From an uncultured Acidobacteriota bacterium (lineage in GTDB: Bacteria; Acidobacteriota; Thermoanaerobaculia; Gp7-AA8): a stretch of DNA of 45,817 nucleotides. Shown piece by piece: positions 1 through 45,817 of this stretch. The position numbers and the translations under genes are program-made. The DNA is taken from positions 1-45,817 of the forward strand of contig CALMZP010000012.1 of NCBI GenBank assembly GCA_937870635.1, written 5' to 3'. How positions within the stretch are numbered: position 1 is the stretch's first letter; every line of letters begins with the position of its first letter. The notes beneath the pieces are model-generated. The model was not told the origin of the DNA and did no database searches. It saw only the letters and a program-made list of their open reading frames with translations.

Positions 1-2
1 GT

Positions 3-192
3 GAAGGATGAAGGGTCTGAAGCTTTGTCATCCCGAGCGTAGCGAGGGACCTGGGGACGGGTGGCGCGAAACATCATGCCTCGTGCCGCCCATCCCCCAG
101 GTCCCTCGCTCACGCTCGGGATGACAGTCGGGCCCCTTTTCATCCTTCATCCTTCATCCTTCATCCTTCTGCCTTCTGCCTTCTGCCTTCCA
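3..192. repeat. Inverted heptamer-repeat element E1 with a nested palindrome
   Basis: The left arm (3-14) has GAAGGAT-type units and the right arm (141-192) has CATCCTT four times, then CTGCCTT three times, all with 7-bp period. The arms are mutually complementary. Between them lies a long palindrome: TCATCCCGAGCGTAGCGAGG near 28-47 pairs with CCTCGCTCACGCTCGGGATGA near 104-124. The left arm may be cut short by the window edge. No gene is seen in 1-280. Confidence 0.8.
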
Positions 193-280
193 AGGTCCAG
201 CCCTCAAACGGAATAGCTCCCGACCGCCCGCCGTTAGCTTGACTCTCCGGCGCTCGTTCACTATTCTGCGCCGGCTTCAA

Positions 281-359
<79 letters not shown>

Positions 360-373
360 CGTAACCATTGACG

Positions 374-416
374 CGCGGGTACTCAGCCGGTCGGCTGGTA
401 CCCGCGTTCGTTTTTG
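374..416 (+). terminator. Rho-independent terminator after tRNA-Gly
   Basis: Stem CGCGGGTAC (374-382) pairs with GTACCCGCG (398-406). An inner stem CAGCC/GGCTG closes a GGTC tetraloop. TTCGTTTTT follows. It lies 17 nt after the tRNA CCA and would end the tRNA transcript. Confidence 0.85.
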
Positions 417-508
417 TGTCCCCTCCCCCCTCCCGCTCAATGCCTTGCGGAACCCAGGTTCGGTCCATTCGACGATCCGGGGCCGCCTGTGCGATATTGT
501 AAATAATT

Positions 509-2037
509 GTGCGATTACTAACGAGAAACGTCTTCGTTCCGATACTGCTGTCGCTCTGCGGATCCTTCGTCCATGCGCAGGTGGCCCCGGTCGAAGTAGC
601 CGTTTCGGCTGCGAGGCCCGGCCGGGCGCCGGGCATTCAGGAGCACCCGCGCATAGCGGTATCCAGCGTCGGCGGCTTCGTTTCGTGGATGGACTACCGG
701 GGCAACGGCGACGTGTATGGAACACGCCTCGATCGCGAAGGCAGACCTCTCGATCCTCTCGGAATCCGTGTGTCGACGACGAAGCTTGGACCGGCCGGTA
801 TGACGACCTTCGGAGACGATTACCTGATCGCGGTCACGACACCCTGCGACGCGATCGGAGTCGTCCGCGTCACCTCGGAAGGCTTCGTCTCGCCAGAGCG
901 CTCGATCGGGACGTCGGCGGGGTTGTGCATCGCGAGCATCAGCATGGCATCGAACGGTCGTACCGCTCTCGCGGCGTGGCCCGGAGGCGAAGCGGTCCTC
1001 CTGGGTCGTGACGATGAAGTCCTGACCCGGTTTCCACTCGGTGCAGTGGAGTCAGTCGCCGTGGCGACGAACGGCACCGATTATCTGATCGCGACGCTGA
1101 CACGCACCGGCCCCTCGATTGATCTCGCCGTTCAGCGGGTGAGCTCTGCTGGTGAGGCTGGGGAGCGGTACCTGTTCGGGGGAGTCGGCGATATCGCCGC
1201 TGTCACTCTGGCCTCGAACGGAACGGATTATTTCGTTGCTGCGACGGGAACATCACTGCGAACCCAGGTCATCTCCGGCGATGGAACGCCAGTCGGATCG
1301 CCCGAGCTCGTTGCAATTGATCGCGGTACGACTGCAATCGATGCAACGTGGAACGGCGGAGAATACATCGTCCTTTTTCCCCGATTCGACAGCGCCGCCT
1401 GGAAGTACTCGCTCGTTGCCGCCCGATACGATGTGAAAGGCCGAAGAACTGCGTCCGAGGCGGTGGCGAACGTCACCCAGAACGCGCCGTTTCCCAATTT
1501 CAGTCTGGGGTCCTCTTCAAGCGCCGGATCGTTCGGCGGTTCGGCACCATGACGGATTCCGTGCCCGTCACGATCGAATCGAGCAATCAGCATATCGGCA
1601 GTGTCTCGCTGGTATCGAACGGCGCTGGCGACTCGTGGATCGCGTGGCGATCGACGAACGGGCTCATGGGCCGTCGTATCGACGCTGATGGAACGCCCGG
1701 GCAAGCGGCGGTCACTCTCCTCAGTCGTGACGTGAATGTCGACGCGGCGATGCTGGTCGCTGCGGGCGCACGCTACCTCGTCGCGTGGGACGCTCGGACG
1801 GGGTTGTACCACCGCCGCATTGGTATTCGTCCGATCACTGAAGACTCGGTTGCCTCGGCGGTGTTCCTGCCGGAACGGGAGATCGCCTGGGGTGGTTTCT
1901 CGGTCGCCGCCGGAGCCTTCGGAATCGTGGCGGCATATGACCGCATCGCGCCCGAAATACCCTATGGCGGAACGAGTCGGGTCTTTGTGCGAGAGGTTTC
2001 GCAGGCGCAGTACCGGCGCAGGTCAGTGCGTCGATGA
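509..2037 (+). pseudogene. Secreted repeat protein, frameshifted in the middle
   Basis: Frame 1 starts at GTG 509 and runs to a TGA at 1550-1552. It encodes a signal peptide (MRLLTRNVFVPILL... ending HAQ) and repeats built around SNGRTALAAW, TNGTDYLIA and SNGTDYFVAA. The same repeat style (SNGAGDSWIAW, AAGARYLVAWD) continues in another frame to a stop at 2037, giving about 510 residues if joined. The first stop overlaps an ATG at 1549 (ATGA), so translational coupling of two pieces is possible, but one indel near 1490-1550 in a single gene is simpler. The repeats suggest a beta-propeller-like extracellular protein of unknown ligand. A TATTGT hexamer at 495-500 sits 8 nt before the GTG with no Shine-Dalgarno sequence. 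The gene is the only cargo between the two tRNA 3'-end repeats. I do not recognise a named family. Confidence 0.7.
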
Positions 2038-2065
2038 TTCAATTCGTCGATTGACCGTCGAAACC

Positions 2066-2091
2066 TTCGAGTCCCGTTTCCCGCTCCAACT
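2066..2091 (+). repeat. att-like direct repeat, copy 2 (orphan tRNA-Gly 3' end)
   Basis: Identical over 26 bases to 334-359. The bases upstream (2041-2065) do not continue the tRNA, so this is a tRNA 3' fragment and not a second gene. It is followed 12 nt later by its own terminator hairpin. That fits it being the displaced original 3' end of the tRNA locus. Confidence 0.75.
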
Positions 2092-2103
2092 GGACCGCCA
2101 TCC

Positions 2104-2136
2104 GGGCCGCGACGACAGTCGCGGCCCTTCGTTTTT
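2104..2136. terminator. Terminator hairpin after the tRNA fragment
   Basis: GGGCCGCGAC (2104-2113), loop GACA, GTCGCGGCCC (2118-2127), then TTCGTTTTT. On the plus strand it has the T-run of an intrinsic terminator. It also lies immediately after the stop of the convergent minus-strand yraN, though that side lacks a good T-run. Confidence 0.8.
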
Positions 2137-2546
2137 CACGCGGTCCATTTCCACGGCCGCCAGGGATCGGCGACCGGCCGGAACGCGTCGGCGTAGTGGG
2201 TGACCACGAACCGCCAGCCATTCCAGAACAGCGAGAGGACGTCATAGCGGAGATCGAGCCCGCCGCCGCCGTACTTCGCCAGATATTCGTCGGCCAGTGC
2301 GATGAGACGCCGGCGCTTTTTCCCATCGACGGCTTCGTGGCCCTCTCCCGCGCCGAGGCTCTGACGCGTCTTCACTTCGGCGATCACGAGGATGCGGCCG
2401 CGCCGCACCACCAGGTCGATCTCGCCGCTGCGCAGGCGGACGTTGCGGGCCACGACACGGTAGCCGCGCAGACGGTAGAACCACGCGGCGCGGCGCTCGC
2501 CGAGGCGTCCCAGTCGCGCGGTCGCGAGGCGGCGTCGCAGCAGCAT
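2136..2546 (-). CDS. yraN: YraN / UPF0102 family putative endonuclease-like protein
   Basis: 136 residues, the normal length for the UPF0102 (YraN) family. That family has a restriction-endonuclease-like fold and no firmly known role in most bacteria. Visible hallmarks are LGRLGERRAAWFYRLRGYRV near residues 12-31, RSGEIDLVV near 39-47 and VIAEVKTRQS near 54-63, the spaced Asp and Glu-x-Lys of the nuclease-like core. It lies 19 bp downstream of the mutL stop and is probably co-transcribed with it. A TATCCT hexamer lies 6 nt before its ATG, so a separate leaderless transcript is possible. The 3' end abuts the terminator at 2104-2136. Confidence 0.9.
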   Translation of the reverse strand: MLLRRRLATARLGRLGERRAAWFYRLRGYRVVARNVRLRSGEIDLVVRRGRILVIAEVKTRQSLGAGEGHEAVDGKKRRRLIALADEYLAKYGGGGLDLRYDVLSLFWNGWRFVVTHYADAFRPVADPWRPWKWTA

Positions 2547-2565
2547 GAACCGAGGATAACGCTCT

Positions 2566-4365
2566 CTACCGGCGGTGGAAGTGGCGCTCGATGTCGGGGT
2601 GGCGGATGTCGACGATGATGGGGCGGCCGTGCGGGCACGCGTACGGGTTCGAGGAATCGAGGAGCTCTCCGACGAGGCGTGCCATCTCTTCGCCGCCGAG
2701 GGGGCGATGGACTTTGATGGCGGCCTGGCAGGCGAGCGAGGCGCAGATGCGCTCGCGCACGCGCGTCACGTGCGAGCCTTTCTCCTCGAGCGAGGCGTCG
2801 ATGAGCTTTCTGAGAAACGAATCGACGTCGTGACGCACCAGCTCCGCGGGCAACGCAGCGATCGCGAACGTATTGCCCGAGAAGCGCTCGATGTCGAAGC
2901 CGACGCCGCGAAGCTCTTCGAGGTGAGACTCGAGCACGGCCGACTCGCTGGCGCCGCATTCGTAGAGCGTGGGTGTGAGCAGCTGTTGCGTCACAGGCTG
3001 TCCCGTGCCGATGCGCGTCCAGTAGCGGTCGTAAAGGACGCGCTCGTGCGCGACGTGCTGATCGACGAGTCGCAATCCGCCCGGCATGTCGAGAAGGATG
3101 TAGCTCATCCGGTACTGGCCGATGACGCGGCCGCGAAGATCGCCGAGATCAGGAGGCGCTTCGAACTCCGTTGCCGGTTCCGACTCCGTCACCGCGGATG
3201 CGGGGGCGCCGGCCGGCGGCTGCACGACCGCGCCGCGGCTCTGGAAGAGCGGAGTCACCTCGGCTGCGACGCGAGGGACATCGTAACGAGCGGGTGGGAA
3301 CAGACCTTCGCCCGGCAGATCGAGGGGCGCGGCGCCGGGCATCGGCGCGTCTCGCAGCGGATGGCTGAGAAGGCCCGATCCTTCTTCCGCGCCGCCGAGC
3401 GCGCGCCTGATGGACTGCTCGACGACGACATGAATCGCGCCGGAGTCGCGGAAGCGCACTTCGGTCTTGGCAGGATGAACGTTGACGTCGACCGTCTCCG
3501 GCTCGACGTCGAGAAACAGGATGATCGCGGGATGCCCTTCGAAATCGAACGCGTCCGACGCGCGATTCGCCGCGTGCGTGAGCACACGGTCGCGCACGAG
3601 ACGCCCGTTCACGAAGAAGAACTGATTGCGTTTGCTCCCGTAGCGCAAACCACGGGTTACGAAGCCCGTTGCCCGAACGGATTCGAGCGCTCCGTCGATC
3701 GGCTCGAGACGTCCTTCCGTGTCGCTGCCGAGGATCTGGGTCGCGCGGTCGCGGTGATTCTGCGCTGGAGGGAGGTCGAGCACCAGGCGGCCGTTGTGAA
3801 TCAGGCGGAACGACCGCGAGGGCGAGGGGAGCGCATACGAGGAAACGGTCGTGATGATCGAGCGGAATTCGGCGTCGACGCTCCGCAGGAACTTGCGCCG
3901 CGCGGGAACGTTCTCGAAGAGCTCACCAACGGAGATCGTCGTGCCGCGATCGCGCGCAGCGGGGCGCACCTGGCGCGTGCCGGCCAGCGGATCGCAGACG
4001 ATCTCGGTGGCGTGGCCGGCGTTTCCGTCGGAAGTCAGGAGCGTGAAACGCGACACACTGGCGATGGAGGGGAGTGCCTCTCCCCGGAATCCGAGGGTGC
4101 GCACACGGGTGAGATCTTCGAAGTCGCGAATCTTGGAGGTGGCGTGCCGTTCGAGAGCGAGCAGGGCATCCTGTTCGTTCATCCCCGAGCCGTTGTCGCT
4201 GATCTCGATCAGCTTTCTGCCGCCGTGCTCGAGCACCACGTCGATCGCTGTCGCACCCGCGTCGATCGCGTTCTCGATCAGCTCCTTCACCACCGACGCC
4301 GGGCGTTCCACCACTTCGCCGGCGGCGATCTGATTGACGAGGTCAGACGGGAGGACGCGGATCAT
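2566..4365 (-). CDS. mutL: DNA mismatch repair protein MutL
   Basis: 599 residues. The GHKL ATPase of methyl-independent mismatch repair, acting with MutS at mismatches. The start at 4365 is chosen because conserved homology begins there (IRVLPSDLVNQIAAGEVVER); a longer frame adds 27 residues encoded by the neighbouring repeat. ATPase motifs: ELIENAIDAGA (Glu31, Asn32 region), DNGSGM (about 58), HATSKI, GFRGEAL (about 95). A Pro/Ala-rich linker (about 340-400) leads to the C-terminal dimerisation/endonuclease domain with DQHVAHERVLYD, a variant of the DQHA(X)2E(X)4E nicking motif (Ala to Val, last Glu to Asp), then ACQAAIK and CPHGRP near the end. Latent endonuclease activity is likely but the altered motif leaves doubt. 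No clear ribosome site is seen; element E2 begins 16 bp upstream. Confidence 0.97.
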   Translation of the reverse strand: MIRVLPSDLVNQIAAGEVVERPASVVKELIENAIDAGATAIDVVLEHGGRKLIEISDNGSGMNEQDALLALERHATSKIRDFEDLTRVRTLGFRGEALPSIASVSRFTLLTSDGNAGHATEIVCDPLAGTRQVRPAARDRGTTISVGELFENVPARRKFLRSVDAEFRSIITTVSSYALPSPSRSFRLIHNGRLVLDLPPAQNHRDRATQILGSDTEGRLEPIDGALESVRATGFVTRGLRYGSKRNQFFFVNGRLVRDRVLTHAANRASDAFDFEGHPAIILFLDVEPETVDVNVHPAKTEVRFRDSGAIHVVVEQSIRRALGGAEEGSGLLSHPLRDAPMPGAAPLDLPGEGLFPPARYDVPRVAAEVTPLFQSRGAVVQPPAGAPASAVTESEPATEFEAPPDLGDLRGRVIGQYRMSYILLDMPGGLRLVDQHVAHERVLYDRYWTRIGTGQPVTQQLLTPTLYECGASESAVLESHLEELRGVGFDIERFSGNTFAIAALPAELVRHDVDSFLRKLIDASLEEKGSHVTRVRERICASLACQAAIKVHRPLGGEEMARLVGELLDSSNPYACPHGRPIIVDIRHPDIERHFHRR

Positions 4366-4381
4366 CTTGATTGAGGTTCTT

Positions 4382-4554
4382 GAACGATGAACGATGAACG
4401 ATGAAGTCACGTCAGCCTGAGCCGCGAAGACGGCGAAGGATCTCAAGTTACGTATCCGGAGATTCTTCGCTGTCTTCGCGGCTCAGAATGATGTGGCGGT
4501 CGATTCCGCTCGCTGCGTCTTCATCGTTCATCGTTCATCGTTCATTCATCGTTG
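4382..4554. repeat. Inverted heptamer-repeat element E2 with a nested palindrome
   Basis: The left arm (4382-4405) is GAACGAT repeated three times; the right arm (4521-4553) is ATCGTTC repeated three times plus partial units. The core (about 4413-4490) is a second inverted repeat, CTGAGCCGCGAAGACGGCGA against TCGCTGTCTTCGCGGCTCAG. It fills the gap between mutL and the downstream minus-strand dehydrogenase. The right arm touches that gene's stop region, which itself reads GAACAACGATGA. Confidence 0.85.
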
Positions 4555-4560
4555 TAAGAA

Positions 4561-5592
4561 TCATCGTTGTTCCAGAACCACTTTCCCGAAGGCTTCGCGC
4601 GCTTCTAAGATACGGTGTCCGGCGGCAATCTCCCCCAACGGTAGCACCCGGTCGACGACGGGTCGCAGTCGGCCCGCTTCCACGTGCTTCATGATCTCGT
4701 GGAGCTCGGCGATGCTACCCATCGTAGAGCCCAGGATGGAGAGCAGCTTGAAGAAGACCAGGCGGAGGTTGATCGTCACGTCCGCGCCGGTCGTTGCGCC
4801 GCAAGTCACCAGACGGCCGCCCTTCGTCAGCGCGCGGAGCGAGCGGTCGAACGTATCGGCGCCGACATGCTCGAAGACGATGTCCACGCCGCGCTTCGAC
4901 GTGAGCGAGCGGACTTCTGCGAGAAAGTCCGTAGTGCGATATTCGATCACGGCGTCGGCGCCGAGCGCTCGGGCGCGCGCGGCCTTCTCCGCCGAGCCGG
5001 CGGTCGCATAGACCGTCCCACCCCACAGCTTCGCGACCTGAATCGCCGCCGTGCCGATGCCGGAACCGCCGGCGTGAACGAGAACCGTCTCACCGGGACG
5101 GAGCTGGGCGCGCGCGACGAGCATGTGCCACGCCGTCAGCATGTCGAGCGGAAGCGCCGCCGCTTCGGCGAACGACATCTGCGACGGCTTCCGGAGGAGA
5201 TTGCGTATGGGAACGGCGATCCTCTCGCGGCAGCCGCCGTCGGCAGTCTCGCCGTAGATCCCGTAGTTTCGGCAGAGGGGATCATTTCCGCTCAGGCACG
5301 CCGCGCAAAGTCCGCACGAAAAACCTGGGGCCACGATGACCTCATCGCCGGCACTCCAGCCGCCGCCAGGCGAGGTGACCGTCTCGACGACCCCGGAGAT
5401 TTCCGAGCCGGGGATGATCGGCAGGGGGAACTTGTGGCCCGGCACCCCGCGGCGCACCCACACGTCGAGATGATTGAGTGCCACCGCGCGGACACGCACG
5501 ATCACCTCTCCCGGCCGCGCGACCGCTTCGGGCACCTCGGTGATCTCGAGTTTTTCGATTCCGCCGTGCTCGCGGACGATGACGCCTCTCAT
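4561..5592 (-). CDS. Zinc-type alcohol dehydrogenase / quinone oxidoreductase-like (MDR family)
   Basis: 343 residues, the usual MDR length. The N-terminal GroES-like domain carries the structural-zinc cluster CGLCAACLSGNDPLC (about 93-107). The Rossmann domain shows HAGGSGIGTAAIQVAK (about 174-189). The position that usually holds the first catalytic-zinc cysteine is Asn-His (VALNHLDVW), as in quinone-oxidoreductase-like members, so catalytic zinc may be absent. It would reduce a carbonyl or quinone with NAD(P)H; the substrate cannot be read from sequence. A TACAAT hexamer (minus strand, 5602-5607) lies 9 nt before the ATG without a Shine-Dalgarno site, suggesting leaderless expression, divergent from the small gene at 5630. 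Confidence 0.88.
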   Translation of the reverse strand: MRGVIVREHGGIEKLEITEVPEAVARPGEVIVRVRAVALNHLDVWVRRGVPGHKFPLPIIPGSEISGVVETVTSPGGGWSAGDEVIVAPGFSCGLCAACLSGNDPLCRNYGIYGETADGGCRERIAVPIRNLLRKPSQMSFAEAAALPLDMLTAWHMLVARAQLRPGETVLVHAGGSGIGTAAIQVAKLWGGTVYATAGSAEKAARARALGADAVIEYRTTDFLAEVRSLTSKRGVDIVFEHVGADTFDRSLRALTKGGRLVTCGATTGADVTINLRLVFFKLLSILGSTMGSIAELHEIMKHVEAGRLRPVVDRVLPLGEIAAGHRILEAREAFGKVVLEQR

Positions 5593-5629
5593 GGGCGCGA
5601 GATTGTATGGCCTGTGCTAAGTTGCGCTC

Positions 5630-5836
5630 GTGGAGACACCAGTCAGAGCCGAAGTCCGGTTTCCCGGCGGCTTCCTCCGCCGCGCCGCGGCCATGATCGG
5701 CATCATCGTGCTCCTCGGACTCGCTCTGGGGATGATGTGGCGGGTGTACCAGCACCACGAGCGATCGATCGCCGTGCCTGACGAGCCCGCTCTGGTCCGT
5801 TACAGCGCGGCGCCGGCTTCAGCCGCAAAGTATTGA
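5630..5836 (+). CDS. Small single-pass membrane protein, unknown function
   Basis: 68 residues from a GTG start. A charged N-terminus precedes one hydrophobic segment (about 20-38, AAAMIGIIVLLGLALGMMW), then a short hydrophilic tail with Pro and Ala. There is no recognised domain. It is divergent from the dehydrogenase and followed 46 bp later by the BON-domain gene, so the two may be co-transcribed. A weak hexamer (CTAAGT) sits 7 nt before the GTG. Coding status rests on frame, position and the clean membrane segment. Confidence 0.5.
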   Translation: METPVRAEVRFPGGFLRRAAAMIGIIVLLGLALGMMWRVYQHHERSIAVPDEPALVRYSAAPASAAKY

Positions 5837-5882
5837 GGGGCGTAACGTTGTAGTTGGCATGCCGACTGCTCATATCCAGGGT

Positions 5883-6374
5883 ATGACCATCGCCCCGAAA
5901 TTCACGAAAATCATCGCTTCAGCTGCCCTCGTGGGCGCTCTGTCCATCGTCCCTGCGAGCGCAGCGGCTCCTGAAGCACGGAACATCACCGCTCAGTTCA
6001 CCGCCAGTGCTCCGGACGTGGAGCGTCTGCAGGTGTTCGAAGTCGGAGGTGTCGTGATCCTTCGCGGCCGCACCTACGACCGCGGTGCAGCCGAGGCGGC
6101 CGCACGTGCCGTCCAGGCGCAGGGCCATTCGCGGATCGCGAACCTCATCCAGATCATCGAAGCTCCGAATGACGTGACCATCCAGCGGGAAGCCGAGCGC
6201 GAGCTTGCCATGCACCGCTCCCTGGGCGGCAGCCAGCTCAGCGTCGAGTCGGAAAAGGGCATCATCTACCTGCGCGGCCGCATCCAGCACGACCTCCAGA
6301 AAGACGTGGCCGTAGCGGTCCTGCGGAGCGTGAAAGGCGTGAGGGAAGTGCGGTCGGAGCTGGTCAAGAACTGA
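5883..6374 (+). CDS. BON-domain exported protein
   Basis: 163 residues from ATG 5883. This start gives a clean signal peptide (MTIAPKFTKIIASAALVGAL, cleavage near ASAAA); an in-frame ATG 24 bases upstream is less likely. Two BON-like segments follow: one around residues 40-85 (VFEVGGVVILRGRTYDRGAA) and one around 100-160 (SVESEKGIIYLRGRIQHD ... VKGVREVRSELV). BON domains, as in OsmY and secretins, bind phospholipid or other envelope surfaces; a periplasmic envelope-maintenance role is inferred. The gene ends two bases before element E3. Confidence 0.85.
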   Translation: MTIAPKFTKIIASAALVGALSIVPASAAAPEARNITAQFTASAPDVERLQVFEVGGVVILRGRTYDRGAAEAAARAVQAQGHSRIANLIQIIEAPNDVTIQREAERELAMHRSLGGSQLSVESEKGIIYLRGRIQHDLQKDVAVAVLRSVKGVREVRSELVKN

Positions 6375-6376
6375 CC

Positions 6377-6535
6377 CGGACCTTGGACCTTGGACCTTGG
6401 GGTAACGAGTAACGAGTAACGAGTGCGAGTCACGAAAGCTCGTGGCTCTCGCATGAAGATGGCGCCGGCTCTCAGCCGGCGTTCGTGTTTTCCGGACAAT
6501 GCCGCCAGGTCCAAGGTCCAAGTCCAAGGTCCAAT
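6377..6535. repeat. Inverted heptamer-repeat element E3 (two heptamer types)
   Basis: The left arm (6377-6400) holds TTGGACC units, followed by a separate tandem AACGAGT x3 array (6403-6424). The right arm (6507-6534) holds GGTCCAA units, one of them shortened by a base. The core has smaller hairpins, for example GCGAGTCACGA against TCGTGGCTCTCGC near 6425-6451, and CGCCGGCTctcAGCCGGCG. It lies between convergent genes, where it could also stop transcription. Confidence 0.85.
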
Positions 6536-6589
6536 CGAGCCCGCTCGCCTTGCGCGCTGAGCGACTCGAGCCGAAGTGCCCCGGCGCCG

Positions 6590-8026
6590 CTACCGGATCG
6601 TTCTCACCGAGAACCGGAACTTGCTGCCCTTCAGATCGCGGCAGTCGAGAGTGGCTTCATCGACGGGGCAGCCGGGCGCTTTGATGGTCGAGGCCCAGAG
6701 AACTCCGAGGAGGACGTCGAAGTCGCGGACGGCGATGCTCGCCTCGAACCCGAGGCCTGCGTCGACGACGGCCTGATCGGTCCTGGTCATCGAGTCGAAT
6801 CCGAACCCGACGATGCCGGCCCCGAGATAGCCGATGCAGTAGAGAGTGTTCCAGTGGAGAGGGCCCATCTTGTAATCACGGTTGCGGAAGATGGGACGGA
6901 AGTACTCGTTGGTGATGTGAATCTCGTGAGTGCCGATGGAGTCGTCCGCTTCACCGATGGCGCGCAGCGCCTCGCGGCCGCCCAGGCGGAAGAGCTCATA
7001 CCGAGGAACGGTGTAGCGTTCCGGTTCGGGACGATCGTCACGGTTGGTGAATTTGTCGTAGCCGGCGAACACGCCGAAGTGCAGCCGTGAGAAAACGAAA
7101 GAGTTGCGAATGTCGAAGCGGTTCAGCCCTTCGGCTTCGAGCTTGGTGTACCGGTAGTCGCCGATGGAGTAATCGAACCGGTCCGCCTCGATGTCGAGGT
7201 CGCCGCCGGTGACGTTCAAGGTCTGGGTGAGAGCGACCGCGTAGCTCGATCGCTGAGGGCCGATGTCGCGGAACGCGGTGAGCACCGGCGTGATGCGGCC
7301 GCGCGATTCGCCGACGATCGCGTTCAGGCGCTCATCGAACTGCGTGCCGTACTGGTAGGCGGCCTTCGTGTAGAAGTTCTTGCGCCGGTGGTCGACATTG
7401 CGGAGATCGCCGAACGAGAGGTTGTCGCCCTGGAGGAGCCAGAAGTAACGCTCGTCGTAGTCCTTCGGGACGCCGACGAGGAGAAGTCCGCCGCGCACAC
7501 GCTCAAACTCCTGCGTGCTGTTCTCGCCGACGCTCGGGAACTCGATCGTGTCGAATGCGCCGATGCGGTACGTGTAGTTGCGCGAGTAGTACTTGTAGCG
7601 GAGGTACGTGCTGATGTCGCCGTTGATGAATTCGTAGTCGATCTGGCTCTCGAAGAGGGCGTTACGAATCAGCTTGCGGAGCCTGATCGACATCTGCATC
7701 TCGGGGAGGTAGATGTTGACGTCGGGGAGGGACTCGCGGCGGTCGTAGGCGCTGCTCGCCGCGTCGGAGAGGACCGGCGGTGGATCGGCGGCGGGGACGG
7801 CGGCCGGAGGAGCCGGCGGCTCCTCCTGGAGGCTCGGCTCGTCGATGTTCGGATCCTGGGTGGGTTCAGGGGGCTCGGGCAGCGGCTGCTCCTCGGCCGG
7901 CGGAGCGGGAGCGGGAGCGGGAACCGGAGCCGGGACCGGGGGGGCGGGTTCGGGAGTCTGGGCAGCGAGAGAACCGTGGAAAAGAAGGGAGGCGGCGAGT
8001 ACGGCACCTACGACGAGACTCCGCAT
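6590..8026 (-). CDS. Predicted outer-membrane beta-barrel protein with Pro-rich N-terminal linker
   Basis: 478 residues. The start at 8026 gives a signal peptide (MRSLVVGAVLAASLLFHGSL, cleavage near LAAQ); an in-frame ATG 48 bases upstream is less convincing. After the signal comes an extremely Pro/Ala/Glu-rich stretch (about 24-80), then about 370 residues rich in alternating aromatic and polar residues, short turns and beta-strand-like segments (YLRYKYYSRNYTYRIGAFDT), as expected of an outer-membrane barrel. A cysteine pair lies near the C-terminus (APGCPVDEATLDC). The last residues (FRFSVRTIR) do not end in the usual terminal aromatic. It is divergent from the OmpA-like gene. I cannot name the family; transport or surface-antigen roles are only possibilities. 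Confidence 0.7.
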   Translation of the reverse strand: MRSLVVGAVLAASLLFHGSLAAQTPEPAPPVPAPVPAPAPAPPAEEQPLPEPPEPTQDPNIDEPSLQEEPPAPPAAVPAADPPPVLSDAASSAYDRRESLPDVNIYLPEMQMSIRLRKLIRNALFESQIDYEFINGDISTYLRYKYYSRNYTYRIGAFDTIEFPSVGENSTQEFERVRGGLLLVGVPKDYDERYFWLLQGDNLSFGDLRNVDHRRKNFYTKAAYQYGTQFDERLNAIVGESRGRITPVLTAFRDIGPQRSSYAVALTQTLNVTGGDLDIEADRFDYSIGDYRYTKLEAEGLNRFDIRNSFVFSRLHFGVFAGYDKFTNRDDRPEPERYTVPRYELFRLGGREALRAIGEADDSIGTHEIHITNEYFRPIFRNRDYKMGPLHWNTLYCIGYLGAGIVGFGFDSMTRTDQAVVDAGLGFEASIAVRDFDVLLGVLWASTIKAPGCPVDEATLDCRDLKGSKFRFSVRTIR

Positions 8027-8129
8027 AACTGGAAGGGTCCTCTCAGATGACAAGGGTGACAGCAGCCCACTCAACGTTATGGTAAGGTCAACGGGTTGAA
8101 GCCCTTACGGAAATGAAGATTGAGGGCTC

Positions 8130-8145
8130 TGGCACACGTTTAGCA
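8130..8145 (+). promoter_or_regulatory. Candidate sigma-54 (-24/-12) promoter for the OmpA-like gene
   Basis: TGGCACACGTTTAGCA matches the sigma-54 consensus TGGCACGnnnnTTGCW at 11 of 13 defined positions, with GG and GC exactly 12 bp apart. It lies about 58 bp before the TTG start, leaving a leader of roughly 45 nt that holds the strong ribosome site AGGAGG. No activator gene is seen nearby, so this is a pattern match only. Confidence 0.4.
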
Positions 8146-8203
8146 GGCCGCGATGATTATAGCTGCGGACGAAGACCGTGCGAAGCTTTTAGGAGGTGTT
8201 GAC

Positions 8204-9637
8204 TTGTTGCGTCTCAGACATAGGATGCTGTTTCCCCTGTTGTGTTTCTTCGTCGTCGGCTCGGCTTTTGGCCAGGGTCTGACGGCGACCACGCTGACCC
8301 GTGAAGAACAGTTGATGCAGGTTGCTCCCAGCGCGAGCGGCCAGACGGGACTCTTCGAGACCGTGACCGCTGACACGCTGCGTCAGGGCGAGATTTCGTT
8401 CGGAGTCTATTTCAACGACTACGATCTTCTTGCTGGCGAAGCCCGCGATTTCGCGTTCCCCTCGGCGCGCGGATACCAGGACATGAGCTATGACCTCTAT
8501 CGGCTCAGCGCTTCGCTGGGCTACGGTCTCACCGACCGCTGGGAGATCAGCGCCATGCTGCCGTGGGATCGCATCGTCCAGAACGGTGGCGATCGCGCAG
8601 GTTTCATCAATGGCTGGCTGTATCGCGGTGAATTCACCGACAGTGGCATGGGCAACCTTCGCCTCGCCACGAAGTTCGGTGTGACCGCCCCTGATGCTCC
8701 GGGCCGGGTTGCTCTCTCCGTCTTCACCGATCTTCCGACCGGCGACGACGAAGGCGGCATCACCACCGGCGGCGGCGCCTTCGGCGTCGGCGCGCATTAC
8801 ACCCGCGGGATCGGATCTCTCGCTGCGAGCTACACGGCGCGCGGCGACCGCGAGGATGAAGCTTCGGGGATCGACTCCGGCATCCCCAACGAGATCCGCA
8901 TCGATGGCGGCCTCAATGTTCCCCTGAGCCTGTTCGGAACCACGAACTGGATCAGTGAAGTGAACGCCATCATGTACACCGGCGGTGACAACCGCCCCGA
9001 TTCGCCGATTTTCCTCCTGACCGGTCTCCGTCACTGGTTCGGAACCAGCGGCTGGGCGCTCAACGCCGGCGTCCGCTGGAACGTGGCGAAGTTCATTGAC
9101 AACAACGACGAATGCCGCATCACCGAGCTCGATGACTGCGCTCTGTCCGGCCTCGTCGGTCTGACGTTCGCGCCGTTGCGCTTCGCGGCCGTCGTTCCGC
9201 CGCCGCCTCCGGCGCCGGTCGTCGTACCTGCACCCGTCCCGCAGCCGCTGCCGCCGCCCGAGCCGGCCCCGATCACGCCGCCGCGCGTGCCGCAGGAACT
9301 GCGCACGGACGAGATCCACTTCGAGCCGGGCTCGGCCCGTCTTACCAACATCGCCAAGGCCATCCTGGACGACGTAGCGCTGCGTATGAAGCAGGAGCCG
9401 ACCTCGACCGCCCTGGTGATCGGATACACCGACAATCGTGAGAACACCGGACCGAACGCCGATCTCGATCGCCGTCGCGCCGAAGCCGTTCGCGACTACC
9501 TCGTGAGCCGCCACGGCATCGACGCCTCGCGGATCACGGTCGAAGGCCGCGACGCTCGCGAGCCGATCGCCGACAACGCCACCGCGGAAGGCAGACTGCG
9601 GAACCGCCGCGTCGTCATCCGCCTGACGCTGCCGTAA
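8204..9637 (+). CDS. OmpA-family outer-membrane protein (beta-barrel plus peptidoglycan-binding domain)
   Basis: 477 residues from TTG 8204. The start is set by AGGAGG at 8191-8196 with a 7-nt spacer; the in-frame upstream ATG at 8153 has no such site. A signal peptide (MLFPLLCFFVVGSAFGQ) leads to a barrel-like region (about 50-330; PTGDDEGG, LTGLRHWFG), then a Pro-rich linker (about 342-378), then an OmpA C-terminal domain: TDEIHFEPGSARLT, VIGYTDNRENTGPNADLDRR, RAEAVRDYLVSRHGI, GRLRNRRVVIRL. The Asp and Arg that contact diaminopimelate are in the expected places. It would tether the outer membrane to peptidoglycan. A strong terminator follows. Confidence 0.93.
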   Translation: MLRLRHRMLFPLLCFFVVGSAFGQGLTATTLTREEQLMQVAPSASGQTGLFETVTADTLRQGEISFGVYFNDYDLLAGEARDFAFPSARGYQDMSYDLYRLSASLGYGLTDRWEISAMLPWDRIVQNGGDRAGFINGWLYRGEFTDSGMGNLRLATKFGVTAPDAPGRVALSVFTDLPTGDDEGGITTGGGAFGVGAHYTRGIGSLAASYTARGDREDEASGIDSGIPNEIRIDGGLNVPLSLFGTTNWISEVNAIMYTGGDNRPDSPIFLLTGLRHWFGTSGWALNAGVRWNVAKFIDNNDECRITELDDCALSGLVGLTFAPLRFAAVVPPPPPAPVVVPAPVPQPLPPPEPAPITPPRVPQELRTDEIHFEPGSARLTNIAKAILDDVALRMKQEPTSTALVIGYTDNRENTGPNADLDRRRAEAVRDYLVSRHGIDASRITVEGRDAREPIADNATAEGRLRNRRVVIRLTLP

Positions 9638-9660
9638 CTTCCCTTGTTGCCTCACTTCGG

Positions 9661-9689
9661 GCCCCCGCGCGAGCGGGGGCCTTTTTTTT
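9661..9689 (+). terminator. Strong intrinsic terminator
   Basis: GCCCCCGC (9661-9668), loop GCGA, GCGGGGGC (9673-9680), then C and eight T. It ends the OmpA-like transcript, so the SpoIID-like gene 20 bp downstream needs its own promoter or read-through. Confidence 0.95.
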
Positions 9690-9708
9690 GCTGCGCAAAA
9701 GGATCGTC

Positions 9709-11940
9709 ATGATGAAAATCGCCGTCTCCCTTCTGGTCGCCTCTCTTCTCTTCACCTCCTGCGCTCCCGTCACCCCGCCCCCGGCCACGACGCCGGCCGC
9801 TGCGGAGCCGCCGCGCCCGACCAGTGCGCTGACCCCTGTCAGCTCGATGACGAAGAGCATCAGCGAGCCCTTCATCCGCGTCGGACTTCTCAGCGACCAG
9901 CCTCGCGCCGCGTTCCCGCGCGTCGCGGACGGTTACTACATCGTCGCCGACGGCGGACCCTCGATCCTGAGGCGCGGCTTTACAGCGCACGCGCCGCTCG
10001 CCGACGCGACCGTACGATTCGCCGTGCAGATGGCATCGATCTCCGACGGGCCGAGCGCCGAGGCGCTGGCGGAGAGGTTGCGCAAGGAGACGGGACAGCG
10101 GGTCGACATCATCTTCGATCCGGCGAACGGACAGCGGCGCGTCCTGGCGGGCGACTTCGCGACGAGCGAGGAGGCCACCCCGTTCCGCGCCACGCTGGTC
10201 GACCAGGGCTACGGTCGCGACATTACGGTCGTGCGACGCCCCTCCGACCAGCCGTTCGAGCGCGCGTTCACGATCGTCGACGATGAAGGCGACCGGCACA
10301 CGATCCGCGGCGAGTCGGTTCTCATCGTGCCCGTCTCCGCGGAAACGATCCGCATCGACGACAAGCAGTATCGGACCGCGGCGCGGCTCTTCGTCAACGC
10401 GCGCGGACTCTTCAACGTCATCAACGAGCTGAATCTCGAGGACTATCTGTTCGGCGTCGTTCCGGCCGAGCTGGGTCCCTCCGTTTACGACGAGCTCGAA
10501 GCGCTCAAGGCGCAGGCCGTTGCGGCACGCACCTACGCGATCCGCAACCTCGGTCAGTTCCGCGGCGAGGGTTACGACATCTGCCCGGGTCCAGCCTGTC
10601 AGGCCTATGTCGGATTCTCGGGCGAGCACGCCATGAGCACACAGGCCGTGCGCGAGACCGCGGGGCTGATCATGACGTACGAGGGAAAACCGATCGACGC
10701 GCTCTACACATCGACGTGCGGAGGCGAGACGAGCGATGTCGCGACGATGTTTCCCGGGCGCACCGATCCATGGCTGAAGCGCGCGCGCTGCGTGGAGATG
10801 GAGATGGTGGAGATCGCCGGACGCTCGCAGAGCGGCCTTCTCACCGAGACGCAGGCCGGCGCGCGCATGTTCGCGGCACTGGCCGGCATCCCGGAACGGG
10901 CGGCCAGTTGGAGTGGCAGCGATGTCGGCCGGGCGGTTGCGGCTGCGCTGCGACTTCTCGGCGATGACCCGCCGTCACGCCCCGCAGCGGCGTCGAGCCG
11001 GCGCGGCGACGTGCTCCGTTATCTGAGCGCGACGCTCGGCCTGGCCGGGAAAGCGCGGGCCACCACGCTGCCCGAAGATCGCGCTTACTGGTTCCGGCAG
11101 ACGAGTAATGTCGAGGACGATGCGTATCTGGCGGCTTCTTTCCTGATCAAGTACGGCATCTGGCCGGCGCAGTCGATCGACCGCGTCGACCTCTCCGCCC
11201 CCATGCCCCGCGACGAGGTCTACGCTCTCCTCGGATCGTGGCTGCGCGAGCACTCCGCGATGCAGGAGGCGAACGGAAAGATCTTCGCCGTCGAAGGGCG
11301 CACCGTCACGCTCAAGGCGGCTGGGAAGCTCGATCGCTTCACGCTCCCCGCGAACGTTCCGCTGTTCCGCAGACTGCAGGACCGCGTGCAGGAGTACCGC
11401 TCGCTTCCGGTCATGATCGGCGACCGCGCCACGATTTTCGTCGACGCCCAGAAGCGTCCCGTCGGCATGATCGTGCTGGCAAACGCCGACGGCGCTTCCT
11501 TCGACCGCACGTCGAGCTTTGCGAACTGGACTCGCAGCTACCGCGCCGATGAGCTGGTGACGACGATCAACCGCAGGCAGCCCATCAAGGAGCTGCTCGA
11601 CATCCGTCCGGTGACGGTCGACGCGTCGCACAGAATTGCGGAGCTCGAGGTCACGGCCGAAGGGGGAAGAAAGTTCATGCTCCGCGGTCTCCCCGTCCGA
11701 TGGTCGCTCAACGTCCCCGACAACCTCTTCGTGTACGAAAAGACGAAGGATCCGGACGGCGTCGACCGCTACACATTCTTCGGCAAAGGGTGGGGCCATG
11801 GAACCGGAATGTGCCAGGTCGGGGCGTACGGCGCCGCGTTCCGCGGGTGGACCTTCGATCGAATTCTGAAGCATTACTACTCGGGGATCGCCATTGCCCC
11901 GGCCCCGGCCCCCGTGACGCCACCCGCCCCCCGCACGTGA
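9709..11940 (+). CDS. SpoIID/LytB-domain lipoprotein with SPOR-like region
   Basis: 743 residues from ATG 9709 (purine-rich AAAAGGA 5 nt upstream; a TTG at 9688 would lie in the terminator tail). N-terminal lipobox LLFTSC marks a lipoprotein. Residues about 100-180 (VQMASISDGPSAEALAERL ... VLAGDFATSEEA) resemble a SPOR repeat. The SpoIID domain follows (LNLEDYLFGVVPAELGPSV, ALKAQAVAARTYA, STCGGETSDV) and ends near the C-terminus with GKGWGHGTGMCQVGAYG. In SpoIID the Glu of the PAEL-like motif catalyses lytic transglycosylation of amidase-processed glycan. This implies a cell-wall remodelling role, not sporulation. Between the two halves is about 350 residues with SLH-like features (AYLAASFLIKYGIWPAQS). 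The 3' end enters the GTGACGCC repeats. Confidence 0.85.
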   Translation: MMKIAVSLLVASLLFTSCAPVTPPPATTPAAAEPPRPTSALTPVSSMTKSISEPFIRVGLLSDQPRAAFPRVADGYYIVADGGPSILRRGFTAHAPLADATVRFAVQMASISDGPSAEALAERLRKETGQRVDIIFDPANGQRRVLAGDFATSEEATPFRATLVDQGYGRDITVVRRPSDQPFERAFTIVDDEGDRHTIRGESVLIVPVSAETIRIDDKQYRTAARLFVNARGLFNVINELNLEDYLFGVVPAELGPSVYDELEALKAQAVAARTYAIRNLGQFRGEGYDICPGPACQAYVGFSGEHAMSTQAVRETAGLIMTYEGKPIDALYTSTCGGETSDVATMFPGRTDPWLKRARCVEMEMVEIAGRSQSGLLTETQAGARMFAALAGIPERAASWSGSDVGRAVAAALRLLGDDPPSRPAAASSRRGDVLRYLSATLGLAGKARATTLPEDRAYWFRQTSNVEDDAYLAASFLIKYGIWPAQSIDRVDLSAPMPRDEVYALLGSWLREHSAMQEANGKIFAVEGRTVTLKAAGKLDRFTLPANVPLFRRLQDRVQEYRSLPVMIGDRATIFVDAQKRPVGMIVLANADGASFDRTSSFANWTRSYRADELVTTINRRQPIKELLDIRPVTVDASHRIAELEVTAEGGRKFMLRGLPVRWSLNVPDNLFVYEKTKDPDGVDRYTFFGKGWGHGTGMCQVGAYGAAFRGWTFDRILKHYYSGIAIAPAPAPVTPPAPRT

Positions 11941-12066
11941 CGCCGTCCGCCCGCCCACCCGTGACGCCACCGCCCACGCCGCCGTGACGCCTGCCACCCG
12001 GCCCGCCGTGGTTTCACGGATGGTTGGGCGGGTGGCGTCACGGTGGCAAGGGGGGGGCGGCGTCAC
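11914..12066. repeat. GTGACGCC repeats with an inverted partner
   Basis: GTGACGCC recurs at 11914, 11937, 11961 and 11984, a period of 23-24 bp; its inverse GGCGTCAC lies at 12034-12041 and about 12059-12066. The outer copies pair over GTGACGCCACC/GGTGGCGTCAC. The first copies are inside the 3' end of the SpoIID-like gene and the last touch the convergent gene. It resembles the heptamer elements in layout but has a longer period. It may act as a bidirectional terminator. Confidence 0.7.
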
Positions 12067-12074
12067 GCGCGCGG

Positions 12075-12776
12075 CTAAGGTTCCAAACCGAAGATGAGTG
12101 TGGCCAGCGCCACGGCCACGCGCGGGTCGAGGCCCGATCCGGCCGTGAGCTCGAGGTAATCGACCTCTCCCTTCTCGTCAGGCCGGCGCACGATCACCGC
12201 GCCGGGAACGCCGTCATGCACCAGGCGGATGTTGGCCTCGAACTTCCGCCGGAATTTGCCTAGGAGTTTGCGGATGAGGGCGCGCGAGAAGGACTCCTCC
12301 GTTGCGTACGCCCGGCCGCGCTGATCCGCCGGACCGGTGATCGTCCATCGATTCGTCGTCAGGCGCGAGAACGCTCCCTTGCGGACAGCCGCGAGCGTGT
12401 CGCCGTCGGGCGTGCGGATGGTCCATGTCGTCGACGGAAACGAGAAGCGCGAGCTTTGCACGATCCGGAGCACGGGATCGCTGCCGGAGTAGAGCGTGAC
12501 GCGCGTGCGCGGCACGAGGGCAGCGATGATGATCGCGAACACGAAGGTGAGCATCGCCGCGGCGATTGCCGCTCCCGGCCGGTCTTCGGCATTCAGGAAC
12601 AGTGCAGACGACAGACCTGTGAGAACGACGATGGCGATGACCAGGGTGGCGACGATTCCGACGACGCTCGCGAAGCTGCGGTACGTCAGGAGAGGTTTAC
12701 CCGACCGATCGGCGATCGAGGCGGTCTCGCCGGCCCGCACGCCGGGATGGAAGTAATAGCGCGTGGCGCTGAACAT
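12075..12776 (-). CDS. Membrane protein of unknown function, possibly the second half of an FHA fusion
   Basis: 233 residues if started at ATG 12776. Two hydrophobic segments (about 38-60, FASVVGIVATLVIAIVVLTG; and 70-90, AAIAAAMLTFVFAIIIAALV) precede a soluble part. That part (TWTIRTPDGDTLAAVRKGAF, RAYATEESFSRALIRKLLG, VHDGVPGAVIVRRPD) vaguely recalls LURP-one/scramblase-like folds; this is a weak guess. No Shine-Dalgarno sequence precedes the ATG. The reading frame is open upstream for another 36 codons, all Pro/Ser/Thr-rich, back to the A9 tract at the end of the FHA gene. The true product may therefore start in that gene. Confidence 0.65.
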   Translation of the reverse strand: MFSATRYYFHPGVRAGETASIADRSGKPLLTYRSFASVVGIVATLVIAIVVLTGLSSALFLNAEDRPGAAIAAAMLTFVFAIIIAALVPRTRVTLYSGSDPVLRIVQSSRFSFPSTTWTIRTPDGDTLAAVRKGAFSRLTTNRWTITGPADQRGRAYATEESFSRALIRKLLGKFRRKFEANIRLVHDGVPGAVIVRRPDEKGEVDYLELTAGSGLDPRVAVALATLIFGLEP

Positions 12777-12880
12777 TGGCGGTGGAGCGGTAACGGGTCG
12801 CGGAACGGCTGTGGAAGGGGGGACGGAAACGGACGGCGGATCGGGGAGCGGATCGATCGGTTCGGTCTGTGGATCGGTTG

Positions 12881-13318
12881 CTACTTTTTTTTTAAGTCGT
12901 CGCCGACCCGTTCGTGCGGCATGGTGGCGTTGATCGGATCCATCTCGGCGGTCGGAAAGTTGTCGAGTTCGACCGGCGCCGTGGAGGGCGCCGCCGACTC
13001 GGTGTGTGGCTGATCGGTCTCGGTGGGCAGCTCCTCCGAGAAACGCCCGTAGCTGTTGCCCATGCGCAGTTTCGCGCCGTGAGTGAGAGGCGCGACGCGC
13101 ACGCGCTTGCCGTTGACATAGGTGCCGTTCGCGCTGGCGAGGTCGTGCAGCACGAAGAAGCCGCGCTCGAACACGATCTCGGCGTGATGGCGCGACACCT
13201 TCGGATCGCGGAGGATGATGTCGTTTCCCGGATCCCGGCCGACCGTGAAAGGACGGTGGGTCTGCAGGCGGTAACTTTTCTCCGTCCCGTCGAGGCCGAC
13301 GAAGAATATTTTAGCCAT
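12881..13318 (-). CDS. FHA-domain protein
   Basis: 145 residues. An FHA fold (phosphothreonine-peptide binding) occupies about residues 18-95: VGRDPGNDIILRDP, VSRHHAEIVFE, LHDLASANGTYVNGKRV, the conserved Gly-Arg, Ser-Arg-His and Asn-Gly contacts. A flexible acidic tail with several Thr (about 95-145) ends in LKKK. FHA proteins usually read Ser/Thr-kinase signals; no kinase lies in this window. The ATG at 13318 is 9 nt after TAGAAT (minus strand, 13328-13333), suggesting a leaderless mRNA. The stop codon sits directly after an A9 slippery tract that could fuse this domain to the membrane protein encoded downstream. Confidence 0.92.
   Translation of the reverse strand: MAKIFFVGLDGTEKSYRLQTHRPFTVGRDPGNDIILRDPKVSRHHAEIVFERGFFVLHDLASANGTYVNGKRVRVAPLTHGAKLRMGNSYGRFSEELPTETDQPHTESAAPSTAPVELDNFPTAEMDPINATMPHERVGDDLKKK
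12884..12893 (-). other. A9 slippery tract with an A AAA AAG heptamer before the FHA stop codon
   Basis: On the minus strand the FHA gene ends TTA AAA AAA AAG TAG. A(12890) AAA(12889-12887) AAG(12886-12884) is the dnaX-type -1 slippery heptamer in the correct frame, inside nine A residues. A -1 shift enters GTA GCA ACC..., which stays open for 36 codons and joins the ATG of the next gene in frame. No obvious stimulatory hairpin was found. Confidence 0.6.
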
Positions 13319-13354
13319 CGGTGCCGAATTCTACAGGAGAGGGGAGGACGGGCC

Positions 13355-13720
13355 TCAGGCGGTGGGCCTCGGCCTCTCAATTTCGGTAACGAGCTGTTCG
13401 ACGGAGACGGGCTTGGTCATCCAGCACTGGATCCGGCGATCGAGGCTGTCCGGGGCGGGCTGACCGCTGACGACGATGACCGGAATGAAGGCCGTTTCCT
13501 CCTGGCTGCCGAGGCGGGCGAGCACTTCCCGGCCGTCCATGAGGGGCATGAGCCAGTCCAGGAGAATCACGTCGGGTTTCTCCCCGCCGGTGATCCGCTC
13601 GACGGCCTCGGCGCCGTTCGCGGCAAGCTTTACCTCGAACCCGCGCTGGTTGAGCCCGATTGCATAGAGCCGGCGGGCGTCGGAATCGTCCTCGACGATG
13701 AGAATCTTTGGTCTCGTCAT
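13355..13720 (-). CDS. Single-domain response regulator (CheY-like)
   Basis: 121 residues, a receiver domain with no output domain. Acidic pocket EDD (10-12), phospho-acceptor Asp55 in VILLDWLMP, Ser in VIVVSGQ (about 85) and Lys103 in TKPVSV. It would relay phosphate from an unidentified histidine kinase. It lies 36 bp upstream of the FHA gene on the same strand, so the two may form a signalling unit. Divergent from pyrR, with element E4 between them. Confidence 0.92.
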   Translation of the reverse strand: MTRPKILIVEDDSDARRLYAIGLNQRGFEVKLAANGAEAVERITGGEKPDVILLDWLMPLMDGREVLARLGSQEETAFIPVIVVSGQPAPDSLDRRIQCWMTKPVSVEQLVTEIERPRPTA

Positions 13721-13768
13721 TGACCATAGTTTGTGCAGGGAAAGTGCCGGGATTGGGGGCCGCGTCCA

Positions 13769-13844
13769 TTTTGGATTTTGGATTTTGGATTTTGGATTTG
13801 CGGGGAATCAGAAATCCAAAATCCAAAATCCAAAATCCAAAATC
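13769..13844. repeat. Inverted heptamer-repeat element E4
   Basis: The left arm (13769-13799) is ATTTTGG about four times; a loop of roughly 14 nt (TGCGGGGAATCAGA) follows; the right arm (13811-13844) is the inverse AAATCCA/AATCCAA units. The stem could be about 30 bp with a small loop. It is much more A+T-rich than its surroundings. It lies between divergently transcribed genes, so a terminator role is unlikely here. Confidence 0.92.
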
Positions 13845-13899
13845 TTCTCTGAGCGGTCCCGGCGAGGTCGTGCTACCATCCCGGCGCTTTTCAGTACGA

Positions 13900-14436
13900 A
13901 TGAACGTCAAAAAACGCCTGCTCGACGCTCCACGAATGAATCGCGCGATCCGCCGGATGGCGATCGAGATCGTCGAGAAGAACCGCGGCATCGACGACCT
14001 GATGATCGTCGGCATCCGCAGCCGCGGAGTTCCCATCGGTGAAAGGATCGCGAAAGAGATCCATCAGCTGGAAGGTCAGCCGGTCTCGTTCGGCATCATC
14101 GACATCACTCTTTACCGTGACGATCTCACGACGATCGCCCCGCAACCGGTCGTCAAGCCGACGAAGCTTCCGGAGCCGATCGATGAGAAGGTCGTGGTGC
14201 TGGTCGACGACGTGCTCTATACCGGGCGAACCGTTCGCGCAGCGCTCGATGCGCTGATCGACTTCGGGCGTCCGAAGGCGGTGCAGCTGGCGGTGCTCAT
14301 CGACCGCGGACACCGCGAGCTTCCCATCCATGCCGACGTCGTCGGGAAGACCGTGCCCACCGACGCGCACGAGGTGATCAAGGTGAAGCTGGCGGAGACC
14401 GACGGCGAAGACGAAGTCCTGCTCATGGAGAAGTAA
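13900..14436 (+). CDS. pyrR: Bifunctional pyr regulator / uracil phosphoribosyltransferase PyrR
   Basis: 178 residues from ATG 13900, the usual PyrR length; the longer frame would run through repeat E4. The PRPP-binding motif VVVLVDDVLYTGRTV is at about 97-111, and IVGIRSRGVPIGERIA lies near the N-terminus. PyrR binds pyr mRNA in a UMP-dependent way and can make UMP from uracil and PRPP. It heads pyrR-pyrB-pyrC, with 24 bp to pyrB. A possible -10 (TACCAT, 13874-13879) lies 20 nt before the start. I found no clear PyrR-type anti-antiterminator leader, so its regulatory target is unproven here. Confidence 0.93.
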   Translation: MNVKKRLLDAPRMNRAIRRMAIEIVEKNRGIDDLMIVGIRSRGVPIGERIAKEIHQLEGQPVSFGIIDITLYRDDLTTIAPQPVVKPTKLPEPIDEKVVVLVDDVLYTGRTVRAALDALIDFGRPKAVQLAVLIDRGHRELPIHADVVGKTVPTDAHEVIKVKLAETDGEDEVLLMEK

Positions 14437-14460
14437 TCGGTTGCGGTTGCCCGTGAATCA

Positions 14461-15405
14461 ATGAGAACGACCACCTCCGCGCTGCGATCCAAAGATCTCC
14501 TCGGCATCGAGGCGCTGACTCCGGAAGAAATCACTCTCATCCTCGATACCGCGGAAGGCTTCAAGGAAGTTTCCGAGCGGCCGGTCAAGAAAGTCCCGGC
14601 GCTGCGCGGCCAGCTGGTCATCAATCTTTTCATGGAAGCGTCGACGAGGACCCGCGTCTCGTTCGAGATCGCCGAGAAGCGCCTCTCCGCGGACACGCTG
14701 AACTTCGCGGCTTCGGGCTCGTCGGTGGAGAAGGGCGAGACGCTCATCGACACGGTCGACAACCTGATGGCGATGCATCCGGACATGATCGTGATCCGCC
14801 ACAAGCATCCCGGGTCGCCGAAGATGCTCGCCGACCGGCTGCCGGCGTCGGTGATCAACGCCGGCGACGGCGCGCACGAGCATCCGACACAGGCTCTCCT
14901 CGACGCGTTCACGATCCGGGAACGCCTCGGGCGTCTGCAGGGAGTGAACGTGTCGATCATCGGCGACATCGCGCATTCACGGGTCGTCCGGTCGAACATT
15001 CACCTGCTGAGGAAGATGAAAGCCAACGTGACCCTGGCCGGTCCGCCAACGCTGATGCCCGCCGAAGTCGAGCGCCTGGGTGTCCGCGTGGTGCATTCAC
15101 TGGACGAGGCGCTGGAAGGCGCCGACGTGGTCATGATGCTGCGGGTACAGCTGGAGCGGCAGGGAAAGCTCAGCTTTCCGTCGCTCCGCGAGTACTACAA
15201 CACCTTCGGCCTGACCCCGGAACGCCTGCGCCGGGCCAAGGAAGGCGTCGTCGTGATGCATCCGGGCCCGATGAACCGCGGAGTAGAGATCGCCTCCGAC
15301 GTCGCCGACGGCCCGTACTCGGTGATTCTCGAACAGGTCACCAACGGTGTGGCCGTGCGCATGGCGGTGCTGTACCTGCTGTCGGGAGGGCACCTTGCCG
15401 AATAG
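14461..15405 (+). CDS. pyrB: Aspartate carbamoyltransferase, catalytic subunit
   Basis: 314 residues, normal length. It condenses carbamoyl phosphate with aspartate, the committed step of pyrimidine synthesis. Carbamoyl-phosphate site STRTRVSFE (about 60-68), SSVEKGET loop, [10 protein letters not shown] (about 140), and [11 protein letters not shown] near the C-terminus are intact. No PyrI regulatory chain is present, so it probably functions as a trimer or with dihydroorotase. Start codon ATG 14461; no good Shine-Dalgarno sequence is visible, and coupling to pyrR is possible. Element E5 follows 11 bp after the stop. Confidence 0.96.
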
Positions 15406-15416
15406 GGGAAGGCGAA

Positions 15417-15503
15417 ATGTTGAATGTTGAATGTTTAATGTTGAATGCTAACGTGTCAGAATATGTTGAACATTAAACATTCAACATTAAACATTCAACA
15501 TTC
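15417..15503. repeat. Inverted heptamer-repeat element E5 between pyrB and pyrC
   Basis: The left arm (15417-15448) is TTGAATG with one TTTAATG variant; the right arm (15463-15503) alternates ACATTAA and ACATTCA. The arms are complementary with 7-bp period, and the variant unit is mirrored on the other side. The loop is about 14 nt. It is A+T-rich and ends 9 bp before the pyrC ATG, occupying the place where a ribosome site would be. Confidence 0.92.
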
Positions 15504-15512
15504 CGATTGTTC

Positions 15513-16829
15513 ATGAATTTACTCATCACAGGCGGCCGCGTCATCGATCCCAGCCAGGACCTCGACTCGAAGCTCGATGTCCTGATCGAGGATGGGTCGG
15601 TCGTGGAGACGGGCCGCAACCTGAAGGCGGATGCCCCGGTATTCGACGCGACGGGCCTCGTCGTCGCGCCGGGCTTCATCGATCTGCATACGCATCTGCG
15701 CGAACCTGGTCAGGAGCACAAGGAAACGATCGCCACGGGCACGCGAGCCGCGGTGGCGGGCGGATACACAGCGGTGTGCGCGATGGCGAACACGGTTCCG
15801 CCGAACGACGAGCGCGCCGTCACGGAGATGGTTCTCGCGGAAGCGGCGCGCAACGGCGCGTGCCGCGTCTATCCGATCGGAGCGGTGAGCAAGGGCCTGA
15901 AAGGTGAAGCTCTCGCCGAGCTGGCCGATCTCCATGCGGCGGGATGCGTGGGAGCGAGTGACGACGGCAGGCCCGTGTACAACGCGCAGCTCATGCGGCG
16001 GGCGCTCGAGTACACGTCGATGCTGGGGATTCCCGTCATCGCTCACGAAGAAGACGCCAACCTGAATGAAGGCGGCGTCATGCACGAAGGCTTCTACTCG
16101 ACACTCCTCGGCATGGGCGGCATTCCGGCCGCTTCTGAAGAGACGCTGGTCGCGCGCGATGTGATCCTGGCGCGCATCACTGGCGGGCACGTGCACATTG
16201 CCCATCTGTCGACCGCGGGCGGCATCGAGGCCATCCGCCGGGCGCGACGCGATGGTGTGAAGGTGACCTGTGAGGTCACGCCGCATCATCTCGCCCTGAC
16301 GGACGAGGCGGTACAGTCCTTCTCGACCAACCTGAAGATGAATCCTCCTCTCCGCGCGGAGGAGCATCGCCGGGCGATCCTCGAGGCTATCGCGGACGGC
16401 ACGATCGACGGGATCGCAACCGACCACGCCCCGCATCACTTCGACGAGAAGAACGTCGAGTTCGATCTCGCGCCGTTCGGCGTGATCGGCCTGGAGACGG
16501 CCTTCGCCGTTGCGTACGAGAACCTGGTCCGCGCGAAGGTGATCAAGCTGCCGCGTCTCATCGACCTTCTCTCGTGCGGGCCCGCGCGGGTGTTCAATCT
16601 GCCGGGCGGCACGCTTCGCGCAGGGGCAATCGGCGACGTGACCATTCTCGATGTCGAATCGCGCGGGGACGTGACGGCCTCATTCGTTTCGAAAGCCGCC
16701 AACTCCCCATTCATCGGCCAGACCCTCACGGGCCGCGTGGTGGCCACGGTCGTCGGCGGTGAGCTGCGGCATGACACGAGGGAGAGCGCATCGGAGCCGG
16801 CGCTCAGGAAGCGCAAGCCGCGGAAATGA
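15513..16829 (+). CDS. pyrC: Dihydroorotase
   Basis: 438 residues from ATG 15513 (an upstream in-frame TTG at 15507 is less likely). Class I dihydroorotase of the amidohydrolase fold, closing carbamoyl-aspartate to dihydroorotate. Metal ligands: DLHTHLREPG (about 57-66), His in VIAHEED, HIAHLST, and the catalytic Asp in TDHAPHH (about 305). The third step of the pyrR-B-C cluster. The upstream region is element E5 and has no Shine-Dalgarno sequence. The stop overlaps the next gene's ATG by 4 bp (ATGA). Confidence 0.96.
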   Translation: MNLLITGGRVIDPSQDLDSKLDVLIEDGSVVETGRNLKADAPVFDATGLVVAPGFIDLHTHLREPGQEHKETIATGTRAAVAGGYTAVCAMANTVPPNDERAVTEMVLAEAARNGACRVYPIGAVSKGLKGEALAELADLHAAGCVGASDDGRPVYNAQLMRRALEYTSMLGIPVIAHEEDANLNEGGVMHEGFYSTLLGMGGIPAASEETLVARDVILARITGGHVHIAHLSTAGGIEAIRRARRDGVKVTCEVTPHHLALTDEAVQSFSTNLKMNPPLRAEEHRRAILEAIADGTIDGIATDHAPHHFDEKNVEFDLAPFGVIGLETAFAVAYENLVRAKVIKLPRLIDLLSCGPARVFNLPGGTLRAGAIGDVTILDVESRGDVTASFVSKAANSPFIGQTLTGRVVATVVGGELRHDTRESASEPALRKRKPRK

Positions 16830-17206
16830 AAACGAAGAGAATCGTCATCGTCGACGACTCTCCGGCCTTCTGCGACCTCTGGTCGAACTTCATCGCCGAG
16901 CGATACCCGATCGCGCGCGTCGAGCGTTACACCCATCCCTACGATGCGCTTCCCAAAATAGACGACACGATCGACCTCCTCATTGTCGATCTGGAGATGC
17001 CGGGGATGGACGGAAAGAAGTTCGTCGACTACGCGCGGCAGAAGGGCCTGAGCCCACGGCGGATCGTGGTCACTTCCTCGCATTCGGCCGAGGAGCTCCA
17101 TGAGCGTTTCCGGATCGGCGAGACGATCGCCGTGATCAACAAGACCGAAGCCAAGCAGCAGGAGGCCTTTCTCATGATTCTGGATAGTGTGATGAGAAGG
17201 ACGTGA
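16826..17206 (+). CDS. Single-domain response regulator (CheY-like)
   Basis: 126 residues, receiver domain only. VDDS at 9-12, phospho-acceptor Asp55 in LLIVDLEMPGMDG, Thr/Ser in VVTSSHS (about 83), and Lys106 in INKTE. Its ATG overlaps the pyrC stop (ATGA), so it is translated with the pyrimidine genes, an unexpected pairing. It lies just ahead of pilT, and a link to pilus retraction is plausible, as in other bacteria where receivers steer type IV pili; this is inference. Confidence 0.92.
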   Translation: MKTKRIVIVDDSPAFCDLWSNFIAERYPIARVERYTHPYDALPKIDDTIDLLIVDLEMPGMDGKKFVDYARQKGLSPRRIVVTSSHSAEELHERFRIGETIAVINKTEAKQQEAFLMILDSVMRRT

Positions 17207-17216
17207 CCGCTGACCA

Positions 17217-17243
17217 TGGACAATCCCGGCAGTACCCTATAAT
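17217..17243 (+). promoter_or_regulatory. Candidate promoter for pilT (leaderless)
   Basis: TGGACA at 17217-17222 and a perfect TATAAT at 17238-17243, 15 bp apart. The hexamer ends 8 nt before the pilT ATG, so transcription should begin at or next to the start codon. There is no Shine-Dalgarno sequence. Confidence 0.55.
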
Positions 17244-17251
17244 CGCGAGCG

Positions 17252-18721
17252 ATGACCGCCCCGAGTCCCGCGGCCGCAACTCCGGCAGCACACACCCCGC
17301 CCAGTCTGAATGACATGCTCGTCTACATGGCGAAGCAGGAGGCGTCGGACCTTCATCTGAAGCCGATGCGTCCGCCGCTCATCCGGGTGCGTGGACGGCT
17401 GATTCCCATCCCCGGCTCCGAGGCGCTCAAGCCGGGCGACCTGGAGAAGATCCTCCTGCCGATCCTGAACAAGACCCAGCGCGAGAAGTTCGACGCCGTG
17501 CAGTCGGTGGATTTCGGTTACGGGGTCCCGGGCATCGCCCGCTTCCGCGGCAACATGTACATGCAGCGCGGAACGGTCGGCGGCGTGTTCCGCCGGATTC
17601 CGATCCAGATCAAGGGAATCGACGAGCTGGAGCTTCCGCTCGCCGTTCAGGACATGACCAAGATTCCCGACGGCCTCGTCATCGTGACCGGGCCCACGGG
17701 CTCGGGCAAATCGACGACGCTCGCCGCGATGATCTCCGACATCGCTGCCCGCGAGCCGCTGCACATCGTCACGATCGAGGATCCGATCGAGTTCCTCTTC
17801 ATGGACAAAGTCGCTGCGATCTCGCAGCGCGAAGTGGGCACGGATACGCCGAGCTTCAAGGAGGCGCTCCGCAACTCCATGCGGCAGGATCCGGACGTGG
17901 TCATGGTCGGCGAGATGCGCGACATCGAGACGATGCAGACCGTGCTGACCGCCGCCGAGACCGGACACCTCGTCTTCTCGACGCTTCACACCAACAACGC
18001 CGCACAGACGATCGACCGCATCATCGACGCCTTTCCGTCCGATCAGCACAAGCAGATCCGCTCGCAGCTCGCGCTGGTGCTCCGTGGAATCATCTCGCTC
18101 AAGCTGATCAAGACGCGCGAAGGGAAGCTCACCGCCGCGGTCGAAGTCCTCAAGAACTCGCCCCGGGTGGCGAAGCTCATCGAGGACGGTCAAACCAAGG
18201 ACATTCTCGAGGAGCTCGAAAGCTCGGTCGGGCTTTACCGGATGCAGTCGATGAACCAGTCGCTCATCGCGCTCCTCGCTCACCAGAAGATCACGTACCA
18301 GGATGCGATGGAGCTGGCGAGCGATCCCGATGATCTCTCGCTCAAGCTCCGCAAGCTCTTCCCGCAGATCGAAGAGCGCGTCCGTCAGGGGGGAGACATG
18401 GCTCCGAGCTATTCGGATTTCTCACAGATCACCGAGCTCATGGACATCAAGCGCCTCTATGAGGAGCAGGAAGCGAACTGGCGGCAGCGTTTCGCCGAGA
18501 AGGACGAAGAGATGGAGACTCTGCGCCACGATCTCGACTTCCTGCGCCAGCAGGCGTCGCAGCAGCAGGGCGGCGCGTCCGGCAAGGACGAAGAGATCGC
18601 CCGGCTGAAAGGTGAGATCGAGCGGCTGCGGGGCGATGCGCAGGCAAAGATCAATCAGCTGCAGGAGCGGATCAAGGAGCTGAACCAGAAGCTGATGAGC
18701 AGCTCCGCGACGAAGCGCTGA
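17252..18721 (+). CDS. pilT: Twitching-motility ATPase PilT with C-terminal coiled-coil extension
   Basis: 489 residues; typical PilT proteins are about 340-380. Residues 20-380 are a standard retraction ATPase: Walker [10 protein letters not shown] (147-155), Asp box ([10 protein letters not shown], about 174), Walker B ([10 protein letters not shown], about 214), His box ([11 protein letters not shown], about 240). After about residue 395 comes a heptad-rich charged region ([20 protein letters not shown] ... [26 protein letters not shown]) predicted as a coiled coil of some 85 residues. PilT hexamers depolymerise type IV pili at the inner membrane. The extra tail may recruit a partner. Its stop overlaps the queF start (TGATG). 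No other pil gene is in the window. Confidence 0.95.
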
Positions 18722-19077
18722 TGCCGAGCGCACCCTCCAGAAAACTCGATACGTTTCCGAACCCGAACCCGGAGCGCGATTACGAGATCGCGTTCGAGGC
18801 GCCCGAGTTCACCTGCCTCTGTCCGATGACCGGCCAGCCCGATTTCGCGACGATGCGCATCCGCTACGTACCCGACCAGCGCTGCGTCGAGCTCAAATCG
18901 CTCAAGCTCTATCTCTGGTCATTCCGCGACGAAGGAACCTTCCACGAGGCCGTCACCAACCGCATCGCCGGCGATCTCGTCGACGTGCTCGATCCGCGCT
19001 TCCTCGAAGTCGAGGGCGATTTCTTCGTGCGCGGCGGCATCAAGACCAAGGTCAAGGTCACGCACAGCAAACCGTAG
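18721..19077 (+). CDS. queF: NADPH-dependent 7-cyano-7-deazaguanine reductase
   Basis: 118 residues, the short unimodular QueF type. It reduces preQ0 to preQ1 in queuosine synthesis. The nucleophile Cys34 and the acid Asp41 are in [16 protein letters not shown]; the family signature continues as [16 protein letters not shown] with FHE just after. It overlaps pilT by one base and is presumably co-transcribed, though no functional link is known. Element E6 begins directly after the stop. Confidence 0.95.
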
Positions 19078-19294
19078 TGCTTGGTGCTCGGTGCTCGGTG
19101 CTTGGTGGAGCCGCGGGCGATCGCGCTCGGGACACCTTTGTGGAGCGCGGGCGACCCCGCCCGCGCCCCGTGTACCGGCGGGCGGGATCGCCCGCGGCTC
19201 CACTTGTCCGGCACAGCGCGCGGGCGAGGTCGCCCGCGCTCCACGCAGCACCAAGCACCAAGCACCAAGCACTAAGCACTGAGCACTGGGCACC
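19078..19294. repeat. Inverted heptamer-repeat element E6 with GC palindromes
   Basis: The left arm (19078-19109) is TGCTTGG/TGCTCGG, the right arm (19246-19294) CAAGCAC/CTAAGCA-type units, 7-bp period. The core contains three related palindromic modules of the GCGGGCGAxxTCGCCCGC kind, each flanked by GGAGC or GCTCC (about 19110-19245). The convergent genes queF and the minus-strand gene at 19310 end on its two sides. Confidence 0.9.
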
Positions 19295-19309
19295 ACGCGC
19301 GCCACGCAC

Positions 19310-20338
19310 TCACTCCATCCCCGCATCCCGCCTCAGCCGCCATTGCTCGTTGACCCGTTCCACGAACGCTGACCGTCCCTCCGCGATCCAGTCCGTGAGA
19401 ATGTCGACGCTCACTTCGTCGAGCGTCTCAACGATCGACAGGCTCGCTGCCTCGACGATCCGCGCCACCGGTTTTTCGAGTGCGGCCACCGCACGCGCAG
19501 AGCGGGCAATGGTGCCGGCCAGCTCGGTGTTGGATTGCATGGCCAGCATCCGGGCCGCCGTCAACGTCAGGAGAATCGCTGCATTCCAGTTCGTCCGTTC
19601 CGGCCAGCCGGGCGGAACGATGAAGTCGGCCATTCCATTTGCCGCCGCAAGTGCTGCGACATGGCGCTCGGTGGCGACGTGGACCGGTTCGAGGTCCGCG
19701 TGGAACAGGCTCTGGTAGGTCTCTTCGTCGTCAGGAAGGGTCAGGACCCGCGCCATGGCCTGCTTTGCAGTGGCGTCGAGCTCGACGGAAACGGAGGCAA
19801 AGAAGCGTGCTCCCCTCCCTGCTGCGATCCGGCACAACGCTTCGAGCGAGCCGAGGTCGGTCGTGGCGGGAAACATCACGGGTACGACCATTCCCCACGG
19901 ACGCCCTTCCAGTCCGGCCGCGAGCATCTCCAGCCGCTCGAGATCGACCGGCCAGGCAGCGAGTGCAATCATGTCGGCGTTCGCGTCGTCGACGTCACCA
20001 CGCGTCGATACGAGCATGGTCGCCGGCAGCCGCCATTCGCCCAGAAGAGCAGCGATGTCGCGGCCCCGCCGGAAGATCGACTCCGAGAACTCCGCCGCGT
20101 CGATGAGCACGGGAGGCTCGAGCCTCGTCGCGAGCCGTTCCAGGCCGTCGCGCGGATCGTCGGCCACCGCGACTTCCATACGCTCGCTCCAGCTGGCGCG
20201 AAGATCGAGGTAGTCGATCGCCACCGGCAGAGCGCGCCTCGCGCCGTAAGGGATGACGGCGGTCGCGTACCACCACGGCGGTTCCGGGAACGCCGACCGC
20301 CGGACCCGGACCTGCGCCGCTTTGCGATAGATGATCAA
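19310..20338 (-). CDS. Uncharacterised protein coupled to the riboflavin genes
   Basis: 342 residues, soluble, no signal peptide or membrane segment. It begins with TTG overlapping the ribE stop (TTGA, 20335-20338), so translation is coupled to ribE. Readable stretches include WWYATAVIPYGARRALPVAI, PPVLIDAAEFSESIFRRGRD and PVMFPATTDLGSLEALCRIA. The alternating helix/strand pattern would suit an alpha/beta barrel, but I see no catalytic signature and do not recognise the family. Its position after ribD-ribE makes a flavin-related job worth testing; conserved neighbourhood elsewhere cannot be checked here. Confidence 0.75.
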   Translation of the reverse strand: MIIYRKAAQVRVRRSAFPEPPWWYATAVIPYGARRALPVAIDYLDLRASWSERMEVAVADDPRDGLERLATRLEPPVLIDAAEFSESIFRRGRDIAALLGEWRLPATMLVSTRGDVDDANADMIALAAWPVDLERLEMLAAGLEGRPWGMVVPVMFPATTDLGSLEALCRIAAGRGARFFASVSVELDATAKQAMARVLTLPDDEETYQSLFHADLEPVHVATERHVAALAAANGMADFIVPPGWPERTNWNAAILLTLTAARMLAMQSNTELAGTIARSARAVAALEKPVARIVEAASLSIVETLDEVSVDILTDWIAEGRSAFVERVNEQWRLRRDAGME

Positions 20339-20943
20339 GTGAGGCTCTTGACCGGGAGATAGGGAGCGACCAGTCCGCGGATGTACTTCGCGACCATGTC
20401 GAACTCGAGATTGACCCGGTCGCCGACACGTGCTGTTCCGAGCGTGGTGCGCCGGAGCGTCTCCGGGATGAGCGCGGCCCCGAATGTCGAGGAATCCGGT
20501 TCGACGATCGTGAGCGAGACGCCGTCGATGGCGATCGATCCCTTGCTCACCACGAGCTCCGCGTACTCCGGAGGGTAGCTCCAGCGATGGACCGCGAAGT
20601 CGCCTTCCTCCACGATCGAGATCAGCGTTCCGGTGGCGTCGACATGGCCCTGCACCATGTGCCCGCCGAGCCGGTCGCCGAGCGAGAGAGCCCGTTCGAG
20701 ATTGACGCGATCGCCGGCGGCCAGTCGTCCCAGCGTCGTGCGCGCGAGGGTCTCGTTCGATACATCCGTGAGGAGTGAACCGTCGGGCTCGGGGAGGACG
20801 GTCAGGCAGACACCGTTGACCGCCAGGCTCTCGCCGCGCTGAAAGGAATCGTCGTCGCCCGTGCGAATCCGCAGGCGCGCACCCCGGTCGAGCGGTTGTA
20901 GCTCCTCGATGGTGCCGCTGTGATGAATGATTCCAGTGAACAT
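20335..20943 (-). CDS. ribE: Riboflavin synthase, alpha chain
   Basis: 202 residues, two tandem lumazine-binding repeats as usual. It dismutates two 6,7-dimethyl-8-ribityllumazine molecules to riboflavin. MFTGIIHHSGTI at the start, SLAVNGVCLTV (about 39-49) and its second-repeat counterpart SIAIDGVSLTIV (about 135-146), GGHMVQGHVDATG (about 93-105). It starts 15 bp after ribD. The lumazine synthase and ribBA genes are not in the window. Confidence 0.97.
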   Translation of the reverse strand: MFTGIIHHSGTIEELQPLDRGARLRIRTGDDDSFQRGESLAVNGVCLTVLPEPDGSLLTDVSNETLARTTLGRLAAGDRVNLERALSLGDRLGGHMVQGHVDATGTLISIVEEGDFAVHRWSYPPEYAELVVSKGSIAIDGVSLTIVEPDSSTFGAALIPETLRRTTLGTARVGDRVNLEFDMVAKYIRGLVAPYLPVKSLT

Positions 20944-20958
20944 TGGATGGGTGGCCCT

Positions 20959-22014
20959 CTAGGCCGGATAGGCGACGATCATGAGGTCTCTCCCCACGAA
21001 CTCGGCGCGATCAAAACGAAAGCGGTGCGCGTCTGTCAACCGCATTGCCGGAGGTCCGGTGAAGATCGCCGGCGCCTCGTGGCCGCCGACGACCATCGGT
21101 GCGACGAAGATGATCATCTTCTGCCAGAGCTCGCGCGCGATGAGCTCCGAGTGAACGAGCGCGCCGCCTTCCACGAGCACGGAGCGGATACCCCTGGCGT
21201 ACAGCTCCCCGAACACGCGCTGCAGGTCCGTGCGACCATCGGTCGGGATCACCTCCAGACCGGGAGCGCGGTCCAGCGGGGGCGAGGACGTGAAGAGAAT
21301 GGTGCGCCCGCCATCGACGAGCACCTGCGCGTGCGGCGGAACCTCTCCATCACCGTCGAGGACGACGCGCGTCCAGGGAGTGTCCGAAAGCTTCAGGCGC
21401 CGCGAGAGTCGCGGGTTGTCGGCTTTGATCGTCCCGCTGCCGACGAGAATGGCGTCGCATTCTTCACGCAGCGCCAGGCTCTTTTCTCTCGCCGCTTCGG
21501 TCGTGATCCATTGACTGTCCCGCGCCGCCGTGGCGAGCTTCCCGTCGAGGGTCATCGCTGCTTTCAAAAGGACGAACGGCAGTTTCTGCGTCACGCTCCA
21601 GAGGAACTTCTCGTTCTGCCGCCGCGCCTCTGCTTCTCCGATGCCGGTCACGACCTCGATGCCCGCTGCACGGATCTGTTCGATCCCTCGTCCGTCGACT
21701 TCCTGATTCGGATCGCGCATCGCGATCACGACCCGGCTCACGCCCGACGCGACGACGGCCGGCGCGCACGGCGGCGTTCGTCCATGATGCGCGCACGGCT
21801 CGAGAGTCACGTACATCGTGGCGCCGCGCGCGTTCTCACACCACGACAGCGCATCGACCTCCGCATGCGATTCACCCGCGCGGCGGTGCCACCCCTCGGC
21901 GACGATCTCCCCGTCACGTGCGATCACGCAACCGACCATGGGGTTCGGACTCACGGTGTAGCGCCCGTTTTCCGCGAGCTCGAGCGCGCGCCGCATGCAT
22001 TGCTCGTCGGTCAC
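20959..22014 (-). CDS. ribD: Riboflavin biosynthesis protein RibD (deaminase/reductase)
   Basis: 351 residues. The N-terminal deaminase domain has the zinc motif ESHAEVDAL (about 48-56) and PCAHHGRTPPC (about 73-83). The C-terminal reductase domain has FVLLKAAMTLDGKLAT, SGTIKADNP and SVLVEGGALVHSEL. It performs the second and third steps from GTP to riboflavin. The GTG start at 22014 is 7 nt after TAGCAT (minus strand, 22022-22027), a leaderless-type start, leaving no room for an FMN riboswitch. First gene of ribD-ribE-(unknown). Confidence 0.96.
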   Translation of the reverse strand: MTDEQCMRRALELAENGRYTVSPNPMVGCVIARDGEIVAEGWHRRAGESHAEVDALSWCENARGATMYVTLEPCAHHGRTPPCAPAVVASGVSRVVIAMRDPNQEVDGRGIEQIRAAGIEVVTGIGEAEARRQNEKFLWSVTQKLPFVLLKAAMTLDGKLATAARDSQWITTEAAREKSLALREECDAILVGSGTIKADNPRLSRRLKLSDTPWTRVVLDGDGEVPPHAQVLVDGGRTILFTSSPPLDRAPGLEVIPTDGRTDLQRVFGELYARGIRSVLVEGGALVHSELIARELWQKMIIFVAPMVVGGHEAPAIFTGPPAMRLTDAHRFRFDRAEFVGRDLMIVAYPA

Positions 22015-22046
22015 GGCCGGGATGCTAGCAGTTTGCGCGATGCCAC

Positions 22047-22076
22047 GAAAAAGCCGCCCTTTCGGGCGGCTTTTTC
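22047..22076. terminator. Bidirectional intrinsic terminator after htrA
   Basis: GAAAAAGCCGCCC (22047-22059), loop TTTC, GGGCGGCTTTTTC (22064-22076): a perfect 13-bp palindrome with A/T ends. It follows the htrA stop on the minus strand and separates htrA from the ribD promoter. Confidence 0.93.
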
Positions 22077-22096
22077 GATTGGCTGCTGCTGATTGC

Positions 22097-23641
22097 TCAG
22101 GGCACGGTGAGGATCGTGAAACGCGTGAAGGCGTCGCCGCCCGTACGACGCGACGGGGTCGTGACGTACATGCGGATCTTCTGACCGCTGCGAGCGGCGT
22201 CGATGATGCGGCGGAACTGCTCGACGCTCGTCACACGCTGTCCCTGTACTTCCTGGATCACGTCGCCCTCGAGGATGTTGGCCTCGCCGGCGGCGGAGAC
22301 ATTCCGGACGCTGGTGACGAGAACGCCCCGCACGTCGTCGTCGATGCCATGAAGCTGGCGCGTCTGGGGCGTGAGGTCCTGAACGGCCATGCCCAGGCGG
22401 TTGCGCACAGGCTCGGTTGCCGACGGTGCTTCGTCGTCTTCGACGGCGCCGTCCGGCGGACGCTCGGCGGTTTTCGCCGTCACGGTGCGGCGCTGGCCGT
22501 CGCGGAGGAACGTCACCTTCACGTTCGTGCCGACCGGGAGATAGGAGATGTAGTCGATGAGCTCCCGGTTGCTGCGGATCTGCCGGCCGTCGATCTCGAC
22601 GATGATGTCGCCGTGCTGCAGGCCGGCCTGATCGGCGGGTTTCCCGGGAGTGACGCGGTTGACGAGCGCGCCCGTGGTTCCGGCAGGAAGGTTCCACGCG
22701 TCACGGATGTCCTGCGTGACCTCGCGGATCTCCATGCCGAGGAAGCCGCGGACGACCTTGCCCTGCTTGAGCTGCGGCAGGAGGCGGCGTGCGACGTTCA
22801 CCGGCGTCGCGAATCCGAGGCCCTGCGCCATGCCGCCGCGGATCGCGGTGTTGATTCCGATGACTTCTCCATTGATGTTGAGAAGGGGGCCGCCGGAATT
22901 GCCGAAGTTGATGGCGGCGTCGGTCTGAATGAAGTTCTCGAATGAGCGGGTCTCTTCGCTCATGCCGAGGGCGCGGCCCTTGGCGCTGATGACGCCGACG
23001 GTGAGCGTGTTGTCGAGCTGGAACGGGTTGCCGATGGCAATCGCCCAGTCGCCGCGGCGAATGCGGTCGGAGTCTCCGAGCGCGAGGCTCGGAAGTCCCT
23101 GCTCGTCGATCTTGAGGAGCGCCAGGTCGGTCGCGGGATCGCGGCCCACGATCGTGGCCGGGACGGTCCGTCCGCCGGCCCCGTTCTCGTCGGAGCCGTA
23201 CTGGACTTCCACCTTGGACGCGTTTTCGACGACGTGATTATTGGTGAGGATGTATCCGTCGGGGGAGATGATGAAGCCGGAGCCGCCGCTCAGCTGCCGG
23301 CGCTCGTTATCCTGGTCGTCCTGCTGCTGGCGGCGCGGGTCGCGCGGATCGGGGAAGAAGAACTCGAACGGATCGATGCCGAACTGGCGGCGCGTACCGC
23401 TCTGCGGGCGGACGATCTCGGTGGTGGAGATCGAGACGACCGCGGGCATCGCGCGCGCCGCGAGATCTGCGAAAGACGGGATGGTCACGGAGGTGACCGG
23501 ACCCTGCGCGGTCTGAATCGGCCCGGTCTGCGCGTTGGATCGCGGCATCAGGCCGAGGTCCGCGCTGATGAGGACGCCGAATGCGACTGAGGCGATCACG
23601 ATCGCCATCGTCGAGATGATGCGTTTCGTCGAATGGTTCAT
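22097..23641 (-). CDS. htrA: HtrA/DegP-family periplasmic serine protease
   Basis: 514 residues from ATG 23641; the frame extends further, but a GGAGG-type site (AGGAGGAGC) and a signal-anchor (about 8-30, IISTMAIVIASVAFGVLIS) fix this start. Catalytic triad His136 (TNNHVVEN), Asp172 (DPATDLALLKID), Ser249 (FGNSGGPLL). A long Q/D/R-rich LA-loop (about 95-117) precedes the His. Two PDZ domains follow: about 285-380 (GFLGMEIREV ... GALVNRVTPGKPADQAGL) and about 410-505 (LGMAVQDLTP ... EGDVIQEVQGQ). It degrades or refolds damaged envelope proteins. An ECF-type promoter candidate lies about 110 bp upstream. Confidence 0.97.
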   Translation of the reverse strand: MNHSTKRIISTMAIVIASVAFGVLISADLGLMPRSNAQTGPIQTAQGPVTSVTIPSFADLAARAMPAVVSISTTEIVRPQSGTRRQFGIDPFEFFFPDPRDPRRQQQDDQDNERRQLSGGSGFIISPDGYILTNNHVVENASKVEVQYGSDENGAGGRTVPATIVGRDPATDLALLKIDEQGLPSLALGDSDRIRRGDWAIAIGNPFQLDNTLTVGVISAKGRALGMSEETRSFENFIQTDAAINFGNSGGPLLNINGEVIGINTAIRGGMAQGLGFATPVNVARRLLPQLKQGKVVRGFLGMEIREVTQDIRDAWNLPAGTTGALVNRVTPGKPADQAGLQHGDIIVEIDGRQIRSNRELIDYISYLPVGTNVKVTFLRDGQRRTVTAKTAERPPDGAVEDDEAPSATEPVRNRLGMAVQDLTPQTRQLHGIDDDVRGVLVTSVRNVSAAGEANILEGDVIQEVQGQRVTSVEQFRRIIDAARSGQKIRMYVTTPSRRTGGDAFTRFTILTVP

Positions 23642-23753
23642 AACTTCTGTTCGCTCCTCCTGGTGCGCTGCGTGTGATGTCGTGTGAGCTGACCGGACAT
23701 TGTGCCCGGCGTGCAGCGCCGGTGCCAGTGGATGGCGGGCGCCGCTACACGTA

Positions 23754-23782
23754 TCAGACGCGTTTGCGGGTCCGAATGTTCC
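23754..23782 (-). promoter_or_regulatory. Candidate ECF/sigma-E-like promoter for htrA
   Basis: On the minus strand GGAACAT (from 23782) is followed after a 17-nt spacer by TCTGA (23758-23754). That is close to the E. coli sigma-E form GGAACTT-N16-TCTGA, which drives degP/htrA there. The predicted start would leave a leader of about 105 nt with a good ribosome site. No sigma factor gene is in the window. Confidence 0.45.
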
Positions 23783-23816
23783 GTTACTAAATGGGAACGA
23801 GCCCGGGCCGGCCAAA

Positions 23817-23884
23817 CCAGTGGAGGGCGGGGGACTTCGCCCGCCGGCTCATGATTCGCGGGCGAGGTCGCCCGCGCTCCACGA
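23817..23884. repeat. GC palindrome modules without heptamer arms
   Basis: Two modules of the type in E6 and E7: GTGGAGGGCGGGGGACTTCG with CGCCCGCCGGCTC (about 23820-23850) and GCGGGCGAGGTCGCCCGCG with CTCCAC (about 23860-23883). No tandem heptamers flank them. They lie in the 325-bp gap between htrA and the GlsB-type gene, which otherwise holds the htrA promoter and the terminator below. Confidence 0.75.
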
Positions 23885-23907
23885 CGCTCCCCCGGAGCCT
23901 GTCCCCC

Positions 23908-23937
23908 GAAAACGCAAAAGCCTCGCTTTCGCGAGGC
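23908..23937 (-). terminator. Intrinsic terminator of the GlsB-type gene
   Basis: On the minus strand GCCTCGC (23937-23931), loop GAAA, GCGAGGC (23926-23920), then TTTTGCGTTTT. It lies 30 bp after the stop at 23967. Confidence 0.85.
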
Positions 23938-23966
23938 CCTTGCCTGAATCTCCGGGGCGTATTGTG

Positions 23967-24221
23967 TCAGACGACTCTGCGGCGGCCGACGATCATGCGG
24001 TAGATGAGCAGAAGCACCATCGCACCGATGATCGAGCCGATCCAGCCGGCGGCCTGATTATCAGACCCCATCAGCGTCGAGGCGAGGAAGCCGCCCACGA
24101 AGGAGCCGGCGATACCGAGCAGGATCGTGACGATCCAGCCACCCGGGTCGCGGCCCGGCATGAGGAACTTGGCGATCGCGCCAACGATCAGACCAAACAG
24201 CAACCATCCAATGATGTTCAT
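23967..24221 (-). CDS. GlsB/YeaQ/YmgE-family small membrane protein
   Basis: 84 residues from ATG 24221, with GGAGGAAAG directly upstream. Three hydrophobic segments with the family pattern: IIGWLLFGLIVGAIAKFLMPG (about 2-22), GGWIVTILLGIAGSFVGGFL (about 27-46), GWIGSIIGAMVLLLIYRMI (about 59-77), then RRRVV. Often annotated transglycosylase-associated protein, usually stress-induced, with no proven biochemical role. A longer frame exists upstream but runs through the pfkA start region on the other strand and is not credible. Confidence 0.92.
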   Translation of the reverse strand: MNIIGWLLFGLIVGAIAKFLMPGRDPGGWIVTILLGIAGSFVGGFLASTLMGSDNQAAGWIGSIIGAMVLLLIYRMIVGRRRVV

Positions 24222-24357
24222 CTTTCCTCCAACAGTTGAGCTGCTCCCAATGAGCAGACTCGCCCTGCGGAAGAGCAACAGGGGTGCCAGATGAGGTTGC
24301 CGGATGACCGGGCGCGATTGTGGCACCAGGCTGCTCAATGGTTTACCCTGCGCGCCG

Positions 24358-25428
24358 ATGAAAAAAAAGCGCATTGCGATTCTGACGGGTGGAGGTGATT
24401 GTCCCGGGCTCAATGCCGTCATCCGGGCAGCCGTCCGCACCGCCATCAACGACCACGACTTCCGCGTCCTCGGAATCCAGCTCGGCTTCGAAGGACTGCT
24501 GACCGGCTCAGCCGTGCCTCTGACGGCGGAGTCGATTCGTGGGATCCTGCCGAAAGGCGGCACGCTTCTGCGCACCACGAATCGTGGCAATCCCTTCAGT
24601 TACCCCGGCCCGGACGGAACACTCGAAGATCGCTCGCGGCTCGTCGTCGACAACGTTCGCAAGCTGGGAATCGACGGCATCATCGCCATCGGCGGCGACG
24701 GCACACTGAAGATCGCACAGAAACTCTGTGACCTCGGCGTTCCGATGGTGGCGGTGCCAAAGACGATCGACAACGACCTCGCTTCGACTGATTACACCTT
24801 CGGTTTCATGACCGCGGTCGAGGTCGCGACCGACGCCGTCGACCGGCTGCATACGACCGCCGAGAGTCACGATCGCGTGATGATTCTCGAGGTCATGGGG
24901 CGCGACGCCGGCTGGATCGCCCTGCATTCCGGCATCGCCGGCGGCGCTGACATCATTCTCATTCCGGAGATTCCGTATCGCCCCGAGGCGATCGCGAACA
25001 CGATCCGCGAGCGGCAGCGCGAGGGCGCCAAGTTCGACATCATCGTGGTCGCAGAGGGAGCCTTGCGCCAGGACGGAGAAGTCACCTATCTCGACAAGGC
25101 CAGCAGACGGCTCGGCGGCGTTGCTTATCAGGTGGCAGCCGAGATCGCGCAGCAGATCGATCTCGAGATTCGAGTGACGGTCCTGGGGCACATCCAGCGG
25201 GGCGGGTCGCCGATTCCGTATGACCGCCTCATCGCGACGCAGTTCGGCAAAGCTGCGGCCGACCTCATCGCGGATGGCAAGTTCGGACGGATGGTCGCGT
25301 TGCGCGGGGAGCAGATCGTCGACGTGCCGATCCGCGACGCCATTTCCAACATGAAACTCGTCGATCCGGAAGGGCAGCTGGTGTCCACCGCACGCAGTCT
25401 CGGCGTGTCGTTTGGAGACGGCCGTTAA
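24358..25428 (+). CDS. pfkA: 6-phosphofructokinase
   Basis: 356 residues from ATG 24358. It phosphorylates fructose 6-phosphate. LTGGGDCPGLNAVIR at 9-23, IGGDGTLK near 104, PKTIDNDLASTDYTFGF near 126, MGRDAGWIALHSG near 180. Gly follows the Asp in GGDG where PPi-using enzymes usually have a second Asp, which favours ATP; Lys in PKTIDND is shared by PPi enzymes and some ATP enzymes, so the donor is probable, not certain. TACCCT at 24344-24349 lies 8 nt before the ATG with no Shine-Dalgarno sequence. Nine bp separate it from the crotonase gene. Confidence 0.95.
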   Translation: MKKKRIAILTGGGDCPGLNAVIRAAVRTAINDHDFRVLGIQLGFEGLLTGSAVPLTAESIRGILPKGGTLLRTTNRGNPFSYPGPDGTLEDRSRLVVDNVRKLGIDGIIAIGGDGTLKIAQKLCDLGVPMVAVPKTIDNDLASTDYTFGFMTAVEVATDAVDRLHTTAESHDRVMILEVMGRDAGWIALHSGIAGGADIILIPEIPYRPEAIANTIRERQREGAKFDIIVVAEGALRQDGEVTYLDKASRRLGGVAYQVAAEIAQQIDLEIRVTVLGHIQRGGSPIPYDRLIATQFGKAAADLIADGKFGRMVALRGEQIVDVPIRDAISNMKLVDPEGQLVSTARSLGVSFGDGR

Positions 25429-25437
25429 GGGAGAAAC

Positions 25438-26235
25438 ATGTCTGAGCTAGTCGGGTATCGCGTTGAAAAAGGCGTGGCGATCTTCGAGCTGAACGATCCG
25501 CCGGCGAACACCTACACCTATGAGATGAATCGCGACCTCGATGCATGCATTCTCGACGCGCGCATGGATGACGACGTCCACGTGATCGTCATTCGCGGCG
25601 CCGGTGACAAGTTCTTCTCCGCCGGCGCGAACATCAAGATGCTGTCGGAGGTGACGCCGGCGTTCAAATACAACTTCTGTCTGCACGCGAACGAGACGAT
25701 GCTGCGGCTGGAGCAGACCCCGAAGCTGGTGATCGCCGCGATCAACGGTCACGCCGTTGGCGGCGGACTCGAGATCGCCCTCGCGGCGGACATCCGCATC
25801 GCACGCCAGGGCTCCGGCAAGGTTGGTCTGCCCGAGGTGTCGCTGGGGGTGTTGCCTGGAACCGGCGGCACACAGCGACTGTCGCGCCTCCTCGGCAAGT
25901 CGAAGGCAATCGAAGTGATGGTCGAGGGAAACCTCTTCGACTTCGAGCAGGCCCGCGACCTGGGGATCATCAACTATGTGTGGCCCGCGGACGAAGGCGG
26001 CAGGAAGTGGTGGGACCGGGTCATGGAGTATGCCTGGAGCTTCTGCCCGCCGAACAAAGCTTCGAAGGCCGTCGGCCGGATCAAGCGCGCGGTGCAGACG
26101 GGGTGGGAGATTCCAATCGAAGCCGGGCTGGCCGTCGAACGCGAGCTTCAGCAGCAGCTGTTCCTCAGCGAAGACGCAAAGGAAGGGCTGGCGGCGTACA
26201 ACGAGAAGCGGAAGGCGGAGTTCAAAGGGCGGTAG
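25438..26235 (+). CDS. Enoyl-CoA hydratase/isomerase (crotonase) family protein
   Basis: 265 residues. Oxyanion-hole region FFSAGANIKML (about 61-71) and INGHAVGGGLEIALAADIRI (about 102-121), with both glutamates usual for hydratases: the Glu in GGGLEIA and the Glu in GLPEVSLGVLPGTGGTQRL (about 129-147). It would hydrate a trans-2-enoyl-CoA; the exact substrate is unknown. GGGAG lies 5-6 nt before the ATG. Close spacing after pfkA suggests co-transcription. Confidence 0.93.
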   Translation: MSELVGYRVEKGVAIFELNDPPANTYTYEMNRDLDACILDARMDDDVHVIVIRGAGDKFFSAGANIKMLSEVTPAFKYNFCLHANETMLRLEQTPKLVIAAINGHAVGGGLEIALAADIRIARQGSGKVGLPEVSLGVLPGTGGTQRLSRLLGKSKAIEVMVEGNLFDFEQARDLGIINYVWPADEGGRKWWDRVMEYAWSFCPPNKASKAVGRIKRAVQTGWEIPIEAGLAVERELQQQLFLSEDAKEGLAAYNEKRKAEFKGR

Positions 26236-26351
26236 GCGTTCACGTTGACCGTTGACCGGCGCGGGCGGGGTCGCCCGCGCTCCACTGAGCCCTCTTGACG
26301 CGACGGCGAACGGATTACGCTCTCAGCGGTTAACGGTTAACGGCGTTCACG
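26235..26351. repeat. Inverted heptamer-repeat element E7 bounded by a 10-bp direct repeat
   Basis: GGCGTTCACG occurs at 26235-26244 and again at 26342-26351, flanking GTTGACC units (left) and GGTTAAC units (right), 7-bp period. The core contains one GCGGGCGGGGTCGCCCGC palindrome module with CTCCA, as in E6. The direct repeat is reminiscent of a target-site duplication, but other elements do not show one. Confidence 0.75.
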
Positions 26352-26379
26352 CCGGCAGCAGTGATAATCTCGGACGACG

Positions 26380-27495
26380 ATGCGCTATCGAAACCTCCAC
26401 GGCACTGATCTTCAACTCTCGGAAATCGGCTTCGGCACTTGGACCATCACCACGGGGTGGTGGGGCAACTACACGGACGCGGAGGGGCAGACGCTCATCC
26501 GCCAGGCCGTGGACCGGGGAATCAACTACATCGATACTGCCGACGCGTACGGGAACGGCCGCGGCGAAACGATCCTGGCGCCGATCCTCAAAGAAAATCC
26601 GAAGCTGATCGTCGGTACGAAGTTCGGCTACGACTTCTACAACAACCCGGTTCGTCCACGCGGGCAGCGCGAGCTGCCGCAGGACATGTCGCCGAAATTC
26701 ATACGCTTCGCGCTCGAGCAGTCGCTCCAGCGTCTCGGCACCGACCACGTCGCGATCTATCAGCCGCACAATCCGCGCATCGACATCCTGTTGCAGGACG
26801 AGCACTGGGACACGCTGGAGGCACTGAAGCGCGAAGGGAAGATCCTCTCGTACGGTCCGTCGCTCGGTCCGGCCATCGGATGGAGAGACGAAGGAATCTA
26901 CGGCGCGGCGGTGCGGCGGGCTCCCGTCACGCAGATGATCTACAACATGCTCGAGCAGGATCCGGGACGGGAGTTCATCCTTGCGGCGGCCCGCGGCGCG
27001 TCGTATCCGGGCGCTGCGGAAGCGGCCAGCGGGAAAACGAACAAGAAGGTCTGTGAGCCGACGGCCGCGTTCGACGAGGCGTTCCGTGCGTGGGCGGTGG
27101 ATCCGGAGCCGCAGTTCCTCGTGCGGGTGCCGCATTCGTCGGGCATGCTCGAAGGGAAGTACACGCTGGAGACGAAGTTCGACGAGAGCGATCATCGCTC
27201 CCATCGGCCGCGCGCATGGCTGGTCGAAGGGATTCAGAAGGTCGATCGCCTCAAGCCGTTGAGCGAGCGGCGCGGGGTCACGATCGGGCAGCTCGCCCTG
27301 CTGTGGCTGTACGCGCATCCGGCGATCATCTCGGCGCTGCCGAACATCTACGGCCCGGAACAGATCGACGAGTTCGTGGAAGCGTCGAATCACGCGCCGC
27401 TCACGAGCGCCGAGATGGAAGAGGTGCATGCACTGTACGTCCGCAATTTCGACGTGCAACCCTTCGTCGAAGAGGTGACGGCGCAGCGTGCGTAG
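26380..27495 (+). CDS. Aldo/keto reductase family protein
   Basis: 371 residues, at the long end for AKRs. The catalytic tetrad is visible: Asp52 and Tyr57 (NYIDTADAYGNG), Lys81 (VGTKFGYD), His130 (AIYQPHNP). NADPH-dependent reduction of an aldehyde or ketone is expected; the substrate cannot be inferred. GATAAT at 26363-26368 lies 11 nt before the ATG and no Shine-Dalgarno site is seen. The stop overlaps the GTG start of the next gene by 8 bp. Confidence 0.92.
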   Translation: MRYRNLHGTDLQLSEIGFGTWTITTGWWGNYTDAEGQTLIRQAVDRGINYIDTADAYGNGRGETILAPILKENPKLIVGTKFGYDFYNNPVRPRGQRELPQDMSPKFIRFALEQSLQRLGTDHVAIYQPHNPRIDILLQDEHWDTLEALKREGKILSYGPSLGPAIGWRDEGIYGAAVRRAPVTQMIYNMLEQDPGREFILAAARGASYPGAAEAASGKTNKKVCEPTAAFDEAFRAWAVDPEPQFLVRVPHSSGMLEGKYTLETKFDESDHRSHRPRAWLVEGIQKVDRLKPLSERRGVTIGQLALLWLYAHPAIISALPNIYGPEQIDEFVEASNHAPLTSAEMEEVHALYVRNFDVQPFVEEVTAQRA

Positions 27496-29083
27496 ACCGC
27501 TCGCCGGTCTGATACTTCTCTCGATCGTAGCGGCGGCGCTCGCGGTCGGAAGCGTCCGGCTCGACAGCGCCACCTCGGACGAGCCGGCCTACATCGCCGC
27601 CGGCATGATCAAGCTCCTTCACGGGCGGCTCGACTTCTTCCGCGACCAGCCGCCGCTGATGAATTCGATCAGCGCCCTGCCTCTCGTGCTCTCAGGCTAC
27701 GAGATGCGCCCGGCCTGGAGGGTCGGCGGCAATCACTGGGCGTACGGTCAGCGGCTTCTGTACCTCTCCGGCTATGACGGCGAGCGGATGCTTTTCCTGG
27801 CCCGTATGCCGACGATCGCCCTGTTCATCGCGCTCGGGTGGGTCGTCTACCTGTTCGTTGCGCACCATTCGGGCAGCCGCGGCTGGGGAGTGTTCGCGTT
27901 CGCGCTCACGATCTTCTGTCCGACGGTGATGGCGCATGGCCGTCTGGCCACGGTCGATCTGGCTGTGACGTTTTTCTGTTTCACCGCGGCTGCTCTGTTC
28001 GTGCGGTTGATCGAAGCGCCGTCGGCTCTCGTCGCCATCGGCGTGGGAGTCGCCACGGGCGCCGCGGTGATGTCGAAGACGTCCGCCAACGTCCTCGGTC
28101 CTTACTTCGTGCTGCTCCTCGTTATCGCCGTCATCGGAAAGAAGGTGACCGATCGACGGCGCGTCCTTCTGATGACCGTTCTCGCCGCCGCCGTGGCGGC
28201 GGGATTCATCATCGTGCTCGTCCTGTCGGAGGGGAGCGATCGATACATCGCCGACAATTTCCCAGACACGCCGCGACTTCTCGTGCCGTTTGCGGAATAT
28301 CTGGAGAACATCCGCGCGATCCGGTCCTGGTACACGCGTGGCGCCGCTCTGCCGCAGTTTCTCTTCGGCCAGTTCTCCAGAACGAGCTGGTGGTATTACT
28401 ACCCGGCGGCGTTCCTGGTCAAAGCGACCATCCCCGCCATTCTTCTCGTCACCATCGCGATCGGCGTGATGATCCGTGACCGCCGCGTGCCCTTCGGCGG
28501 CGTCGCCGCGCTGCTCTTCGTCGCGCTCTTCGCGGGCGCGGCGGCCGCGGGAGAACTTGCGCTGGGAATCCGTTATGTCCTTCCCATCTTTCCTTTTCTC
28601 TACGCGTGGGTGGCTATCGTGATCGCGCGCGTGCCGCGCCTCGCCGTTGTGGCAGTGGTGCTCGTGATCTGGCATGGAGCGGAGAACCTTCGCGCTTATC
28701 CGTCCTACATCAGCTATTTCAATCAGTTCATCGGCTCGCATCGCAATGCCGACCGTTACCTGATCGACTCCAATCTCGACTGGGGACAGGACCTGCGCCG
28801 GCTCGACGGGTGGGCCCGCGAAAAGAACGTGCAGGAGATCGTTCTTCACTACTTCGGAGGGGGAGCGCCCGGCGTGGATCTTCGCGTTCGCGTGATCGGA
28901 GGGTACGGGGCGGGAGGGCGGCCGCTTCCGAAGGGATCGTGGTTTGCGCTGAGCAGGCATTTCTACCGGGTCAGCTTCGAACCTTCGGTCTCGCGCGAGA
29001 CCTACGACGATTACCTGAAGCGCTCTGGCGCGCGTTACGTGACGACCGTGGGTGGCTCCATCAACATCTATCGCGTCGATTGA
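27488..29083 (+). CDS. Membrane glycosyltransferase, PMT/ArnT-like (paralogue 1)
   Basis: 531 residues from GTG 27488, overlapping the aldo/keto reductase gene. About ten hydrophobic segments; an acidic first loop (SVRLDSATSDEPAYIAAG, about 22-39) with the Asp-Glu of GT-C transferases that use polyprenyl-phosphate sugars; MAHGRLATVDLA (about 150-161) is also typical. The C-terminal part carries YISYFNQFIGS, DSNLDWGQDLRRL and HYFGGGAPG, shared with the next gene. It would transfer a lipid-linked sugar on the outer face of the inner membrane; the acceptor is unknown. Confidence 0.85.
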   Translation: MRRPLAGLILLSIVAAALAVGSVRLDSATSDEPAYIAAGMIKLLHGRLDFFRDQPPLMNSISALPLVLSGYEMRPAWRVGGNHWAYGQRLLYLSGYDGERMLFLARMPTIALFIALGWVVYLFVAHHSGSRGWGVFAFALTIFCPTVMAHGRLATVDLAVTFFCFTAAALFVRLIEAPSALVAIGVGVATGAAVMSKTSANVLGPYFVLLLVIAVIGKKVTDRRRVLLMTVLAAAVAAGFIIVLVLSEGSDRYIADNFPDTPRLLVPFAEYLENIRAIRSWYTRGAALPQFLFGQFSRTSWWYYYPAAFLVKATIPAILLVTIAIGVMIRDRRVPFGGVAALLFVALFAGAAAAGELALGIRYVLPIFPFLYAWVAIVIARVPRLAVVAVVLVIWHGAENLRAYPSYISYFNQFIGSHRNADRYLIDSNLDWGQDLRRLDGWAREKNVQEIVLHYFGGGAPGVDLRVRVIGGYGAGGRPLPKGSWFALSRHFYRVSFEPSVSRETYDDYLKRSGARYVTTVGGSINIYRVD

Positions 29084-29128
29084 GAAGAATTGAGAATTGA
29101 GCGTCAGGTTCAATTCGGAGGGCAGCGG

Positions 29129-30817
29129 ATGAACGAGGAAGCGGCGGACGGTATGTCCAGGACGGCAGCCTGGTTCCTCGCTGTTCTGATTCTCGTACTG
29201 TCACTGGCGCTCGCGCTCGGAAGCGTCCGCCGGGACAGTGCCACCGCTGACGAGCCGGCGGTGATTGCAGCGGGATTGGTCAAACTACTCGATGGTCGCC
29301 TCGATTTCTTTCGAAGTACCCCACCGCTATGGAGCGCTGTGAGCGTCCTGCCTCTCGCAGCAGGGGGAATGCGGGTGCCGCCGATTTACTACCCCGACAC
29401 CGACCCGTGGGTGCTCGGTCGATACCTGCTGTATCGAACCGGGATCGATTCGCAGGAGGCGATCTTCCGGGCAAGGCTCCCGAGCATCGCCGCATTCCTG
29501 GCGCTGGCGGTGGCGATGTACTGGATGGTCGCGCATCACGCGCGCAGCCGGGGATGGGCTCTCTGCGCCATGACGCTGACCGCCTTCTGCCCGCTGATCA
29601 TGGCCCACGGGCGGCTTGCGAACGTGGACGTTGCGACAACCCTGTTCCTGTTCCTGGCCGTGGCCTTCCTGTTGCGGCTGATCGAGTCGCCGTCGTTCCC
29701 CGTCGCCATGGGCATGGGTGTTTCTTCGGCCGCGGCGATTCTCACCAAGTCTTCCGGCAACATCATCGGCCCAATCGCGATCGCAGCGATCGGCCTCGCC
29801 CTCGCGCTGAATCGAATCGATGACCGGCGGCGCTTCTTCGTGCGATTTGCCGCCGCTGTGCTTGCGGCGCTGGTGGTGGGCGAGGTGGTCATCGTCGGCC
29901 TCGCCAGCGACGCGTACATTGCGGCGAACTTTCCTCGGCTCCAGTCGCCGATGGGCCGGCTGGCCCTTCCGTTCGCCGAGTGGATCGCAAACATCCGGGC
30001 TATCAACTCTTGGCTGCGAGGCGGGCACACCCTCCCGCAGTTCCTTCTCGGCGAAGTGAGCTTCGGAGGATTTCCGGGTTACTACGCGGTGGCCATTCTG
30101 CTGAAGACGACGATTCCCGCGCTTCTCATCGGCCTCGCCGGCCTTGTCGCGCTCATTCGCCGGCTGCCGAGGCGCGGGGCACCGGACTCCTCGCCGCGAT
30201 TCGCAGCCGTGATCTGTTTTCTATTCGCGCTGCTCTTCTTCGTGATCGCGTCCACGAGTGAGCTCGCGGTCGGGGTCCGCTACGTTCTTCCGATGTATCC
30301 GTTCGTCATCGCGGGGTCGGTCCTCGCCACCGCCGAGGCCGCGCGAGAGCTGCGTGTGGACCGCCGGCGAAAAGCCACAGCCCTCGTCGGCCTGCTCCTC
30401 GCGTGGCACGTCGCCGAAAATCTGCGAACATACCCGGGATACATCGGGTACTTCAATCAGTTCATCGGCCGGCAGGAAAACGCGGACCGATTCCTGATCG
30501 ATTCGAATCTCGACTGGGGTCAGGATCTTCTGCGCCTCCGTGACTGGGCAGTCTCCAGAGGCATTCGGGAGATGACGGTCCATTATTTCGGCGGCGCGGA
30601 TGTGCCGACCGCAATGGAAGGCATCCGCACCGACGTGCGCATGTCGCCGGGACCGGAGCCACTCGCGGCCGGATGGTTCGCCGTGAGCACGCATTTTTAC
30701 AGGCTCAGCCTTGCGAGCGATATCTGGCCGGTCGATTACGACACGTATCTCGAAGCCAACGGCGCAAGGTACGTCACGACCGTCGGCGATTCGATCCGCG
30801 TCTATCGCGTCCGGTAG
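29129..30817 (+). CDS. Membrane glycosyltransferase, PMT/ArnT-like (paralogue 2)
   Basis: 562 residues from ATG 29129, set by GGAGGG 6 nt upstream (an earlier in-frame ATG at 29090 lacks this). It is clearly a tandem duplicate of the previous gene: SVRRDSATADEPAVIAAGLV, MAHGRLANVDVATTLF, YIGYFNQFIGRQENADRFL, DSNLDWGQDLLRLRDW and ARYVTTVGDSIRVYRV align along the full length. Same membrane topology and acidic first-loop motif. Divergence between the copies suggests different donor or acceptor sugars. The 45-bp gap holds a short AATTGAG duplication. Confidence 0.85.
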   Translation: MNEEAADGMSRTAAWFLAVLILVLSLALALGSVRRDSATADEPAVIAAGLVKLLDGRLDFFRSTPPLWSAVSVLPLAAGGMRVPPIYYPDTDPWVLGRYLLYRTGIDSQEAIFRARLPSIAAFLALAVAMYWMVAHHARSRGWALCAMTLTAFCPLIMAHGRLANVDVATTLFLFLAVAFLLRLIESPSFPVAMGMGVSSAAAILTKSSGNIIGPIAIAAIGLALALNRIDDRRRFFVRFAAAVLAALVVGEVVIVGLASDAYIAANFPRLQSPMGRLALPFAEWIANIRAINSWLRGGHTLPQFLLGEVSFGGFPGYYAVAILLKTTIPALLIGLAGLVALIRRLPRRGAPDSSPRFAAVICFLFALLFFVIASTSELAVGVRYVLPMYPFVIAGSVLATAEAARELRVDRRRKATALVGLLLAWHVAENLRTYPGYIGYFNQFIGRQENADRFLIDSNLDWGQDLLRLRDWAVSRGIREMTVHYFGGADVPTAMEGIRTDVRMSPGPEPLAAGWFAVSTHFYRLSLASDIWPVDYDTYLEANGARYVTTVGDSIRVYRVR

Positions 30818-30841
30818 TGACGTCGAGTAGGATTCCCCGCC

Positions 30842-32293
30842 ATGACCGCCATGCAGAACAAGCTCTTCATCAACGGTGAATTCGTCGACGCCCGCAGCGG
30901 AAAGACGTTCGCCACCATCAATCCGGCAACCGAGGAAAAGATCACGGACGTTGCGTCCGCGGGGGCGGAGGATGTCGACGCCGCCGTGCGTGCCGCGCGC
31001 GCCCAGATGGAGCCCGGCTCCGAGTGGCAGAAGATGAAACCGCGCGACCGCGCCAAGATCATGTGGCGCATCGCCGACATGCTGACGGCGCGCGCCGAAG
31101 AGATCGGACGCATCGAGACGATCGACAACGGCAAGCCCATTTTCGAATCGCAGTTCGTCGACACTCCTGCCGCGGCCGAATGCCTCTACTACTTCGCGGG
31201 ATGGTCGGGCAAGGTCACCGGCGAGACGATTCCCGTCGCCGACAATGCCTTCACCTACACGCTCCGCGAACCGCTGGGTGTCGTCGGCGCGATCACGCCG
31301 TGGAACTTTCCGCTCATGCTCGCCGTCTGGAAGATCGCCCCAGCGCTCGCATGCGGCAACACCGTCATCTCGAAGCCGGCGTCGAACACGTCGCTGTCCC
31401 TGCTGAAGTTCGCCGAGTACGCGCGTGAGTGTGGACTGCCGGCCGGCGTCCTCAACGTGATTCCCGGAGGCGGCAGCGTGGTCGGCAATGCCATGGTCGA
31501 CCATCCCGGTATCGACGCAATCGCATTCACTGGTTCCTCCGAAGTCGGCCGGGCCCTCATGGCGCGTGCGGCGAGCACCCTCAAGAAGGTCTCGCTCGAG
31601 CTCGGTGGAAAGTCGCCAAACATCGTCCTCGCGGACGCCGACCTCGATGCGGCATCGCGCGGCGCTCTCAATGCGATTTTTTACGGCAAGGGCGAAGTCT
31701 GCGCCGCCGGTTCGCGGCTGCTCGTCGAGGACTCGGTGCACGACGCACTGATGGAGAAGGTCATCGAGCGCGCCGGCAAAATGGTTGCCGCCGACCCTCT
31801 CCATCCCAAAACCCGCCTGGGTGCCATCGTGTCGAAGGATCAGATGGAAACGGTCCTTCGCTACATCGAGAGCGGGAAGAGCGAGGGCGCGAAACTCGTC
31901 GCGGGAGGGGAGCGCGCCGACATCGGTACGGGCAAGGGCTACTTTCTCAAGCCGACCATCTTCGACGACGTGCAGCCGGAGATGAAAATCGCCCGCGAGG
32001 AGATCTTCGGACCCGTTCTCGCCACGCTGCGCTTCAAGGATGCCGACGACGCCGTCGTCAAGGCGAACGCGACCGTGTACGGTCTCGCGGCCGCGGTGTG
32101 GACGCGCGACGTGTCGAAGGCGCATCGCGTCGCCCGTGCGGTCAAGGCAGGCACGGTCTGGGTCAACACGTACAACCTCTACGACCCGGCTCTGCCGTTC
32201 GGTGGATTCAAGGAGTCCGGCTTCGGCCGCGACCAGGGCCGCGACGCCCTCGAGAAGTACACGCAGACCAAGAGCGTCTGGGTCAATCTGTAA
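30842..32293 (+). CDS. NAD(P)+-dependent aldehyde dehydrogenase
   Basis: 483 residues. General base Glu253 (VSLELGGKSPN), nucleophile Cys287 (GKGEVCAAGSR), cofactor loop FTGSSEVGR (229-237), and the ITPWNFPLML motif (151-160). The closest style is the betaine/phenylacetaldehyde/aminoaldehyde group, but the substrate is not settled by sequence. TAGGAT at 30828-30833 lies 8 nt before the ATG with no Shine-Dalgarno site. With the amine oxidase and Rieske oxygenase farther downstream it could help degrade amines. Element E8 follows the stop directly. Confidence 0.94.
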   Translation: MTAMQNKLFINGEFVDARSGKTFATINPATEEKITDVASAGAEDVDAAVRAARAQMEPGSEWQKMKPRDRAKIMWRIADMLTARAEEIGRIETIDNGKPIFESQFVDTPAAAECLYYFAGWSGKVTGETIPVADNAFTYTLREPLGVVGAITPWNFPLMLAVWKIAPALACGNTVISKPASNTSLSLLKFAEYARECGLPAGVLNVIPGGGSVVGNAMVDHPGIDAIAFTGSSEVGRALMARAASTLKKVSLELGGKSPNIVLADADLDAASRGALNAIFYGKGEVCAAGSRLLVEDSVHDALMEKVIERAGKMVAADPLHPKTRLGAIVSKDQMETVLRYIESGKSEGAKLVAGGERADIGTGKGYFLKPTIFDDVQPEMKIAREEIFGPVLATLRFKDADDAVVKANATVYGLAAAVWTRDVSKAHRVARAVKAGTVWVNTYNLYDPALPFGGFKESGFGRDQGRDALEKYTQTKSVWVNL

Positions 32294-32514
32294 CTTGGTG
32301 CTTGGTGCTTGGTGCTTGGTGCTGGGTGCTGGGTGCTGGGTACTGGGTACCCAGCATGTGTGCGCGAATCGCGACCACGTCACCCTGAGCTGGCGAAGCG
32401 CGGCGAAGGACCTCAGGATGCGACGATCCAGGCATCTGAGGTCCTTCGGCGCTTGGCGCCTCAGGATGACGTGCCGCCCAGCACCAAGCACCCGGCACCA
32501 AGCACCACGCACCA
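32294..32514. repeat. Inverted heptamer-repeat element E8 with a nested palindrome
   Basis: The left arm (32294-32350) begins at the ALDH stop: TTGGTGC x4, then TGGGTGC x2 and TGGGTAC x2. The right arm (32478-32514) has AGCACCA/AGCACCC units. The core (about 32382-32470) is CCTGAG...GAAGGACCTCAGGATG opposed to GAGGTCCTTCGG...CTCAGGATGA, the same kind of palindrome as in E2 and E10. The unit sequence drifts stepwise along the left arm. Confidence 0.9.
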
Positions 32515-32583
32515 ACCCCGGCACGCAACACGCAGCGCTCAGCGTGGTGCTATAGAATCGCGCACCTGCTGAAGAGGAGACGC

Positions 32584-33816
32584 ATGCGGAAACTATTGAT
32601 TGTCGCGGTTGCATTGCTTGCCGTAGGGTGTCCTCCTCCTTCGGAGACGACGTCCGGCGCGTCTGGCGGGAACGAGATCCTCGTCGGCGAATATGGATCC
32701 CTCACGGGACCGGAAGCGACATTCGGCCAGTCCACTCATAACGGCATCATGATGGCCATGGACGAAGTGAACGCGGCCGGTGGAGTGAAGGGTCGCAAGA
32801 TCAAGGTCCTGACCGAGGACGACCAGTCGAAAGCGGAGGAGGCGGCGAACACCGTTTCCAAGCTCATCTCTCAGAACAACGTCGTCGCCCTCCTCGGCGA
32901 AGTGGCCTCATCCAACTCGCTCGCCGCCGCGCCGATCGCGCAATCCAACAAAGTCCCGATGATCAGTCCCTCCTCGACGAACCCTGCGGTGACCGAGAAA
33001 GGCGAGTACATCTTTCGGATGTGCTTCATCGACTCGTATCAGGGCGCGTCGATGGCCGACTACATCAGCAAGCAGCTCAAGATGAACCGCGCCGCGATCC
33101 TCGTCGACGTCAAAAGCGACTATTCGACCGGCCTCGCGCAGTTCTTCGAAAGTGCCTTCGTGGCCAACGGCGGACGCATCGTCGCCAAACAGAGCTACGC
33201 GAAGGGCGACAACGACTTCCGTTCACAGCTGACGGCCATTCGCAGCGCGAATCCGCAGGTCATCTTCATTCCGGGGTATTACAACGACATCGGTCAGATC
33301 GCCATCCAGGCCCGCGACCTCGGCATCACGCAGCCGCTGGCCGGAGGCGATGGATGGGAATCGCCCAAGCTCGTCGAGATCGGCGGCAAGGCGATGGAGG
33401 GCTCGTTCTACTCGAACCACTACTTCGCAGGCGATCCTGACCCGAGGGTCCGTCAATTCGTCGAGATGTACCGTGAGCGTTTCGGACAAACTCCCGATTC
33501 ACTCGCCGCACTCGGATACGACGCAGCGAAGGTTCTGGTGAACGCGATGAGCAAGGCCGCTCAGCTCGACGGCCCGTCCATCCGCGATCAGATCGCGGCG
33601 ACGAAAGGCTTCCCCGGTGTCACCGGTGTCATCACGCTGGGACCCGACCGCAATCCCATCGGCAAGAAGCTGGCGATCCTCGAGGTGAGAAACGGCGACG
33701 TCGTCCTGAAGGACACGTTTGAGCCGGCGGGGTCGTCAGCCGCGGCCGCGGCAGCGACGACGGCCCCGACCACGGCTCCGACGGCGACGACGGCGCCCGC
33801 GAAGAGCGGCACCTAG
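32584..33816 (+). CDS. livK: Branched-chain amino acid-type ABC transporter, substrate-binding lipoprotein
   Basis: 410 residues. Lipobox LLAVGC (about 11-16) places it on the membrane. The type I periplasmic-binding fold starts at EILVGEYGSLTGPEATFGQS and carries LISQNNVVALLGEVASSNSL and MISPSSTNPAVTEKGEYIFR. It would deliver Leu/Ile/Val or a related small molecule; specificity is not readable. The C-terminal 30 residues are an odd Ala/Thr/Pro string. AGAGGAGA precedes the ATG, and TATAGAAT at 32551-32558 is a likely -10. First gene of livK-H-M-G-F. Confidence 0.93.
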   Translation: MRKLLIVAVALLAVGCPPPSETTSGASGGNEILVGEYGSLTGPEATFGQSTHNGIMMAMDEVNAAGGVKGRKIKVLTEDDQSKAEEAANTVSKLISQNNVVALLGEVASSNSLAAAPIAQSNKVPMISPSSTNPAVTEKGEYIFRMCFIDSYQGASMADYISKQLKMNRAAILVDVKSDYSTGLAQFFESAFVANGGRIVAKQSYAKGDNDFRSQLTAIRSANPQVIFIPGYYNDIGQIAIQARDLGITQPLAGGDGWESPKLVEIGGKAMEGSFYSNHYFAGDPDPRVRQFVEMYRERFGQTPDSLAALGYDAAKVLVNAMSKAAQLDGPSIRDQIAATKGFPGVTGVITLGPDRNPIGKKLAILEVRNGDVVLKDTFEPAGSSAAAAAATTAPTTAPTATTAPAKSGT

Positions 33817-33821
33817 TCCGG

Positions 33822-34730
33822 ATGGAAGACTTCCTCCAGAACCTGCTGAACGGCATCGCGGCGGGATCGATCTACGCGCTCATCGCCCTTGGTTACACCA
33901 TGGTCTACGGGGTGCTGAAGCTGATCAATTTCGCGCACGGCGACATCTTCATGATCGGCTCGTTCGTCGGGTTCTATGCGGGGCGCTACATGGCTCGCCA
34001 TGCGACCGGCGAAGCGGCGAGCCTCGGCAGCGCTGCGCTGGTTCTCCTGCTGGCCATGCTCGTGTGCGGCATCGTCGGGTACCTCAATGAGCGCATCGCC
34101 TACAGGCCGCTCAGGAACGCCCCGCGGATCGCCTCACTCATCACCGCCATCGGCGTTTCGTTCCTCCTCGAGTACGGCGGGCAGATGGTGTTCGGACCCG
34201 ATCCCAAGTTCTTCCCGACGCTCGTCGAGAAGAAGATCATCCACCTCGGAACGATCACGACTACGAACTACCAGTTCATCGTCCTGGCAGTCGCCATCGT
34301 CTTCATGGGCCTGCTGCAGTACATCATCTACGGGACGAAGTTCGGACGCGCCCTCCGGGCCGTGTCGTTCAACTTCGAAACGGCTTCGCTGATGGGCATC
34401 CCCACCGACCGCATCATCTCGATGACGTTCGTCCTCGGATCGATGCTGGCCGCCGTGGCCGGGATTCTCTACGGCCTTTCGTATCCGAAGATCGACCCGC
34501 TGATGGGAATCATGCCCGGCCTCAAAGCCTTCGTGGCGGCCGTTCTCGGCGGCATCGGGAACGTTCCGGGCGCCGTCGTCGGCGGCCTTCTCATCGGAAT
34601 CATCGAATCCTTCGTCGGCGGCAGTCAGTTCTCGAGCTACCGCGACGGGATCGCGTTCGTCATCCTCATCGTGATTCTGCTGTTCCGCCCGTCCGGGCTG
34701 TTCGGCAGGTACGAACCGGAGAAGGTGTGA
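33822..34730 (+). CDS. livH: Branched-chain amino acid-type ABC transporter permease LivH
   Basis: 302 residues, about eight membrane segments. Family features: LNGIAAGSIYALIALGYTMV (about 8-27), GVLKLINFAHGDIFMIGSF and ALRAVSFNFETASLMGI near the cytoplasmic coupling region. Starts 5 bp after livK. Its downstream neighbour livM is separated by 181 bp holding element E9, an interruption in an otherwise tightly packed operon. Confidence 0.95.
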   Translation: MEDFLQNLLNGIAAGSIYALIALGYTMVYGVLKLINFAHGDIFMIGSFVGFYAGRYMARHATGEAASLGSAALVLLLAMLVCGIVGYLNERIAYRPLRNAPRIASLITAIGVSFLLEYGGQMVFGPDPKFFPTLVEKKIIHLGTITTTNYQFIVLAVAIVFMGLLQYIIYGTKFGRALRAVSFNFETASLMGIPTDRIISMTFVLGSMLAAVAGILYGLSYPKIDPLMGIMPGLKAFVAAVLGGIGNVPGAVVGGLLIGIIESFVGGSQFSSYRDGIAFVILIVILLFRPSGLFGRYEPEKV

Positions 34731-34789
34731 ACGTGAGCATTCTTCGGCGGTTCGCGCTTGAGTTTGACGAGCCCCGTCTGGTGCCTCGA

Positions 34790-34867
34790 TTGGACCTTGG
34801 ACGCTGGACCTTGGACCTTGGCACAGCGCGGGACTCCCAGGGTCCAAGGTCCAGGGTCCAGGGTCCC
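34790..34867. repeat. Inverted heptamer-repeat element E9 inside the liv operon
   Basis: The left arm (34790-34821) is TTGGACC with one TTGGACG/CTGGACC variant; the loop is about 16 nt; the right arm (34838-34867) is CAGGGTC/CAAGGTC units ending GGGTCCCATC, the same ending as E10. The heptamer is shared with E3 and E10. A stable stem in the mRNA between livH and livM would be expected to affect read-through or mRNA decay. Confidence 0.92.
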
Positions 34868-34911
34868 ATCGCAAGTCAGGGCGAGATCATCCGCCGAAGC
34901 GGAACGAAGCC

Positions 34912-36015
34912 ATGATGCCCCGGGCCTGGTGGCTGCGCGACCTCGTCTACCTCGTGATCTTCGTCGCGATCCTCATCGGCGCGACGTATCTCATCGCTTA
35001 CTCGGAAACGTATTTCCCCGCGATGCGGTACTACCACCGCATCCTCGTGATGATGGGCATCAACATCACGCTGGCCGTATCGCTCAACATCATCAATGGA
35101 CATGCCGGGCAGTTCTCGCTCGGTCACGCCGGCTTCATGGCGGTCGGTGCGTACTTTGCGGCTTTCCTGACGCTCTACTACTTCGGGCCGTACGTCGACA
35201 GGCTGGGGGAGGGATCGGGGCAGCAATGGCTCCTCCAGAACGTGCTTCTCTTCATCGCGGTCATCCTCGGGGGCATCGTCGCCGCGATCGCCGGTTACGT
35301 CGTGGGCCTGCCTTCGCTGCGCCTGCGCGGGGACTATCTGGCGATTGTGACGCTCGGGTTCGGCGAGATCATCCGCGTCATCATCCTCAACATCGACAAG
35401 ATCGGTGCGGCCCGCGGGCTGTCGGGGATTCCGCCGTGGAGCAATTTCTTCTGGGTCTTCTTCTTCGCCGGCTTGACGATCCTCATCTCGATCCGCCTCG
35501 TGAATTCTTCGGTGGGCCGCGCCTTCCTGGCCATCCGCGAAGATGAGATCGCAGCCGAGGCGATGGGTGTCGACACGACGAAGTACAAGGTGAAGGCGTT
35601 CATCATCGGCTCGTGCCTGGCCGGCGTCGCCGGCGGCCTTTTCGCGCATTTCTCGCCCGCTTATCTCAACCCGACGATGTTCACGTTCATCCGCTCGTTC
35701 GAGGTCGTGGCCATGGTCGTTCTGGGCGGCCTCGGCTCGATCACAGGATCGATTCTGGCTGCGATCATCCTGACGTTCCTGCCCGAGGCGCTTCGCGGGG
35801 TGAAGGATTTCATGCCCGGTGGGCGCGATCCGCGCATGGTCATCTATTCGCTGATGCTCATCATCCTCATGCTGACGCGGCCGCAGGGACTCTTCGGCCG
35901 CAGGGAACTGTGGGACGTGCTCTCCCGGCGCAAAGACACGATTCCGAAAGAGCCGCGCGATGCCGGTGATGCAACGGACAAACTCGATCGGGATGCAGGA
36001 CCTCCGGTGACCTGA
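34912..36015 (+). CDS. livM: Branched-chain amino acid-type ABC transporter permease LivM
   Basis: 367 residues, eight or more membrane segments. INITLAVSLNIINGHAGQFS (about 44-63) and LPSLRLRGDYLAIVTLGFGE (about 132-151) are hallmark LivM stretches; FLAIREDEIAAEAMGVD marks the coupling loop. Two adjacent ATG codons begin the frame and no strong ribosome site is seen. The C-terminal 40 residues are hydrophilic. It overlaps livG by one base. Confidence 0.95.
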   Translation: MMPRAWWLRDLVYLVIFVAILIGATYLIAYSETYFPAMRYYHRILVMMGINITLAVSLNIINGHAGQFSLGHAGFMAVGAYFAAFLTLYYFGPYVDRLGEGSGQQWLLQNVLLFIAVILGGIVAAIAGYVVGLPSLRLRGDYLAIVTLGFGEIIRVIILNIDKIGAARGLSGIPPWSNFFWVFFFAGLTILISIRLVNSSVGRAFLAIREDEIAAEAMGVDTTKYKVKAFIIGSCLAGVAGGLFAHFSPAYLNPTMFTFIRSFEVVAMVVLGGLGSITGSILAAIILTFLPEALRGVKDFMPGGRDPRMVIYSLMLIILMLTRPQGLFGRRELWDVLSRRKDTIPKEPRDAGDATDKLDRDAGPPVT

Positions 36016-36806
36016 TGCCCGCGACCGAACCGATCCTCGAGTCGAAGAACGTCACGATCCGCTTCGGCGGTCTGACCGCGGTGTCGAATTTCGATCTGAC
36101 CGTGAATCCCCGGGAGCTGGTCGGCCTGATCGGTCCGAACGGGGCGGGCAAAACGACGATCTTCAACATGCTCACCGGCGTGTACAAACCGACGGAAGGC
36201 GACATCCGCGTCGGCGCCGTGAGCACGCGAGACTTCAAGCCTTACCAGATCACCGCGCTCGGCCTGGCCCGGACGTTTCAGAACATCCGTCTCTTCAAGG
36301 AGCTGACCGTTCTCGAGAACGTGAAGGCCGGCGGGCACATTCATTACAAGTACTCTGGCACCTCCGCCGTTCTCCACACCAATCGCTTTCATACGGCCGA
36401 GGAGCAGGCTGAAGAAGATGCGTTGCGCCTGCTCGATCTCTTCGACCTGCGGAGCCGCGCGCAGTACACCGCCAGGAATCTTCCTTACGGCGATCAGCGC
36501 CGGCTGGAGATCGCGCGTGCTCTCGCCGCCAGGCCGCGTCTACTCCTTCTCGATGAGCCGGCGGCGGGACTCAATACCGGCGAGACGGCAGCGCTGATGA
36601 CGAAGATCCGCGAGATCCGCGACCGTTTCGGCGTCGCGATTCTCCTCATCGAGCACAACATGGAGCTCGTCATGGGGATCTGCGAGCGGATCATCGTCCT
36701 CAATTACGGAAAGACGATCGCGCAGGGTACACCCGACCAGATCCAGACGAACCCGGTCGTCGTCGAAGCGTATCTCGGCGAACCGGTGGAGGCCGCGCAA
36801 CTGTGA
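36015..36806 (+). CDS. livG: Branched-chain amino acid-type ABC transporter ATP-binding protein LivG
   Basis: 263 residues. Walker A GPNGAGKTT (40-48), Q-loop in GLARTFQNIRLF, signature LPYGDQRRLEIARAL (a Gly-Asp variant of LSGGQ usual for LivG), Walker B LLLLDEPAAGL, switch His in LLIEHNMEL. ATPase subunit on the cytoplasmic face, paired with LivF. Overlaps livF by 4 bp (GTGA). Confidence 0.96.
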   Translation: MPATEPILESKNVTIRFGGLTAVSNFDLTVNPRELVGLIGPNGAGKTTIFNMLTGVYKPTEGDIRVGAVSTRDFKPYQITALGLARTFQNIRLFKELTVLENVKAGGHIHYKYSGTSAVLHTNRFHTAEEQAEEDALRLLDLFDLRSRAQYTARNLPYGDQRRLEIARALAARPRLLLLDEPAAGLNTGETAALMTKIREIRDRFGVAILLIEHNMELVMGICERIIVLNYGKTIAQGTPDQIQTNPVVVEAYLGEPVEAAQL

Positions 36807-37513
36807 GCCCGGTTCTCGCCATTCACGACCTCGAAGTAGCCTACGGGACGATCGCCGCGCTTCACGGCATTTCGCTCGAGGTGGAAAAGGGAGAGATCGT
36901 CACTCTGATCGGAGCCAACGGAGCGGGAAAGACGACCACGCTGCGAACCATCAGCGGACTTTTGAAGCCCAGGAAGGGTGACATCACGTTCGACGGCCGG
37001 AGCATCGTCGGCTCGAAGCCACACATCGTGACGAAGATGGGTGTCTCGCACGTGCCGGAAGGGCGCGGGATCTTCGCGAACCTCACCGTCCGCGACAACC
37101 TCGAGCTCGGCGGCTATCTGCGGAAAGACAAAATCACGGCACAGGAGTATGAGCGCGTCTTCACGCTCTTCCCCGTGCTGAAAGAGCGCATCCGGCAGAG
37201 CGCGGGCACGCTGTCCGGCGGCGAGCAGCAGATGCTGGCGATCTCGCGGGCGCTCATGTCGCGCCCCACCGTCCTTCTCCTCGACGAGCCATCGCTCGGC
37301 CTCGCTCCCCAGATGGTGCAGACCATCTTCCGCGTCATTCGCGAGATCAACGCGGAAGGAACGACGATCCTGCTCGTGGAGCAGAACGCGCACATGGCGC
37401 TCGTCACCGCCCACCGCGGCTACGTCATGGAGACGGGCCGCATCGTTCTCACCGACAATACAAAAGCGCTGCTTGCGTCCGACCGCGTCAGGAAGGCTTA
37501 TCTGGGCGGCTGA
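36803..37513 (+). CDS. livF: Branched-chain amino acid-type ABC transporter ATP-binding protein LivF
   Basis: 236 residues from GTG 36803, overlapping the livG stop. Walker A GANGAGKTT (about 36-44), VPEGRGIFANLTVRDNL (LivF-specific), signature TLSGGEQQMLAISRAL, Walker B VLLLDEPSLGLAP, switch His replaced by the usual LVEQNA. It completes the five-component importer. Confidence 0.96.
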   Translation: MSPVLAIHDLEVAYGTIAALHGISLEVEKGEIVTLIGANGAGKTTTLRTISGLLKPRKGDITFDGRSIVGSKPHIVTKMGVSHVPEGRGIFANLTVRDNLELGGYLRKDKITAQEYERVFTLFPVLKERIRQSAGTLSGGEQQMLAISRALMSRPTVLLLDEPSLGLAPQMVQTIFRVIREINAEGTTILLVEQNAHMALVTAHRGYVMETGRIVLTDNTKALLASDRVRKAYLGG

Positions 37514-37533
37514 GCGGCAGGAGGTCGCATTTC

Positions 37534-37920
37534 ATGCTCGAACTCGCGCTCATCATGTTTCTGTCGCTCGCCGCGCGCGATGAGGCCGCGGTCCGTTACG
37601 ACGAATCGGTGGAGCGCTACATCGAGGCCGTCCGGTCGAACGCGGAGGACGTCGGAAAGAGACGCGACGAGATGGGAGCGCTCCATGTCGCGTTGCGCGC
37701 CATTCTCGAACGCGAACGCATGCGGGAGATCGACCTGGCCATCGACGTCAAAGCTCTTCGCGACGCCGGCACTGCGGAAGCGGATGAGGAGCTGCGCGTC
37801 CGCGACGATGCTCTGCGCGCACTCCGGTCCGAGCGCGAGCGGTTTCTCGCCCGCAGGACGGTGATCGAGCGCGAGCAGGAGGCCGCCATCGCGGCCGCGC
37901 TATCTTCGTCAACCCCCTGA
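37534..37920 (+). CDS. Small coiled-coil protein, unknown function
   Basis: 128 residues, ATG 37534 preceded by GCAGGAGG at a 12-nt spacing. It is almost entirely charged and helical after a short hydrophobic start (MLELALIMFLSLAA): DESVERYIEAVRSN, LRAILERERMREID, DDALRALRSERERFLARRTV. Likely a long helical hairpin or coiled coil. It lies 20 bp after livF and is probably the last gene of the liv transcript. No family recognised. Confidence 0.65.
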   Translation: MLELALIMFLSLAARDEAAVRYDESVERYIEAVRSNAEDVGKRRDEMGALHVALRAILERERMREIDLAIDVKALRDAGTAEADEELRVRDDALRALRSERERFLARRTVIEREQEAAIAAALSSSTP

Positions 37921-37936
37921 CTTTCGAGCGCGGATT

Positions 37937-38136
37937 CCTGGACCCTGGACCTTGGACCCTGGACCTTGGACGTTAGGACTGAGTGACAAAGGTCGTGTTC
38001 ACGTCATCCTGAGCAGCCGGCGCCAGCGCGGGCGTTGGGCCTCAGGTTACGTCACTGGAGGTCCTTCGGCGTCTTCGCGCCTCAGGATGACGTGACTCCC
38101 AAGGTCCAAGGTCCAAGGTCCAAGGTCTAGGGTCCC
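37937..38136. repeat. Inverted heptamer-repeat element E10 with a nested palindrome
   Basis: The left arm (37937-37971) alternates CTGGACC and TTGGACC; the right arm (38098-38136) is CAAGGTC units ending AGGGTCCCATC. The core (about 37999-38095) has GTCATCCTGAGCAGCCGGCG opposed to CGTCTTCGCGCCTCAGGATGAC, with GGAGGTCCTTCGG inside, closely related to the core of E8. It fills the 264-bp gap before the permease gene. Confidence 0.92.
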
Positions 38137-38184
38137 ATCACTTTCCGCGAGAATGCCCCGGAAAACCCCCGTACAATTCCCGGA

Positions 38185-39495
38185 GTGTCCTCCGTCCAGC
38201 CCGGCACGCATAAACTGCTGACCGTACTCGGTCTTACGTTCGGCATCGCCGTGGCGGTCGGGAACACAATCGGTGCGGGAATCCTGCGAAGTCCGGGCAC
38301 GATCGCGGAGCACCTTCCCGAATTCTGGCCTTTCATGGCCGTCTGGGTCGTCGGCGGCCTTTACGCCCTCCTCGGTACCAACGCCGTCGCGGAGCTGGCC
38401 ACGATGCTCCCGCGCTCCGGAGGCCAGTACGTGTTCGTGCGGCACGGCCTCGGCGATTACCCCGGGTTCATCGTCGGATGGAGCGACTGGCTGTCGACCT
38501 GCGGCACGACCGCGGCCGTAGCCATCGTCCTCGGCGAATACATGGTCGGACTCTTCCCCGAGCTGCGCACCCATCAGGTGGTGGCGCTTCTGGTCGTGGG
38601 GATTCTCACCGCCATCCAGTGGGCCGGAGTTCGGTGGGGTGGAGGCGCGCAGACAGCGACGAGCCTCATCAAGGGCGTGGTGCTGATTCTCTTCATCGCC
38701 GCATGTTTCGTCCTTGGGAACCGGAATCCCGCGGCGAGCGTCCTCGTCGAGGACCGGGAAGGGTCGCTGCTGATCGCGTTCATCCTGTCGCTGCAGGCCG
38801 TCATCTACACCTACGACGGTTGGACGGCTCCGGTGTATTTCAGCGAAGAGATCAGGGAACCGGGGAAAGTGATCCCCCGGGCCATGTTCGGCGGGCTCTT
38901 CGCCGTGATGGCGATCTACATTCTGATCAACGTCGGATTCGCGGCCGTCGTCCCGATCCCGACGCTCGCGGGAAAGAACCTGGCGGTCGGCGCCGTCGCG
39001 CAGACGTTGTTCGGATATCACGGTGACACGGTGGTGAGGGGACTGATGGTGCTGGCGCTGCTCAGCACCGTGAACTCGAGCATCCTCATGGCGCCTCGCG
39101 TCATCTTCGCCATGGCCTCGGATCGCCTGTTCTGGCGACACGCGACGCAGGTCAACAGGGGCGGTACGCCGGATGTCGCGCTGATGATCAGTACGGTGGT
39201 CGCGGCAATCTTCATCGTGAGTGGGACGTTCGAGGAAGTGATTGGTAAGCTCGCCTTTTTCTTCGTGGCGAACTACGCACTCTCATTCACGTCGCTCTTC
39301 GTGCTGCGCCGCCGCGCGCCGGACGCGCCACGACCGTGGCGCGCGTGGGGCCACCCATGGACCACGGGTCTCGCTCTCCTCGGCTCGGTCGCTTTCATGC
39401 TCGCGGCGATCGGCGCCGATCCGCGGAACAGTCTCTGGGCCGTCGGCTTGCTCTTTCTGAGCTATCCGGCGTATCTGTTGATCAAGAGAAACTGA
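38185..39495 (+). CDS. APC-superfamily amino acid/polyamine permease
   Basis: 436 residues from GTG 38185, about twelve membrane segments. First helix AVAVGNTIGAGILRSPGTIA (about 17-36) has the unwound Gly-rich substrate motif of the family; ATMLPRSGGQYVFVRHGLG (about 73-91) is the other conserved stretch. It would import an amino acid or amine. TACAAT at 38172-38177 lies 7 nt before the GTG, with no Shine-Dalgarno sequence. Sixteen bp separate it from the Rieske oxygenase gene, suggesting a shared transcript and a shared substrate theme. Confidence 0.93.
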   Translation: MSSVQPGTHKLLTVLGLTFGIAVAVGNTIGAGILRSPGTIAEHLPEFWPFMAVWVVGGLYALLGTNAVAELATMLPRSGGQYVFVRHGLGDYPGFIVGWSDWLSTCGTTAAVAIVLGEYMVGLFPELRTHQVVALLVVGILTAIQWAGVRWGGGAQTATSLIKGVVLILFIAACFVLGNRNPAASVLVEDREGSLLIAFILSLQAVIYTYDGWTAPVYFSEEIREPGKVIPRAMFGGLFAVMAIYILINVGFAAVVPIPTLAGKNLAVGAVAQTLFGYHGDTVVRGLMVLALLSTVNSSILMAPRVIFAMASDRLFWRHATQVNRGGTPDVALMISTVVAAIFIVSGTFEEVIGKLAFFFVANYALSFTSLFVLRRRAPDAPRPWRAWGHPWTTGLALLGSVAFMLAAIGADPRNSLWAVGLLFLSYPAYLLIKRN

Positions 39496-39511
39496 AAGTG
39501 CGGCTTCGCCA

Positions 39512-40582
39512 ATGCCCTACGCCTTCGATCCCCGCCTCCCGTACGCAACGACGATCCCGTCGCAGTACTACACCGAGGGCCATTTCCTCGATGAAGAGAA
39601 CCGCACGGTTTTCGGACGAACCTGGCAGCTGGCCGGCCATGCCGGGCAGGTGAGGGAGAAGGGCTCTTACTTCACCGCCGTTGTCGGAGGTGAGCCGCTC
39701 CTGATCGTGCGGGGGAACGATCATGTGCTCCGCGCGATGTCCAATGTGTGCCGGCACCGCGCCGGACCCGTGGCGAAGGGATCGGGAAAGAAGCCCGTTC
39801 TCCAGTGCGGATACCACGGGTGGACGTACACCATCGAAGGGAAGCTGCACGCCACTCCGGAGCTGGAGGGAATCGAGTGCTTCGACCGCGCTGACTTCTC
39901 TCTCCCCGCGTTCCAGATCGACGAATGGCAGGGTTTGCTTTTCGTCAACCTCGATCCCGACGCGACGCCCCTGCGTGACTTCCTCGGCGAGCTCGTATCG
40001 GATATGCCCGAGAACGACTACGACAGCTTCCGACTCGCCGCGCGGAAGGAGTGGGAGCTCGAGTGCAACTGGAAGGTCTACGTAGACAACTACCTGGAGG
40101 GCTACCACATCCCGATCGTGCACCCGGGATTGTTCCGCGAGCTCGACTATCCCAATTACCGGACCGAGACGAAACGGAACTATTCGATTCAGTTCGCTCC
40201 GACTCGGCGGCCCGAGCGGATCCGGACCACGGGCGCCGACGATCAGGTTCGCTACTTCTGGCTGTATCCGAACCTGATGCTCAACGTCTACCCTGACAAT
40301 TTCTCCACGAATCTGATCCTGCCCCTCGGTCCGCGGCGGACGCTCACCGTGTTCGAGTGGTATTTCCGCGACCCTGAAACCGCGGCAACGAACAACGCGC
40401 TCGCCGACACGATCGCCTTCAGTGACGAGATCCAGCTCGAGGACATCGAGATCTGCGAGGCCGTGCAGCGCGGGCTCGCGTCGCGGACATACGAGAGCGG
40501 ACGCTATTCACCCGCTCGCGAGAACGGCGTCCATCACTTCCACGGGCTGTATGCGAGAGACATGGGTTTGATCGCCGGCTGA
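39512..40582 (+). CDS. Rieske non-heme iron oxygenase, large subunit
   Basis: 356 residues. Rieske [2Fe-2S] ligands Cys80/His82 and Cys99/His102 (NVCRHRAGP ... LQCGYHGWTY). Mononuclear iron site His199 and His204 in VDNYLEGYHIPIVHP with Asp192 as the bridging residue; the third ligand probably lies in DEIQLEDIEICEAVQ. The pattern resembles choline/glycine-betaine-type oxygenases more than aromatic dioxygenases, by recollection of the families. No ferredoxin or reductase gene is nearby. It lies between an amine-type permease and a convergent amine oxidase, so a nitrogenous substrate is a reasonable inference. Confidence 0.92.
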   Translation: MPYAFDPRLPYATTIPSQYYTEGHFLDEENRTVFGRTWQLAGHAGQVREKGSYFTAVVGGEPLLIVRGNDHVLRAMSNVCRHRAGPVAKGSGKKPVLQCGYHGWTYTIEGKLHATPELEGIECFDRADFSLPAFQIDEWQGLLFVNLDPDATPLRDFLGELVSDMPENDYDSFRLAARKEWELECNWKVYVDNYLEGYHIPIVHPGLFRELDYPNYRTETKRNYSIQFAPTRRPERIRTTGADDQVRYFWLYPNLMLNVYPDNFSTNLILPLGPRRTLTVFEWYFRDPETAATNNALADTIAFSDEIQLEDIEICEAVQRGLASRTYESGRYSPARENGVHHFHGLYARDMGLIAG

Positions 40583-40596
40583 AGCCGGCGATTGAT

Positions 40597-41904
40597 CTAC
40601 CCAAGGATCTCTTTCGCCGCGCGCCGTCCGCTGGCAATCGCGCCGGCCACCGTTCCCGTTTCGTCGCCGCTCGTCGCTTCACCGGCGAAGAAGAGCGTCG
40701 ACTCGACGGAGCGTGCCAGCGCGCGATGGGCGGCGCCGCCTCCCACCGCAGCGTACGAATAGGCGCCCCGGCTGAACGGATCGCGTTGCCAGTCGTGCGT
40801 CCAGGTCGCGGCAAGCATCGAGTCGAGCGTGCGGCGGCGAACGCCGAATACCTTCGACAGCGAATCGAGAGCGCGGCTGGTGAGCGCTTCCGGTCCTTCA
40901 GCGAGCAGCCGGTCCGCGGCGTGACCGCCCGCCCAGCCCGTGAGGATCGGGCTGCGCACCGGTGCCGTCGTCCACCACGTCGGGACAAACGGATCGCTCG
41001 AGTGAACGAAGTTGAGCGGCATGCCGTGGCGGGCCTCGCGTCCGACCCTGCGGCGGAGAAACGCCGGGTCGTCCCAGAACCGCTCACGGAATCGAAGTAC
41101 GATCTTGACGACGTGGCCGACTTCGAGCTTCGCGATCGCCTTCGACTTCTCCCGGAGTGGCGGGTCGAAGCGGATCGTACCTTCCTGTTCCGGCGCTGCC
41201 TTCCAGACGCCGATCGGAATCGTGATCAGTGCCCGTCTCGCGCGAAGTTTCTTCGCGCCGGCGTCGATCTCGACCGAGCCTTTGCGCCAGCCCACCGCCG
41301 TCACCGGAGTGCCGAGGATCATTTCCGATCGGCCGGGATCGAGACCGGCGCGGAGCCATTCGACGAGCGAGTCGTGACCGCCGAGGATCCGGAACTGTTT
41401 GTTGCCGCCTTCGTCCTGCTCTCCGTCGGCGGAGGAAAGCGCGAGCGTGCTGATTCGATCCGCGTGCGCGGCGTGGTAGCCCTCGACGAAGCCGAGCGCG
41501 AGCTCGCGAAGGCGGCGCGAGAGATTGCGGCGCGAGCTGAGGAACGCCGCGAAGGACATGTCCTTCTTCAGGTTGTCGATCCTCGATTGCACGCTGGCGA
41601 TGCGCGCCCAGAAGTCGACGAGCCGCCATTGCGCATTGCGCGACCACCAGTGATTGTCGGGAAGCTCGCAGGCCGTGAGCGCGGCGGCATCGACGATGCT
41701 GAACGTCGAATCGGCTTCGCCATGAATGAATTCCGCGCCGAGCTCGATGGGCAGGGGAAGATCGGGCAGGTGCTGCGTGAGGACACGACCGCCGATCCGG
41801 TCTCGTGCCTCGATGATGCAGATCTGCCGTCGGGCGCCGGAGAGCTCGCGCGCGGCAGAAAGGCCCGCCACGCCTGCCCCGATGATGGCCACGTCGAAGG
41901 TCAC
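40597..41904 (-). CDS. FAD-dependent amine oxidase (flavin monoamine oxidase family)
   Basis: 435 residues. N-terminal FAD fold VAIIGAGVAGLSAARELSGA (about 5-24) and IIEARDRIGGRVLTQH (about 34-49); LPIELGAEFIHG (about 55-66); C-terminal FAD motif FFAGEATSGDETGTVAGAI (about 404-422). It oxidises an amine to an imine with release of peroxide; substrate unknown. Convergent with the Rieske gene (14 bp between stops). No signal peptide. Confidence 0.93.
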   Translation of the reverse strand: MTFDVAIIGAGVAGLSAARELSGARRQICIIEARDRIGGRVLTQHLPDLPLPIELGAEFIHGEADSTFSIVDAAALTACELPDNHWWSRNAQWRLVDFWARIASVQSRIDNLKKDMSFAAFLSSRRNLSRRLRELALGFVEGYHAAHADRISTLALSSADGEQDEGGNKQFRILGGHDSLVEWLRAGLDPGRSEMILGTPVTAVGWRKGSVEIDAGAKKLRARRALITIPIGVWKAAPEQEGTIRFDPPLREKSKAIAKLEVGHVVKIVLRFRERFWDDPAFLRRRVGREARHGMPLNFVHSSDPFVPTWWTTAPVRSPILTGWAGGHAADRLLAEGPEALTSRALDSLSKVFGVRRRTLDSMLAATWTHDWQRDPFSRGAYSYAAVGGGAAHRALARSVESTLFFAGEATSGDETGTVAGAIASGRRAAKEILG

Positions 41905-41938
41905 GGGGGAGCGATGTGCTCACCGCGTGCCGGGACGC

Positions 41939-42157
41939 TTATTCGCCTACGATCTCACGCCACGGCAGACGGCGGACGAGCATCACTTTCTCGTCGATCT
42001 CCACCTGCGTCGCCCTGTCGCCGAGCACACGGCGCAGGTAATCGACTTCGGTCGATACCAGCTTGTTGCTCTTCGGCAGGAGGCGAATCGCGGCGCTTTG
42101 AAGGTTCCGTTCCGAAACGGCGATCTGTTTGGGAGTTCTTCTCACGATTTCGCTCAT
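41939..42157 (-). CDS. Small protein of unknown function
   Basis: 72 residues from ATG 42157 (GAAAGGG just upstream), or 82 from the in-frame ATG at 42187. It is basic at first (MSEIVRRTPKQIAVSERNLQ) and then mixed (NKLVSTEVDYLRRVLGDRAT, EKVMLVRRLPWREI). No membrane segment or known motif. It lies 34 bp upstream of the amine oxidase on the same strand. Coding is plausible but not certain. Confidence 0.5.
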   Translation of the reverse strand: MSEIVRRTPKQIAVSERNLQSAAIRLLPKSNKLVSTEVDYLRRVLGDRATQVEIDEKVMLVRRLPWREIVGE

Positions 42158-42209
42158 ACCCTTTCGGCAACCACGAACGGTGCCCAAACAATCCTTATAG
42201 ATCAGCCGG

Positions 42210-42374
42210 TTACCGTTTTCGCGTGTTTGTCGTCACACGCACGGGTATGGCGCTTCGGAAGGCCAGCGTCTGCTGGGTCATCTGTCGTTCTTCACCGGTG
42301 CAGCCGCAGAGCGCGCAGCGAATGCCGTCTGCATGCGCCGCGCGCGAATGAGAACAGACATCGCATTTCTTCAT
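42210..42374 (-). CDS. Cys-rich mini-protein with a zinc-ribbon-like core
   Basis: 54 residues, found by hand translation. Start ATG 42374 with GGAGGT (minus strand, 42386-42381) at 6-nt spacing; another ATG 6 bases upstream touches the ribosome site and is less likely. Sequence begins MKKCDVCSHS, continues RAAHADGIRCALCGC, then a basic tail ending NTRKR. Two CxxC knuckles with nearby His and an extra CGC suggest one bound zinc. Function unknown. It is transcribed toward the small gene at 42157 and diverges from the ankyrin gene. Confidence 0.65.
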   Translation of the reverse strand: MKKCDVCSHSRAAHADGIRCALCGCTGEERQMTQQTLAFRSAIPVRVTTNTRKR

Positions 42375-42458
42375 GCTCATACCTCCGACAGATCAAAAGG
42401 GATGCCGAACATTGTCCGAGGTTCTTCCCAGCGTAGAATTTTTGCGGGAGGCAGCTGC

Positions 42459-42809
42459 ATGAGCGAATTTCTCGACGCCGTGAAATCAGGCGACCTCGTC
42501 CGCATCGGCCAGCTTCTCGATGTGGATGCGACACTCCTGGGAGAGTCGGAAAACGGCGTCTCTGCGGTCCTTCTCGCGCTCTATCACGGCAAACCGGAGG
42601 CGGCGGGGCTGCTCATCGAGCGCGGGGCGCCGCTGTCGTTTCACGAGGCGTGTGCCGCTGGTGTCAACGATCGAGCCATGAAAATGCTCGCCGGCGATCC
42701 GTCACTGCGCGATCAGTTCTCGAAGGACGGCTACCCGCCGCTTGGCCTGGCGATCTTCTTCGGCAACCGCGACCTGGCCAGGGTGCTGATCGACCGTGGC
42801 GCCGACGTG
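42459..42809 (+). CDS. Ankyrin-repeat protein, 3' part missing
   Basis: 117 residues are visible from ATG 42459 (GGGAGG 7 nt upstream; TAGAAT at 42434-42439 as a -10). They form about three ankyrin-like repeats: EFLDAVKSGDLVRIGQLLDV, AVLLALYHGKPEAAGLLIER with GAPL, and PLGLAIFFGNRDLARVLIDR with GADV. Such proteins mediate protein binding. The reading frame continues, without a stop, into MurD sequence at about 42810, where the expected next repeat (GADVNA...) is replaced. The natural C-terminus is therefore not in this window. Confidence 0.8.
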
Positions 42810-42815
42810 GCGGTG
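42798..42815. other. Abrupt junction between two unrelated genes
   Basis: Ankyrin sequence ends LIDRGADV and MurD sequence begins DVAVFTNIGEDHLDRHG. The shared stretch GCCGACGTGGCG could belong to either gene. From here on codon third positions are almost all G or C and the neighbours are division/cell-wall genes. This is a candidate assembly chimera or recombination point. Confidence 0.8.
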
Positions 42816-43619
42816 TTCACGAACATCGGCGAGGACCACCTCGATCGGCACGGGACCGTCGAGGCGTACCGCGCGGTGAAGGCCCGGCTCGCCGAGCTCA
42901 CCGCGGGCCGCGGCGGGGAGGTCGTCCTCAACGCCGGCGATCCGGGGTGCATCGAGCTCGGGCGAGGTCTCGTCGGCGTCCCTCAGTGGTACGGCCTCGA
43001 CGATCCGTCCCTCGTCGCGACGACCGACGAGGGGTGGGTGCACCTGGCGGGGGAGCGGCTCCTGCGAATCGACGAGGTGCCGCTTCCCGGCCGCCACATG
43101 CTCGCCAACGTCGTCGGTGCGGCGCTGGGCGCGCGCCTCGCCGGCGTGCCGTCGCCGGCGATCGCCGACGGCGTGCGGGGATTCCGCGGCGTGCCGCATC
43201 GCCTCGAGCTCGTCGCCGAGCGTGACGGCGTGCGCTGGGTGAACGACTCGCAGGCCACGATCCCCGCCGCCGCCATCGCGGCCCTCGCCGCGTTCGACGC
43301 GCCGGTCGTGCTGGTGAGCGGCGGCAAGGACAAGGGCCTCGACTACGCCGAGCTCGGCGATGCGATCGCCGAGCGCTGCCGCGCCGCAATCCTCATCGGC
43401 GAGACCGCCCCGCTGCTCGAGCGGCTGGTCGGCGGGCGGGTGCCGGTCCGACGGGCCGGCTCGATGGACGCGGCGGTGGCCATCGCGGCCAGGATGGCGC
43501 GGCCGGGGGATGTCGTGGTCCTGGCGCCCGCCGCGGCGAGCTTCGACATGTTCGCCGACTACGCCGCGCGCGGCGACGCCTTCCGCGCCGCCGTTGCGCG
43601 GCTCGGGGGTCCCGCATGA
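42810..43619 (+). CDS. murD: UDP-N-acetylmuramoylalanine-D-glutamate ligase, C-terminal part only
   Basis: About 270 residues of a family of roughly 450. Present: TNIGEDHLDRHGTVEAYRAV (middle-domain motif), WVNDSQATIPAA (NDSKAT-like), VLVSGGKDKGLDYAELG, and LAPAAASFDMFADYA near the end. Missing: the N-terminal UDP-binding domain and the ATP-binding GTNGKTT loop, so this piece cannot ligate D-Glu to UDP-MurNAc-Ala by itself. It overlaps the ftsW start (ATGA) in the order murD-ftsW-murG usual for division/cell-wall clusters. Confidence 0.88.
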   Translation, partial: AVFTNIGEDHLDRHGTVEAYRAVKARLAELTAGRGGEVVLNAGDPGCIELGRGLVGVPQWYGLDDPSLVATTDEGWVHLAGERLLRIDEVPLPGRHMLANVVGAALGARLAGVPSPAIADGVRGFRGVPHRLELVAERDGVRWVNDSQATIPAAAIAALAAFDAPVVLVSGGKDKGLDYAELGDAIAERCRAAILIGETAPLLERLVGGRVPVRRAGSMDAAVAIAARMARPGDVVVLAPAAASFDMFADYAARGDAFRAAVARLGGPA

Positions 43620-44890
43620 GCGCCGCCGTCGCGACCGCCAGCGCGGCGACGACCCGCCGCACGGCCGCCCGCGGTGGTGTTCGGCGCGAGCGGCACGAGC
43701 CCGCCTACCCGCTCCTCCTCGCCGTCCTGGCCCTCACCGCCATCGGGATCGTGATGGTGTACTCGGCCTCCAGCGTGCGCTCGTACTTCAGCAGCGCCGA
43801 TCCGGCGGCGCAGGGCCTCGAGCAGCTGGTGTGGGCGGGGATCGGCCTGGCCGGTTTGCTCGTCGCGATGCGGATCGACTTCCGCCACCTCCGCTACCTC
43901 GCGATCCCGTTCTACGTGATCACCCTCGCCCTGCTCGTGGCGGTCCTCGTCCCCGGCATCGGCTCCGAGATCAACGGGTCCCGGCGCTGGATCGTCATTC
44001 CCGGCTTCGGGTCCCTCCAGCCGGCCGAGTTCGCGAAGCTCGGCATCGTGCTCTACCTCGCCCATTGGCTCGACCGCCGGGGCCGTGAGGTTCGGACGTT
44101 CTGGAACGGCCTCGTCCCGTTCTGCATGCTCGTCATCCCCGGCTTCCTGCTCATCGCGCTCGAGCCCGACCTCGGCACGTCGGGGATCTTCGTCATCATC
44201 GCCGGCAGCGTCTTCTTCATGGCGGGCGCGAACCTGCTGTACCTGACCGCGATCGTGGGGGGCGTCCTCGCCGTCGTGACGCTGCTGGTGAGCAGCTCGG
44301 CGTACCAGCTCCAGCGCGTCACGACCTTCCTCGACCCGTTCAGCGACCCGTTGCGCGCCGGCTACAACACCGTCCAGGCACTCCTCGCCCTCGGCCTCGG
44401 GGGGATCACCGGCCTCGGCCTCGGCGAGAGCCGTCAGAAGTTCCTCTACCTGCCCGCGCCGTCGACGGACTTCATCTTCGCGATCATCGGCGAGGAGTGG
44501 GGACTCGTGGGCACGCTGACGGTGGTGGCCCTCTTCGTCGTCGTGGCGTACCACGGCTACCGGATCGCGATCACCGCGCCCGACACGTTCTCCGGGCTCG
44601 TCGCGTGCGGCATCACGACCTGGCTGCTGGCCCAGGCCTTCGTGAACATCATGGTCGTCACCGCGCTCCTGCCGGTGACCGGCATCCCGCTCCCGTTCAT
44701 CAGCGCCGGCGGCTCGGCGCTCACGATCAACCTCGCGGCGATCGGCATTCTCCTGTCGATCAGCCGGGAGACCTCTCAGACAGGATCCCTGCGCGATGCG
44801 GTATTCGGTATCGGGCGGCGGGACCGGCGGGCACATCTACCCCGCGCTGGCCGTCGCACGCGCCCTGCGCGACGCCCGTCCCGACGGTGA
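43616..44890 (+). CDS. ftsW: SEDS-family peptidoglycan polymerase FtsW
   Basis: 424 residues. A basic, low-complexity N-terminus (about 1-30) precedes about ten membrane segments. SEDS hallmarks: VMVYSASSVRSY (about 47), NGSRRWIVIPGFGSLQPAEF (about 119-138), LEPDLGTSGIF (about 181-191, with the catalytic-type Asp), GIPLPFISAGGSALTINLAA near the C-terminus. It polymerises septal glycan with a class B PBP. The frame runs 95 bp into murG, giving a basic tail after ISRETSQ; this overlap is longer than usual and the tail may be dispensable. Very G+C-rich codons, as in its neighbours. Confidence 0.93.
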   Translation: MSAAVATASAATTRRTAARGGVRRERHEPAYPLLLAVLALTAIGIVMVYSASSVRSYFSSADPAAQGLEQLVWAGIGLAGLLVAMRIDFRHLRYLAIPFYVITLALLVAVLVPGIGSEINGSRRWIVIPGFGSLQPAEFAKLGIVLYLAHWLDRRGREVRTFWNGLVPFCMLVIPGFLLIALEPDLGTSGIFVIIAGSVFFMAGANLLYLTAIVGGVLAVVTLLVSSSAYQLQRVTTFLDPFSDPLRAGYNTVQALLALGLGGITGLGLGESRQKFLYLPAPSTDFIFAIIGEEWGLVGTLTVVALFVVVAYHGYRIAITAPDTFSGLVACGITTWLLAQAFVNIMVVTALLPVTGIPLPFISAGGSALTINLAAIGILLSISRETSQTGSLRDAVFGIGRRDRRAHLPRAGRRTRPARRPSRR

Positions 44891-45817
44891 GCTCGACTAC
44901 ATCGGCGGTGTGCGCGGCTTCGAGCGCCGGCTCGTGGCCAGCCACCCGCTGCGCGGGGCCATGCGCTACCACGAGCTCGTCGTCCGATCGCTCCGCTCGG
45001 CGGGGCTCTCGAGTCACACCGTCCTCGACCCGCTGCGGCTGGCCGCCTCGGTTCCGCAGGCATGGTGGCTGCTCGGGCGCCTCCGTCCGGCGGCCCTGTT
45101 CACGACCGGCGGCTATCTCGCCCTGCCACTCGTCCTCGCCGCGCGGTCGCGGGGCATTCCCACCCTCGTCTGGGAGGGCAACGTCCTGCCCGGCCGAGCC
45201 ACGCGCGCCATCGGCCGCTACGCGACCCGGGTCGCGGTCAGCTTCCCGCCCACCCTCGACGCCTTCCCGGGCAACGGCTTCGTGTCCGGCACACCGATCC
45301 GCTCCTTCGCCGGGATCGACCGTGCCGCGGCGCGCCAGGCCCTGGGCGTCGGCCCCGACGAGCGGCTGCTCCTCGTGTTCGGGGGGTCGCAGGCCGTGAC
45401 CCGGCTCAACGCCGCGGTGACAGACGCGCTGCCGGAGCTCCTCGCCGGGTGGCACGTCCTTCACCTCGCCGGCGAGGACGGCATGGCGGCGGCTGGTGCC
45501 GCGCGACAGGCACTGCCCTCGACGCTTCGCGCGCGGTACACGCCGGAGCCCTTCCTCACCGACCGCATGGCCGATGCGCTCGTCGCCGCCGACCTCGTGG
45601 TGGGCCGTGCCGGATCGTCGACGTGCGCCGAGGTGGCCGCCGTCGGCGTGGCGTCCATCCTCGTCCCGTACCCGCACGCCGGCGCCCACCAGCGCTACAA
45701 CGCCGGCTACCTCGCCGAGGAAGGCGCGGCGGTGATGCTCGACGACGAGGAGCTCACGGCCGACCGCCTGGCGGCGGAGGTGACGGCGCTTCGCGACGAC
45801 GCGCCGCGGTCGGCGAT
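44796..45817 (+). CDS. murG: UDP-N-acetylglucosamine transferase MurG, truncated by the window end
   Basis: 340 codons are visible, open at the right edge; typical length is about 360. Start ATG 44796 gives MRYSVSGGGTGGHIYPALAV with the GGGTGGH donor/acceptor loop (7-13). Further motifs: FTTGGYLALPLVLAA (about 104-118), VWEGNVLPGRATR (usual EQN replaced by EGN), LLVFGGSQAVTRLN (about 191-204) and GRAGSSTCAEVAAVGVASIL (about 270-289). It converts lipid I to lipid II on the inner face of the membrane. It overlaps ftsW by 95 bp. Confidence 0.93.
   Translation, partial: MRYSVSGGGTGGHIYPALAVARALRDARPDGELDYIGGVRGFERRLVASHPLRGAMRYHELVVRSLRSAGLSSHTVLDPLRLAASVPQAWWLLGRLRPAALFTTGGYLALPLVLAARSRGIPTLVWEGNVLPGRATRAIGRYATRVAVSFPPTLDAFPGNGFVSGTPIRSFAGIDRAAARQALGVGPDERLLLVFGGSQAVTRLNAAVTDALPELLAGWHVLHLAGEDGMAAAGAARQALPSTLRARYTPEPFLTDRMADALVAADLVVGRAGSSTCAEVAAVGVASILVPYPHAGAHQRYNAGYLAEEGAAVMLDDEELTADRLAAEVTALRDDAPRSA

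Follow-up and report, generated by a model that had tools for sequence, protein, structure and literature searches.

A conserved poly-A tract between an FHA domain and a predicted tubby-like membrane domain in Thermoanaerobaculia, and its probable use by transcriptional slippage

Conserved slippage genes appear to be concentrated in mobile elements, since a scan of 108 bacterial genomes yielded seven conserved candidates of which six were IS elements (PMC1088944). In that work, slippage genes were recognized by an ORF organisation and a tract that are conserved in non-identical homologues. A further diagnostic was given by Antonov et al. (PMC3711429), who reasoned that orthologues differing in the direction of the frame change point to transcriptional realignment, whereas ribosomal frameshifting keeps its direction; IS630-type transposases with programmed transcriptional realignment provide the example. 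The closest described systems outside mobile elements are tssM1 of Citrobacter rodentium, with an A11 tract (PMC4256274), and dnaX of Thermus thermophilus, with an A9 tract (PMC5009743), while in Escherichia coli dnaX the heptamer A AAA AAG serves a −1 ribosomal frameshift. Our literature search found no paper joining transcriptional slippage with FHA domains, and the two papers in it that also mention Acidobacteria have no relevance to the gene described here.

The locus described here lies in a window of 45,817 nucleotides (the whole stretch of DNA that was analysed) from a MAG of Thermoanaerobaculia (Acidobacteriota, 'gp7'), for which an earlier note had proposed a programmed frame change joining an FHA gene to the adjacent gene for a membrane protein, here called MEM. 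We consider it likely, from comparative evidence, that both form one gene with two programmed products, obtained by RNA-polymerase slippage on a run of nine or ten A residues. The polymerase would slip on this tract and generate a mixed mRNA population, in which faithful transcripts would give a short FHA protein (145 aa here) ending right after the tract, and transcripts with one additional A (in three species, one A less or two more) would give a fusion of roughly 400–460 aa. In the fusion, the FHA domain would be followed by a linker rich in Pro and Thr and then by a tubby-like barrel domain with two transmembrane helices as its anchor.

The tract, the split and their conservation

On the minus strand the FHA gene ends GAC GAC TTA AAA AAA AAG TAG, which agrees with the earlier reading of a dnaX-type heptamer placed in frame inside A9. 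The predicted continuation was also reproduced: past the tract, the −1 frame stays open for 36 codons and runs directly into the MEM ORF, and the addition of one A to the tract produces a 414-aa ORF composed of FHA, the 36 linker codons and MEM. The features of the locus are as follows.

9688..11940, plus strand: SpoIID/SPOR protein, convergent neighbour of MEM, linked by conserved synteny only
12075..12776, minus strand: MEM, 233 aa, predicted tubby-like/LURP-one-like beta-barrel with a transmembrane hairpin (AlphaFold2 model)
12777..12884, minus strand: linker, read in the slipped (−1) frame only, 36 codons, Pro-rich, with a T-E-P-[LIFM] motif (VATDPQTEPIDPL...)
12881..12883, minus strand: TAG stop of the 0 frame, abutting the tract
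12885..12893, minus strand: putative A9 slippage tract (TTA AAA AAA AAG), A9/A10 in 16 of 18 family genomes
12881..13318, minus strand: FHA ORF from the ORF list, short 0-frame product of 145 aa, Pfam FHA match
13355..13720, minus strand: CheY-like response regulator by domain match, directly upstream of the FHA ORF

Within the FHA ORF the domain occupies residues 25–87 and is followed by a Thr-rich tail that ends DDLKKK. The flanks of the locus carry two repeat regions. Between the convergent SpoIID and MEM genes (11920–12070), short repeats of high GC content, both inverted and direct ('CCGTGACGCC' / 'GGCGTCACGG'), were seen by eye and are possibly a bidirectional terminator. A low-complexity repeat at 13770–13855, between the response regulator and a pyrR-like gene, gives rise to spurious readings 'FGFWILDFGF / NPKSKIQNPKSK' on both strands.

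An open −1 frame is by itself weak evidence, because the DNA is about 64% GC and the frame of MEM runs without a stop for 411 codons, reaching back into the FHA gene. The claim therefore needed comparison, and it is conservation that constitutes real evidence. The comparison set consisted of 18 genomes of the window's family, representing 12 genera, and one sister-family genome (G018), all of them drawn from relatives that are soil gp7/Thermoanaerobaculia MAGs from several projects. A search of 148 relatives detected MEM homologues in all 18 family genomes and in the sister-family genome, with none outside the order at E 1e-3, a threshold that leaves room for more distant ones.

This comparison showed the tract, the stop, the slipped-frame linker and the split itself to be conserved. 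In 16 of the 18 family genomes, spanning 11 of the 12 genera (loci L001–L016), the FHA frame is closed by a run of A residues, A9 in four loci and A10 in 12. In every one of these loci the first A of the tract occupies the third position of a codon for Leu, Val or Ser and the 0 frame stops at most three codons past it, and none of the 16 presents a plain in-frame fusion. Relative to FHA, the MEM frame is −1 in 13 loci and +1/−2 in the other three (L003, L005 and L016). The homologue survey that the earlier note had called for thus returned both arrangements, as two members of one genus of the same family (G003 and G012) together with G018 lack the tract and encode FHA, linker, two transmembrane helices and domain as a single ORF of 400–415 aa. 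Since these three relatives encode a plain fusion, the fused product can be regarded as a genuine protein, and the proposal of a programmed frame change at this locus is supported. In the protein tree, some forks of which are weak and in which L016 and L019 form long branches, the 16 tract-bearing loci form a clade that excludes the in-frame forms and contains at least two switches of direction. The surroundings are equally stable, with a fixed synteny of a CheY-like regulator before and a convergent SpoIID gene after the locus; the regulator precedes FHA in 14 of 15 tract-bearing relatives, and in the remaining one (L054) the contig begins at FHA. The CheY-like regulator and the FHA gene probably share one operon.

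Several signs of selection are associated with the tract. Runs of nine or more A are scarce in these genomes, with 95 distinct ones in 18 genomes of 3–7 Mb each (1–10 per genome), and despite this scarcity such a run is found at exactly the end of FHA in 16 of 18. Fourfold sites of the FHA domain differ on average by 52% between loci, a divergence at which an A10 free of selection should have been lost. The codon preceding the tract has A as its third base in 16/16 loci, compared with 5% of the corresponding codons elsewhere, and the tract's first two Lys codons are AAA in 16/16, with about half AAG in three other invariant Lys columns (the third Lys codon was left out of this count, being partly padding in the alignment). 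The FHA domain is nearly identical in the 16 species (pN/pS 0.08). Past the tract, TE[PQ] is present in 13 of the 16 linkers, in the slipped frame only, and L003 has TDP. These comparative data confirm that the tract has been kept by selection, beyond chance or a miscounted base. Moreover, the conserved tract, its AAA codons, the slipped-frame TEP motif and the lack of a conserved MEM start together indicate that translation continues from FHA into the region past the tract, and that the short form is retained as well.

Level of the slip and alternative explanations

We regard transcription as the probable level of the slip, with RNA polymerase as the slipping enzyme. Such slippage is favoured over dnaX-type frameshifting because the direction is mixed and SD-like or structural stimulators are lacking. 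The organisation of ORFs and tract is conserved across 16 species of 11 genera, following the reasoning of PMC1088944, and the direction of the frame change, the diagnostic of PMC3711429, is −1 in 13 loci and +1/−2 in three, with the switches seen in the tree. The run of about nine or more A/T at the frame junction that slippage genes require is present in 16/16 loci. An A9 tract is close to the shortest on which slippage is efficient.

The first rival to be considered is ribosomal −1 frameshifting of the dnaX type on A_AAA_AAG or A_AAA_AAA, or sliding of the ribosome on the poly-A Lys codons, which would give the same fusion from an unaltered mRNA. The exact heptamer stands in frame in the window, and the shift required in 13/16 loci is −1, for which A AAA AAG and A AAA AAA are both ribosomal sites. 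Nevertheless, the heptamer with AAG as its third codon is restricted to two of the 16 loci (L001 and L002), the rest having A_AAA_AAA or A_AAA_AAC, and the stretch that is conserved is the full run of 9–10 A, longer than a heptamer needs. In the three loci that need +1/−2, a simulated −1 shift terminates early, immediately in L003 and L005 (145–149 aa) and after 45 codons in L016. An SD-like stimulator upstream of the tract is absent in 14/16 loci and present in two, and downstream of the 16 tracts RNA folding generally does not exceed that of shuffled sequence, with z-scores around 0. A conserved stimulator of either kind was thus discarded, none being kept among the 16 loci. Furthermore, a gene for tRNA-Lys(CUU) was found, whose product should weaken a slip at AAG according to the argument made for Thermus (PMC5009743). 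We therefore consider a ribosomal shift unlikely as the general explanation; in the minus-1 species it is possible that ribosomal shifting acts, alone or in addition. Of the two mechanisms put forward in the earlier note, transcript slippage consequently fits better, the direction not being conserved and dnaX-type stimulators being absent.

Phase variation, in which changes of tract length in the DNA would toggle the membrane fusion on and off within a population, seems very unlikely to us. Homopolymers are known contingency loci, and A9 and A10 do both occur at this position. Against this, none of the 16 assemblies is in the in-frame ON state, although with equally common states about one third should be (probability of finding none, 0.0015), and the immediate 0-frame stop is conserved; MAG assemblies report the consensus tract length only, with which low-level variation is compatible.

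It is more improbable still that FHA and MEM are two ordinary adjacent genes, with MEM using a start of its own or translational coupling and with an incidental tract. An ATG does stand at 12776 in the window, and every locus offers some ATG, GTG or TTG before the first transmembrane helix. These starts, however, share no conserved position between the tract and that helix in the 16 loci, most of them have no SD-like element, and the linker, which lies upstream of any conserved domain, is kept as protein in the slipped frame. The selection on the tract and the single ORF of the outgroups argue against this reading as well.

Homopolymers are prone to sequencing error, and the earlier note had itself raised a miscounted A that would mask a plain fusion; the chance of this is practically negligible, since 16 species sequenced in several independent projects share the out-of-frame split, A9/A10 and a 0-frame stop close behind the tract, which rules a miscount out.

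Predicted products and further genes with conserved A runs

The FHA domain (Pfam PF00498, E 2e-21) retains its phosphothreonine-binding residues (G-R, S-x-x-H and N-G) invariant, as G27, R28, S42, H45, N64 and G65. Naming MEM by sequence had to be abandoned, since it gave no Pfam family above threshold and no PDB sequence match. Its AlphaFold2 model (pLDDT 84, pTM 0.80) combines a beta barrel, a C-terminal helix and a transmembrane hairpin near the N terminus (helices 38–63 and 67–86). The model matched 1zxu with Z 13.6 and TULP1 with Z 11.8, above unrelated rows and most of the list, and Foldseek alone gave E 0.05. A tubby-like beta-barrel fold is accordingly predicted for MEM.

Two short motifs were observed beside the FHA domain. 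Directly after it, at 13013–13033 on the minus strand, lies a conserved ELPTE[STN]D, a candidate phosphothreonine ligand of TxxD type, and the TEP[LIFM] of the slipped-frame linker is a candidate FHA ligand of TxxL/I/F type. Both could be bound by the FHA domain in cis or in trans, as in GarA/OdhI. We infer that FHA-MEM is a phosphothreonine-signalling module with soluble and membrane-bound forms, whose ratio would be set by slippage. As judged from the domains, the soluble FHA protein and a smaller pool of membrane-bound FHA receptors probably share their phospho-threonine partners, either as competitors or by passing them on, in a setting of Ser/Thr-kinase signalling; about 40 Ser/Thr kinase domains are encoded in this genome.

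Most of the remaining A9+ runs of the 18 genomes were retrieved and clustered. At least 43 of the 95 runs fall in FHA and two other genes, and this lends slippage in this clade far more credibility than one locus could give. The tracts of these two genes are located as follows.

G000:C64, about 30812 (L147, L219): DUF374 tract; homologues L148, L149, L154, L155, L157, L158, L160, L163, L164, L167 and L169
G000:C131, about 6335 (L174, L265): DUF4388 tract; homologues including L258–L269, and L273 in G018

In the DUF374 gene, which encodes a lysophospholipid-acyltransferase-like protein, an A10/A11 tract occurs mid-protein in 12 genomes and the remainder is in the −1 frame in 12/12; the gene is intact in six other genomes of the order (G001, G003, G005, G008, G012 and G018). 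The DUF4388 regulator gene contains A9–A11 in 15 genomes, after a winged-helix-like part. Its 0 frame is intact, and one additional A leads to a stop at codon 178 in 12/12 genomes re-examined. In the sister-family genome G018 the A10 is present with an inverted arrangement, the long form needing one additional A, and no tract was seen in more distant members of the class where the gene was readable. As a further slippage gene, dnaX was considered and rejected, being a single ORF of about 500–620 codons in most genomes and not among the A9+ tract genes examined; contig ends interrupt the gene in G006, G001 and probably G007.

We tentatively suggest that, in this whole order of Acidobacteriota, poly-A transcriptional slippage may serve as a permanent means of regulation in a small, constant group of chromosomal genes, namely the FHA/tubby-like receptor, the DUF374 acyltransferase-like enzyme and the DUF4388 regulator. 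If this were so, the product ratios of all three could be tuned together, for instance by temperature, nucleotide pools or elongation factors, because a single property, the slippage of RNA polymerase, would set them all. Automated gene calling would present such genes as split pairs or pseudogenes.

Comparison with known systems

Conserved cases of programmed transcriptional slippage outside mobile elements are few, and FHA-MEM would add a chromosomal signalling gene whose tract is kept family-wide, whose direction has switched at least twice and whose host genomes contain two further conserved tracts. The clade thus lends itself to comparative study of how slippage sites originate in an intact ORF, how they are maintained and how they determine product ratios.

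The nearest likeness is with tssM1 (PMC4256274), in which a poly-A tract also stands shortly before the 0-frame stop of a gene for a membrane protein, slippage adds an A that leads to a longer second form, and no SD or stem-loop stimulator is found. For tssM1, slippage has been demonstrated through mass spectrometry, Western blot and function, and it is isolated in one or two genes, whereas FHA-MEM is known from comparative evidence, extends over 11 genera, involves an FHA protein and has a mixed direction. With Thermus dnaX (PMC5009743) it shares an A9-type run and, putatively, two products of one gene through transcript heterogeneity, but the long form is the 0-frame product in Thermus and would need slippage in FHA-MEM; in the genomes of the window's own order in which dnaX was recovered whole, it is a single ORF. 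The window has the A AAA AAG heptamer in common with E. coli dnaX, yet lacks the SD-like element upstream and the hairpin downstream, and direction varies among the orthologues. At the level of the predicted fold, MEM resembles Tubby and LURP-one proteins (Arabidopsis AT5G01750, 1zxu), from which it is set apart by a transmembrane hairpin inside the domain, by the FHA domain that slippage would join to it and by the absence of a sequence-level family match. Finally, FHA-MEM is like the IS630-type transposases (PMC3711429) in having both +1 and −1 orthologues, and differs from them in being a chromosomal gene in fixed synteny rather than a mobile element.
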